A DNA stretch of 38,807 nucleotides from Gammaproteobacteria bacterium (GTDB lineage Bacteria > Pseudomonadota > Gammaproteobacteria > JAJPIJ01), in NCBI GenBank assembly GCA_022072255.1, contig JAJVHZ010000019.1:1-38807 (forward strand). Direction: 5' to 3'. Both the position numbers and the translations under genes were made by a program. The notes beneath the pieces are model-generated. The model made no database searches. It was not told the DNA's origin and saw nothing but the letters and a program-made list of their open reading frames with translations. This document shows, piece after piece, positions 1 through 38,807 of the stretch (the stretch's first letter is position 1; the number at the start of each line of letters is the position of its first letter).

Positions 1-372
1 GAGCTCCGAGGCGCGGCTGCGGGCCGCCTCGATCGCCGGGACGATCTGCGTGATCTGCAGCGGTTTGACGAGGAATCCCAGGGCGCCGTGCTCCGCGGCC
101 TGCCTGACGACCTCCTCATCGCCGAATGCGGACAGGAACAGGAACGGGACGGCGAAGCGCTGCAACAGTATGCGGCCGAGCTCGATACCCGACATGCCCT
201 CCATGCGGATGTCCAGCAACGCGATGTCGGGCGTCCGCTGGGCGAGGAGCATCAGTGCCTCCTCGCCTGAGCCCGCGCCGAGCACTTCGTATCCGGCGTG
301 GCGCAGTCCCTCCGACAGCGTGCCCAGGACAAGCCGGTCGTCATCGGCGATCAGGATGCAGCCCTTGCTCAT
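1..372 (-). CDS. Response regulator, receiver domain (3' end cut by window edge)
   Basis: The reading frame runs off the left edge; 124 N-terminal residues are visible. They form a CheY-like receiver domain: acidic pocket ADDD at residues 9-12, phosphoacceptor Asp in LLDIRMEGMSG near residue 54, the Ser/Thr switch in FLSAFGD, and Lys in FLVKPLQ near 103. The helix after the receiver (ITQIVPAIEAARSRASEL) resembles the linker of ANTAR-type, RNA-binding antitermination regulators such as PdtaR/AmiR, but the output domain lies outside the window, so that subtype is inference. The ATG at 372 is preceded by GAGAGG at good spacing. No histidine kinase is visible nearby. It is divergent from the GGDEF-EAL gene. 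Confidence 0.85.
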   Translation of the reverse strand, partial: MSKGCILIADDDRLVLGTLSEGLRHAGYEVLGAGSGEEALMLLAQRTPDIALLDIRMEGMSGIELGRILLQRFAVPFLFLSAFGDEEVVRQAAEHGALGFLVKPLQITQIVPAIEAARSRASEL

Positions 373-709
373 GCCAGCCTCTCGTATGCGTGTTGGCGAA
401 CCTTGCGTCAGCCCCCGGGCTTCGGCCCGCGCCAGGTCCATGGCAGGTGACGGCCGCACCGCGGGTGCAGCGTGCCCCGCGCGAACGAGCATAGCGCGAT
501 TTGGAATTCGCATGACCATCTCCACGCACCCGCGGGCGCGCGCCGCGGCCCATGCGTAGCCGCGGCCGCCACATCAGCGCGGGCAGACCTGCTGCGACCG
601 TCCTGCGCCGACAGCGCTCGCGGTGGCCCGGTCTTTGCCTCAGGAACCGGAATCCAACAACCGTCCGATCCGTAGTCGGCGCGCAGCCCTGAGTCAATGG
701 CGGCACTCG
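373..709. other. Intergenic region between divergent signalling genes
   Basis: This 337-base gap separates the response regulator (-) from the membrane GGDEF-EAL gene (+) and must carry both promoters. Open frames here are short and lack convincing composition. On the minus strand a TATGCT hexamer about 120 bases upstream of the regulator is a possible -10 element, without a good -35. I see no RNA gene or terminator. Confidence 0.5.
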
Positions 710-3502
710 ATGACATCAATTCGCATGCATGCCGGCCTGGGCGACCCGGGCGCTGCGACCACTCCGGCAGCCGTTGACCACGGGCCACGCGTCACCGCCC
801 GCTGGCGGATGCTGCTGACCGCAGCCGCATTGCTCGGACTCTACGCCCTGCTCATCCACGGGCAGTGGGCGACGGGACGCGCGGCGAACGTGGTCTCCGA
901 CGCGGCCTGGACCCTGGCTGCCCTGCTCGCGGCGTGGCGCTGCATCATCACCGCACGCGGTGAAACGGATCGGTACATCAGACGCTCCTGGCACCTGTTC
1001 GCGGCGGGCGCGTTCTCCTGGTTCCTCGGCATGCTGTGGTGGGATTACCTGGAACTGGTGCTGGGTACCGACGCCCCGTTCCCGACGCTGGCGGACTATT
1101 TCTATGACGCACTGAGCGTCTTTTTCCTGGCAGGCACCGTCAGCCTCGTGGCGAAGGCGCCGATGCATGCGCTTGCCAGGCGCCAGGCCGCCAACCTCGC
1201 CATGCTCGTCCTGGGGTTGCTGGCGCTGTCGATCATCGTCTTCCATGCGCCCTTCAGCCGTATCTCCATCGGGGCGGAGTTTCTGGTCTTCTCCATCGTC
1301 ATGCCGGCCGTCTACGCGGCCGCGTGCGTGCTGTTGCTCGGATGCCTGTGGATATTCCGGGAGCGGGCCGTGCGCATCCCCCTGGCCATGATGGCCGCTG
1401 CCGTCGGCATACACGCCGCGGCCGACATCCTCTACGCCCAGGCGCAGGTCGGAAACACGTACGGCGCGACGCATTACCTCAACATCAGCTGGCTCATCGC
1501 CTTCGCCCTGCAGTACTGGGCGGCATTCGAGCAGGGCACCGGGGGGAGCCGCACGCTGGCACCTTTCGAACACCGATTCCGCCACCTGGAAGCCGTCTTC
1601 CCGGCAGCCCTCGTCTGCGTGTGCGTGATCGCCATCTTCGTCCTGCGCGAGACGATCAGTTCCGACGTGCTCGGGATGACGATGCTCATCGCGCTGGCCT
1701 TCGGGCTCATACGCGCCTGGCGTGAGTGGCAGATCAGCCTGGAGGAGCGGCGACTGAACTCCGAGCTGAAGGAGACCGAGGAGCGCTTCCGGACGATGTG
1801 CGACGCCACGCCATTCATGGTCTGGCTGACGGATGCCGACCTGCGCTGTACCTATCTCAATCGCAGCTGGTGCAGGTTCACCGGACGCGTGCTCAGCCAG
1901 GAGCTGGCTCACAACTGGGTGCAGGACGTGCATCCCGGGGATCGCGAGGCCTGCATGCGCGGCTACCGCAGCGGACTGGCGACGCGCACCGCGTTCTCGG
2001 TGGAGTACCGGATACGCGGGAGCGATGGCCGCTACCACTGGCTGCTCGACAACGGCATGCCGCGCTACACGCCGGATGGCGCGTTCGCCGGCTACATGGG
2101 CCACGCCGTGGAGATCACCGAGCGCAAGGAGGCCGAGGCGCGCATTCAACAGCTCGCGCTGTTCGACACGCTCACCGGTCTGCCGAACCGCACGCTGTTC
2201 CGCGGCCGGCTGGAGCGCGCGCTGGCGCGCGCCGAGCAGCACGGACTCGAGATCGGCGTGCTGTTCGTCGACCTCGATCGCATCAAGTCGATCAACGACA
2301 CGCTCGGCCACGCCGCCGGCGATCAGATGCTGCGCGAGGTCGGCAGGCGCCTCAGCGCTGCCATCGGCAAGCACGACACCGTCGCTCGCCTGGGCGGGGA
2401 CGAGTTCCTGATCATGATGCCGGAGCTGCGCGCGAGCGAGGAGGTGACACGGCTGGCCCGGAGAATACTGGCCGCGCTCGCCACGCCCTGCGAGATTCAC
2501 GGCCACACGCTGCACGTCACTGCCAGCATCGGCGTGAGCATCTATCCGCGCGACGGCCGCGACGCCGAGACGCTGCAGAAGCACGCCGACGTAGCGCTCT
2601 ACAAGGCCAAGGAACAGGGTCGCAACACCTACAAGCTGTTCGACGCGGCCATGAACGCGCAGGCGCACGAACGACTGCTGCTGGAAAACGGCCTGCGCCA
2701 GGCGCTCACGCGCAACGAACTGCTGCTGCACTACCAGCCCCAGATCGATCTGCACACCCGTGCGGTCGTCGGCGTGGAGGCCCTGCTGCGGTGGCAGCAT
2801 CGGGGCAGCGGCCTGATGCCGCCGGCGGAGTTCATCGCCATCGCCGAGGACACCGGCCTCATCGTCCCCATCGGCGAATGGGTGCTGCGCACGGCCTGCA
2901 GGCAGGCCAGGGCGTGGCAGGCCGCGGGACTGCCGCCGCTGCGGATCGCCGTCAACGTCTCGGTCCGTCAGCTCAAGGAGCCGTCATTTCCCGGAACGAT
3001 AGCCGGGATACTCACCGAGACCGGCGTGAGGCCCGAGCTGCTCGAGGTGGAGGTCACGGAGTCCGGAATCATGGCGAATCCCGATCGCAGCGCCAGCATC
3101 CTGCGTGAGATCCAGGAAATGGGCGTGAGCATCGCCGTTGACGACTTCGGAACGGGCTACTCCAGCCTCGCCTATCTGAAGCGCCTGCCGATCAACCGCC
3201 TGAAGATCGACCGCTCCTTCATCCGCGACATCCCCGGCGATGTCGACGATGTCGCCATCGCGCAGACCATACTCGCCATGGCGCGCCAGCTGCAGCTCGC
3301 GGTGGTCGCCGAAGGCGTGGAGTCCGGGGAGATCCTGCAGTTTCTTCAGGCGAGCGGCTGCGAGGAGGCACAGGGATATTTCATCAGCCGGCCGCTGTCG
3401 GCCGAGGCCTGCGCCGAGTTCATCCGCGGCTGCGGGCAGCAGCGGACACCCGGGACGCCGGCATCGCTCGGGCTCATCTCGGCAGCGGCTGCAGAACGAT
3501 GA
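710..3502 (+). CDS. Membrane-anchored PAS-GGDEF-EAL protein (c-di-GMP synthase/phosphodiesterase)
   Basis: About 930 residues. The N-terminal ~330 residues contain roughly eight hydrophobic segments, an unassigned membrane sensor module. A PAS/PAC domain follows ([16 protein letters not shown] from ~residue 355). The GGDEF domain starts near 485 ([10 protein letters not shown]) and has an intact GGDEF signature near 562, so diguanylate cyclase activity is possible. The EAL domain runs from ~688 to the end with [32 protein letters not shown] and KIDRSFI, so the phosphodiesterase residues also look intact. Which activity dominates cannot be read from sequence. The start is uncertain: the frame opens earlier (GTG at 623), ATG at 710 is used here and ATG at 725 is also possible; none has a strong ribosome site. 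The 3' end overlaps the convergent ynfA by 29 bases. Confidence 0.93.
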
Positions 3503-3809
3503 TGGCCATGCCGGCGAGCGCCACGCCTGCCCCCGCCAGGTCCCAGCCCGTGGGGGTCACATCGTCCACCAGCCAGAGCCACAGCAGCGCAGCGGCCACG
3601 TAGACGCCACCATACGCCGCATACGTGCGGCCCGCCGCCGTCGGGTGCAGGGCGAGCAGCCAGGCGAACAGCGCGAGCGACAGCGCCGCGGGTATGAGCA
3701 GCAGCGGCGATCGCCCCTCCCGCAACACCAGCCACGGCAGATAACAGCCGAGGATCTCGGCCAGCGCCGTCACCGCGAACAGCAGGGAAACCCGCAACAG
3801 CTCGGCCAC
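3474..3809 (-). CDS. ynfA: YnfA family small membrane protein
   Basis: 111 residues, the usual length for the YnfA (UPF0060) family of four-helix inner-membrane proteins related to small multidrug transporters. Recognisable family elements are the N-terminal [16 protein letters not shown] segment, the [20 protein letters not shown] stretch and the C-terminal [15 protein letters not shown] helix. Four hydrophobic segments span the protein. The biological substrate of the family is poorly defined; export of toxic cations has been reported for enterobacterial members. Its last 29 bases overlap the 3' end of the convergent GGDEF-EAL gene. Confidence 0.92.
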
Positions 3810-4115
3810 CGTCGTGACGCTCCCGCCCCAGGACTGCCCGACATTGTTTCACGACTGCCAGCGACACTGGCAAGGGGCAGTACCTCGGGAGGCACCCGCG
3901 ACGGCGCGACTTCCGCGACCGCCCGCATCGAGCGGCCGGGTATCGATGAGCACCGCGGCGGCCGTTGAACCGGTCCGCACCCGCTACGCCTTAGGATGAA
4001 CTCCTAAAGTTTTCGTGGTGCAGTCCGCTACAGGGAGACACGGTGCACGCCGGGATCAGGACGTGTCACACAGAGGGCGGGCAGGGAATCGACCCGCGAG
4101 AAGAGCGTCCCGCAG
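3810..4115. other. Intergenic region, divergent promoters with a short inverted repeat
   Basis: 306 bases between ynfA (-) and the EAL-HDOD gene (+). No credible gene is seen. The second half is less GC-rich and holds the inverted repeat TTAGGA-5-TCCTAA at 3991-4007, listed separately. Confidence 0.5.
3991..4007. repeat. Inverted repeat TTAGGA-N5-TCCTAA
   Basis: Two perfect 6-base arms flank the spacer TGAAC, about 110 bases upstream of the EAL-HDOD start. The AT-rich arms and the size suit a dimeric regulator half-site pair better than a terminator; no U-tract follows. The binding protein is unknown. Confidence 0.4.
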
Positions 4116-5381
4116 ATGATGCAACCGGCCCGTAACGAGAATCCCTGCGCCGCGGCCCCCACGCCCGGTGTTTCCGCCCGCCAGATCTTCATCGGCAGAC
4201 AACCGATCTTCGATCGTGATCTGCAGGTCTACGGCTACGAACTGCTGTTTCGCGACGGGAAGGCCAACAGCGCCGAGGTCCTCGACGGCGATCAGGCCAC
4301 CGCACAGACGCTGGTCAATGGCATCATGGATTTCGGCCTCGAGCAGGTGGTCGGCAACCGGCTCGCCTTCGTCAACCTGACACGCGGCTTCCTGCTGGAT
4401 CAGGGCAGGCTGCCGGCGATGCAGACGCGGCTGGTGCTCGAGGTCCTGGAGGACATCAGCCCGGACGCGGAGATCCTCGCCGCGCTGCAGCAACTCGCTG
4501 CGCGCGGCTACACCATCGCGCTGGACGATTTCACCTACCGCGAGGAACTGCTGCCGCTGGTCCGATCGGCGCAGATCATCAAGCTCGACCTGCCGCAGAT
4601 CGGCATCGAGGCCCTGCCCACGCACGTGGAGCGCCTGCGACCGTACGGGCTGCGGCTGCTGGCGGAAAAGGTGGAGACCCACGAGCAGTTCGAACTCTGC
4701 AAATCCCTGGGCATCGATTACTTCCAGGGCTTCTTCCTGAGCAGGCCGGTGACGCTCGCGCGCAAACGTCTGCCGGCGAACAAGCTGGCCGTGCTGCAGA
4801 TCCTCGCGAAGCTGCAGGAACCGAACACCGGCATCGGCGATCTGGAGAGGCTGATCAGCACCGACGTGTCGCTGTCCTACCGCATCCTGCGCTTCGTCAA
4901 CTCGGTGCAGTTCGCGACCGGCCGGCAGATCGACAACATCCGGCGCGCGATCGTAATGACCGGTCTGTCCCAGATCCGCACCTGGGTCAGCCTCATCATG
5001 CTCTCGAAGCTCGACGACAAGCCCACGGAGCTGATACGCATCGCGCTGGTGCGCGCGCGGCTCTGCGAGCTGCTCAGCAAGCGGCTCGCACTCGCCTCGC
5101 CGGAGACCTGCGCGACCGCAGGTCTGTTCTCGACGCTGGACGCGCTGCTCGATCAGCCGCTGGCGGAGATATTGAGCTCACTCCCTCTCAACTCCGAGAT
5201 CGCCTCGGCGCTGCTCGAGGGCCGTGGACGGATCGGCGAGGTGCTGCAGTGCGCTCTCGCCTGCGAGCGCGGCGACTGGGAGGCCGCCTCGCGGCTGGGT
5301 CTCGCGGAGCAGGTCCTGAGCAGCACCTGTCTCGAGGCGATCGGGTGGGCGGAGGCCAACTCGCGCGCGCTCGGCGAGTGA
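4116..5381 (+). CDS. EAL-HDOD domain signalling protein
   Basis: 421 residues, typical for the YuxH/CdgJ-like EAL-HDOD architecture. Residues ~22-230 form an EAL-like domain beginning IFIGRQPIFDRDLQVYGYELLFRDG; the signature is ELL rather than EAL, and the later motif reads DDFTYREE, so it is probably a degenerate, non-catalytic domain. Residues ~230-405 form an HDOD domain (LERLISTDVSLSYRILRFVNS, then GLSQIRTWVSLIML), a regulatory module found in proteins that tie c-di-GMP or stress signals to motility. ATG codons at 4116 and 4119 are both possible. With the nearby GGDEF-EAL protein it makes a small c-di-GMP neighbourhood, although the genes are separated by ynfA and are not one operon. Confidence 0.92.
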   Translation: MMQPARNENPCAAAPTPGVSARQIFIGRQPIFDRDLQVYGYELLFRDGKANSAEVLDGDQATAQTLVNGIMDFGLEQVVGNRLAFVNLTRGFLLDQGRLPAMQTRLVLEVLEDISPDAEILAALQQLAARGYTIALDDFTYREELLPLVRSAQIIKLDLPQIGIEALPTHVERLRPYGLRLLAEKVETHEQFELCKSLGIDYFQGFFLSRPVTLARKRLPANKLAVLQILAKLQEPNTGIGDLERLISTDVSLSYRILRFVNSVQFATGRQIDNIRRAIVMTGLSQIRTWVSLIMLSKLDDKPTELIRIALVRARLCELLSKRLALASPETCATAGLFSTLDALLDQPLAEILSSLPLNSEIASALLEGRGRIGEVLQCALACERGDWEAASRLGLAEQVLSSTCLEAIGWAEANSRALGE

Positions 5382-5736
5382 CCGCGCGCCACCCGTGTGC
5401 GGCACGCGTCGTGACTCCCCGGCGATGTGCGGCGCGTCACGGGAGTCTGTGAAATTCGACACGGACTTCCGCCCCGCCGCCGACTAATCTGCCTCTACCG
5501 CCTGCCGGGACTCTGAATCGGGTCATGGCGACCACACCCGGATCCCGGTAGGCGGACCAATCCCCGTCATCTCCGCGCCGACCGCGCCGCATACGCCGTG
5601 ACATGTTCCGGCGCGCTCCATGCGATCGCGCCCGGCTCTGCCCGACCGTTGTCGATCCTCGCCCTGCCGCGGCATACAATGTCGATGCCATGCCGCATTG
5701 CCCGCACCGGAACGATTCCTCCACCGGAGAGACTTC
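5382..5736. other. Intergenic region with a long-loop inverted repeat
   Basis: 355 bases between the EAL-HDOD gene and the DUF1993 gene. Frames here are shadows. It contains the 13-base imperfect inverted repeat at 5498-5555 and, at 5677-5682, a TACAAT hexamer suitable as a -10 element for the DUF1993 gene; the nearest -35-like TTGTCG lies 20 bases upstream, too far for a confident promoter. Confidence 0.45.
5498..5555. repeat. Imperfect inverted repeat, 13-base arms
   Basis: CCGCCTGCCGGGA at 5498-5510 pairs with TCCCGGTAGGCGG at 5543-5555 with one mismatch, across a 32-base loop. It lies about 120 bases past the EAL-HDOD stop. No U-tract follows, so a terminator role is not shown; an operator or mRNA-end stem is possible. 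Confidence 0.4.
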
Positions 5737-6243
5737 ATGACGATTTCCATGTACGCGGCCAGCATCCCCGTGTTCATCCGGATGTTCGAGAACCTGATCC
5801 ACATCCTCGAGAAGGGCGCAGCCTACGCCCGCGACAGGAAGATCGATCCGGCCGTGCTCGTGAACTACCGCCTGCACCCCGACATGCTGCCGCTGTCGCG
5901 GCAGGTGCAGATCGCCACCGACATCGCCAAGGGCTGCGCGGCGCGGCTCGCGGGCGAGGAGCCGGCCCGGTACGAGGACAACGAGGCCACGCTGGAGGAG
6001 CTCCAGCAGTGGGTGCGCAAGACCATCGATCTGCTCAAGGGTTACCCGGCCGCGCAGATCGACGGCACGGAGAACAAGGACATCCACCTGACCGTCGGCG
6101 GACAGGCGCTGTCGTTCCGGGGCCTGCCGTACCTGTTGAACTTCGTGCTGCCGAACGTCTTCTTTCACATCACCACGACCTACGCGATCCTCCGCCATTG
6201 CGGCGTGGACCTCGGCAAGGCCGATTATCTCGGCAAGGCGTGA
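5737..6243 (+). CDS. DUF1993 family protein
   Basis: 168 residues from the ATG at 5737, which follows GGAGAG at good spacing; the frame opens earlier but the upstream residues do not look coding. The sequence matches the DUF1993 pattern: MTISMYAASIPVFIRMFENL, a middle NYRLHPDMLPLSRQVQIATD segment, and the closing LPNVFFHITTTYAILRHCGV. Family members are small, soluble helical proteins, possibly related to the DinB/YfiT four-helix fold; no biochemical function is established. It lies 72 bases upstream of the glutathione peroxidase and may be co-transcribed with it. Confidence 0.88.
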   Translation: MTISMYAASIPVFIRMFENLIHILEKGAAYARDRKIDPAVLVNYRLHPDMLPLSRQVQIATDIAKGCAARLAGEEPARYEDNEATLEELQQWVRKTIDLLKGYPAAQIDGTENKDIHLTVGGQALSFRGLPYLLNFVLPNVFFHITTTYAILRHCGVDLGKADYLGKA

Positions 6244-6315
6244 CCGCAGAACGCCGGCGCAGGGTCGAGGCACGCCGGCAAAAAGGCGGTGGACCGGCCC
6301 GGGTGAGATGATCGC

Positions 6316-6801
6316 ATGAACATATACGAGTTCGACGTGCGAACGATCGACGGGCGGGAGATGTCGATGAGCGAGTTCCGCGACCAGATCCTCCTCATCG
6401 TGAACGTCGCCAGCAAATGCGGGTTCACCACGCAGTATGCGGGCTTGGAGGCGCTGTACCGCCGGCACAAGGACCGCGGGCTGCGCGTGCTCGGTTTCCC
6501 CTGCGATCAGTTCGGACACCAGGAGCCCGGCGGCGAGGAGGAGATCAGGGGCTTCTGCAGCACGACCTACGAGGTCACCTTCCCGATGTTCGCGAAGATC
6601 GAGGTCAACGGCGGGAATTCCCACCCGCTGTACAGGTTCCTGAAGTCCGCACGGAAGGGCGTGCTCGGCACGGAGGCCATCAAGTGGAATTTCACCAAGT
6701 TCCTGGTCGGCCGCGACGGTACCGTGCTCGAACGCTACGCGCCCGCGGTCACACCGGAGCGCATCGAGCACGACGTGCTGCCGCTGCTCGGCGCCGCATG
6801 A
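6316..6801 (+). CDS. Glutathione/thioredoxin-type peroxidase (GPx family)
   Basis: 161 residues, typical of bacterial GPx proteins such as BtuE. It reduces hydroperoxides using a catalytic cysteine. Visible active-site residues: peroxidatic Cys35 in NVASKCGFTTQY, Gln in FPCDQFGHQEPG, and Trp-Asn in KWNFTKFLV. Cys81 in FCSTTYEVTFPMF sits where thioredoxin-dependent GPx enzymes have the resolving cysteine, so thioredoxin rather than glutathione may be the reductant (inference). No signal peptide is seen, so it should be cytoplasmic. The stop codon overlaps the next gene's ATG (ATGA), indicating translational coupling to the SprT-like protein. Confidence 0.95.
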   Translation: MNIYEFDVRTIDGREMSMSEFRDQILLIVNVASKCGFTTQYAGLEALYRRHKDRGLRVLGFPCDQFGHQEPGGEEEIRGFCSTTYEVTFPMFAKIEVNGGNSHPLYRFLKSARKGVLGTEAIKWNFTKFLVGRDGTVLERYAPAVTPERIEHDVLPLLGAA

Positions 6802-7331
6802 GGACGGCAAGTCATCCCGTCGCCGCGGGCGCGGCGCGCGCGGATACCGCGCTGCTGGCAGCGGCGCTGCGCATGCGCACCGATGTGGTCATGGAGACGG
6901 CGGCTCGACTCTACGACGTGGACCTCCTCGGCTGGCGCGTATGCCTCGATCTGAAAGGCATGGCAGCCGGCCAGGTGCAGTTTCGCACGCGGCGGCTGCG
7001 CTACAACCTGGCGATCGCCGCGCAGGCGCCGGGGACGTTCCTCTCGACCACGGTCCCCCACGAGGTGGCGCACATCGTCTGCCATCTGCGGCACGGCCAC
7101 GGCATCCGCCCGCACGGCCCGGAGTGGCGCTCGGTCTGCCTTGCGCTCGGCGGCACTGGCGAGCGGTGCCATGGTTTCGCCGCGCAGCCCGCGCGCCGCC
7201 TGCAGCGCTACGACTATGCCTGCGGCTGCCGACGCTGGTCTCTGACCAGCATCCGGGTTCGGCGCATCCGTAGCGGCATGATCTACCACTGCCGTGCCTG
7301 CGGCCGCGAGTTGCGAGGGGTCGGAGCCTGA
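6798..7331 (+). CDS. SprT-like zinc metalloprotease domain protein
   Basis: 177 residues from the ATG overlapping the peroxidase stop; the frame is open upstream, but that part only shadows the peroxidase gene. The SprT-like core has the zinc motif HEVAH in VPHEVAHIVCH and a third ligand candidate in the following HGPEW. The C-terminus carries a four-cysteine zinc ribbon (YACGC ... YHCRACGREL). The family includes E. coli SprT and the DNA-protein crosslink protease SPRTN; proteolysis by bacterial members is largely undemonstrated. Coupling to a peroxidase suggests an oxidative-damage context, which is inference. Confidence 0.87.
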   Translation: MRTASHPVAAGAARADTALLAAALRMRTDVVMETAARLYDVDLLGWRVCLDLKGMAAGQVQFRTRRLRYNLAIAAQAPGTFLSTTVPHEVAHIVCHLRHGHGIRPHGPEWRSVCLALGGTGERCHGFAAQPARRLQRYDYACGCRRWSLTSIRVRRIRSGMIYHCRACGRELRGVGA

Positions 7332-7382
7332 AGGATCCCCACGAATTTCATGACTGCTCGCCCCAGCAGGCGGCGTTCATGC

Positions 7383-8396
7383 TCAAATCACTCCGCCTGC
7401 CAACATGTCGGTGATCCGATAGGCCAAAGCGGCGATCAGCGCGGAGGCCGGAATCGTGACCATCCAGGCGATGACGATGTTGCCGGCCACGCCCCAATGC
7501 ACGGCCGAGGCACGCTGCACCGCACCGACGCCGACGATCGAGCCGGTGATCGTGTGTGTCGTCGACACCGGAATGCCGAAGCTCGAGGCGAGGAACAGCG
7601 AGATCGCACCACCGGTCTCGGCGGCGAAGCCACCGACGGGACGCAGCTTGGTGATGCGCTGCCCCATCGTCTTGACGATGCGCCAGCCGCCGAACAGCGT
7701 CCCCATGGCGATGGCGACGTAACAGCTGACGATCACCCAGCTCGGCAGGTGATCCTTCGTCGTGACGTTCGCGGAGATCAGCAGCAGCCAGATGATGCCC
7801 ATCGTCTTCTGCGCATCGTTGCTGCCGTGGCCGAGGCTGTAGAGCGCCGAGGACACGAGCTGCAGGCGCCGGAACCATCGATCCACGCGGGCGGGCGAGC
7901 TGCGGAAACAGATCCACGAAACCGCGATCGTGATCAGCGCCCCGAGCAGCAGGCCCAGCACCGGGGAGACGACGATGAAGATCGCGGTCTTCAGGATGCC
8001 GGGCAGGAGCAACGGCTCGAAACCCGCCTTGGCCAGCGCGGCGCCGATCATGCCGCCGATCAGCGCATGCGACGAGCTCGAGGGGATGCCGTAGTGCCAG
8101 GTGATGACGTTCCAGGCGATGGCGCCGATCAGCGCGCCGAAGATGACGTATTGATCCACGAACTCGGGCTGGACGATCCCCTTGCCCACGGTCGCCGCCA
8201 CCTTGAGATGAAAGATGGCCACCGCGAGAAAATTGAAGAAGGCCGCCCAGGCCACCGCCTGATGCGGCTTCAGCACCCCCGTGGACACCACCGTGGCGAT
8301 GGAGTTGGCGGCATCGTGGAAGCCGTTCATGAAATCGAACGCCAGCGCCAGCGCCACCAGCAGCACCAGCGTGGAAAACGCGAGATCGGCCTCCAT
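7383..8396 (-). CDS. pit: PiT-family inorganic phosphate transporter
   Basis: 337 residues with about ten membrane segments. It carries the duplicated PiT signature: DFMNGFHDAANSIATVVSTG near the N-terminus and a second copy, LGHGSNDAQKTMG, in the middle, plus GIPSSSSHALIGG and GIPVSTTHTITGS. PiT proteins import phosphate, often as a metal-phosphate complex, using the proton or sodium gradient. It follows the DUF47 gene with a 2-base gap, the classic PhoU-like/PiT operon. It is the shorter PiT type without the large central loop of E. coli PitA. Confidence 0.95.
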   Translation of the reverse strand: MEADLAFSTLVLLVALALAFDFMNGFHDAANSIATVVSTGVLKPHQAVAWAAFFNFLAVAIFHLKVAATVGKGIVQPEFVDQYVIFGALIGAIAWNVITWHYGIPSSSSHALIGGMIGAALAKAGFEPLLLPGILKTAIFIVVSPVLGLLLGALITIAVSWICFRSSPARVDRWFRRLQLVSSALYSLGHGSNDAQKTMGIIWLLLISANVTTKDHLPSWVIVSCYVAIAMGTLFGGWRIVKTMGQRITKLRPVGGFAAETGGAISLFLASSFGIPVSTTHTITGSIVGVGAVQRASAVHWGVAGNIVIAWMVTIPASALIAALAYRITDMLAGGVI

Positions 8397-8398
8397 GA

Positions 8399-9040
8399 TC
8401 AGGCGTTTTCGAGCACGACGCCTTCGATGACGTCGGCGACGTCACGGCACTTGTCGGTTGCCGACTCCAGCAGTTCGTAGATGGCCTTGATCTTGATGAC
8501 CTGCCGCACGTCGCTCTCGTCCCGGAACAGCTTCGACACGCCGGCGCGCAGCACCTTGTCGGCATCGGATTCGAGCTTGCTCAGCTCGTGGCACAGGCCG
8601 AGTATGGTCTGGGCATTGCCCATGGAGTGCAGCAGATTGACCGCGGACTGCACGCGTTCGCAGCAGATGCGGATGAGATTGCCGAGATGCAGCGCCTCGG
8701 GCGTCAGCGCGTGCACGTCGTACAGGGTCATGGTCTCCGTGGAATCCCGGACGAGATCGAGGATGTCGTCCAGACGCGAGCTGAGCCGATGTATGTCGTT
8801 GCGATCGAAGGGCGTCACGAAGGTCTTGTGCAGCAACGCCATGGTCTCGTGCGTCACCCTGTCGGCGCCACGTTCGATTTCGATGATGCGGTTGATGCGC
8901 CCGGCACGTCCCGCCTCGTCGGCATAGTTGTCGAGCAGTTCGGTCAGCGCCTGGCCGCCCTCGTTGACGAACTTCGCGTGCTGATTGAACAGATCGAAGA
9001 ACTGCCCCTCGCGAGGCATCAGTGCGGAGAATAATTGCAT
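8399..9040 (-). CDS. DUF47 family PhoU-like regulator of PiT transport
   Basis: 213 residues, helical throughout and typical in length for DUF47 proteins, which are distant PhoU relatives. Family elements include the start MQLFSALMPREGQFFDLFNQHA, EIERGADRVTHETMALLHKTFVTPFDRNDIHRLSSRLDDILD (shown here in parts), and the end KAIYELLESATDKCRDVADVIEG. Such proteins are encoded beside PiT transporters and are thought to regulate phosphate uptake. The ATG at 9040 fits the family N-terminus; the open frame reaches 9097. It is the first gene of the DUF47-pit operon. Confidence 0.93.
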   Translation of the reverse strand: MQLFSALMPREGQFFDLFNQHAKFVNEGGQALTELLDNYADEAGRAGRINRIIEIERGADRVTHETMALLHKTFVTPFDRNDIHRLSSRLDDILDLVRDSTETMTLYDVHALTPEALHLGNLIRICCERVQSAVNLLHSMGNAQTILGLCHELSKLESDADKVLRAGVSKLFRDESDVRQVIKIKAIYELLESATDKCRDVADVIEGVVLENA

Positions 9041-9310
9041 GGCCGTCCACCTTGTTTGTTGTTCGTGACGCGCGAACGCGCGTCTCCCCGCCTCCATGCT
9101 GGTGACCCCTGGGCGAAACCTCCCACTCGCACGCGGGCAATATTACAGGTCTGTGACCAATGGCGCGAAGCCATTGCCGCGCCGGCCTCGATTCGCGGCA
9201 GCATCCCACTGATCCGGGCGGTCCTGCACGGCTGGCGCCGCGGCATCTGGAACCGGTCTGATGCCGCGCGGCGGGCCTGCCGCGTCCGCCGCCCCGGCGC
9301 GGAACGTCCC

Positions 9311-10174
9311 CTAGCCGGGCGATTGCCCGGCGGGGGCGCTGACCGCGACGGCCTGCCCGCTCCACGGGCATACGAATGACAGCCTCGATGCGACCAGCTG
9401 CATGCCGCGCGGGTCGGCGTTGCACTCCCCATATCGCGGGTCGCCCATCACCGGGTGACCGATGGCCGCGAAATGCCGCCGGATCTGGTGATAGCGGCCG
9501 GTGTGGATGCGCACCTCCAGGCGGCTGACGTCGCGGTCGGCATCGACCGCGAGCACCGTGTAGTCCGTGTGCGAGGCCTTGCCGTCGAGCGGTTCGTCGA
9601 TCCGGCCGGTGGCGCCGGCGGGGGCGAGCCGGCCTCGCACCTCGATCCGGTAGTACTTCCCGACCTTGCGATCATGGAACAGGGCGCCGAGTCTCGCGGC
9701 CGCCTGCGAGGAATGCGCGACCAGCATGACCCCCGCCGCCTCGCGATCCAGGCGGTGCACCAGGAACACCTGGCGGTTGCCGCCGAAATACTGCTCGACC
9801 TGACGTTCGAGCGTGCAGTGATCGCCGTAACGCGAGCCGTCGACGAGCAGGCCGGCGGGCTTGAACCAGGCGCTGTAGCGCCTGAAGTCCGCGACGGGCG
9901 TCGGCTTCAGGGGCTGCATGGCGAGGACGGCGGCATCGTAATACAGCGCGATCCGATCCCCGGGGATGAGTTCGGCGGTGACACGACGCAGGCGCTGCGG
10001 CCGCCGCCCGCGGCGCGTGAGCCACACCGCGCCCTTGTTCATGGCGTCCTTCAGGCGCTGGTTGGACAGTGTCGTCAGGCGAGCGAGGCACTGCAGTGCG
10101 CGCGGCGGGTCATCGGCGCGCACCTTGTGCTCGACGGTCACCGTCGTGCGCTCGGCATCTTCGGCTACGCGCAT
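9311..10174 (-). CDS. RluA-family RNA pseudouridine synthase
   Basis: 287 residues from the ATG at 10174. Enzymes of this family isomerise uridine to pseudouridine in rRNA or tRNA. The catalytic aspartate lies in HRLDREAAGVMLVA, the RluA/RluC/RluD signature; KYYRIEVRG and the C-terminal GRYHQIRRHFAAIGHPVMGDPRYG are also typical. The N-terminal region (NQRLKDAMNKGAVWLTRRG) resembles a short S4-like RNA-binding module. The frame continues upstream, but that extension runs into the perfect palindrome at 10183-10236 and is unlikely to be coding. The rRNA/tRNA target cannot be told. Its last codons form a GC-rich hairpin (9314-9331). Confidence 0.92.
   Translation of the reverse strand: MRVAEDAERTTVTVEHKVRADDPPRALQCLARLTTLSNQRLKDAMNKGAVWLTRRGRRPQRLRRVTAELIPGDRIALYYDAAVLAMQPLKPTPVADFRRYSAWFKPAGLLVDGSRYGDHCTLERQVEQYFGGNRQVFLVHRLDREAAGVMLVAHSSQAAARLGALFHDRKVGKYYRIEVRGRLAPAGATGRIDEPLDGKASHTDYTVLAVDADRDVSRLEVRIHTGRYHQIRRHFAAIGHPVMGDPRYGECNADPRGMQLVASRLSFVCPWSGQAVAVSAPAGQSPG
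9314..9331 (-). terminator. GC-rich hairpin at the 3' end of the pseudouridine synthase gene
   Basis: GCCGGGC (9314-9320) and GCCCGGC (9325-9331) form a perfect 7-base stem with a 4-base loop, inside the last codons. There is no U-tract, so it may only stabilise the mRNA end. Confidence 0.3.
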
Positions 10175-10182
10175 ATTGGCTG

Positions 10183-10236
10183 GGGGCCGGAGTGAATTGT
10201 CCTGGTGCATGCACCAGGACAATTCACTCCGGCCCC
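10183..10236. repeat. Perfect 54-bp palindrome
   Basis: Every base of 10183-10209 pairs with 10210-10236; there is no loop and the centre is TGCA/TGCA. Each arm begins GGGGCCGGAGTGAATTG from the outside. It lies between the pseudouridine synthase start and the stop of the next minus-strand gene. The outer arm resembles, from memory, the GGGGTCAGAGTGAATTG-type ends common in mobile or REP-like repeats of proteobacteria. It may be a solo palindromic repeat, a relic of two head-to-head ends, or a very strong bidirectional hairpin terminator. Confidence 0.9.
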
Positions 10237-10237
10237 T

Positions 10238-10711
10238 TCAATGACGGGTGCTGGGGGTACGCGTGAGTTCCGGCGGCTGCTCGATGGCGAGTCCGCGACG
10301 GACGCGCCGCCCGAGCAGCGCGGCGGCCTGCATGAAGGCGTTCTCGGCCTCGCGCGCGCACCAGTCCCAGTCCGAGGGGCTGTCGTTGACGCGCGTGCGC
10401 CAGTGCGCGAGCAGGAAGACCTCCCCGACCCGCATCTCCACCGTCCAGTCGTGCCAGGTCTCCTCGGCCACCTCCTCGTCGGCGTATTCCATCTCCAGGA
10501 ACCGGCAGTGATTGCCGCCGAACTCCGAGACGACGGTGGTCTCGGCCAGCACGAGGCTGTCGTCCACACAGGTGCGCCAGGCCGTGTGCACGCTCTGCGC
10601 GGTGGCGAACACGGTGTTCAGCAGGCCGGCCGGCGTCACCGTGATGGAGAGAGGAACATCCCAGCTCGGGTCGTCGCTGCGGGCTGATTCGTCGTCTTCG
10701 ATGGGCTTCAT
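10238..10711 (-). CDS. Hypothetical protein
   Basis: 157 residues, not recognised. It is acidic, soluble-looking and lacks a signal peptide or membrane segment. Composition looks coding: aromatic pairs, SITVTPAGLLNTVFATAQSVHTAWRTCVDD, then FLEMEYADEEVAEETWHDWTVEMRVGEVFLLAHWRTRVNDS (given in parts) and a helical end ENAFMQAAALLGRR. The stop codon falls two bases from the palindrome at 10183-10236, so that element may serve as its transcript end. It is divergent from the ECF sigma gene, with about 145 bases between the starts. Confidence 0.65.
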   Translation of the reverse strand: MKPIEDDESARSDDPSWDVPLSITVTPAGLLNTVFATAQSVHTAWRTCVDDSLVLAETTVVSEFGGNHCRFLEMEYADEEVAEETWHDWTVEMRVGEVFLLAHWRTRVNDSPSDWDWCAREAENAFMQAAALLGRRVRRGLAIEQPPELTRTPSTRH

Positions 10712-10856
10712 GGGACGGACGGGGATCGCGAAGAAAGAGTTGGGCAGTTTAATGCCTCGCGCCGCAATCGCCTACCCGAGCGCGGCAGCCCGTCCTCCCG
10801 CGCGCGCCGGCAAGGGGGGAGACGGAGCCTGATTGGAGTATGCTACCGCCGCCAAC

Positions 10857-11468
10857 ATGGACGCCGCCGCCACCCACGAATCCCCTGCCGAAGAGGCTGC
10901 ACTCATCGCAGCTCTGAAGCGCGGCGAGGATGCCGCCTTCGTCACCCTCGTACAGCGCTATGGCGATTACCTCTACCGTGTCGCCTTGCGGGTGACCCGC
11001 AACGAGACGGAGGCGGGCGAGGCGGTGCAGGAGGCCTTCATCAGCACCTTCCGCGGCATCGCCAGGTTCGAGTCGCGCTCGGCGCTGCGCACCTGGCTGC
11101 ACCGGCTGGTCGTGAACGCGGCGCTCATGCGCCGCCGCGCCGTGGAACGCAAGGCCGAGGTGAGCATCGAGGATCTGGCCCCCGAGGTGGACCTCGAGCG
11201 TGAGCCGCAGCCGGAATGGAACTTCACCGAGTCGGTGGAGACCCAGGCAGCCCGCGACGGCGTGCGGCGGGCGGTCAACGAGGCCATCGACCGGCTGCCC
11301 GAGCAGTACCGTATCCTCATCGTGCTGCGGGACATCGAAGGCTATGACACGCGTGAAGTCGCACAGATGTTGGACGATACCGAGGGCAACGTGAAGGTCA
11401 GGCTGCACCGCGCCCGCACCGCCCTGAAACGTCAGCTCGAGCCCCTGTATCGCGCCAAGGCCATATGA
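10857..11468 (+). CDS. ECF-type RNA polymerase sigma factor
   Basis: 203 residues from ATG 10857. Region 2 is visible as LVQRYGDYLYRVALRVTRN ... AGEAVQEAFISTFRGIARFE with RTWLHRLVVNAAL; region 4 as AIDRLPEQYRILIVLRDIEGYDTREVAQML with the helix EGNVKVRLHRARTALKRQL. There is no sigma region 3, as expected for group 4 sigma factors. An in-frame TTG at 10833 has GGAG five bases upstream and would add eight residues; conversely TATGCT at 10839-10844 could be a -10 box, giving a short leader before ATG 10857. The stop overlaps the next ATG, a zinc-finger protein likely to be its anti-sigma factor. Confidence 0.92.
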   Translation: MDAAATHESPAEEAALIAALKRGEDAAFVTLVQRYGDYLYRVALRVTRNETEAGEAVQEAFISTFRGIARFESRSALRTWLHRLVVNAALMRRRAVERKAEVSIEDLAPEVDLEREPQPEWNFTESVETQAARDGVRRAVNEAIDRLPEQYRILIVLRDIEGYDTREVAQMLDDTEGNVKVRLHRARTALKRQLEPLYRAKAI

Positions 11469-11785
11469 ACGTCCTCGCCCGCATCCAGCGGTTCCTCACC
11501 TACTGGGTCATCAAGGTCACCCACGGCATGCTCACCTGCGGGGAGGCCGATCGGTTCATGGTCGACTACCTGGAGTACCGCCTCGATCCGGAGGTCCGCG
11601 AGCGCTTCGAGAATCACCTCGAGAACTGCATCTGCTGCAAGGATTTCCTCGCCGCCTACCGGCGCACCGTCGAACTGGCCCGCGCCTGCGCCGAGCCCGC
11701 GGCCCCTCCGGCCGGTCCGCGCATGCCACCGGCGCTGATGGAGGCGATCATCGCGGCGCGCAGAGGCGCCGCGCCCCCGTCCTGA
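11465..11785 (+). CDS. Zinc-finger (zf-HC2) anti-sigma-like protein
   Basis: 106 residues. The ZAS-type signature is present: THGMLTCGEA at the N-terminus and HLENCICCKDF about 30 residues later, providing His and Cys ligands for zinc. Such domains hold ECF sigma factors inactive, and the ATGA overlap with the sigma gene supports a sigma/anti-sigma pair. No transmembrane segment is visible, so it would be a soluble anti-sigma factor (possibly redox- or metal-sensing through the Cys cluster; inference). The C-terminal ~35 residues are Pro/Ala-rich. Confidence 0.85.
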   Translation: MNVLARIQRFLTYWVIKVTHGMLTCGEADRFMVDYLEYRLDPEVRERFENHLENCICCKDFLAAYRRTVELARACAEPAAPPAGPRMPPALMEAIIAARRGAAPPS

Positions 11786-11934
11786 CCGGCCGAACCGCGA
11801 GCGGCCTGCCCGTCATCCGGCCCGGCGGGCCGGCACGCGCGCGGGCCAGTTTCCGGCGCCGAACCATTACAATGCCGGCCATGTCCGATGCAGTGCACCA
11901 CCGGTTCCCCGCCGCGTAGCCGCGCACGCCGCCG

Positions 11935-13239
11935 ATGAACGACCTCGCCAAGCTCACCATCGATCGCGAAGGCCAGTCCGTGAACCGCCCGCTGCGGCGG
12001 CGGCGCAGGCCATGGCGTTACGTGGCCGCGGCGCTCGTGATCGCCGCGGCCGCGTGGTGGGTGCAGCAACGCGGCGGACTGCGCCCGCCGCCGGCCGTCG
12101 AGGTCGGGGTGGTCGCCACCGCCTGGCCGTCGCAGGCCGTGACGCTGTTCAATGCCACCGGCTACGTGGTGCCGCAGACCAAGGCCGACGTGGCCTCGAA
12201 GGCCACCGGCCGGCTGGAGTCCCTGGAGGTGGAGGAAGGCAGCGTGGTCACCAAGGGCGAGGTGCTCGCGCGCCTGGAGAGCGAGGACGTGACGGCTGCC
12301 ATGCGCCGGACCGAGGCCAATGTAGTGGCCGCCGAGGCGGCGGTCGCCGAGGCGCGTGCCCGCCAGGCCGAGGCCCGGGCGCGCACCGCCGAGGCGCAGG
12401 CCGAGTACCGCGATGCGCAACGCTCGCTCGAGCGCGCCAAGGCGATGGTGGGCAGGAACTACGTCACCCAGGAGGTCTACGACGCCGCACTGGCCCGGCA
12501 CGATCGCGCCGCCGCGGGCATCGCCAGCGCCGAGGCCGGCGTCGCCGCCGCCAATGCCGGCGAGGCGAGCGCCAGGGCACAGTTGGCCGCCGCCCGCGCC
12601 GCGCTCGAGGAGGCCAGGGTGGCGGTGGAATACACGCTCATCCGCGCGCCGTTCGACGGCGTCATCCTCTCCAAGCAGGCCGACATCGGCGACGTGGTGG
12701 CGCCGTTCGCCGCCACGACCTCCTCCAAGGGCGCGGTCGTCACCATGGCCGACCTCGGCACCCTGCAGGTGGAGACCGACATCTCGGAATCCAATCTGGT
12801 CGGCGTGACGGTCGGCCAGCCGTGCGAGATCGAGCTCGATGCGCTACCGGACGTGCGGCTGCGCGGCGAGGTGCACATGATCGTGCCGACGGTCGACCGC
12901 ACCAAGGCCACCGTGCTCGCGAAGGTGCGGTTCATCGATACCGACAAACGCATCCTGCCGGACATGAGCGCGCGGGTGGCCTTCCTGTCGCGCGCCATCG
13001 ACCCGGGCGAGCAGAGACCGCTGGTCGTGGTCCCGCCGGCGGCCATCCGCGGCGACGGCGCGCGCGCGGCGGTCTTTCGCCTGGACGGCGAGCACGTGCG
13101 GGAGCTCGCCGTCACGCCCGGGGAGAAGGCGGGCGATGCGGTCGTCGTCAACGGCGAACTGAAGCCCGGCGAGAGGGTCGTGCTCAACCCGCCGGCGGAT
13201 CTGCGCGACGGCGCCCGCGTGCGCCTGGCGCAACCCTGA
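11935..13239 (+). CDS. HlyD/MacA-like periplasmic adaptor subunit of ABC exporter
   Basis: 434 residues. An N-terminal membrane anchor (YVAAALVIAAAAWWVQ, about residues 26-42) precedes a biotinyl-lipoyl-like half motif (GYVVPQTKADVASKATGRLESLEVEEGSVVTKGEVLARLE), a long alanine-rich coiled-coil hairpin (~residues 120-235, EARARQAEARARTAEAQAEYRDAQ in part), the second half motif (YTLIRAPFDGVILSKQADIGDVV) and beta-barrel/membrane-proximal domains. It bridges an inner-membrane transporter to an outer-membrane channel. The ATPase gene follows after 27 bases. A TACAAT hexamer at 11868-11873 is a possible -10 element. No TolC-like channel gene is in the cluster. Confidence 0.93.
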   Translation: MNDLAKLTIDREGQSVNRPLRRRRRPWRYVAAALVIAAAAWWVQQRGGLRPPPAVEVGVVATAWPSQAVTLFNATGYVVPQTKADVASKATGRLESLEVEEGSVVTKGEVLARLESEDVTAAMRRTEANVVAAEAAVAEARARQAEARARTAEAQAEYRDAQRSLERAKAMVGRNYVTQEVYDAALARHDRAAAGIASAEAGVAAANAGEASARAQLAAARAALEEARVAVEYTLIRAPFDGVILSKQADIGDVVAPFAATTSSKGAVVTMADLGTLQVETDISESNLVGVTVGQPCEIELDALPDVRLRGEVHMIVPTVDRTKATVLAKVRFIDTDKRILPDMSARVAFLSRAIDPGEQRPLVVVPPAAIRGDGARAAVFRLDGEHVRELAVTPGEKAGDAVVVNGELKPGERVVLNPPADLRDGARVRLAQP

Positions 13240-13266
13240 GCGCGCCGCCGCGCCGGTCCGGAAGCG

Positions 13267-13980
13267 GTGAGCATGACAGCCGTCGTCGAGATCGAGCACC
13301 TCAGCAAGGCCTACCAGCGCGGCGGCCAGGTGGTGCCGGTGCTGCAGGACATCACGCTGACCCTGCAGACCGGCGACTTCGTGGCGCTCATGGGACCGTC
13401 GGGCTCCGGCAAGTCCACGCTGCTCAACCTCATCGCGGGCATCGACGCGCCGGACAGCGGCCTGCTGCGGGTCGCCGGCGTGGACATCACCGGTCTGCGC
13501 GAGTCGGAGCTCGCGCAATGGCGCGCCGAGCACGTCGGCTTCATCTTCCAGTTCTACAACCTGATGCCGGTGCTGACGGCCTACGAGAACGTCGAGCTGC
13601 CGCTGACGCTGACGCATCTGTCGCGCCGTCAGCGCTGCGAGCACGCGCGGCTGGCGCTCGATCTGGTGAACCTCTCCGATCGCGCCGATCACTATCCCTC
13701 GCAGCTCTCCGGCGGCCAGCAGCAACGCGTGGCGATCGCGCGGGCGCTGGTGACGGATCCCACCATCATCGTCGCCGACGAGCCCACGGGCGATCTCGAT
13801 CGCGTCTCGGCGCGCGAGATCCTCGACCTGCTCGAATCGCTGAACGACTCGCTGCGCAGGACCATCATCATGGTCACCCACGACCAGGCCGCCGCGGAGT
13901 GCGCCCACATCGTGCGCCATCTCGAGAAAGGCGTGCTGACGGACAAGATCGAGTATCCGCGCGAGCGCGCGCAGGCCTGA
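13267..13980 (+). CDS. ABC exporter ATPase (MacB/LolD/DevA type)
   Basis: 237 residues. Walker A GPSGSGKSTLLNLIAG, Q-loop in FIFQFYNLMPVLTAYENVELPL, signature LSGGQQQRVAIARAL, Walker B IIVADEPTGDLD and the H-loop MVTHD are all intact. The FYNLMPVLTAYENVELPL segment is characteristic of ATPases that pair with FtsX/MacB-fold permeases. Start may be GTG 13267 or ATG 13273. It sits between the adaptor and two permease genes with small gaps (27 and 10 bases), so it energises that exporter. Confidence 0.94.
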   Translation: MSMTAVVEIEHLSKAYQRGGQVVPVLQDITLTLQTGDFVALMGPSGSGKSTLLNLIAGIDAPDSGLLRVAGVDITGLRESELAQWRAEHVGFIFQFYNLMPVLTAYENVELPLTLTHLSRRQRCEHARLALDLVNLSDRADHYPSQLSGGQQQRVAIARALVTDPTIIVADEPTGDLDRVSAREILDLLESLNDSLRRTIIMVTHDQAAAECAHIVRHLEKGVLTDKIEYPRERAQA

Positions 13981-13990
13981 GGCAGCCGCG

Positions 13991-15151
13991 ATGATCTACC
14001 TCTTCAGGCTCATCGCGCGCAACACCCTGAGGCATCCGCTGCGCACCCTGCTCACGGTGCTCGGCATCGTCGTGGCCATCACCGCCTTCGGGCTGCTGCG
14101 CACGACCGTGGATGCGTGGTACGCGGGCGCCGAGGCCTCCTCGGCCTCGCGGCTCATCGTCCGCAACAAGAACTCGCTGACCTTCCCCCTGCCCCTGTAC
14201 TACGGTGCCAAGATCCGCGGCATCGAGGGCGTGGACTCGGTGAGCGCGGCGCAGTGGTTCGCCGGCATCTACGTCGACAAGAAGAACTTCTTTCCGCAGT
14301 TCGCCGTCGACCCGCGCACCTACTTCGCGCTGTATCCCGAGTTCGTCATTCCGCCGGAACAGATGAAGGCGTTCCTGCTCGACCGGCGCGGCGCGATCGC
14401 CGGGCGCAAGATCGTCGAGAAGTTCGGCTGGAAGCTGGGCGACCAGATCCCGCTCATCGGCACGATCTATCCCGGCACCTGGAGCTTCGTGCTGCGCGGC
14501 GTCTACACCGGCGCGAACTCCAGGACCGACGAGACGCAATTCTTCCTGCACTGGGACAATCTCAACGAGACCCTGAAGAAGGTCGCCCCGGACTCCGCCA
14601 ACCAGGTCGGCATCTTCCTCGTGGGGCTGAAGAACGCGCGCGAGGCGCCGCTGGTCGCGCAGCGCATCGACGCGCAGTTCCGCAACTCGCGTGCCGAAAC
14701 GTTGACGGAGACCGAGAAGGCGTTTCAGCTCAGTTTCGTCGCCATGACCGAGGCGATCCTGCTCGTCATCCAGGCGGTTTCGTTCCTGGTGATCGCCATC
14801 ATCATGGCGGTGATGGCCAACACCATGGCGATGACCGCCCGCGAGCGCCGCCGCGAGTACGCCACCCTGAAGGCGCTGGGCTTCCCGGTCCGGTTCATCG
14901 CCGCGCTCATCATCGGCGAATCGCTGTTCATCACCTGCGCCGCCGGTGCGCTCGGGGCATGGCTAATCCATCCCGCCGCGGCCTACGTCGGACGAAAATA
15001 CGGGACCATCTTTCCGATCTTCAACGTCTCGGACGACACGGTAGTCATGGCCATGCTCGCGACGCTGCTGGTGGGCCTGGTCGCCGCCGCCGGGCCGGCG
15101 CTGCAGGCGAGCACCAGGACGGTGAGCGAAGGCTTCCGCGCGGCGGGCTGA
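13991..15151 (+). CDS. ABC exporter permease, FtsX/MacB fold (first subunit)
   Basis: 386 residues. One N-terminal transmembrane helix (TLLTVLGIVVAITAFGLL), a periplasmic domain of ~220 residues, then three C-terminal helices in an FtsX domain, including the cytoplasmic loop ARERRREYATLKALGFP that contacts the ATPase. MacB-type permeases work by mechanotransmission and do not form a membrane substrate channel. It pairs with the next permease, as in DevBCA-like systems where two separate permeases or one homodimer occur. Gap to the next gene is six bases. Confidence 0.92.
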   Translation: MIYLFRLIARNTLRHPLRTLLTVLGIVVAITAFGLLRTTVDAWYAGAEASSASRLIVRNKNSLTFPLPLYYGAKIRGIEGVDSVSAAQWFAGIYVDKKNFFPQFAVDPRTYFALYPEFVIPPEQMKAFLLDRRGAIAGRKIVEKFGWKLGDQIPLIGTIYPGTWSFVLRGVYTGANSRTDETQFFLHWDNLNETLKKVAPDSANQVGIFLVGLKNAREAPLVAQRIDAQFRNSRAETLTETEKAFQLSFVAMTEAILLVIQAVSFLVIAIIMAVMANTMAMTARERRREYATLKALGFPVRFIAALIIGESLFITCAAGALGAWLIHPAAAYVGRKYGTIFPIFNVSDDTVVMAMLATLLVGLVAAAGPALQASTRTVSEGFRAAG

Positions 15152-15157
15152 GCAAGG

Positions 15158-16324
15158 ATGGGCATCCCCTACTCCTACATCGTCCGCAACCTGTGGGTGC
15201 GCAAGATCACCACCCTGCTGACGGCGGGCGGCATGGCACTGGTGGTGTTCGTCTTCGCCGCCGTGCTCATGCTCTCGGAGGGACTGAAGAAGACCCTGGT
15301 CGCCACCGGCAGCCCCGAGAACGTGGTCATCATCCGCCGCTCGGCGGAGACCGAGGTGCAGAGCAGCGTGTACCGCGACCAGGCGAGCCTGGTGGCCAGC
15401 ATCCCCGAGATCGCCAACGGACCCGGCGGCGCGCGCATGGTCTCCCGGGAGGTACTGGTGCTGATGGTGCTTCCCAAGCGCGGCACCGGCAGCCCGTCGA
15501 ACGTCACCATACGCGGCCTCTCGGAGATGGGCCCGGCACTGCGGCCGCAGGTGCGCCTGGTGGAGGGCCGCATGTTCCGTCCGGGGACCTCCGAGATCAT
15601 CGCCGGCACGAAGATCGCCGAGGGCTTCCAGGGTGCGGGGCTCGGTGAGACCATCAAGCTCGGCATCCAGGAGTGGAAGGTCGTCGGGCTCTTCGACGCC
15701 GGCAAGACCGGCTTCGCCTCGGAGATCTGGGGCGATGCCGACCAGATGATGCAGGCCTTCCGCCGGGACAGCTATTCCTCGGTGATCTTCCGGTTGTCCG
15801 ACCCGGGGAGCTTCGCGCGCGTGAAGGAGCGCCTCGAGGACGACCGGCGCCTGACCGTGGAGGCCGAGCGCGAGCCGCAATTCTATGCGCGGCAGTCCGA
15901 GCTCATGGCGAACTTCCTCAACGTGCTCGGCACCATCCTGAGCACCATCTTCTCCATCGGCGCCATCATCGGCGCGATGATCACCATGTACGCGGCGGTG
16001 GCCAACCGCACCGCGGAGATCGGCACGCTGCGGGCGCTCGGCTTCCGCCGGCACGACATACTCACGGCCTTTCTCGCGGAGTCGCTGCTGCTGAGCCTCC
16101 TGGGCGGGGCCCTCGGCCTGGTGATGGCGTCCTTCATGCAGGCCTTCACCGTCTCGACCATGAACTGGCAGACCTTCGCCGAACTGGCCTTCAGCTTCAC
16201 CATGAACGCCGGCGTCGTCGTTCAGGGCCTGCTGTTCGCTCTGATCATGGGTCTGGCCGGCGGCTTCCTGCCGGCGGTGCGCGCCGCCCGGCTCGACATC
16301 GTCGATGCACTGCGCGCGAGCTGA
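15158..16324 (+). CDS. ABC exporter permease, FtsX/MacB fold (second subunit)
   Basis: 388 residues with the same architecture as the preceding gene: an N-terminal helix (ITTLLTAGGMALVVFVFAAV), a periplasmic domain, and three C-terminal helices with the loop ANRTAEIGTLRALGFRRHD. The two permeases are clearly different in sequence, so the transporter is probably a heterodimer with two copies of the ATPase. Substrates of such systems include lipids, peptides and antibiotics; nothing here shows which. It is the last gene of the four-gene exporter operon. Confidence 0.92.
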   Translation: MGIPYSYIVRNLWVRKITTLLTAGGMALVVFVFAAVLMLSEGLKKTLVATGSPENVVIIRRSAETEVQSSVYRDQASLVASIPEIANGPGGARMVSREVLVLMVLPKRGTGSPSNVTIRGLSEMGPALRPQVRLVEGRMFRPGTSEIIAGTKIAEGFQGAGLGETIKLGIQEWKVVGLFDAGKTGFASEIWGDADQMMQAFRRDSYSSVIFRLSDPGSFARVKERLEDDRRLTVEAEREPQFYARQSELMANFLNVLGTILSTIFSIGAIIGAMITMYAAVANRTAEIGTLRALGFRRHDILTAFLAESLLLSLLGGALGLVMASFMQAFTVSTMNWQTFAELAFSFTMNAGVVVQGLLFALIMGLAGGFLPAVRAARLDIVDALRAS

Positions 16325-16511
16325 GCCCCCGCCGTGCCTGCAGCCTCAGGACCTGAACTCCCCATGCGGACGCCGGTCGAACACTGCGTCGATCGGGGAT
16401 GCCGTGGCCCGTGCTTCCCGTGCTCGACCAGGAAAATGGCATCGGCCCAAGAGGCGCGGGCGCGGCGCCTGCCCGCCGGAAGATCGGCGCACTGAACATG
16501 GAGTCGATCGC

Positions 16512-17084
16512 ATGAATGCAAGAGGTATTTCAGCCGTGTCGCTCGGCCTGGCACTGCTGTGCAGCCGTGGTGCGGAAGCCGCCCGCTACGACATCGATCC
16601 CAGCCATGCATCCGTCCAGTTCCGGATCTCGCATCTCGGCTTCAGCACGATGACCGGCCGCTTCAACAAGTTCGCCGGACACTTCGAATGGGACGACGCG
16701 CATCCGCAGAGCGCTTCGGTGGAGATCACCATAGACGCCTCGAGCATCGACACCAACTGGGCGGAACGCGACAAGCATCTGCGCGAGCCGCGCTACCTCG
16801 GCGTCGATGCCTATCCGGAAGCCACGTTCAGGAGCACCTCCTACAAGGGCGACGCCAACGGCGGGCAGCTGCTCGGCGAGCTGACGCTGCACGGCGTAAC
16901 CCGCACGCTCGGCATCGAGATCAGGCGCGTCGGCGAGGGGCACGATCCGTGGGGCGACTATCGCGCCGGTTTCGACGGCACGGCCACGCTGCGCCGCGCC
17001 GATTTCGGTGTCGGCTACGATCTCGGCCCCACGGCCGAGTCCATGGAGTTCGACCTGCACATCGAAGGCGTCCGCGGGAAGTAG
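16512..17084 (+). CDS. YceI family periplasmic protein
   Basis: 190 residues from ATG 16512, preceded by GGAG. A signal peptide covers about residues 1-22 (ISAVSLGLALLCSRGAEA). The mature part is a YceI-like lipocalin-fold domain: YDIDPSHASVQFRISHLGFSTMTGRF, then the WAERDKHLREPRYLGVDAYP motif, GELTLHGVTRTLGIEI, and the final ADFGVGYDLGPT. YceI proteins bind isoprenoid-like lipids in an eight-stranded barrel; their physiological role is unclear. The frame is open about 200 bases further upstream, but the signal peptide fixes the start. Confidence 0.93.
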   Translation: MNARGISAVSLGLALLCSRGAEAARYDIDPSHASVQFRISHLGFSTMTGRFNKFAGHFEWDDAHPQSASVEITIDASSIDTNWAERDKHLREPRYLGVDAYPEATFRSTSYKGDANGGQLLGELTLHGVTRTLGIEIRRVGEGHDPWGDYRAGFDGTATLRRADFGVGYDLGPTAESMEFDLHIEGVRGK

Positions 17085-17519
17085 CACCCGGGCGTCCGTG
17101 CGACGACGGAGCCCTCGCGGGCGGCCGGTCGCGGCCTTGAAGCGGCGGAGGGCTGGCGACATGATGCCCGGCAAGCGCATCGACCGGAGCGCCCATGAAC
17201 CGCGCTCCCCGGGGACTCTCGTCGCAACGCTTCCGGGCGCGCGATCATGCGGAGCGTTCGCCGAAGGAGGAGACGTTGACAGGCATGCACGCTTCTGACG
17301 CTGCTGCCGCACCCGCCTACGCCATCATCATTCCGGAAGAGACCGTGGCGCGAGTTGCCGGTTGAATCCGCATGGAAGAGCTGCGATTCGGGCAGGTACT
17401 ACCAGGAGCCTACCGGTGTGATCGCCTCCAAGGCTCGGGCTTCGGCGCACTGACGGAACTCGATCTCCTCGGGAAGCTGATTGACACCAAGCAGCCTCGG
17501 ACGCCACGGGATACCGGGC
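17085..17519. other. Gene-poor region between yceI and the MFS gene
   Basis: 435 bases between convergent genes. Only the small frame 17195-17365 has a ribosome site worth noting. A 70-codon frame at 17372-17584 has no ribosome site and runs into the MFS gene, so it is not called. Several short frames with plausible residues but frequent stops suggest this could be decayed coding sequence. Confidence 0.4.
17195..17365 (+). CDS. Possible small protein, unrecognised
   Basis: A 56-codon frame from ATG 17195 with GGAG five bases upstream. An internal TTG (17276) and ATG (17285) also follow a strong AGGAGGAG, so a shorter 26-29 residue product ending AYAIIIPEETVARVAG is possible. I do not recognise it. 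It might be a remnant of a larger gene, because the reading frame stops in a region otherwise without genes. Confidence 0.25.
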   Translation: MNRAPRGLSSQRFRARDHAERSPKEETLTGMHASDAAAAPAYAIIIPEETVARVAG

Positions 17520-18722
17520 TCACGAGGATCTTTCCTCGTGCTGCCGAAAAGCGCGCCAGAGTGCCAGGTCATACGCGATCTTGAGCAGGCCGCAGGCCAC
17601 CAGCGGTGCGGCGAGCCAGCCGGCGGCGAACAGCGCGCCGCCCAGCGAGGGGCTGACCGCAGCGGCCAGACTCCTCGGCACGGTGGTGAAGCTCGCCGCG
17701 GCAGCGCGTTCCGCCGGCGTAACGACCGCCATCACAAAGGCCGAGCGCGTTGGTACGTCCATCTGCGACAAGGCACTGCGCATCAGCAGCAGCGCCAGCG
17801 TGAGCGGCAGACTGTCGGCAAAGGCGGCCAGCATCAGGCAGATGCTCGACGGAATGTGCGTGAACACCATCGTGTTGATCAGTCCGATGCGGCGCGCCAC
17901 CCAAGGAGCGGCGAGCTGCGAACCGGCCGACAGCAGACCGGCCCAGAAGAAGAAATGACCGGCGGCCACGAGCGATACCTCGAAACGTTCGAACAGCCAG
18001 AGCGCGAGCAGCGTGTTCACCAGCAGCCCGCCGGCGAAGGCGTCCACCGAGAACAGCGCGGCCAGTTTGATCACGATTCCGCGCGAAGGCCCGAGCGGGC
18101 CAGGCGCCGTCTGCTCATTCGGCCGATCGTCCGGCAAGATGCGATACAGGAAGAAGATCCCGATGCCGGTCAATCCGTAGACGACGAACATGACGCGCAG
18201 CGCGTCAATCCGGGCCATGCCGCCGTGCGTCAGAACTTCCGGGATGGCCGTCGCCAGCGAACCGACTGCGGCACAGAGGGCACCGATGAAAGTGTAGCGC
18301 GCAAAGAGGAATGTCCGCGCCTCCCCTTGCGCCGTCTCGGCAAGCTGTGCATGTTCCAACGGCAGGAAGACGCTGACGTCCCCGGAACTGGGATTCATCG
18401 TGCCGACGAAGGCGACGAGAAGCAGCGGCCAGAAGTCGTCAAGCCCGGCCAGCAAGAGGCCGGTCGCGGCCATGAGCCAGGCAGCCGCAAGCAGCAGCCG
18501 GCGCTGCCGGAAGCGGTGGCCCCACCGCCCGACCGCCAGTGTCGCCAGCGCGGACCCGAGGAGCGTCGCGGTGCTGATCAGCCCCACGTCCAACGTGCCG
18601 AAGCCCAGGGCAAGCAGATAGACCGGCAGCAGGATTGCAACGTAGCCATCGGTGAGGGCGCGCAGGGCGCGGCTGATCAGCAGTAGTCGCGCGTCGGGCG
18701 TAACGCCGGCGGGCAGAAGCAT
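17520..18722 (-). CDS. MFS transporter
   Basis: 400 residues from ATG 18722, about twelve hydrophobic helices. The N-terminal half has ISRALRALTDGYVAILLPVYLLALGFG and the loop GRWGHRFRQRR, the MFS loop 2-3 motif. The central loop (DDRPNEQTAPGPLGPSRG) separates the halves. Substrate is not evident. The 62-codon frame upstream on the same strand ends in TGATG across this start. Its stop codon lies within a perfect hairpin (17521-17540). Confidence 0.88.
   Translation of the reverse strand: MLLPAGVTPDARLLLISRALRALTDGYVAILLPVYLLALGFGTLDVGLISTATLLGSALATLAVGRWGHRFRQRRLLLAAAWLMAATGLLLAGLDDFWPLLLVAFVGTMNPSSGDVSVFLPLEHAQLAETAQGEARTFLFARYTFIGALCAAVGSLATAIPEVLTHGGMARIDALRVMFVVYGLTGIGIFFLYRILPDDRPNEQTAPGPLGPSRGIVIKLAALFSVDAFAGGLLVNTLLALWLFERFEVSLVAAGHFFFWAGLLSAGSQLAAPWVARRIGLINTMVFTHIPSSICLMLAAFADSLPLTLALLLMRSALSQMDVPTRSAFVMAVVTPAERAAAASFTTVPRSLAAAVSPSLGGALFAAGWLAAPLVACGLLKIAYDLALWRAFRQHEERSS
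17521..17540 (-). terminator. Hairpin at the 3' end of the MFS gene
   Basis: CACGAGGA (17521-17528) pairs perfectly with TCCTCGTG (17533-17540) around a four-base loop. It spans the last codons and stop. No U-tract follows on the minus strand, so rho-independent termination is uncertain. Confidence 0.4.
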
Positions 18723-18910
18723 CACGTCAGATCGATCTGTCGGGCGGCCCTGCTGAGCAGCGTGTGGGCGCACCAGGCATAGCGGGCGTCATAGGAGACC
18801 GCGCCGGTTTCCAGGGAACTACGCACGACATCGGATGGTCTCCTGCGGACGAAGTGGGGCCGAGATGAACCGCAGGGCAGTGTACCGCCCTCCACCTGCC
18901 GGACGGTCAA
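18722..18910 (-). CDS. Possible small protein coupled to the MFS gene
   Basis: A 62-codon frame whose TGA overlaps the MFS ATG as TGATG, a layout that often reflects translational coupling. The C-terminal part (DVVRSSLETGAVSYDARYAWCAHTLLSRAARQIDL) looks more protein-like than the N-terminal part. No family is recognised and the N-terminal start is not supported by a clear ribosome site. It could equally be non-coding leader. Confidence 0.25.
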   Translation of the reverse strand: MTVRQVEGGTLPCGSSRPHFVRRRPSDVVRSSLETGAVSYDARYAWCAHTLLSRAARQIDLT

Positions 18911-18946
18911 GCAGCGTTGCGAGACGCGCCTCCGGATGCAGCCCGC

Positions 18947-19129
18947 CTAGCTCTCCCGCGGCCCGCGCATCTCGAGCAGCGCGCTCTCGACGCGCCGCCA
19001 GAACTTCGCCTGCGCCTCGTCGCCGGCTTTCTCGCACGACGCGGCCTTCTGCGCCGCCTCGGCGATCGCCCTGGGTCCGTGCGTGTCGTACATGTGGCGC
19101 GCTACCGTGTGTATGTCCGATGTGTTCAT
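18947..19129 (-). CDS. Small conserved-type protein (60 aa)
   Basis: 60 residues from ATG 19129, preceded by GGGGGTG; a GTG two codons upstream (19135) is the alternative. The sequence is helical and polar: SDIHTVARHMYDTHGPRAI, then AEAAQKAASCEKAGDEAQAK and FWRRVESALLEMRGP. Short proteins with this AEAAQKA...WRRV pattern occur widely in proteobacteria, but I know no function. An almost perfect FNR/ANR-type box at 19181-19194 is centred about 58 bases upstream of the start, suggesting oxygen- or NO-dependent control. Confidence 0.75.
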   Translation of the reverse strand: MNTSDIHTVARHMYDTHGPRAIAEAAQKAASCEKAGDEAQAKFWRRVESALLEMRGPRES

Positions 19130-19456
19130 GGGCACCCCCGTGGCAGGATCGACAGTCTCTTCGACCAGGAGAAATCCGTTTTGATTCGCGTCAATCCGCG
19201 TGCAGCCGCGCCGCGGTGCGATACTGTCGCCTGATGGTCGGGCTCGCGATTGGCCGGCTGTAGCGAATGGCCGCGGCTTGTCCGGTATGTCGTTTCATTG
19301 AATACTGCCGGCAGGTCGCGTTATCGACGGGCTTGTCATGGCGTATCAGCTATCCTGTACCGAACACGGGTCCGATTTCCTCGTGCAGCCTGCCGTTTCA
19401 TCCTCCGGATGCGTGTCTTCCGAATCATGCTGGAAGCCGCCCAGGGGGATCTCCGG
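19130..19456. other. Intergenic region between divergent genes
   Basis: 327 bases between the 60-aa gene (-) and the chaA-type gene (+). It contains the FNR/ANR-type box at 19181-19194. Frames here, including the upstream extension of the antiporter frame to 19250, lack coding character. No RNA gene is seen. Confidence 0.5.
19181..19194. promoter_or_regulatory. FNR/ANR-family binding site
   Basis: TTGATTCGCGTCAA matches the TTGAT-N4-ATCAA consensus of FNR/ANR/DNR regulators with one mismatch (G for A at the first base of the right half-site). It is symmetric, so it could act on either neighbour, but it is much closer to the 60-aa gene. No FNR-like regulator gene is in the window. Confidence 0.6.
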
Positions 19457-20542
19457 GTGAGCAGCAGATACCGGCTGGCATGGGACTGGACCGTCGTCGT
19501 GCCCGTCGTCGCGTGCGCGCTGCTTGCGGCGGTCTGGGGACGGCCCCTGGGGTGGACTCTCTTACTCCTGGTCGCTGCGGGGCTCGTGGCAGCGGTGCTG
19601 CTCGGGGTTCACCACGCCGAGATCGTGGCCCATCGGGTCGGCGAGCCATTCGGAACGCTCGTTCTCGCGCTGGCGGTTACCGTGATCGAGTTGGGCCTCA
19701 TAGGCTCCATCATGCTCGCCGGTGGTACCGGTGCCAGCACCCTGGCGCGCGACACCTTGTTCGCCACGGTGATGATCGTGTGCAACGGTGTGGTCGGAAG
19801 TTGCCTTGCCGTGGGCGCCATCCGGCACCACGTACTGGAGTTCCGGGCGCAGGGCGCGGGCCATGAACTCGCCGCCCTCGCGCCTCTCGTGACGCTGACG
19901 CTGATACTGCCGAATTTCACGACGACCACCCCTGGGCCCTGGTACTCGATCCCCCAGCTCGTGTTTGCCGGCATTTCGTCGCTGGTCCTCTACGGCGTGT
20001 TCGTGTTTGCGCAGACCGTTCGCCATCGGGATTACTTTCTTCCTGTACTGGCCCAGGACGAAGAGCAGCATGCTGCGCCGCCTTCCGGCCGGGCCGCCCT
20101 GGCGAGCATGGCATTGCTGCTGCTTTGTCTCGTTGCGGTCGTCGGGCTGGCAAAGCAGCTTGCGCCCGTGATCGAGGAGGCGGTACGGGCGATCGCCGCA
20201 CCGCCGACCACGGTCGGTTTGATCATCGCCCTCGTCGTGCTCGCGCCGGAATCGGTGGCCGCACTGCGCGCCGCGGCACGCAATCGCATGCAGACCAGCC
20301 TCAACCTGGCGCTCGGGTCCGCGCTCGCCAGCATCGGGCTCACCATCCCGTCGGTGGTCGTGCTCTCCGTCTTGCTCGGGCTGCCATTGGAGCTCGGTCT
20401 CGGGCCGACGCAGATCGTACTGGTGGCACTGACCATGCTGCTGTCAGCGATTACCCTGGCCAGTGGCCGCGCGACGATCCTTCATGGAGCGGTGCATCTG
20501 GTCGTGTTCGGCGCGTTTCTCGTGCTGGCGTTCTTTCCCTGA
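19457..20542 (+). CDS. chaA: ChaA-type calcium(sodium, potassium)/proton antiporter
   Basis: 361 residues from GTG 19457, which follows AGGGGGAT by about eight bases and gives the family's usual length (~366 in E. coli ChaA); in-frame ATGs at 19427 and 19409 are alternatives. About eleven membrane segments. The two CaCA alpha-repeat motifs are visible: GEPFGTLVLALAVTVIELGLI in the first half and IALVVLAPESVAALRAAARN with LNLALGSALASIGLTIP in the second, both with the membrane glutamate needed for cation binding. The protein exports cations in exchange for protons, usually at alkaline pH or under salt stress. Convergent with the LysR gene. Confidence 0.92.
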   Translation: MSSRYRLAWDWTVVVPVVACALLAAVWGRPLGWTLLLLVAAGLVAAVLLGVHHAEIVAHRVGEPFGTLVLALAVTVIELGLIGSIMLAGGTGASTLARDTLFATVMIVCNGVVGSCLAVGAIRHHVLEFRAQGAGHELAALAPLVTLTLILPNFTTTTPGPWYSIPQLVFAGISSLVLYGVFVFAQTVRHRDYFLPVLAQDEEQHAAPPSGRAALASMALLLLCLVAVVGLAKQLAPVIEEAVRAIAAPPTTVGLIIALVVLAPESVAALRAAARNRMQTSLNLALGSALASIGLTIPSVVVLSVLLGLPLELGLGPTQIVLVALTMLLSAITLASGRATILHGAVHLVVFGAFLVLAFFP

Positions 20543-20575
20543 GGATCAGGCGCGGGTCGAGAAGCGATTACCGCC

Positions 20576-20608
20576 AACCGGCGAGATGCGGCGATTCAAG
20601 CGCCGGTT
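20576..20608. terminator. Inverted repeat between convergent chaA and LysR genes
   Basis: AACCGGCG (20576-20583) pairs perfectly with CGCCGGTT (20601-20608) across a 17-base loop, directly after the chaA stop and next to the LysR stop. On the plus strand TCTCTTATCT follows. A bidirectional terminator is plausible, though the loop is long. Confidence 0.45.
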
Positions 20609-20611
20609 CTC

Positions 20612-21496
20612 TTATCTCCGTAGTCTTGCGACCAGGAACGCGACGAAAGTAGTGAGTTTGGGTAGTGACTGCCGGGCGCCCGGGTACACGGCGTGGATCG
20701 GACGCGCGGGCGGTACGTGACCCTTCATCAACTCCGTCAAGCGCCCCGCTTCGATATCCGGTCTCAGCAGCTCTCTGGGCATCATGATGATGCCGATGCC
20801 CTTGACTGCTGCTGCGAGCAGGGCCTGGGCATTGTCGGACTCGAACCTTGGCGACTGACCGATCTCCGACCCCACCTTTCCCTGCATGAGCTTCCACCCG
20901 CCCTGACGTTGCCAGTTGGTGAATCCGAGGCATTGATGTTTCGGCAAATCAGAGGGCTTCCTGGGCACCCCTGCCGCAGCCAGGTATTCGGGAGACGCGC
21001 AGATCGCCACTTCGAACATCGACAGCTTTCTTGCGATGAGGGATGAGTCGGCCAGCTCCCCGATTCTTATCGCAACGTCGATGCCCTCCTCCACGAGGTC
21101 TACATAGCGATCGGTCAACGACAGCTGGACATTCACTTCCGGATACTGCTTGAGGTAATCACAGATGACGGGCGCGAGCGTCAGGGATCCGAACCATATG
21201 GAAGCGTTCACCCGTAACAGGCCTTTGGGTCTGCTGCCCATGGCTTCCGCTCCCGCCTCCGCCGAGGCAACCTGCTCCAGGATCTGTCTGCAGTTCTGGC
21301 AATACTTTTCCCCGATCTCGGTGAGACGCTGACGCCGGGTCGTCCTCGTCAGCAGAGGCGAGCCGAGTCGTTTCTCCAGGCCGGCAATGTGTTTGCTCAC
21401 CATGGCCGGGGTAATCCTGAATGCGTTCGCGGCGGCGGTGAAACTGCCCAGGTTCACCGTTGCCACGAATATCTCCATACTGAGCAGGCGGTCCAT
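20612..21496 (-). CDS. LysR family transcriptional regulator
   Basis: 294 residues from ATG 21496 (a TTG at 21508 would add four). The N-terminal winged helix-turn-helix is MDRLLSMEIFVATVNLGSFTAAANAFRITPAMVSKHIAGLEKRLGSPLLTRTTRRQRLTEIG (given for orientation in parts: SFTAAAN, TPAMVSKHI, LLTRTTRR). The effector domain shows DVAIRIGELADSSL and CASPEYLAAAGVP, typical of the CrgA/DsdC-like LysR group. It is divergent from the small SDR gene at 21608, the usual regulator/target arrangement. The AT-rich spacer (21497-21607) contains the candidate operator at 21502-21515. Confidence 0.93.
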   Translation of the reverse strand: MDRLLSMEIFVATVNLGSFTAAANAFRITPAMVSKHIAGLEKRLGSPLLTRTTRRQRLTEIGEKYCQNCRQILEQVASAEAGAEAMGSRPKGLLRVNASIWFGSLTLAPVICDYLKQYPEVNVQLSLTDRYVDLVEEGIDVAIRIGELADSSLIARKLSMFEVAICASPEYLAAAGVPRKPSDLPKHQCLGFTNWQRQGGWKLMQGKVGSEIGQSPRFESDNAQALLAAAVKGIGIIMMPRELLRPDIEAGRLTELMKGHVPPARPIHAVYPGARQSLPKLTTFVAFLVARLRR

Positions 21497-21501
21497 ATTA
21501 A

Positions 21502-21515
21502 TTACCAATGGTTAA
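21502..21515. promoter_or_regulatory. Candidate LysR operator in divergent promoter
   Basis: TTACCAATGGTTAA is a near-palindrome with a perfect 9-base core (ACCAATGGT around the central A) and the T-N11-A type end spacing seen in LysR sites. It lies just upstream of the LysR ATG within a markedly AT-rich 110-base spacer, which also holds TATGCT at 21531-21536 as a possible -10 element for the SDR gene. Confidence 0.45.
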
Positions 21516-21607
21516 TGGTGTTTTAAACATTATGCTCTTTTTCGTGCTTAATTGTCGGCACAGAATGGCCTCCGTTCCGTAAGTCAACCTGGCTCAATGG
21601 AGGCATC

Positions 21608-22207
21608 ATGAAAGTCCTGGTCGTAGGCGCATCCGGCACTATCGGAAGGCTCGTCATCAAGGAGTTCGCCCCGCGTCACGAGATCATCGAAGTGGGCAAG
21701 AACCAGGGACGGCATCGGGCAGACATCACCAGCGAGGAGAGCATCCGCCAGCTCTTCAACCAGGTCGGCAAGGTCGACGCCATCATTGCCGTCGCCGGTA
21801 ACGTGCATTGGGGGCCGCTGAAGGAAATGACGGCTGAGCAATTCGAGCTCGGCCTGCGCGAGAAGTTGATGGGGCAGGTCAATCTGACGCTCATTGGCCG
21901 GCACTTCCTGAACGACGGCGGCTCCATCACCCTTACCAGCGGTAGCCTGAGTCACGATCCGTACGTGGGGGGCGCGAGCTTTACCACCGTGAACTCTGCC
22001 ATCGACGGCTTCGTTCGCGGCGCCGCCATCGAACTGGAGCATGGTCGCCGCATCAATTCGGTGAGCCCCAATGTGCTCAAGGAATCCTGGGGCACCTATG
22101 GTGCGGGAGTGCCGGGTACCGACCCCGTTCCCGGCGAGAAGGTTGTACTGGCCTACCGCAAGAGTGTCGAGGGTCAGCAGACCGGGCAAACATATCGGGT
22201 CTGGTGA
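21608..22207 (+). CDS. Short atypical short-chain dehydrogenase/reductase (SDR)
   Basis: 199 residues. It has the nucleotide-binding motif VVGASGTIGRLV, the IIAVAGNVHWGPL equivalent of NNAG, and the serine strand SITLTSGSLS. The usual catalytic YxxxK is missing: the corresponding stretch reads GASFTTVNSAIDGFV. SDRs of this short form exist and often carry FxxxN-type replacements, so it may be a reductase with a changed mechanism or a nucleotide-binding regulator. Its start is 111 bases from the divergent LysR start, so it is probably that regulator's target. ATG 21608 follows GGAGG by a few bases. Confidence 0.88.
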   Translation: MKVLVVGASGTIGRLVIKEFAPRHEIIEVGKNQGRHRADITSEESIRQLFNQVGKVDAIIAVAGNVHWGPLKEMTAEQFELGLREKLMGQVNLTLIGRHFLNDGGSITLTSGSLSHDPYVGGASFTTVNSAIDGFVRGAAIELEHGRRINSVSPNVLKESWGTYGAGVPGTDPVPGEKVVLAYRKSVEGQQTGQTYRVW

Positions 22208-22226
22208 TGCCAACAGCACCGGTCTG

Positions 22227-22260
22227 GCGGACAGCGAGGCGTAGCCGCCGAACTGTCCGC
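22227..22260. terminator. Inverted repeat between convergent genes
   Basis: GCGGACAG (22227-22234) pairs perfectly with CTGTCCGC (22253-22260), 20 bases after the SDR stop and before the stop of the convergent DUF1989 gene. The loop is 18 bases and no U-tract is present; a weak bidirectional terminator is possible. Confidence 0.35.
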
Positions 22261-22366
22261 TGGCCGCGGCGAACAGGCCCGCGCAGGAGCCCATGCGCCT
22301 GCACCGGCTCTATCGCGGCAAGGTGCAGACCATGGTTACTGGCGGCCGGTCGGGTGCAGGGGCTGC

Positions 22367-22957
22367 TCAGGTGACGATGAAATGCGCCTCGACCGGATTG
22401 AAGCCGTTGATCGGGATCATGTCCTGCGGGCAGGCCGACATCGCGACGATGCAGTCGATCTCGGCGCGCAGCACGACGTAGTCGCCGGGTTTGGACGCCG
22501 GCGGCAGCCACTGAATGCCGTCGTTTTCCACGACCGGGATGTTCATCCAGAGGTTCAACGGCGACGGGCATTCCGGCGGCGCAAGACCGAGCTCCGCCAT
22601 CGCCTCGCGGAGGTTGTCGGTGCAGTTGCGGTGATACTCCCTGCACCCCAGTCCCTGGTAGCGCCAGATGTCGCAGGCCGCGATCAGCGTGTCGTGCGCG
22701 CCCGGCGAGGTGTCCTCCGTCAGCGTGAGGATCGGCCGGCGGTGATTGCTGGCGATTGGATCTCCGACCCGGGGGCGGATCCGATCGATGTACGCGCGCG
22801 CGTGCTCCATCGACATGAACTCCTGCAGGTCGGCGGCATTGAAGGCCCAGGTGTCGACGACCTGGTTGCCGTGCGTGTTGACGATGCGGATGCTCTGGCC
22901 CAGTGCCAGGCGCGCGGCCTTGCCATGCCGGGCCGGGATGGTGACGAGTTCACTCAT
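22367..22957 (-). CDS. DUF1989 protein (urea carboxylase-associated / YcgI family)
   Basis: 196 residues. Typical DUF1989 elements: an N-terminal strand region IPARHGKAARLALGQSIRIVNTHGNQVVDTW, EHARAYIDRIRPRVGD, RPILTLTEDTSPGAHDTLIAACD, then CREYHRNCTDNL and the closing MSACPQDMIPINGFNPVEAHF (quoted in parts). In guanidine-degrading bacteria two DUF1989 proteins form carboxyguanidine deiminase (CgdAB), acting after urea/guanidine carboxylase. Here a single DUF1989 gene is the last of an eight-gene operon and no carboxylase is present, so it may be a deiminase or amidohydrolase for another guanidino or ureido intermediate (inference). ATG 22957 follows GAGGAGA. Confidence 0.88.
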   Translation of the reverse strand: MSELVTIPARHGKAARLALGQSIRIVNTHGNQVVDTWAFNAADLQEFMSMEHARAYIDRIRPRVGDPIASNHRRPILTLTEDTSPGAHDTLIAACDIWRYQGLGCREYHRNCTDNLREAMAELGLAPPECPSPLNLWMNIPVVENDGIQWLPPASKPGDYVVLRAEIDCIVAMSACPQDMIPINGFNPVEAHFIVT

Positions 22958-22981
22958 GGTTGGGGTCTCCTCGGATAGTCG

Positions 22982-23734
22982 CTAATACATCGCCGCCCCG
23001 CCGTTCGGACTGATGCATTGCCCGGTCATGAACGTCGCACCGGGACCGGCGAGGAACACCGCGACAGCCGCTATCTCCTCGACCTTCGCGATGCGCCCCA
23101 GCGGGTTGTTCTCCTCCTTCTTCCTCCACTCGAGGCTCATGTGCCCGATGTCGAGCATCGGTGTGTCGGTCGGCCCCGGCGCGATGGCGTTCACCAGGAT
23201 GTGCGGCGCGAACTCGCGCGCCCAGGATCGGGTCATCGACAGCACCGCTCCCTTCGATGCGCAATATGGCGAGAACTGCTCGCGGCCGAGCAGCGCCAGC
23301 TCCGAGGCGATGTTGATTACGCGCCCGTGCCTCTGAGCCGCCATGACGCGCAGCGCCTCGCGCCCGACGATGAACGTGCCGCGCGCATTCACGGCCATGA
23401 TCCGGTCGAACACCGCGAGCGGGGTGTCGAGCAGCGGACCGTCGGCGATCACCCCGGCGCTGTTGACGAGGAGATCGAGCCCACCCATGCGCCGGGCCGC
23501 GCCGGTCACCGCCGCAACCGCCGATGCCTCGTCGGACACATCGGCCTGCACCGCGAACGCCTCGCCGCCGGCGGCCCGGATGCTCGCGACGACCGCCGCC
23601 GTCACCTCCCGCGCCGCACGGTCCACGATCGCGACCTGCATGCCCTCGCCCGCCAGCGCGCAGGCGATGCCGCGCCCGATGCCGCTGGCCGCGCCGGTGA
23701 CGATGGCCTTCTGTCCGGCAAGCTGCCCGCTCAT
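22982..23734 (-). CDS. SDR family NAD(P)-dependent oxidoreductase (second of pair)
   Basis: 250 residues from ATG 23734, which overlaps the previous stop as ATGA; the open frame upstream shadows the previous gene. Classical SDR: TGAASGIGRGIA at the N-terminus, Asp after strand 2 (VAIVDRAA, pointing to NAD), NSAG, the catalytic Ser in NIASEL and YCASK. The C-terminus ends TGQCISPNGGAAMY. It probably oxidises or reduces an alcohol/ketone in the pathway encoded by this operon; the substrate is not evident. It shares the operon with a different SDR, so the two may act on successive intermediates or on opposite stereoisomers. Confidence 0.92.
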   Translation of the reverse strand: MSGQLAGQKAIVTGAASGIGRGIACALAGEGMQVAIVDRAAREVTAAVVASIRAAGGEAFAVQADVSDEASAVAAVTGAARRMGGLDLLVNSAGVIADGPLLDTPLAVFDRIMAVNARGTFIVGREALRVMAAQRHGRVINIASELALLGREQFSPYCASKGAVLSMTRSWAREFAPHILVNAIAPGPTDTPMLDIGHMSLEWRKKEENNPLGRIAKVEEIAAVAVFLAGPGATFMTGQCISPNGGAAMY

Positions 23735-24507
23735 GCCATCAACTCGCCGCGGTCGACGCTGTAGGCCTGGCCGGTGATGTTGCGCGCGAGGTCCGAGGCC
23801 AGGAACAGGTACAGGGCGCTCACGTCCTCCGGCGTCATCAACCCCGGCAGCGCCTGCGCGCCGGTGATCTCCTCCAGCAGCGCCTGCTCGCCGATGCCGG
23901 ATCGCCGCGACATCTCCGCGAGCGATCGCATCGAGGCCTGGGTCCGGACCCAGCCCGGGCACACGGCATTGACGTTGATGCCGCGCGGGCCGAGTTCCTT
24001 CGCCAGTGTGCGCATGAAGCCGATGTTGGCGTGCTTGCTGGCGCAGTAGGCGCCGAACTGCGCCTCGGCGGTCTTTCCCCACACCGAGGCCGTGAAGACG
24101 ATGCGGCCGCCCGCCGGCATGCGCGCCACCGCCTCGCGGGTCACGTAATAGGTTCCCACGACATTGATCTCGATGATGCGGCGGAAAGTGTCTTCGACCT
24201 CCTCGCCCGGCTCGAGCATCGGCGTGATCAACTCCAGGCCGGCGTTGTTGACGAGGACGTCGATCCGATCGAGCGGCACGAACGCGTCACGAACGGCCTG
24301 GCGGCTGGTAATGTCGCACTGGATCGACCGCACCGGACTTCCGAACTCGCTCCGGAGCTGCCCGCCAACCTCGAGGATGCCGCGATCATCGGCGAGTATG
24401 GTCATCTCCGCCCCCGCGGCGGCGAAGGCGCGGGCGATGCCGAGACCGATGCCGCGGCTCGCGCCGGTCACGAGCACCTGCCTGCCGCTGAAGTCGAACG
24501 TGCTCAC
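23731..24507 (-). CDS. SDR family NAD(P)-dependent oxidoreductase (first of pair)
   Basis: 258 residues from GTG 24507, overlapping the stop of the ABC ATPase gene as GTGA. Classical SDR motifs: TGASRGIGLGIA, acidic residues after strand 2 (MTILADD, suggesting NAD), NNAGLELITPM, catalytic Ser in TASVWG and YCASKHA with Tyr and Lys, and NAVCPGWVRT. The closing TGQAYSVDRGELM is also family-typical. Clear divergence from the neighbouring SDR indicates a distinct substrate or step. Overlapping starts on both sides imply translational coupling with the importer genes. Confidence 0.92.
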   Translation of the reverse strand: MSTFDFSGRQVLVTGASRGIGLGIARAFAAAGAEMTILADDRGILEVGGQLRSEFGSPVRSIQCDITSRQAVRDAFVPLDRIDVLVNNAGLELITPMLEPGEEVEDTFRRIIEINVVGTYYVTREAVARMPAGGRIVFTASVWGKTAEAQFGAYCASKHANIGFMRTLAKELGPRGINVNAVCPGWVRTQASMRSLAEMSRRSGIGEQALLEEITGAQALPGLMTPEDVSALYLFLASDLARNITGQAYSVDRGELMA

Positions 24508-25331
24508 GCCGGGGACATTCCGCCCTGCAGCATGATCTTCTCGGTCTGCAGGGCCAGCTTGCGGGTGACGTCGAGTATCGAGTTGCGCAGCGCGAAGAAC
24601 GCCTGTGTCGACTTCACCGCCAGCGGCCGCTCGGTGCCGATATGGTCGCCGACGCGGATCTCCTGGAGCACCCGCGCAGGGCGCGCCGAGAACAGCATGA
24701 TGCGGTCGGCGAGAAAGATCGCCTCCTCGACATCGTGGGTGACGAAGATGACGGTCTTCTGCTCGGACTTCTGGATGCCGACCAGCTGCTCCTGCAGGAA
24801 CTCGCGATTCTGGGCGTCCAGCGCGCCGAACGGCTCGTCCATCAGGAGCACGTCCGGCCCGGCGGCGAGCGTGCGCGCGATGGCGAGCCGCTGGCGCATG
24901 CCGCCGGAGATCCGGTTGACCCTGTAGGTCTCGAAGCCGCGCAGGCCCACCAGCTCCAGGTAGTATTGCGCCAGGCGCTCCTTCTCTGCGGCCGATATGT
25001 CGTCGCGGAATCTCATCCCGAAACGGATGTTGTCGATGACGTCCAGCCAGGGGAACGACGAGTAGGACTGGAATACCATGCCCTTCTTGCGATCCGGTCC
25101 GATCACCGTGGCACCGTCGAGCAGCACCTGGCCGCAACTCGCCGTCTCGAGTCCGCCGACGATGCGCATCAACGTCGTCTTGCCGCAGCCGGAAGGCCCC
25201 AGGAAGATGATGAACTCGCCCCTGGCGATCGTCATCGAGACGTTCTCGATCACCCGTACGGCGGCGGACTTGCCGTGTGCGGCGAACTCCTTGCTGACGC
25301 GATCGATGAGGATGAAGCCGTCGTTGCCCAT
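24504..25331 (-). CDS. ABC importer ATPase (SsuB/TauB type)
   Basis: 275 residues from ATG 25331, which follows GGGGCG; an in-frame ATG at 25364 would lie inside the permease gene. Walker A GPSGCGKTTLMRIVGG, Q-loop VFQSYSSFPWLDVIDNI, signature ISGGMRQRLAIARTL, Walker B VLLMDEPFGALD and the H-loop FVTHDVEEA are intact. The order VTHDVEEAIFLADRI and the pairing with an SsuC-like permease and NMT1-like binding protein place it with the nitrate/sulfonate/taurine importer class, whose members also move pyrimidines, hydantoins and ureido compounds. Confidence 0.93.
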   Translation of the reverse strand: MGNDGFILIDRVSKEFAAHGKSAAVRVIENVSMTIARGEFIIFLGPSGCGKTTLMRIVGGLETASCGQVLLDGATVIGPDRKKGMVFQSYSSFPWLDVIDNIRFGMRFRDDISAAEKERLAQYYLELVGLRGFETYRVNRISGGMRQRLAIARTLAAGPDVLLMDEPFGALDAQNREFLQEQLVGIQKSEQKTVIFVTHDVEEAIFLADRIMLFSARPARVLQEIRVGDHIGTERPLAVKSTQAFFALRNSILDVTRKLALQTEKIMLQGGMSPA

Positions 25332-25341
25332 GTCGCCCCGC

Positions 25342-26217
25342 TCAGCGAAGGTAGGCGAAGGCACGCCGGTGCAGCCAGCGGATGAACTGGTCGGTCAGGA
25401 ATCCGATGACCCCGATCGCGAGGATTCCGGCCATGACTTCCGGGGTCTTCACGTACCGCCGCGCCGACCAGATCACGTACCCGATGCCCGAGTCGGAGGC
25501 GACGATCTCGGCAATGATGAGATAGGTCCAGCACCAGCCGAGCGTGATGCGCAGGTTGTCGACCATGCTCGGCAGCATCGCCGGCAGGATGATGTGGCGC
25601 AGCACCTGCGACGGCCTGGCTCCGACGGTCATGCCGACCTCGACGTATTCGCGCGGCACGCGGCGGGCATCGTCGGCGATGAGCAGCACGAGCTGGAAGA
25701 ACGTGCCCATCCACAGCAGGGCGATCTTCGATGCCTCGCCGATGCCCAGCCAGATCACCGTCAGCGGCACCAGCGCCGGCACCGGCAGGTAACGAATGAA
25801 ATCGATGATGGGCTCGGTGAGCCCGTTGACGATGCGGAACGAGCTCATCAGGATCCCGAGCGGTATGGCCACGATCGCCGAGAGCAGGAAGGCGAGCCAG
25901 ACGCGGTAGACGCTGATCCCGATATCGTCCAGGAACTCGTACCTCGTCAGCAGCTCCCAGAGGCGGACGACGACCGCCTGCGGCGAGGCGAGATACTGTT
26001 TCGGCACCACCTCGAACGCGACCAGCCCCGACCAGATCGCCAGCAGCAGCGCGAACCCGATGACCCCGAGCGCGATATCCGTCCCGCGCGTCGTGCTGCC
26101 GCGAAAGCCGGTGAGCTGCTGCCACACCGTGGGTTCCGGCACCGGCGGCGCGGCGCCGCTCGCCGGACCGTCCGGGCCGGAACCCTCGCTGCCGTGGGGG
26201 TCACGCTGCTCCGTCAA
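25342..26217 (-). CDS. ABC importer permease (SsuC/TauC type)
   Basis: 291 residues with six membrane segments. The ATPase-contact EAA loop reads EYVEVGMTVGARPSQVLRHIILPAMLPSMVDNLR, in keeping with the BPD_transp_1 fold. An N-terminal cytoplasmic extension of ~45 residues is rich in Pro, Gly and Ser. The start is TTG 26217, 21 bases past the binding-protein stop, with no strong ribosome site, so a shorter form is possible. It lies between the binding protein and ATPase genes and forms the importer's channel. Confidence 0.91.
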   Translation of the reverse strand: MTEQRDPHGSEGSGPDGPASGAAPPVPEPTVWQQLTGFRGSTTRGTDIALGVIGFALLLAIWSGLVAFEVVPKQYLASPQAVVVRLWELLTRYEFLDDIGISVYRVWLAFLLSAIVAIPLGILMSSFRIVNGLTEPIIDFIRYLPVPALVPLTVIWLGIGEASKIALLWMGTFFQLVLLIADDARRVPREYVEVGMTVGARPSQVLRHIILPAMLPSMVDNLRITLGWCWTYLIIAEIVASDSGIGYVIWSARRYVKTPEVMAGILAIGVIGFLTDQFIRWLHRRAFAYLR

Positions 26218-26238
26218 GGGCGGGGCCTCGCGACCGCA

Positions 26239-27249
26239 TCAGCGCTTCTTGTCCTTGAAGAGATCGGTCACGATGGAGTTGTCGATCTGCTGATTCGAAT
26301 CGAGCTTTGCATCCGCCGCGCCGTTCTCGAGGTTCAATGCCATGACCTCGTCGAAAAGGTCGTGCAGCTTGCCGCGGCTGCCCGCGGCGCCGAGATAGTC
26401 GACTGCCTCCTCGTAGGGGGTGTAGGCGAGATTCGCCAGCGTCTCCTCGAACTCCTCCGGCGTGAGCTTGAAGTGCGGCGCCATGATCGCGACCGCCTCG
26501 GCGCGGTTCTTGCCGAAATAGTCGATCGCACGATAGATGCCGCGCAGGAACTTGCGGTACATCTCGGGGTTGGCGCGCAGGTTCTCGGTGCGGGCGACGA
26601 TGACGTCGGTGATCAGGCCCGGATAGTCCTTCGACGATACGAGAATGTGGGCGCCCTCCTTCTGGCTGGCCTTGATCGCCTGCGACAGGGTCGGCTCATA
26701 GGTGCCGGCCGCGGCCACCTCCGGGTCGGCGAACACCGCGATCGCGTCGGCGGAGGCGATGTCCTTGACCTGCACGTCCGCCAGCGAAAGCCCGTGCTTC
26801 TTGAGATCCATCTGCAGGATCAGGCGCGCCGGCACGTTAGGCTCCACCGCCACGACCTTGCCTTTCAGATCGGCGGAGCTCTTCGTCGCGCCGTCGGCGA
26901 CGACGCCGTCACCGCCGAGGGAGACGTCGATGGTGCCGATGATCGTGCCCTGGGTCTCCGCTGTCCTCGGGCGCCCCTGGTGCTCGCCCACGGTGCGCAT
27001 GTCGCACTGGATGTCGCCGCGTTCGAGCGCCGGCAGCACGTTGCCGCGATCGTCGTCGAACACCTCCTCGACCTCCAGGCCCTCCTCCTTGAAATAACCA
27101 AGCTCCTGCGCGAGGTGCACCGGCGCGAAGCCGGGCCAGAACGGATAGGCGCACTTGATCTTGTCCGCCGCGAACACGTTCGTGCACATCATTATCGTTG
27201 CGGACAGCACCGCCGCCGCGACCAACCTCGACCTCATTGTGCCTTGCAT
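26239..27249 (-). CDS. ABC importer substrate-binding protein (NMT1/SsuA-like)
   Basis: 336 residues with a signal peptide (residues 1-~28, ending NVFAADK) and a start ATG 27249 behind GGGAGGA. The mature protein begins IKCAYPFWPGFAPVHLAQELGYFKEEGLEVE, the NMT1/THI5-like fold used for sulfonates, nitrate, thiamine precursors, hydantoins and ureido compounds. A helical ending (RGKLHDLFDEVMALNLENG) is present. The ligand cannot be read from sequence; operon context suggests a guanidino, ureido or lactam compound. It delivers its ligand to the permease/ATPase pair encoded next. Confidence 0.91.
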   Translation of the reverse strand: MQGTMRSRLVAAAVLSATIMMCTNVFAADKIKCAYPFWPGFAPVHLAQELGYFKEEGLEVEEVFDDDRGNVLPALERGDIQCDMRTVGEHQGRPRTAETQGTIIGTIDVSLGGDGVVADGATKSSADLKGKVVAVEPNVPARLILQMDLKKHGLSLADVQVKDIASADAIAVFADPEVAAAGTYEPTLSQAIKASQKEGAHILVSSKDYPGLITDVIVARTENLRANPEMYRKFLRGIYRAIDYFGKNRAEAVAIMAPHFKLTPEEFEETLANLAYTPYEEAVDYLGAAGSRGKLHDLFDEVMALNLENGAADAKLDSNQQIDNSIVTDLFKDKKR

Positions 27250-27281
27250 GGGCTCGTCCTCCCGGTTGCTTTGTGGTGATT

Positions 27282-28031
27282 TCAGAATTCCTTTCTGACG
27301 GCCGCGACGATACTGTCGCGGAACTGCTCAGCCATGATCCGCCCCTTCTCCGCGGTCGCCGCCTTCGCCGAGGTCAGCGCGCCGGAGGATGGCACCCAGC
27401 GACGATGCGGCGGGAACATGTCATAAGGCGGGAAGTCCGCGGAGGGGTGATCCGGGAGCCGATCGAGACGAACGTGATGCGGCTGATAATGCAGCATCAG
27501 GGAGGTCTCGATGACGGCGGCGTGTTCCAGCGCGGCGCCGGGATAGCCGTCCGGGAAAACCCGCTCTATCGTCCGCGGTTCGATGAAATCCCAATACTCC
27601 AGGCGCATGATGCGCACGCCCGTGTGCCCGACCTCGCGCATCGCGAGGTCGATGCCCTCGGTGACGAACCACTGATTCTCGTAATGCCCGACGAGGAAGC
27701 ACAGCTTGCGCACCCCGTGGCGGACCTGCTCGCGAATGATGTCGCGGACCAGGGAGGCGACCGTGCCGCCGTCGAGATTGGTCGTGCCGGGGAAGTGCGC
27801 CCCGCCGCCGCTCTTCGGCATCGACTTGTAGCCGTATGCGAGCGCCGGCAGCACCAGGCCGCCGACCCCCTCGGCGATACCGGTGGACACCGCGCTCGCG
27901 AGGATGGCGTCCGTGCCCAGCGGCAGGTGCGGACCGTGCTGCTCCAGCGCGCCGCACGGCACCATGACCACCGGATCGCGGACGACGCGCTCGGCGTACT
28001 CGGGCCAGCTCAGGTCGCTAACTTGTGCCAT
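27282..28031 (-). CDS. Creatininase (creatinine amidohydrolase) homologue
   Basis: 249 residues from ATG 28031, preceded by GGAGG. Creatininase opens the creatinine lactam to creatine at a two-metal site. The expected ligands are visible: Glu30 and His32 in LEQHGPHLPLGTD, Asp41, and His116/Glu118 in GHYENQWF. The longer stretches EGIDLAMRE, EYWDFIEP and DHPSADFPPYDMFP resemble, from memory, the Pseudomonas creatininase itself rather than the broader family (MftE, FAPy deformylase). The equivalent of the Pseudomonas flap tryptophan (W174) appears to be Ala in PGAALEH, so substrate may differ. Creatinase is absent from the window. Confidence 0.85.
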   Translation of the reverse strand: MAQVSDLSWPEYAERVVRDPVVMVPCGALEQHGPHLPLGTDAILASAVSTGIAEGVGGLVLPALAYGYKSMPKSGGGAHFPGTTNLDGGTVASLVRDIIREQVRHGVRKLCFLVGHYENQWFVTEGIDLAMREVGHTGVRIMRLEYWDFIEPRTIERVFPDGYPGAALEHAAVIETSLMLHYQPHHVRLDRLPDHPSADFPPYDMFPPHRRWVPSSGALTSAKAATAEKGRIMAEQFRDSIVAAVRKEF

Positions 28032-28063
28032 CGCGCCTCCAGTTCCGCCGCATCCGGGGACCT

Positions 28064-29104
28064 TCAGTCCGTGCGTGCCCGCCGGCGGCGGTCGACCGCA
28101 TCGGCGAGCAGGCACAGCAGTTCGAACATCAGGGTCGCGCCGACCAGGGCCGTGCTGCCGCTCGGGTCGAACGGCGGCGCCACCTCGACGACGTCGGCGC
28201 CGATCAGATTCAGGCCCCGGAGTCCGCGCAGCACCGCCTGCGCCTCGCGGGTGGTGATGCCGCCGATCTCCGGCGTGCCCGTGCCCGGAGCGAACGCCGG
28301 GTCGAGGCCGTCGACATCGAAGCTGATGTAGGTAGGGCCGTCGCCGGCGACGCGACGCGCCTCGGCGATCGTGCCCTCCACGCCCAGGCGGGTGAACTCC
28401 TCCATGTAGATGACCCGCATCCCGCTCCGCTCGGCGAAGGCCATGTCCTCGGGGCCGTACAGCGACCCCCGGATCCCGATCTGCACGGTCCGGCCCGGAT
28501 CGAGCAGCCCCTCCTCGACCGCGCGGCGGAACGGCGTGCCATGCGTGTAGCGGTTGTCGCCGAAATAGCGATCCCAGGTATCGGAGTGCGCGTCGAAGTG
28601 GATCATCCCGACCGGGCGCCCGCGGGCAATCGCGCGGAAGATGGGCAGCGTGATCAGGTGATCGCCGCCGGCGGACAGGGGCAGACAGCCGGCCGCGCGC
28701 ACCGGCTGATAGAACCGCTCGATTATCGCCAGCGACTCCATCAGGTTGATCGGATTCACCGGCGCGTCGCCCATGTCCGCGCATCGGGCAAGCCGGTACG
28801 GCGAGATCCGGCTGACGTGATGCGTACTGCGCATGAGGCTCGACATGTTGCGGATCTCGCGCGGCCCGTGGCGGGCGCCGGCGCGGTTGGTCGTGCCGCC
28901 ATCCCACGGCACGCCGATGAGCGCTATGTCGAGCTGCGCGGGATCGCAGATGCAGGGCAGGCGCATGAACGTCGGGATCGCGCCAAAGCGCGGCATGAGC
29001 GCCGCATCGACCGGTTGGGGGAACTCGGTGGCTGTTGTCATGCGCTGGCAGTACGGACCGTTGTGAACGACCCAGGTGGCCGTGGCCACCATCCCGACTC
29101 GCAT
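28064..29104 (-). CDS. Ureohydrolase, guanidinopropionase/agmatinase-like
   Basis: 346 residues. It belongs to the arginase/agmatinase family, which removes urea from a guanidino group with two Mn ions; the ligands are intact: His149 in GGDH, Asp171/His173/Asp175 in HFDAHSD, Asp263/Asp265 in SFDVDGLDPAF. The segments IPTFMRLP, GVPWDGGTTNRAGARHGPRE, DAPVNPINL and YTHGTPFRRAVEEGLLDP match, from memory, the Pseudomonas 3-guanidinopropionase GpuA more closely than arginase or SpeB. ATG 29104 has GGAGG four bases upstream; ATG 29041 would match the family N-terminus (MTTATEFPQP), so the extra 21 residues are doubtful. It is the first gene of the eight-gene operon. Confidence 0.9.
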   Translation of the reverse strand: MRVGMVATATWVVHNGPYCQRMTTATEFPQPVDAALMPRFGAIPTFMRLPCICDPAQLDIALIGVPWDGGTTNRAGARHGPREIRNMSSLMRSTHHVSRISPYRLARCADMGDAPVNPINLMESLAIIERFYQPVRAAGCLPLSAGGDHLITLPIFRAIARGRPVGMIHFDAHSDTWDRYFGDNRYTHGTPFRRAVEEGLLDPGRTVQIGIRGSLYGPEDMAFAERSGMRVIYMEEFTRLGVEGTIAEARRVAGDGPTYISFDVDGLDPAFAPGTGTPEIGGITTREAQAVLRGLRGLNLIGADVVEVAPPFDPSGSTALVGATLMFELLCLLADAVDRRRRARTD

Positions 29105-29160
29105 CGCACCTCCGGCGCACCAGGGGCACTTCGCAAACCGAATGGTCCGCGCCGTGGCCT

Positions 29161-29204
29161 AGTATAGGCGCAATATTGCAGCGATCAATCGCCAACTTTA
29201 TGAT
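29161..29204. promoter_or_regulatory. Overlapping divergent promoters with central palindrome
   Basis: On the minus strand GATCAA (29183-29188) reads TTGATC as -35 and AGTATA (29161-29166) reads TATACT as -10, with a 16-base spacer, pointing to the ureohydrolase operon. On the plus strand TTGCAG (29176-29181) and TATGAT (29199-29204) form a promoter with a 17-base spacer toward the LysR gene. GCAATATTGC (29170-29179), a perfect 10-base palindrome, lies inside both, a natural LysR operator position. Confidence 0.65.
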
Positions 29205-29242
29205 GCTCACATCGCCTCCTTTCGATGTGACGGCCGCCGCCC

Positions 29243-30226
29243 ATGAGCCTGATCCCGGGATCGGAACTGCGCAATCTGCGCGTCTTCGCCACGATCGTGC
29301 GCGCCGGCGGGATTGCCGGTGCGCAACTGGCGCTGAACCTCAGCCAGTCGACGGTTTCGACCCACCTGGCTGCATTGGAGCGGTGCATGGGCGTGCGTCT
29401 CTGTCATCGCGGTCGCGGCGGCTTCCGGCTGACGGAGGCCGGACAGGTGGTGTACGACGCCGCGAAGGAGCTGCTGAGCGCGGCCGAGCACTTCCGCGCG
29501 CGGACGGCCTCGCTGCAGGGCTCGATCGCCGGGACGCTGCGCATCGGCATCGTCGATGCCACCGTCGGCAACCCGTACCTGCCGCTGCAGGCAATCATCC
29601 GGCGCTTTGGCGCGCACGCCCCGGAGGTGTTGCTGGATGTCGTGGTCGCGGACCCCGTCGAGCTCGAGCAGCAACTGCTCAACGGGCAGCGCGACATCGG
29701 CATCGGTGTCTTCTACCAGCAGGCCACGGGCCTGAACTACGAACCGCTGTACGCCGAGGAGCAGGAGCTGTACTGCGGCCCCGGTCATCCGCTGTTCGCG
29801 GTCGCCAGTCGCGAGGTGACGGTGGATCGGGTGCGCGCCTCCCCGTTCGTCGCGCGCAGCTATGTGCACCGGCTGGAAATGGAACGGCTCGGCTACAGCA
29901 AGGCGGCCGCGACGGTGCAGTGCATGGAGGCGCAGGCGACGTTGATCCTGACCGGCCGCTACGTCGGCTATCTGCCATCGCACTACGCGCAGACCTGGGT
30001 CGGCGCCGGCCAGATGCGCACGCTGATGCCGAAGCGCTTCCGCTACCACTCGCCGTTCTTCGCGGCCTATCGCCGCGGCGCCGAGGATGGCATCCTGTTG
30101 CAGGCCTTCCTGCGCGACCTCGATGCCGAGCGCACCAGCGCCAACAACGGGCCACTCGCCAGGCAGTGGCGGTTCCGCGGCGAGACCTCGTTGCCGCGTC
30201 TGCGCCGGCGCCAGCGCGCGGGGTGA
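29243..30226 (+). CDS. LysR family regulator of the guanidino-compound cluster
   Basis: 327 residues. The helix-turn-helix region is LRVFATIVRAGGIAGAQLALNLSQSTVSTHLAALE, followed by HRGRGGFRLTEAGQVVYDAAKEL; the effector domain contains GTLRIGIVDATVGNP and LYCGPGHPLF. Its gene is divergent from the eight-gene catabolic operon and shares an overlapping promoter with it, so it is the likely regulator of that operon and of the downstream amidohydrolase. The C-terminus is Arg-rich (SLPRLRRRQRAG), which is unusual. ATG 29243 lacks a strong ribosome site. Confidence 0.92.
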   Translation: MSLIPGSELRNLRVFATIVRAGGIAGAQLALNLSQSTVSTHLAALERCMGVRLCHRGRGGFRLTEAGQVVYDAAKELLSAAEHFRARTASLQGSIAGTLRIGIVDATVGNPYLPLQAIIRRFGAHAPEVLLDVVVADPVELEQQLLNGQRDIGIGVFYQQATGLNYEPLYAEEQELYCGPGHPLFAVASREVTVDRVRASPFVARSYVHRLEMERLGYSKAAATVQCMEAQATLILTGRYVGYLPSHYAQTWVGAGQMRTLMPKRFRYHSPFFAAYRRGAEDGILLQAFLRDLDAERTSANNGPLARQWRFRGETSLPRLRRRQRAG

Positions 30227-30259
30227 GTGCCCCCGCACCGTAACCGGAGTACTGAATTC

Positions 30260-30286
30260 ATGCATCCCGCACCGGCGCGCTGGTGA
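30260..30286 (+). CDS. Eight-codon leader frame before the amidohydrolase
   Basis: ATG 30260 follows GGAG by ten bases and encodes MHPAPARW before a TGA that overlaps the amidohydrolase ATG. The amidohydrolase itself lacks a good ribosome site, so re-initiation from this frame is plausible. It is too short to judge by codon use. Confidence 0.3.
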   Translation: MHPAPARW

Positions 30287-31548
30287 TGGCGACACACTGC
30301 AATCCTGACCGTATCGCCGCGGCGGCCGCGGTCGACGAGGCGCGCCTGTGGTCGCGTCTCGTCGAGTTCGGCGAGATCGGCGCTATCGGCGGCGGGGGCG
30401 TGTGCCGGCTGGCGCTCAGCGACGAGGAACTCGCCGCACGGCGATACATCGCGGGCTGGGCGCACTCGCGGGGCCATCGAGTGTTCGTCGATGCCGTCGC
30501 CAACCTGTTCGTTCGTCGCGAAGGCACCGATCCTGCGGCCGCGCCCGTGATCACCGGCAGCCACATCGACACCCAGCCGCAAGGCGGGCGATTCGACGGC
30601 GCCTACGGCGTGATCGCCGGACTCGAGGCGCTCGCGGCGCTGGACGAGGCGGCGGTGCAGACCCGCCGCCCGATCGAAGTCGTCGCCTGGACCAACGAGG
30701 AGGGCGTGCGTTTCACTCCCGGCGCGATGGGCTCCATGGTGTTCAGCGGTGCGCTGGCACTGAGCGATATCGCCGGGCGGCGCGGAAGCGATGGCGTCCC
30801 CCTGTCGGGCGCGCTTGCCTCGGCGCTGGCGGCAACGCCGCAGGCGACGTTCCGCCAGACAGTTCGACCGATCGCCGCGTACGTCGAGGCGCACATCGAG
30901 CAGGGCCCGGAGCTCGAGGCGAAGGGCATTCCGATCGGCGTCGTCGAGGGCATACAGGGTGTGCGCTGGTTCGACGTCGACGTCGTCGGCAGCGGCGCGC
31001 ATGCCGGCACGACCCCGCTGGCGCGGCGCCGCGATGCGTTCCAGGACGCGCTGCGCATCGTCAACGCCCTGAACGAGTGGACGTCGGACCCGGGCGATGT
31101 ACTGCGCTTCACGGTCGGACACGTCGAGGTCACTCCGAATTCACGCAACACCGTGCCGGCCCGGGCACGCCTGGGCATCGATCTGCGGCATCCCGATGCG
31201 GGCGTCCTGCGGGAGAAGGGTGACCGGATTGCCGCGATCGCGGCCGGGGCGGCCAGACATTGCGAGGTCTGCGTCCGCGAGGTCTTCACCAAGGCGCCGG
31301 CGACCTTCGACCGCCAGGTGATCGACACCATCGAGACCGCGGCACGCCTGTTGCGGATCCCCAGCCTGCGCATGCCTTCGGGCGCGTTTCACGACGCGCT
31401 GTTCCTCAACGACCTCTGTCCGACCGGGATGATCTTCATTCCCTGCGAGCGCGGCATCAGCCACGACCCGGCGGAGAACATCACCGCCGCCCAGGCCGCC
31501 GCCGGCGCGCGGGTGCTCGCGGCCACGCTCGTCGCACTGGCCGATTGA
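30286..31548 (+). CDS. M20-family amidohydrolase (N-carbamoyl-L-amino acid hydrolase / allantoate amidohydrolase type)
   Basis: 420 residues. The family hydrolyses N-carbamoyl or ureido groups using two metal ions. Metal-site elements: GSHIDTQPQGGRFDGAYG (His92, Asp103), WTNEEGVRF (Glu138 region), EAHIEQGPELE (His201) and GISHDPAENI near the end; the dimerisation-domain GSGAHAGTTP is also present. The usual MPSGAGHDA reads MPSGAFHDA, a Gly-to-Phe change beside a catalytic-site His. Start ATG 30286 overlaps the stop of an eight-codon leader frame (TGATG); GTG 30283 is the alternative. Located downstream of, and probably co-transcribed with, the LysR gene. Substrate is open; carbamoyl or ureido products of the divergent operon fit. 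Confidence 0.92.
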   Translation: MATHCNPDRIAAAAAVDEARLWSRLVEFGEIGAIGGGGVCRLALSDEELAARRYIAGWAHSRGHRVFVDAVANLFVRREGTDPAAAPVITGSHIDTQPQGGRFDGAYGVIAGLEALAALDEAAVQTRRPIEVVAWTNEEGVRFTPGAMGSMVFSGALALSDIAGRRGSDGVPLSGALASALAATPQATFRQTVRPIAAYVEAHIEQGPELEAKGIPIGVVEGIQGVRWFDVDVVGSGAHAGTTPLARRRDAFQDALRIVNALNEWTSDPGDVLRFTVGHVEVTPNSRNTVPARARLGIDLRHPDAGVLREKGDRIAAIAAGAARHCEVCVREVFTKAPATFDRQVIDTIETAARLLRIPSLRMPSGAFHDALFLNDLCPTGMIFIPCERGISHDPAENITAAQAAAGARVLAATLVALAD

Positions 31549-31656
31549 CTGCATTCGCCAGCCCGCGTCGGCGTGCGCGAAACCGGCCTCGCTGCGCGCC
31601 GCGCCGGGACTGCCCTCCGAACGCATCGCAACATCCATTGCTGCAACGGCCCATCC

Positions 31657-31685
31657 TTGATTGCCATCCATGCGTGAACTAAGTT
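31657..31685 (+). promoter_or_regulatory. Candidate promoter upstream of the phosphatase gene
   Basis: TTGATT (31657-31662) and TAAGTT (31680-31685) are spaced by 17 bases, in the AT-richer part of the 188-base gap before the alkaline-phosphatase-superfamily gene. The -10 element is a weak match. Confidence 0.35.
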
Positions 31686-31736
31686 CTGATCAATCGAGCA
31701 TCCTTGTTTCCTCAATACCAAAAAGTGGGGGGGATC

Positions 31737-33512
31737 ATGAAGAAGATCACGCGGAGGATGTTCGGGCTGGCCGCGGCCGCTGCCCTGACCCTGTCAGCAG
31801 GTCTCAACGGCGCCAGCGCCGGAGACAGGCAGAAGAGCGCCGCGCCGCCGCAACGGGTTCTCATCGTCCTGCTCGATCAGATGGTCCCGACGTACGCGGA
31901 CATCTTCCACATGCCGAACTTTCGGCGTCTGCGGGATTCCGGGCGCAATTTCAGGGAAGCATACCTGGGCTACATGGCCTCGGAGACGGTGATTGCCCAT
32001 AACGTCATCGTCTCGGGAAAACACCCGAAGAACATGGGATGGGTGGATGAAGCGTACCGGGACGTGAACAACTATTTCGGCAAGAACACGCCCGGAGAGC
32101 CGCCGGCCATGCACATCACCGGCGATCTCAGCCTCGCGGATTTCGATACCATCGTGAATGCCGCGGGATACCGGAAGCTCGCCGACTACCTGCATGACGC
32201 CCGTCCGGGCACCAAGTTCATCACCGTCGGCGAGAAGGGGTACGCCGTGGAGTCCGCGACCGCGCCCTCCGGGGACATCGCCGTTCGCATGTCCAGCCGC
32301 TCCTCCAGCTCGCTGCACAACGAATGTCGCGACGTCATCCTGGGCGGGCGTTACCGCTTCCCCGCGGGCAAGAACGTCCCCATCTATCTTACCGAGCCCT
32401 TCTGCGGCCGCTGGTACATCAACTCCGACGCTGGCAACAGCTACGGCACGACCGACGCGTTTCCCTCCTGGATCTACCCGGAGGACGGTGATCGGCTCTT
32501 CCCCGGCACCAGCCCTGCGTCGCGGGCAGGTCACGTCGGCGGCGATGTGTGGGTCGCCGATGCCGCGATCGCGATGATGGTCAACGAGAACTGGTCGGGC
32601 ATGTTCGTGACCCTGGGCGGGATCGACAAGGCGGCTCACATGTGGGGTGCGCAGTACGATGCCGCCACCTTCAACGGGAACTGCTACGTCGGGACGGACG
32701 CCGAGATCGGTGCCGCGCAAACCCACGTTCGCTGCGCCGCCGAGATCGCCGATGCGCAGCTCGGCAGACTGCTCGCCCAGGTGCGGCGGGTCGACGCCGC
32801 GCGCGGCGGCGAGACCCTCGTGGTGCTCACTGCCGATCACGGCGCGACGCATGCCGAGAATTTCCACGGAAAGACCACGCCCGATGCCAGCAACAGCAAC
32901 TGGTATTTCGCGCCGTTCGGCGTCTGGGACGCAGGCTCCGGCGCGACCGCCATAGACACCGTCACCTACACCAATCCATCGCCGGCGCTGCAGCCGCTGA
33001 TTGATCTCAAGCAGACCGACGGGGTGACGGGCAATCTGCAGTTCTCGTATCAGTCCACGGCGATCGAGGCGTGGCTGATCGATCGATCGGTGCCGAAGAT
33101 GAAGGAAGCGGCGGCGGCGATGCTCACCCTGCCGGGCGTCACGGCCACGTACTGGCGTCAGGGCGATCGCTTCCGCCTGTATGCCACCAACGCCATGACC
33201 GGTTCGGAGAGGAAATGGTGGAAGAAGCACGGCCAGGAGATCCTCGACACGATGGCAGCGCCCAGCGGGCCGGACGTCGTCGGCCTGCTGCACGACAAGG
33301 TCAGTTACGGTGCATACGGCGATCACGGCGGCGCCCAGGAGAGCGTCCAGCGGGTCCCGATGGTCTTCTGGTCCCGTAGCCTCGCCAGGCGCGGCGGACA
33401 CGCCAGTCACGGACCGTTTCAGACCGCGGACGTCATGCCGACGATCCTGAAGGCGATGGGCATCCCGCTCACGGCCAGGGTGGACGGCAAGGCGCGCCCG
33501 CTCCAGCCGTAG
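31737..33512 (+). CDS. Exported alkaline-phosphatase-superfamily hydrolase (nucleotide pyrophosphatase/phosphodiesterase-like)
   Basis: 591 residues from ATG 31737, preceded by a run of G serving as ribosome site. The N-terminus KKITRRMFGLAAAAALTLSAGLNGASAG is a signal peptide with paired arginines, so Sec or Tat export is possible. Metal-site motifs of the superfamily: first Asp in VLLDQMVPTYAD, nucleophile Thr/Ser in MASETVIAHNVIVSGKHP, GGIDKAAHMWG, TADHGATH and the late YGDHGGAQESVQRVPMVFW. It probably cleaves phosphate mono- or diesters, or nucleotides, in the periplasm. The family is too broad for a precise substrate. Two Cys-rich spots (HNECRD, EPFCGRW) may form disulfides. It appears monocistronic. 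Confidence 0.88.
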   Translation: MKKITRRMFGLAAAAALTLSAGLNGASAGDRQKSAAPPQRVLIVLLDQMVPTYADIFHMPNFRRLRDSGRNFREAYLGYMASETVIAHNVIVSGKHPKNMGWVDEAYRDVNNYFGKNTPGEPPAMHITGDLSLADFDTIVNAAGYRKLADYLHDARPGTKFITVGEKGYAVESATAPSGDIAVRMSSRSSSSLHNECRDVILGGRYRFPAGKNVPIYLTEPFCGRWYINSDAGNSYGTTDAFPSWIYPEDGDRLFPGTSPASRAGHVGGDVWVADAAIAMMVNENWSGMFVTLGGIDKAAHMWGAQYDAATFNGNCYVGTDAEIGAAQTHVRCAAEIADAQLGRLLAQVRRVDAARGGETLVVLTADHGATHAENFHGKTTPDASNSNWYFAPFGVWDAGSGATAIDTVTYTNPSPALQPLIDLKQTDGVTGNLQFSYQSTAIEAWLIDRSVPKMKEAAAAMLTLPGVTATYWRQGDRFRLYATNAMTGSERKWWKKHGQEILDTMAAPSGPDVVGLLHDKVSYGAYGDHGGAQESVQRVPMVFWSRSLARRGGHASHGPFQTADVMPTILKAMGIPLTARVDGKARPLQP

Positions 33513-33663
33513 TTCTGACGACGCTGGAGGACGAGGGACCGTCCCCAGCCTCGCGCACGGCCCCGCGCCACATCCTCGCAGGGCTTGATCGGCGGCAAAC
33601 CCCCGGCGTGCGTCCGCGCGTAGTCTGCAGCCATTCCCGGCTCTGCTCCGGGAGCGCGCGACC

Positions 33664-36336
33664 TTGAGACTGACCCACCTGACGCCCGAAGAGGCGCTCG
33701 CCAGCCTGAAGAGCGGGCCCAACGGCTTGAGCGCCGTTGAGGCCGCGCGGCGGCTCGCCGAGTTCGGCGCCAACGAGATCGAAGAGCTCGGCCGCAGGTC
33801 GCTGTGGTGGCGGTTCGGGCGCGAGTTCACGCACTTCTTCGCCGTCATCCTGTGGGTCGCCGCCGCGCTGTGTTTCATCGCCGAGTGGTACCGGGCCGGG
33901 CAGGGCATGGCGGTGCTCGGCTACGCAATCCTCGGCGTCATCCTCATCAACGGCGCATTCTCGTTCTGGCAGGAGTACCGCGCCGAGCGCGCGGTGGCGG
34001 CGCTGCGGCAATTGCTGCCGCCCAGCGTCATGGCTTTACGCGCGGGCGAACCGGCCTCGGTCGCCGCCTCGGCCCTCGTGCCGGGCGACGTGGTCCTGCT
34101 CAAGGAGGGCGACAACGTTCCCGCCGACTGCCGGATAATCGACGCCTTCGGTCTGCGGGTAAACACCGCCGCCATCACCGGGGAATCACGGCCCGAGGCG
34201 CGAACGGCATCGGCGGACACGGACGCCGCGCCGCTTCTTGCACGCAATCTGCTGCACGCCGGCACCACCGTAGTGTCGGGCGAGGCCAGAGCGGTCGTCT
34301 ATGCCACCGGCATGCGGACTGAGTTCGGACGCATCGCGCACCTGACACAGACCGCGGGCGAGACCGTCTCGCCCCTGCAACGCGAGATCGCCCGGGTGAG
34401 CCGGCTGGTGGCCGTGCTCGCGACATCGCTTGGCGTGATCTTCTTTCTCATTGGCCAGATGCTGGGGCAACCGCTCTGGGAGAACCTGCTGTTTGCCATC
34501 GGCATCATCGTCGCCAACGTTCCCGAAGGCCTGTTGCCGACGGTGACCCTTGCGCTCGCGATGGCCACGCAGCGCATGGCGCGGCGCCAGGCGCTCGTGC
34601 GGCACCTGCCTGCGGTGGAGGCCCTGGGATCCACCACCGTCATCTGCTGCGACAAGACCGGCACGCTGACGAAGAACCTGATGAGCGTGCGAGCGCTCTA
34701 CCTCGACGGCCGCGCACTCGAGCCGGAGGCGCTGGCCGGGCAGTCCGGGCCCGTCGCTGCATCCCCGGATCTGTTCCTGACGCTGCGCCACTGCCACAAC
34801 CTCCATGCCGTGGAGCGCAATGGCAGGCACGAGTGGCTGGGCGATCCGATGGAGGTGGCGCTGGCGGAATTCGCGGATCGAGCCCCGGCGGCGCTGCCTG
34901 CGGTCCGGCGTGTCGATGAGATCCCGTTCGACACGGATCGCAAGCGCATGTCGGTGATCGTCGACGTCGGTGCCGAACGCCGGGTGCTGTGCAAGGGCGC
35001 GCTGGAGACCGTTCTGCCAACCTGCGGCGCCGCGCGCAGTGGAGAGGCCCTGCAGCCGATCACCGACCAGGTGCGGACGGAGTACGTGGAGGCGGAACGC
35101 CGGATGGCCGAGGCCGGTCTGCGGGTGCTCGCCATCGCAGCATCCACGCTGCGCGCGGCCCAGAAGGTCACTACCGAAGCCGATCTGACCCTGTGCGGAC
35201 TGGTCGGTCTCGAGGACCCGCCGCGGGCCGAGGTCACGCCCGCCATCGCCTCGTGCCGGCAGGCCGGCATCCGCGTCGTTATGGTGACCGGGGATCATCC
35301 GCGCACGGCGCTCGCCATCGCCCGGGAGATCGACCTGGTGCGCGGTACGGCCCCTACCGTCATCACCGGCGAGCAGCTCCGCCACGTATCGCCGGCGCAG
35401 CTGCAACTCGCGCTCGACGCGCCCGAGATCCTGTTCGCGCGGGTGACCGCCGACCAGAAGATGCGCATCGTCGAGGCCATGAAGCAGAAGGGCGAGACCG
35501 TGGCCGTGACCGGCGACGGGGTGAACGACGCCCCGGCGCTGAAGACGGCGGACATAGGCATCGCGATGGGCATCGCCGGCACCGACGTTGCCAAGGAGGC
35601 GGCAGACATCGTCCTGCTGGACGACAACTTCGCCAGCATCGTCAACGCCATCGAGGAAGGCCGCTCGGTCTACGACAACATCCGCAAGTTCCTGACCTAC
35701 ATCCTCACCTCGAACATCCCGGAGCTGGTGCCCTATCTCGCCTTCGTGCTGCTGCGCATTCCGCTGCCGCTGACGATCGTCCAGATCCTGGCCGTCGATC
35801 TCGGCACCGACATGGTGCCGGCGCTGGCGCTCGGGGCCGAGCGCCCGGATCCGGCCGTCATGCAGCGCCCGCCGCGGCCACGCGACGAGCGGCTGATGCA
35901 CTGGCCGCTCATCGCGCGGGCCTATCTCTTTCTCGGCGTGCTCGAGGCGACGGCGGCGATGGCCGCGTTCTTCTTCGTGCTCAACGAGGGCGGCTGGAAT
36001 TACGGCGAGCTGCCCGCGCCCACCGACCCCTCCTACCTGCAGGCAACCACGGCATGCCTGGCCACCATCATCGTGATGCAGGTGGCAAACGTCTTCCTGT
36101 GCCGGCATCCACGCCGCTCGGCATTTGCGTTCTCCCTGCGGAGCAATCGCCTGCTGTGGCTGGGGATCGCGGTAGAGCTCGCGCTCATCCTGGCGATCGT
36201 CTACACGCCTATCGGCCAGGCGGCCTTCGGCACCGCACCGTTGCCGGCGCACGTCTGGCTCCTCGCCATGGTATTCGCCTTCGCAATGCTGACGATCGAG
36301 GAGCTGCGAAAATGGCTCGTGCGCAGCGGCGAATGA
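33664..36336 (+). CDS. P-type ATPase, type II (Na+/K+-ATPase-like IIC group)
   Basis: 890 residues; start TTG 33664 with GGGAG nine bases upstream. Cation ATPase N-terminal domain (LTPEEALASLKSGPNGLS), actuator TGES, phosphorylation motif CCDKTGTLTKN, nucleotide domain, hinge TGDGVNDAPAL and ten membrane helices are visible. M4 reads VANVPEGLLPTVTLALAM, and M5-M6 read LTSNIPELVPYLAF and VDLGTDMVPALALGAE, closely like the Na+/K+-ATPase alpha chain and unlike SERCA-type (IPEGLPA) pumps. No beta-subunit gene is present. Likely exports a monovalent or divalent cation; specificity is unproven. Confidence 0.93.
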   Translation: MRLTHLTPEEALASLKSGPNGLSAVEAARRLAEFGANEIEELGRRSLWWRFGREFTHFFAVILWVAAALCFIAEWYRAGQGMAVLGYAILGVILINGAFSFWQEYRAERAVAALRQLLPPSVMALRAGEPASVAASALVPGDVVLLKEGDNVPADCRIIDAFGLRVNTAAITGESRPEARTASADTDAAPLLARNLLHAGTTVVSGEARAVVYATGMRTEFGRIAHLTQTAGETVSPLQREIARVSRLVAVLATSLGVIFFLIGQMLGQPLWENLLFAIGIIVANVPEGLLPTVTLALAMATQRMARRQALVRHLPAVEALGSTTVICCDKTGTLTKNLMSVRALYLDGRALEPEALAGQSGPVAASPDLFLTLRHCHNLHAVERNGRHEWLGDPMEVALAEFADRAPAALPAVRRVDEIPFDTDRKRMSVIVDVGAERRVLCKGALETVLPTCGAARSGEALQPITDQVRTEYVEAERRMAEAGLRVLAIAASTLRAAQKVTTEADLTLCGLVGLEDPPRAEVTPAIASCRQAGIRVVMVTGDHPRTALAIAREIDLVRGTAPTVITGEQLRHVSPAQLQLALDAPEILFARVTADQKMRIVEAMKQKGETVAVTGDGVNDAPALKTADIGIAMGIAGTDVAKEAADIVLLDDNFASIVNAIEEGRSVYDNIRKFLTYILTSNIPELVPYLAFVLLRIPLPLTIVQILAVDLGTDMVPALALGAERPDPAVMQRPPRPRDERLMHWPLIARAYLFLGVLEATAAMAAFFFVLNEGGWNYGELPAPTDPSYLQATTACLATIIVMQVANVFLCRHPRRSAFAFSLRSNRLLWLGIAVELALILAIVYTPIGQAAFGTAPLPAHVWLLAMVFAFAMLTIEELRKWLVRSGE

Positions 36337-36479
36337 CCCGGGCCCGGAATTGGATCGACTACTCGTCGTCGACGCTTTATCCTCTCGCTGGTGATGGAAA
36401 TCGATGCGGTGTCGCGGGATGAGGCGAGCACGGTGTTCCGCCTGGTTTCCCTCGTTCGTCTTGGCACGAGATCCCCCCG

Positions 36480-37286
36480 ATGCCCCGCCGCTGCAAACTG
36501 CTGACCTGCGTAGCTCTCCTTACGGCCGCTGGCGTCAGTGCAACGCTTGCGGAAGACCAGCGAGGCGGGAGCGGCGATTCGGTCGACCTGGCGCGGCAGG
36601 ACCAGAACCCCGTCACCCGCCTGTACATCTTGCGGTTCGAAGACAACACCCAGTTCGGATTCGGTCCGGAAAACGACGTCCTGAATTTCTTCCGGATACA
36701 GCCAATCGTACCCCTCGACCTGAACGAGAACTGGAGCCTCCTGATCCGGCCCATCATCCCTGTCGTTCATCAACCCTGGCCGGATTCGACGGACGGGTTG
36801 AGCGATATTGTCCTGACGATGTTCGTGACGCCGGCCCGGGCCGGGAAGTTCATTTGGGGCATAGGGCCGACGCTGCTCCTGCCCACGGCCACCGACGCGA
36901 TGATCGGTACCGGAAAATGGTCGGTGGGCCCGGCGGTTGCGGGCGTGTATCTCGACGGTCCGTGGGTGATCGGGGCCATCGTACAGAACGTGTGGTCGTT
37001 TGCCGGCGAGCATGACCGGCAGGATGTCAACGCGATGACGCTGCGGCCGCTCGTCAACTACAACCTGCCCGGCGGCTGGTACCTGAGCAGCAGCCCCAGC
37101 ATCGCCGCAAACTGGCAGGCGGACAGCTCCAACCGCTGGCTGGTCCCGATCGGCGGTGGTGTCGGCAGGGTCTTTTCCATCGGCGGGCAACGCATGAGTG
37201 CGCTGCTGGAATCCTATTATCACGTGGTGTCGCCCGAGACGGGCCCCGACTGGCAGCTGCGACTGCAGCTCTCGTTCCTGTATTAG
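36480..37286 (+). CDS. Putative outer-membrane beta-barrel protein
   Basis: 268 residues with a signal peptide (cleavage likely after TLAED, residue ~24). The mature protein has alternating aromatic/hydrophobic strands and turns typical of an outer-membrane barrel, closing with LRLQLSFLY, where a C-terminal aromatic residue is a barrel-assembly signal. Segments such as NFFRIQPIVPLDLNENWSLLIRP and GLSDIVLTMFVTPARAGKFIWGIGPTLLLPTAT (in part) resemble the phenol-pathway MetA/neuromedin-U-named group of bacterial barrels. The role could be channel or transport; the family name carries no function. Sixty-four bases upstream of the DHA2 exporter gene. Confidence 0.78.
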   Translation: MPRRCKLLTCVALLTAAGVSATLAEDQRGGSGDSVDLARQDQNPVTRLYILRFEDNTQFGFGPENDVLNFFRIQPIVPLDLNENWSLLIRPIIPVVHQPWPDSTDGLSDIVLTMFVTPARAGKFIWGIGPTLLLPTATDAMIGTGKWSVGPAVAGVYLDGPWVIGAIVQNVWSFAGEHDRQDVNAMTLRPLVNYNLPGGWYLSSSPSIAANWQADSSNRWLVPIGGGVGRVFSIGGQRMSALLESYYHVVSPETGPDWQLRLQLSFLY

Positions 37287-37350
37287 GACAAAGAGAGACT
37301 GGCGAAGGGTCTTCATCATAGAATTCCAGCTCGCAATCCCGGGTAGCTCG

Positions 37351-38807
37351 ATGTCGCGTCCTGTCGCTGCCCTCGCGGGCATCTCCGTCGTGATGATCCT
37401 CATTGCGCTCGACCAGACGGTCGTGGGGACCGCTCTGCCGCGTATGGTGGCGGAGCTGAAGGGGTTCCAGCTTTATCCCTGGGTGGCCGCCGCCTACCTG
37501 CTGACGAACGCCATCCTCATTCCGGTAACCGGCCGGCTCGGCGACCTTCACGGGCGCAAGCCATTTCTCCTGGCCTCCATCGTCCTGTTCACGCTGGCAT
37601 CGGCATTGTGCGGTCTCGCGGAGAACATGATCCAGCTGGTACTGGCGCGCGGACTGCAGGGCATCGGGGGTGGGATGTTGATCGGCTCCGCGTTCGCCTC
37701 GGTCAGCGACCTTTTCCCCGAGACCATGGAACGGGTGCGCTGGCAGGTGATGCTGTCAGCAGCCTTCGGCGCCGCCGCCGCGCTTGGGCCGATGCTCGGC
37801 GGCTGGATGACGGAGCACTTCGGATGGCGGAGCGTCTTCTACGTCAATCTGCCGGTCGGCCTCCTCGCCCTGCCCATCGTTTGGCGCTACCTGCCGTGGG
37901 TGGTCCATCGGCAGCAGGGGGTCAGCAAGGCTGTCGACTGGATCGGCGTGCTGCTTCTTTCACTGGCCATCGGCACGCTGCTGCTGACGACGGAACTCGG
38001 TGACCGCCTTGGATTCGCCAGCGCGCAATTCTGGGGATTGGTGATCCTGGCCGTTGTGCTCGGCGGTCTCTTCATGCGGCATCAACGCCGCACGCCGGCG
38101 CCGGTGATCCCGCCGCAACTGGTCGCCGATCCGACCGTGCGCCGCCTCGGGCTGCTGGGCACGCTCACCGGCTTCAACCTGTTCGTGCTGCTCTTCTACG
38201 CGCCGCTGCTCCTGCAGGGCGGCTTCACCATGTCGCCGAGGCAGGCAGGTCTGGTGATCACGCCCGTCCTGGTCTGCATCACCCTGGGCAGCATCGCGAA
38301 CGGGCGGCTTGTCTCCCGCGTGGCGCGCCCGGAGCGATTGTTCTCCCTGGGCGCACTGCTGCTCGTCGTCGGGCTGTGCCTGCTGTGCGTCATTTCCGCC
38401 GATTCGCCCCTGCCGTTCATGCTCGGCGTGTTCGCCCTCTGCGGTTTGGGCTTCGGCTTTCAGACGTCGAACCTGACCCTGCAGACGCAGGCCGCAGTCG
38501 GCCGGGAGGACCAGGGAGCGGCGTCGGCCCTGATTCAGACATTGCGCACGCTGGGAAGCATGTTCGGCGCGAGCCTTGCCGGGCTCCTCGTCAGCCTGAG
38601 CTTCAGCCGCACGGCGGCGGGCATGCTCGCGAAGGAGGGTATCGGCGGCCCGGCGATCTCGCGCCTGTTCGACAGTCCACAGTTGCTGCTGCGGGCGCCG
38701 GACCAGGACCTGCTCATGAGCCTTGCGCGCGACCGGGGCTTCGACGCCGCCGTCCTGCTCGAGCAGGCCCGCGAAGGCCTGGTGAGCGGCGTCCACGCGG
38801 CCTTCGC
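37351..38807 (+). CDS. DHA2-family MFS drug exporter (3' end cut by window edge)
   Basis: The frame runs off the right edge; 485 codons are visible from ATG 37351. It shows DHA2 (14-helix, EmrB/QacA-like) features: LIALDQTVVGTALPRMVAEL in helix 1, WVAAAYLLTNAILIPVTGRLGDLHGRKP with the loop 2-3 motif, ARGLQGIGGGMLIG, and the helix 5 motif C region AALGPMLGGWMTEHFGWRSVFYVNLPVG. Such pumps use the proton gradient to export toxic compounds. The preceding outer-membrane barrel gene could be co-transcribed, but no membrane-fusion protein is seen. Confidence 0.92.
   Translation, partial: MSRPVAALAGISVVMILIALDQTVVGTALPRMVAELKGFQLYPWVAAAYLLTNAILIPVTGRLGDLHGRKPFLLASIVLFTLASALCGLAENMIQLVLARGLQGIGGGMLIGSAFASVSDLFPETMERVRWQVMLSAAFGAAAALGPMLGGWMTEHFGWRSVFYVNLPVGLLALPIVWRYLPWVVHRQQGVSKAVDWIGVLLLSLAIGTLLLTTELGDRLGFASAQFWGLVILAVVLGGLFMRHQRRTPAPVIPPQLVADPTVRRLGLLGTLTGFNLFVLLFYAPLLLQGGFTMSPRQAGLVITPVLVCITLGSIANGRLVSRVARPERLFSLGALLLVVGLCLLCVISADSPLPFMLGVFALCGLGFGFQTSNLTLQTQAAVGREDQGAASALIQTLRTLGSMFGASLAGLLVSLSFSRTAAGMLAKEGIGGPAISRLFDSPQLLLRAPDQDLLMSLARDRGFDAAVLLEQAREGLVSGVHAAF

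Follow-up and report, generated by a model that had tools for sequence, protein, structure and literature searches.

The window analysed here, the whole 38,807-nucleotide stretch of contig JAJVHZ010000019.1 of a Gammaproteobacteria bacterium, contains eight consecutive genes on the same strand, starting with an arginase-family gene, continuing with genes for a creatininase, a solute-binding protein, a permease, an ATPase and two SDR proteins, and ending with a DUF1989 gene (Table 1). Adjacent genes overlap by 4 bp or are separated by about 10–33 bp (at most 89 bp if a shorter start is taken for the solute-binding protein). The LysR and M20 genes diverge from the start of this operon, and both are still adjacent to it in the genome of a sister species, G342, where the eight genes of the operon, LysR and M20 are all retained at 86–95% identity per gene. 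Past the DUF1989 end the genes differ in G342, where DUF1989 is directly followed by a relative of the gene at 19409–20542. In the window, a divergent pair consisting of a LysR gene and a PRK07578-type SDR gene (20612–22207) lies between the operon and the gene at 19409–20542; it was not found there in G342, which points to acquisition or loss of genes where the operon ends. Since G342 keeps the block without this following pair, the operon ends with DUF1989. When the window was searched for a guanidine riboswitch, no Rfam match exceeded the gathering score.

Table 1. Genes of the DUF1989 operon and the adjoining divergent genes
Feature	Position	Strand	Basis
DUF1989 protein, solo clade	22367–22957	-	PF09347; AlphaFold2 model; superposition on 3siy
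SDR-b, SDR family oxidoreductase	22982–23734	-	PF13561, E 1.6e-57
SDR-a, SDR family oxidoreductase, 3-hydroxybutyrate-dehydrogenase-like	23731–24507	-	PF13561, E 7.4e-51
ABC importer ATPase, NitT/TauT type	24504–25331	-	PF00005, E 9.3e-29
ABC importer permease	25342–26217	-	PF00528, E 2.8e-26
ABC solute-binding protein, NMT1/SsuA-like	26239–27249	-	PF09084, E 1.1e-20
Creatininase-family cyclic amidohydrolase	27282–28031	-	TIGR04448, 352.9 bits (cut-off 235)
Arginase-family ureohydrolase, 3-guanidinopropionase-like	28064–29104	-	3nip, 538.7 bits, 74.2% identity
Divergent LysR regulator	29243–30226	+	PF00126, PF03466; 90.5% identity to the sister genome copy
M20 hydantoinase/carbamoylase-family amidase	30283–31548	+	TIGR01879, 393.6 bits (cut-off 204)

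The best NCBIfam match of SDR-a, PRK12429 (173.9 bits), is under its cut-off of 258, as are the NCBIfam matches of the importer ATPase to SaoA (228 bits) and to the taurine model (216 bits) under theirs; the solute-binding protein scores 83.6 bits against TIGR01728 (cut-off 163.5). For SDR-b, no NCBIfam equivalog was above its cut-off among the matches listed, and partners with 43–62% identity were found in 5 loci.

The last gene of the operon is an intact ORF, from ATG to stop, encoding 196 aa. Its product matches PF09347 with an E-value of 1.5e-51 and 174.8 bits (cut-off 27) over positions 2–168 of the 168-position model, which is far beyond chance. An earlier note, made from the sequence alone, had described a single DUF1989 gene closing an operon with a ureohydrolase and a creatininase; the ORF, the Pfam match and the finding of one such match in the genome bear this out, and the operon proves to contain an ABC importer and two SDR genes as well, with LysR and M20 genes adjoining. 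The AlphaFold2 model of the protein (mean pLDDT 96.8) superimposes on PDB 3SIY with a Z score of 32.9 and an rmsd of 1.0 over 196 residues (52% identity). This structure, like 3ORU, is of TM1040_0329, which belongs to the same subfamily by sequence (236 bits) and by structure; it comes from a structural-genomics effort and was deposited without a function, its title naming nothing beyond the DUF1989 family. Outside the DUF1989 entries, the fold search gave no convincing match (next Z score 5.2 over 71 residues); the Tdm entries, which were found by sequence search, were not among the fold matches listed, an absence that excludes nothing. Our literature search, which took in part of the literature, found no function for any solo DUF1989 protein.

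Two kinds of DUF1989 enzymes serve for comparison. Schneider and co-workers are said to have reported in 2020 that one of them, the carboxyguanidine deiminase CgdAB, acts as a pair beside a carboxylase. The CgdAB pair, also known as UAAP1/UAAP2 (TIGR03425/TIGR03424), shares the fold family with the window protein, and the CgdA-like (UAAP2) subunit has the same three zinc cysteines; the pair is named in PMC11271267. Unlike CgdAB, the window protein is the product of the sole DUF1989 gene of a genome with no carboxylase and falls into another clade. It scores 110.2 bits against TIGR03424 (cut-off 284.7) and 72.7 bits against TIGR03425 (cut-off 205.95), passing neither. Membership in Cgd was rejected on these four grounds: the single gene, the missing carboxylase, the scores below both cut-offs and the position outside the Cgd clades.

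The absence of a urea/guanidine carboxylase, claimed earlier for the operon, was also found across the genome, which is 95.5% complete. The best match to the urea carboxylase model TIGR02712 scored 513.4 bits (cut-off 1303.85) and covered the biotin-carboxylase part only, the best match to the allophanate hydrolase model scored 157 bits (under 511), no match to the urease alpha subunit was found, and PF09347 matched once. The earlier note had named a second DUF1989 gene next to a carboxylase elsewhere in the genome, acting with this protein, as what would speak against it; no such pair was found. At 95.5% completeness these absences are strong, not absolute. In G342 (98% complete) there is likewise one DUF1989 match, and neither a carboxylase nor a urease was found. 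As a separate observation, both sister genomes carry a frame, about 1400 aa long and interrupted by a single TGA, with a weak biotinyl-domain match (G000:C21:44656-44985 and G342:C2:268693-269022).

Ten genomes bearing a solo DUF1989 gene were compared: the window's genome, G342, G365, G214, G258, G093 and G369 to G372, the last four corresponding to loci L047, L048, L051 and L052. A carboxylase above the cut-off is absent from five of them (the window's genome, G342, G214, G258 and G093). In the remaining five (G365 and G369 to G372), the carboxylase is adjoined by its own DUF1989 gene pair in every case, and the solo gene is on a different contig or, in G365, 2.4 Mb away. Three of these genomes (G369, G370 and G371; MAGs of two Hyphomicrobium and one proteobacterium) carry in addition a Tdm-sized DUF1989 frame of 800–806 aa; Tdm-like refers here to length, not to the Tdm model. 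The coexistence of three kinds of DUF1989 protein in one cell speaks for the solo kind having a function of its own.

These observations bear on the view that the protein is left over from the Cgd guanidine pathway or serves it as an accessory subunit, or else that it has no catalytic activity or acts in regulation. It does belong to the same family, and plasmid records give its relatives the generic label 'urea carboxylase-associated family protein'. We nevertheless regard this view as very improbable, as the protein scores far under both Cgd cut-offs and lies outside both Cgd clades, its active-site residues are near-invariant in 88 rows, and the carboxylases found elsewhere have a DUF1989 pair of their own.

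A phylogenetic tree of 130 DUF1989 domains (quick search, LG+G4; 6 of the 136 aligned rows left out) united 96 rows in a solo clade with an SH-aLRT value of 99, with the Cgd-like and Tdm-sized rows outside it, subject to the long-branch caveats of a quick tree. Within this clade, the window row belongs to a supported set of 27 rows, together with four creatininase-type loci and the M20-type loci. The phylogeny proposed in the earlier note thus separates the solo clade from both Cgd subunits, and the comparison with Cgd is looser than that note implied.

The cysteines corresponding to C95, C112 and C176 of the window protein are present in 88, 87 and 88 of 88 solo rows, respectively, and H109, D179 and R73 are each present in all 88. 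A zinc site formed by C95, C112 and C176, with H109 and D179, is predicted for the window protein; the ligands are supported by this conservation, and the intact cysteines would be what a hydrolase or deiminase needs. The CgdA-like rows keep the zinc cysteines but have, unlike the window protein, Met at 109 and Leu at 179 (15 of 15 rows; 2 of the 15 were run against TIGR03424 and both exceed the cut-off), and Gly, Asn or Asp at 73. The cysteine at 112 is absent from all 10 CgdB-like rows, of which 1 was run against TIGR03425 and exceeds the cut-off. The five Tdm-sized rows, in turn, have His at 109 and Asp at 179. The pair also occurs outside the solo clade and the Tdm-sized rows, in a few divergent rows (e.g. 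L008, L009, L014 and one of the four in L108).

According to PMC12560246, Tdm binds zinc through three cysteines of its DUF1989 domain, and its H276 and D346, with which H109 and D179 of the window protein align, are proposed iron ligands. Tdm (NF053776) and the window protein thus have in common the zinc cysteines and the His/Asp pair; they differ in that Tdm, of about 760 aa, combines DUF1989 and GcvT domains, whereas the 196-aa protein consists of DUF1989 alone. It may therefore be asked whether the protein carries out a Tdm-like C–N cleavage of an N-alkyl, N-oxide or carbinolamine-type bond (e.g. in an aminal analogous to ureidoglycine, or an N-methyl group) instead of amidine deimination. 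Besides the His/Asp pair missing from the CgdA-like rows, NF053776 is the second-best NCBIfam match of the window protein (104.1 bits) and the best one of the L047 orthologue (124 bits), and hydrolysis of an aminal would not duplicate the work of an arginase or arginine-deiminase-type enzyme. We consider this alternative rather unlikely, because the protein has no GcvT domain and scores one tenth of the Tdm cut-off of 1100, a Tdm-sized DUF1989 protein coexists elsewhere in G369 to G371, and the operon is without demethylation partner genes. By sequence, the solo clade is neither Cgd nor Tdm.

The enzymes encoded beside DUF1989 depart from their characterized relatives. The arginase-family product is 74.2% identical to GpuA (PDB 3NIP), and the GpuA motif DAHSDTND reads DAHSDTWD in it; Trp at this position is found in 12 of 26 members of the arginase cluster, among them every one of the 9 M20-type loci that have an arginase. 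With Asn changed to Trp, the substrate of this enzyme may differ from 3-guanidinopropionate. The creatininase-family product exceeds the equivalog cut-off of TIGR04448 and is 50.6% identical to P. putida creatininase (3a6e chain), but the Trp of the GFLGWDIEHG loop seen in 1j2t and 1q3k is replaced by Ala, and none of the 7 members of the creatininase cluster has this pocket Trp. In the P. putida enzyme this is presumably residue 174, with a role in the pocket. These changes argue against the textbook substrates of both enzymes. Plain creatinine degradation by the operon was considered and is conceivable, given a creatininase-type gene above its cut-off; against it stand the loss of the pocket Trp, the departure of the arginase from GpuA, and a textbook pathway that has no place for two SDRs and DUF1989. 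A second creatininase-family gene is present in the window's genome at G000:C6:47429-48115 (162.6 bits).

Apart from the gene in the operon, no arginase-family match was found in the genome. Since a urease is absent, a role of DUF1989 directed at urea is thinkable: it might dispose of the urea or carbamoyl product as a nickel- and ATP-free ureide hydrolase, as no urease alpha subunit, carboxylase or allophanate hydrolase above the cut-off accompanies the arginase and G342 likewise has neither urease nor carboxylase. We judge such a role highly unlikely. The ADI/DDAH-like enzyme that occurs in sister operons should give no urea and DUF1989 is still kept there; among the ten solo-bearing genomes, a urease is present in four and a urea/guanidine carboxylase in five; and the urea may simply be excreted, or a gene be missed in a genome that is 95.5% complete.

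The gene contexts come from a scan of genome contigs that gave the 80 best of over 560 relatives; 79 of these loci, none longer than 21 kb, were used, L119 being excluded from the counts as its DUF1989 gene was not called. With genes clustered at a threshold of 38% identity, which misses remote members such as the amidase after DUF1989 in L076, creatininase-family genes were found in 6 loci, arginase-family genes in 14, M20 genes of the window's cluster in 10 and ADI/DDAH-family genes in 4; 22 of the 79 loci contain at least one of these and 57 contain none. After thinning at 80% DUF1989 identity to 50 loci, the numbers were 3, 7, 4 and 1, respectively; this drop shows that several of the recurring operons are closely related. 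As a background, 14 and 47 of 114 genomes of the window's class contain creatininase- and arginase-family genes, respectively, a crude comparison in which whole genomes are set against short loci mostly from other classes.

Two types of context recur. In L047, L048, L051 and L052, the operon of the window is found with an ADI/DDAH-family gene in place of the arginase gene, in the order LysR / solute-binding protein, permease, ATPase, SDR-a, SDR-b, creatininase, DUF1989; the last two of these and the ADI/DDAH gene are contiguous, with overlaps of at most 4 bp, and L052 has an M20 gene in addition. In 11 M20-type loci, including plasmid records, M20 is located directly upstream of DUF1989, polar-amino-acid ABC genes also precede it, a gene for an XRE-cupin regulator follows DUF1989 (by Pfam, in one representative), and in 9 of the 11 an arginase gene is just downstream; G365 has the order DUF1989-M20-arginase. 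Among ten plasmid regions examined of 104 records, arginase pairs lie beside DUF1989 in L043 and L046, and an amidase and a PuuE-like deacetylase in L042, L044 and L045. Nineteen Klebsiella plasmid records have a solo-clade gene; in L037 (NZ_CP062999.1; DUF1989 at 9893–10594), a block of ABC importer, M20, DUF1989 and cupin-regulator genes lies between IS3-family elements, with no arginase annotated in the stretch. An Antarcticirhabdus locus (L108, 9992–12612) has four tandem DUF1989 genes after a block of arginase, ABC importer and arginase genes, one of the four proteins lacking the zinc cysteines.

Further kinds of neighbour were seen. Histidine-ammonia-lyase-type genes (PF00221) are found near solo DUF1989 genes in L049 (9961–11511), L074 (4061–6685) and L080 (8390–9922), together with a creatininase, an arginase, or an arginase and an amidohydrolase; they hint at an imidazole or imidazolone substrate. 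Seven DUF1989 rows are in or near a leucine-catabolism-type cluster. In alphaproteobacterial or other proteobacterial genomes (L055, L060, L092, L101 and L111), DUF1989 is just upstream of an SDR gene in such a cluster, which contains acyl-CoA dehydrogenase, carboxylase subunit and enoyl-CoA hydratase genes. The association of DUF1989 with guanidino/ureido hydrolases is thus recurrent, not universal.

Our preferred explanation, held tentatively, is that the protein is a stand-alone Zn(Cys)3 hydrolase, probably homo-oligomeric, from a DUF1989 clade that is separate from both Cgd and Tdm, and that it serves an operon for a guanidino compound. It is supported by i) the sole DUF1989 gene in a genome with no carboxylase, ii) the conservation of the operon with LysR and M20 in G342 next to a differing flank, iii) the ADI/DDAH operon variants, the M20-DUF1989-arginase loci, the separate clade and the conserved residues, and iv) the carboxylases of other genomes, each with its own DUF1989 pair (5 of 5). 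The importer would take up a cyclic or substituted guanidino compound, whose hydroxyl would be oxidised by the SDRs and whose cyclic guanidine or amide ring would be opened by the creatininase-type enzyme; the guanidino or ureido nitrogen would then be stripped by an arginase-type enzyme (here) or an ADI/DDAH-type enzyme (in the sister operons) together with the M20 carbamoylase. In DUF1989, zinc-activated water, assisted by H109 and D179, might attack an intermediate of guanidino or ureido type at its amidine (or aminal) carbon, R73 holding the carboxylate group of this intermediate, so that ammonia would be released with neither prior carboxylation nor a partner subunit. We infer hydrolysis or deimination, the homo-oligomeric state and the roles of R73, H109 and D179; H109 and D179 could act as acid–base or as second-metal residues, with R73 as the probable carboxylate holder.

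The earlier note had proposed a homomeric deiminase or amidohydrolase for another guanidino or ureido intermediate. Its proposal is supported in part: it gains from the lone gene, the missing carboxylase and the operon with ureohydrolase and creatininase, and loses in its closeness to Cgd, given the clade and the two active-site positions shared with Tdm-sized proteins. The same point weighs against our preferred explanation, in which deimination would be carried over by analogy from Cgd, an enzyme that differs at 109 and 179. Against it are also the 57 of 79 loci without the clusters and the 7 leucine-type rows, and the reaction may be wider than guanidino chemistry. In addition, as an arginase or ADI/DDAH gene is usually already present in the creatininase- and M20-type loci, deimination of a guanidino group by DUF1989 may be redundant, which favours routes that run in parallel, a substrate that is a ring or an aminal, or C–N cleavage in the manner of Tdm.

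A more specific proposal, possible but doubtful, is that the clade constitutes a third functional class of DUF1989 proteins, single-subunit and metal-dependent. These enzymes would convert guanidino acids, or the corresponding ring forms, straight into ureido acids by deimination, needing neither ATP nor carboxylation nor a partner, and would feed the M20 and amidase carbamoylases. The substrates considered are 3-guanidinopropionate and its ring form, 5-hydroxycreatinine and iminoallantoin-like ureides; 2-amino-imidazolone propionate is suggested by the histidine-ammonia-lyase-type genes in L049, L074 and L080.

The solo DUF1989 operon exists as described, is conserved, and is left unexplained by the DUF1989 enzymes known so far. 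The public label 'urea carboxylase-associated' is at odds, for the solo clade, with at least 5 of 10 genomes that contain no carboxylase, the carboxylases of the other 5 having their own pair. Knowledge of the reaction would correct this label, extend the chemistries of the DUF1989 fold to three, and assign a function to operons of environmental proteobacteria, Chloroflexota MAGs and Klebsiella plasmids; the creatininase operon points to the substrate space, cyclic and open-chain guanidino acids. If true, the direct-deiminating class would amount to a branch of guanidino nitrogen assimilation that dispenses with a carboxylase and uses a fold known until now from Cgd and Tdm.
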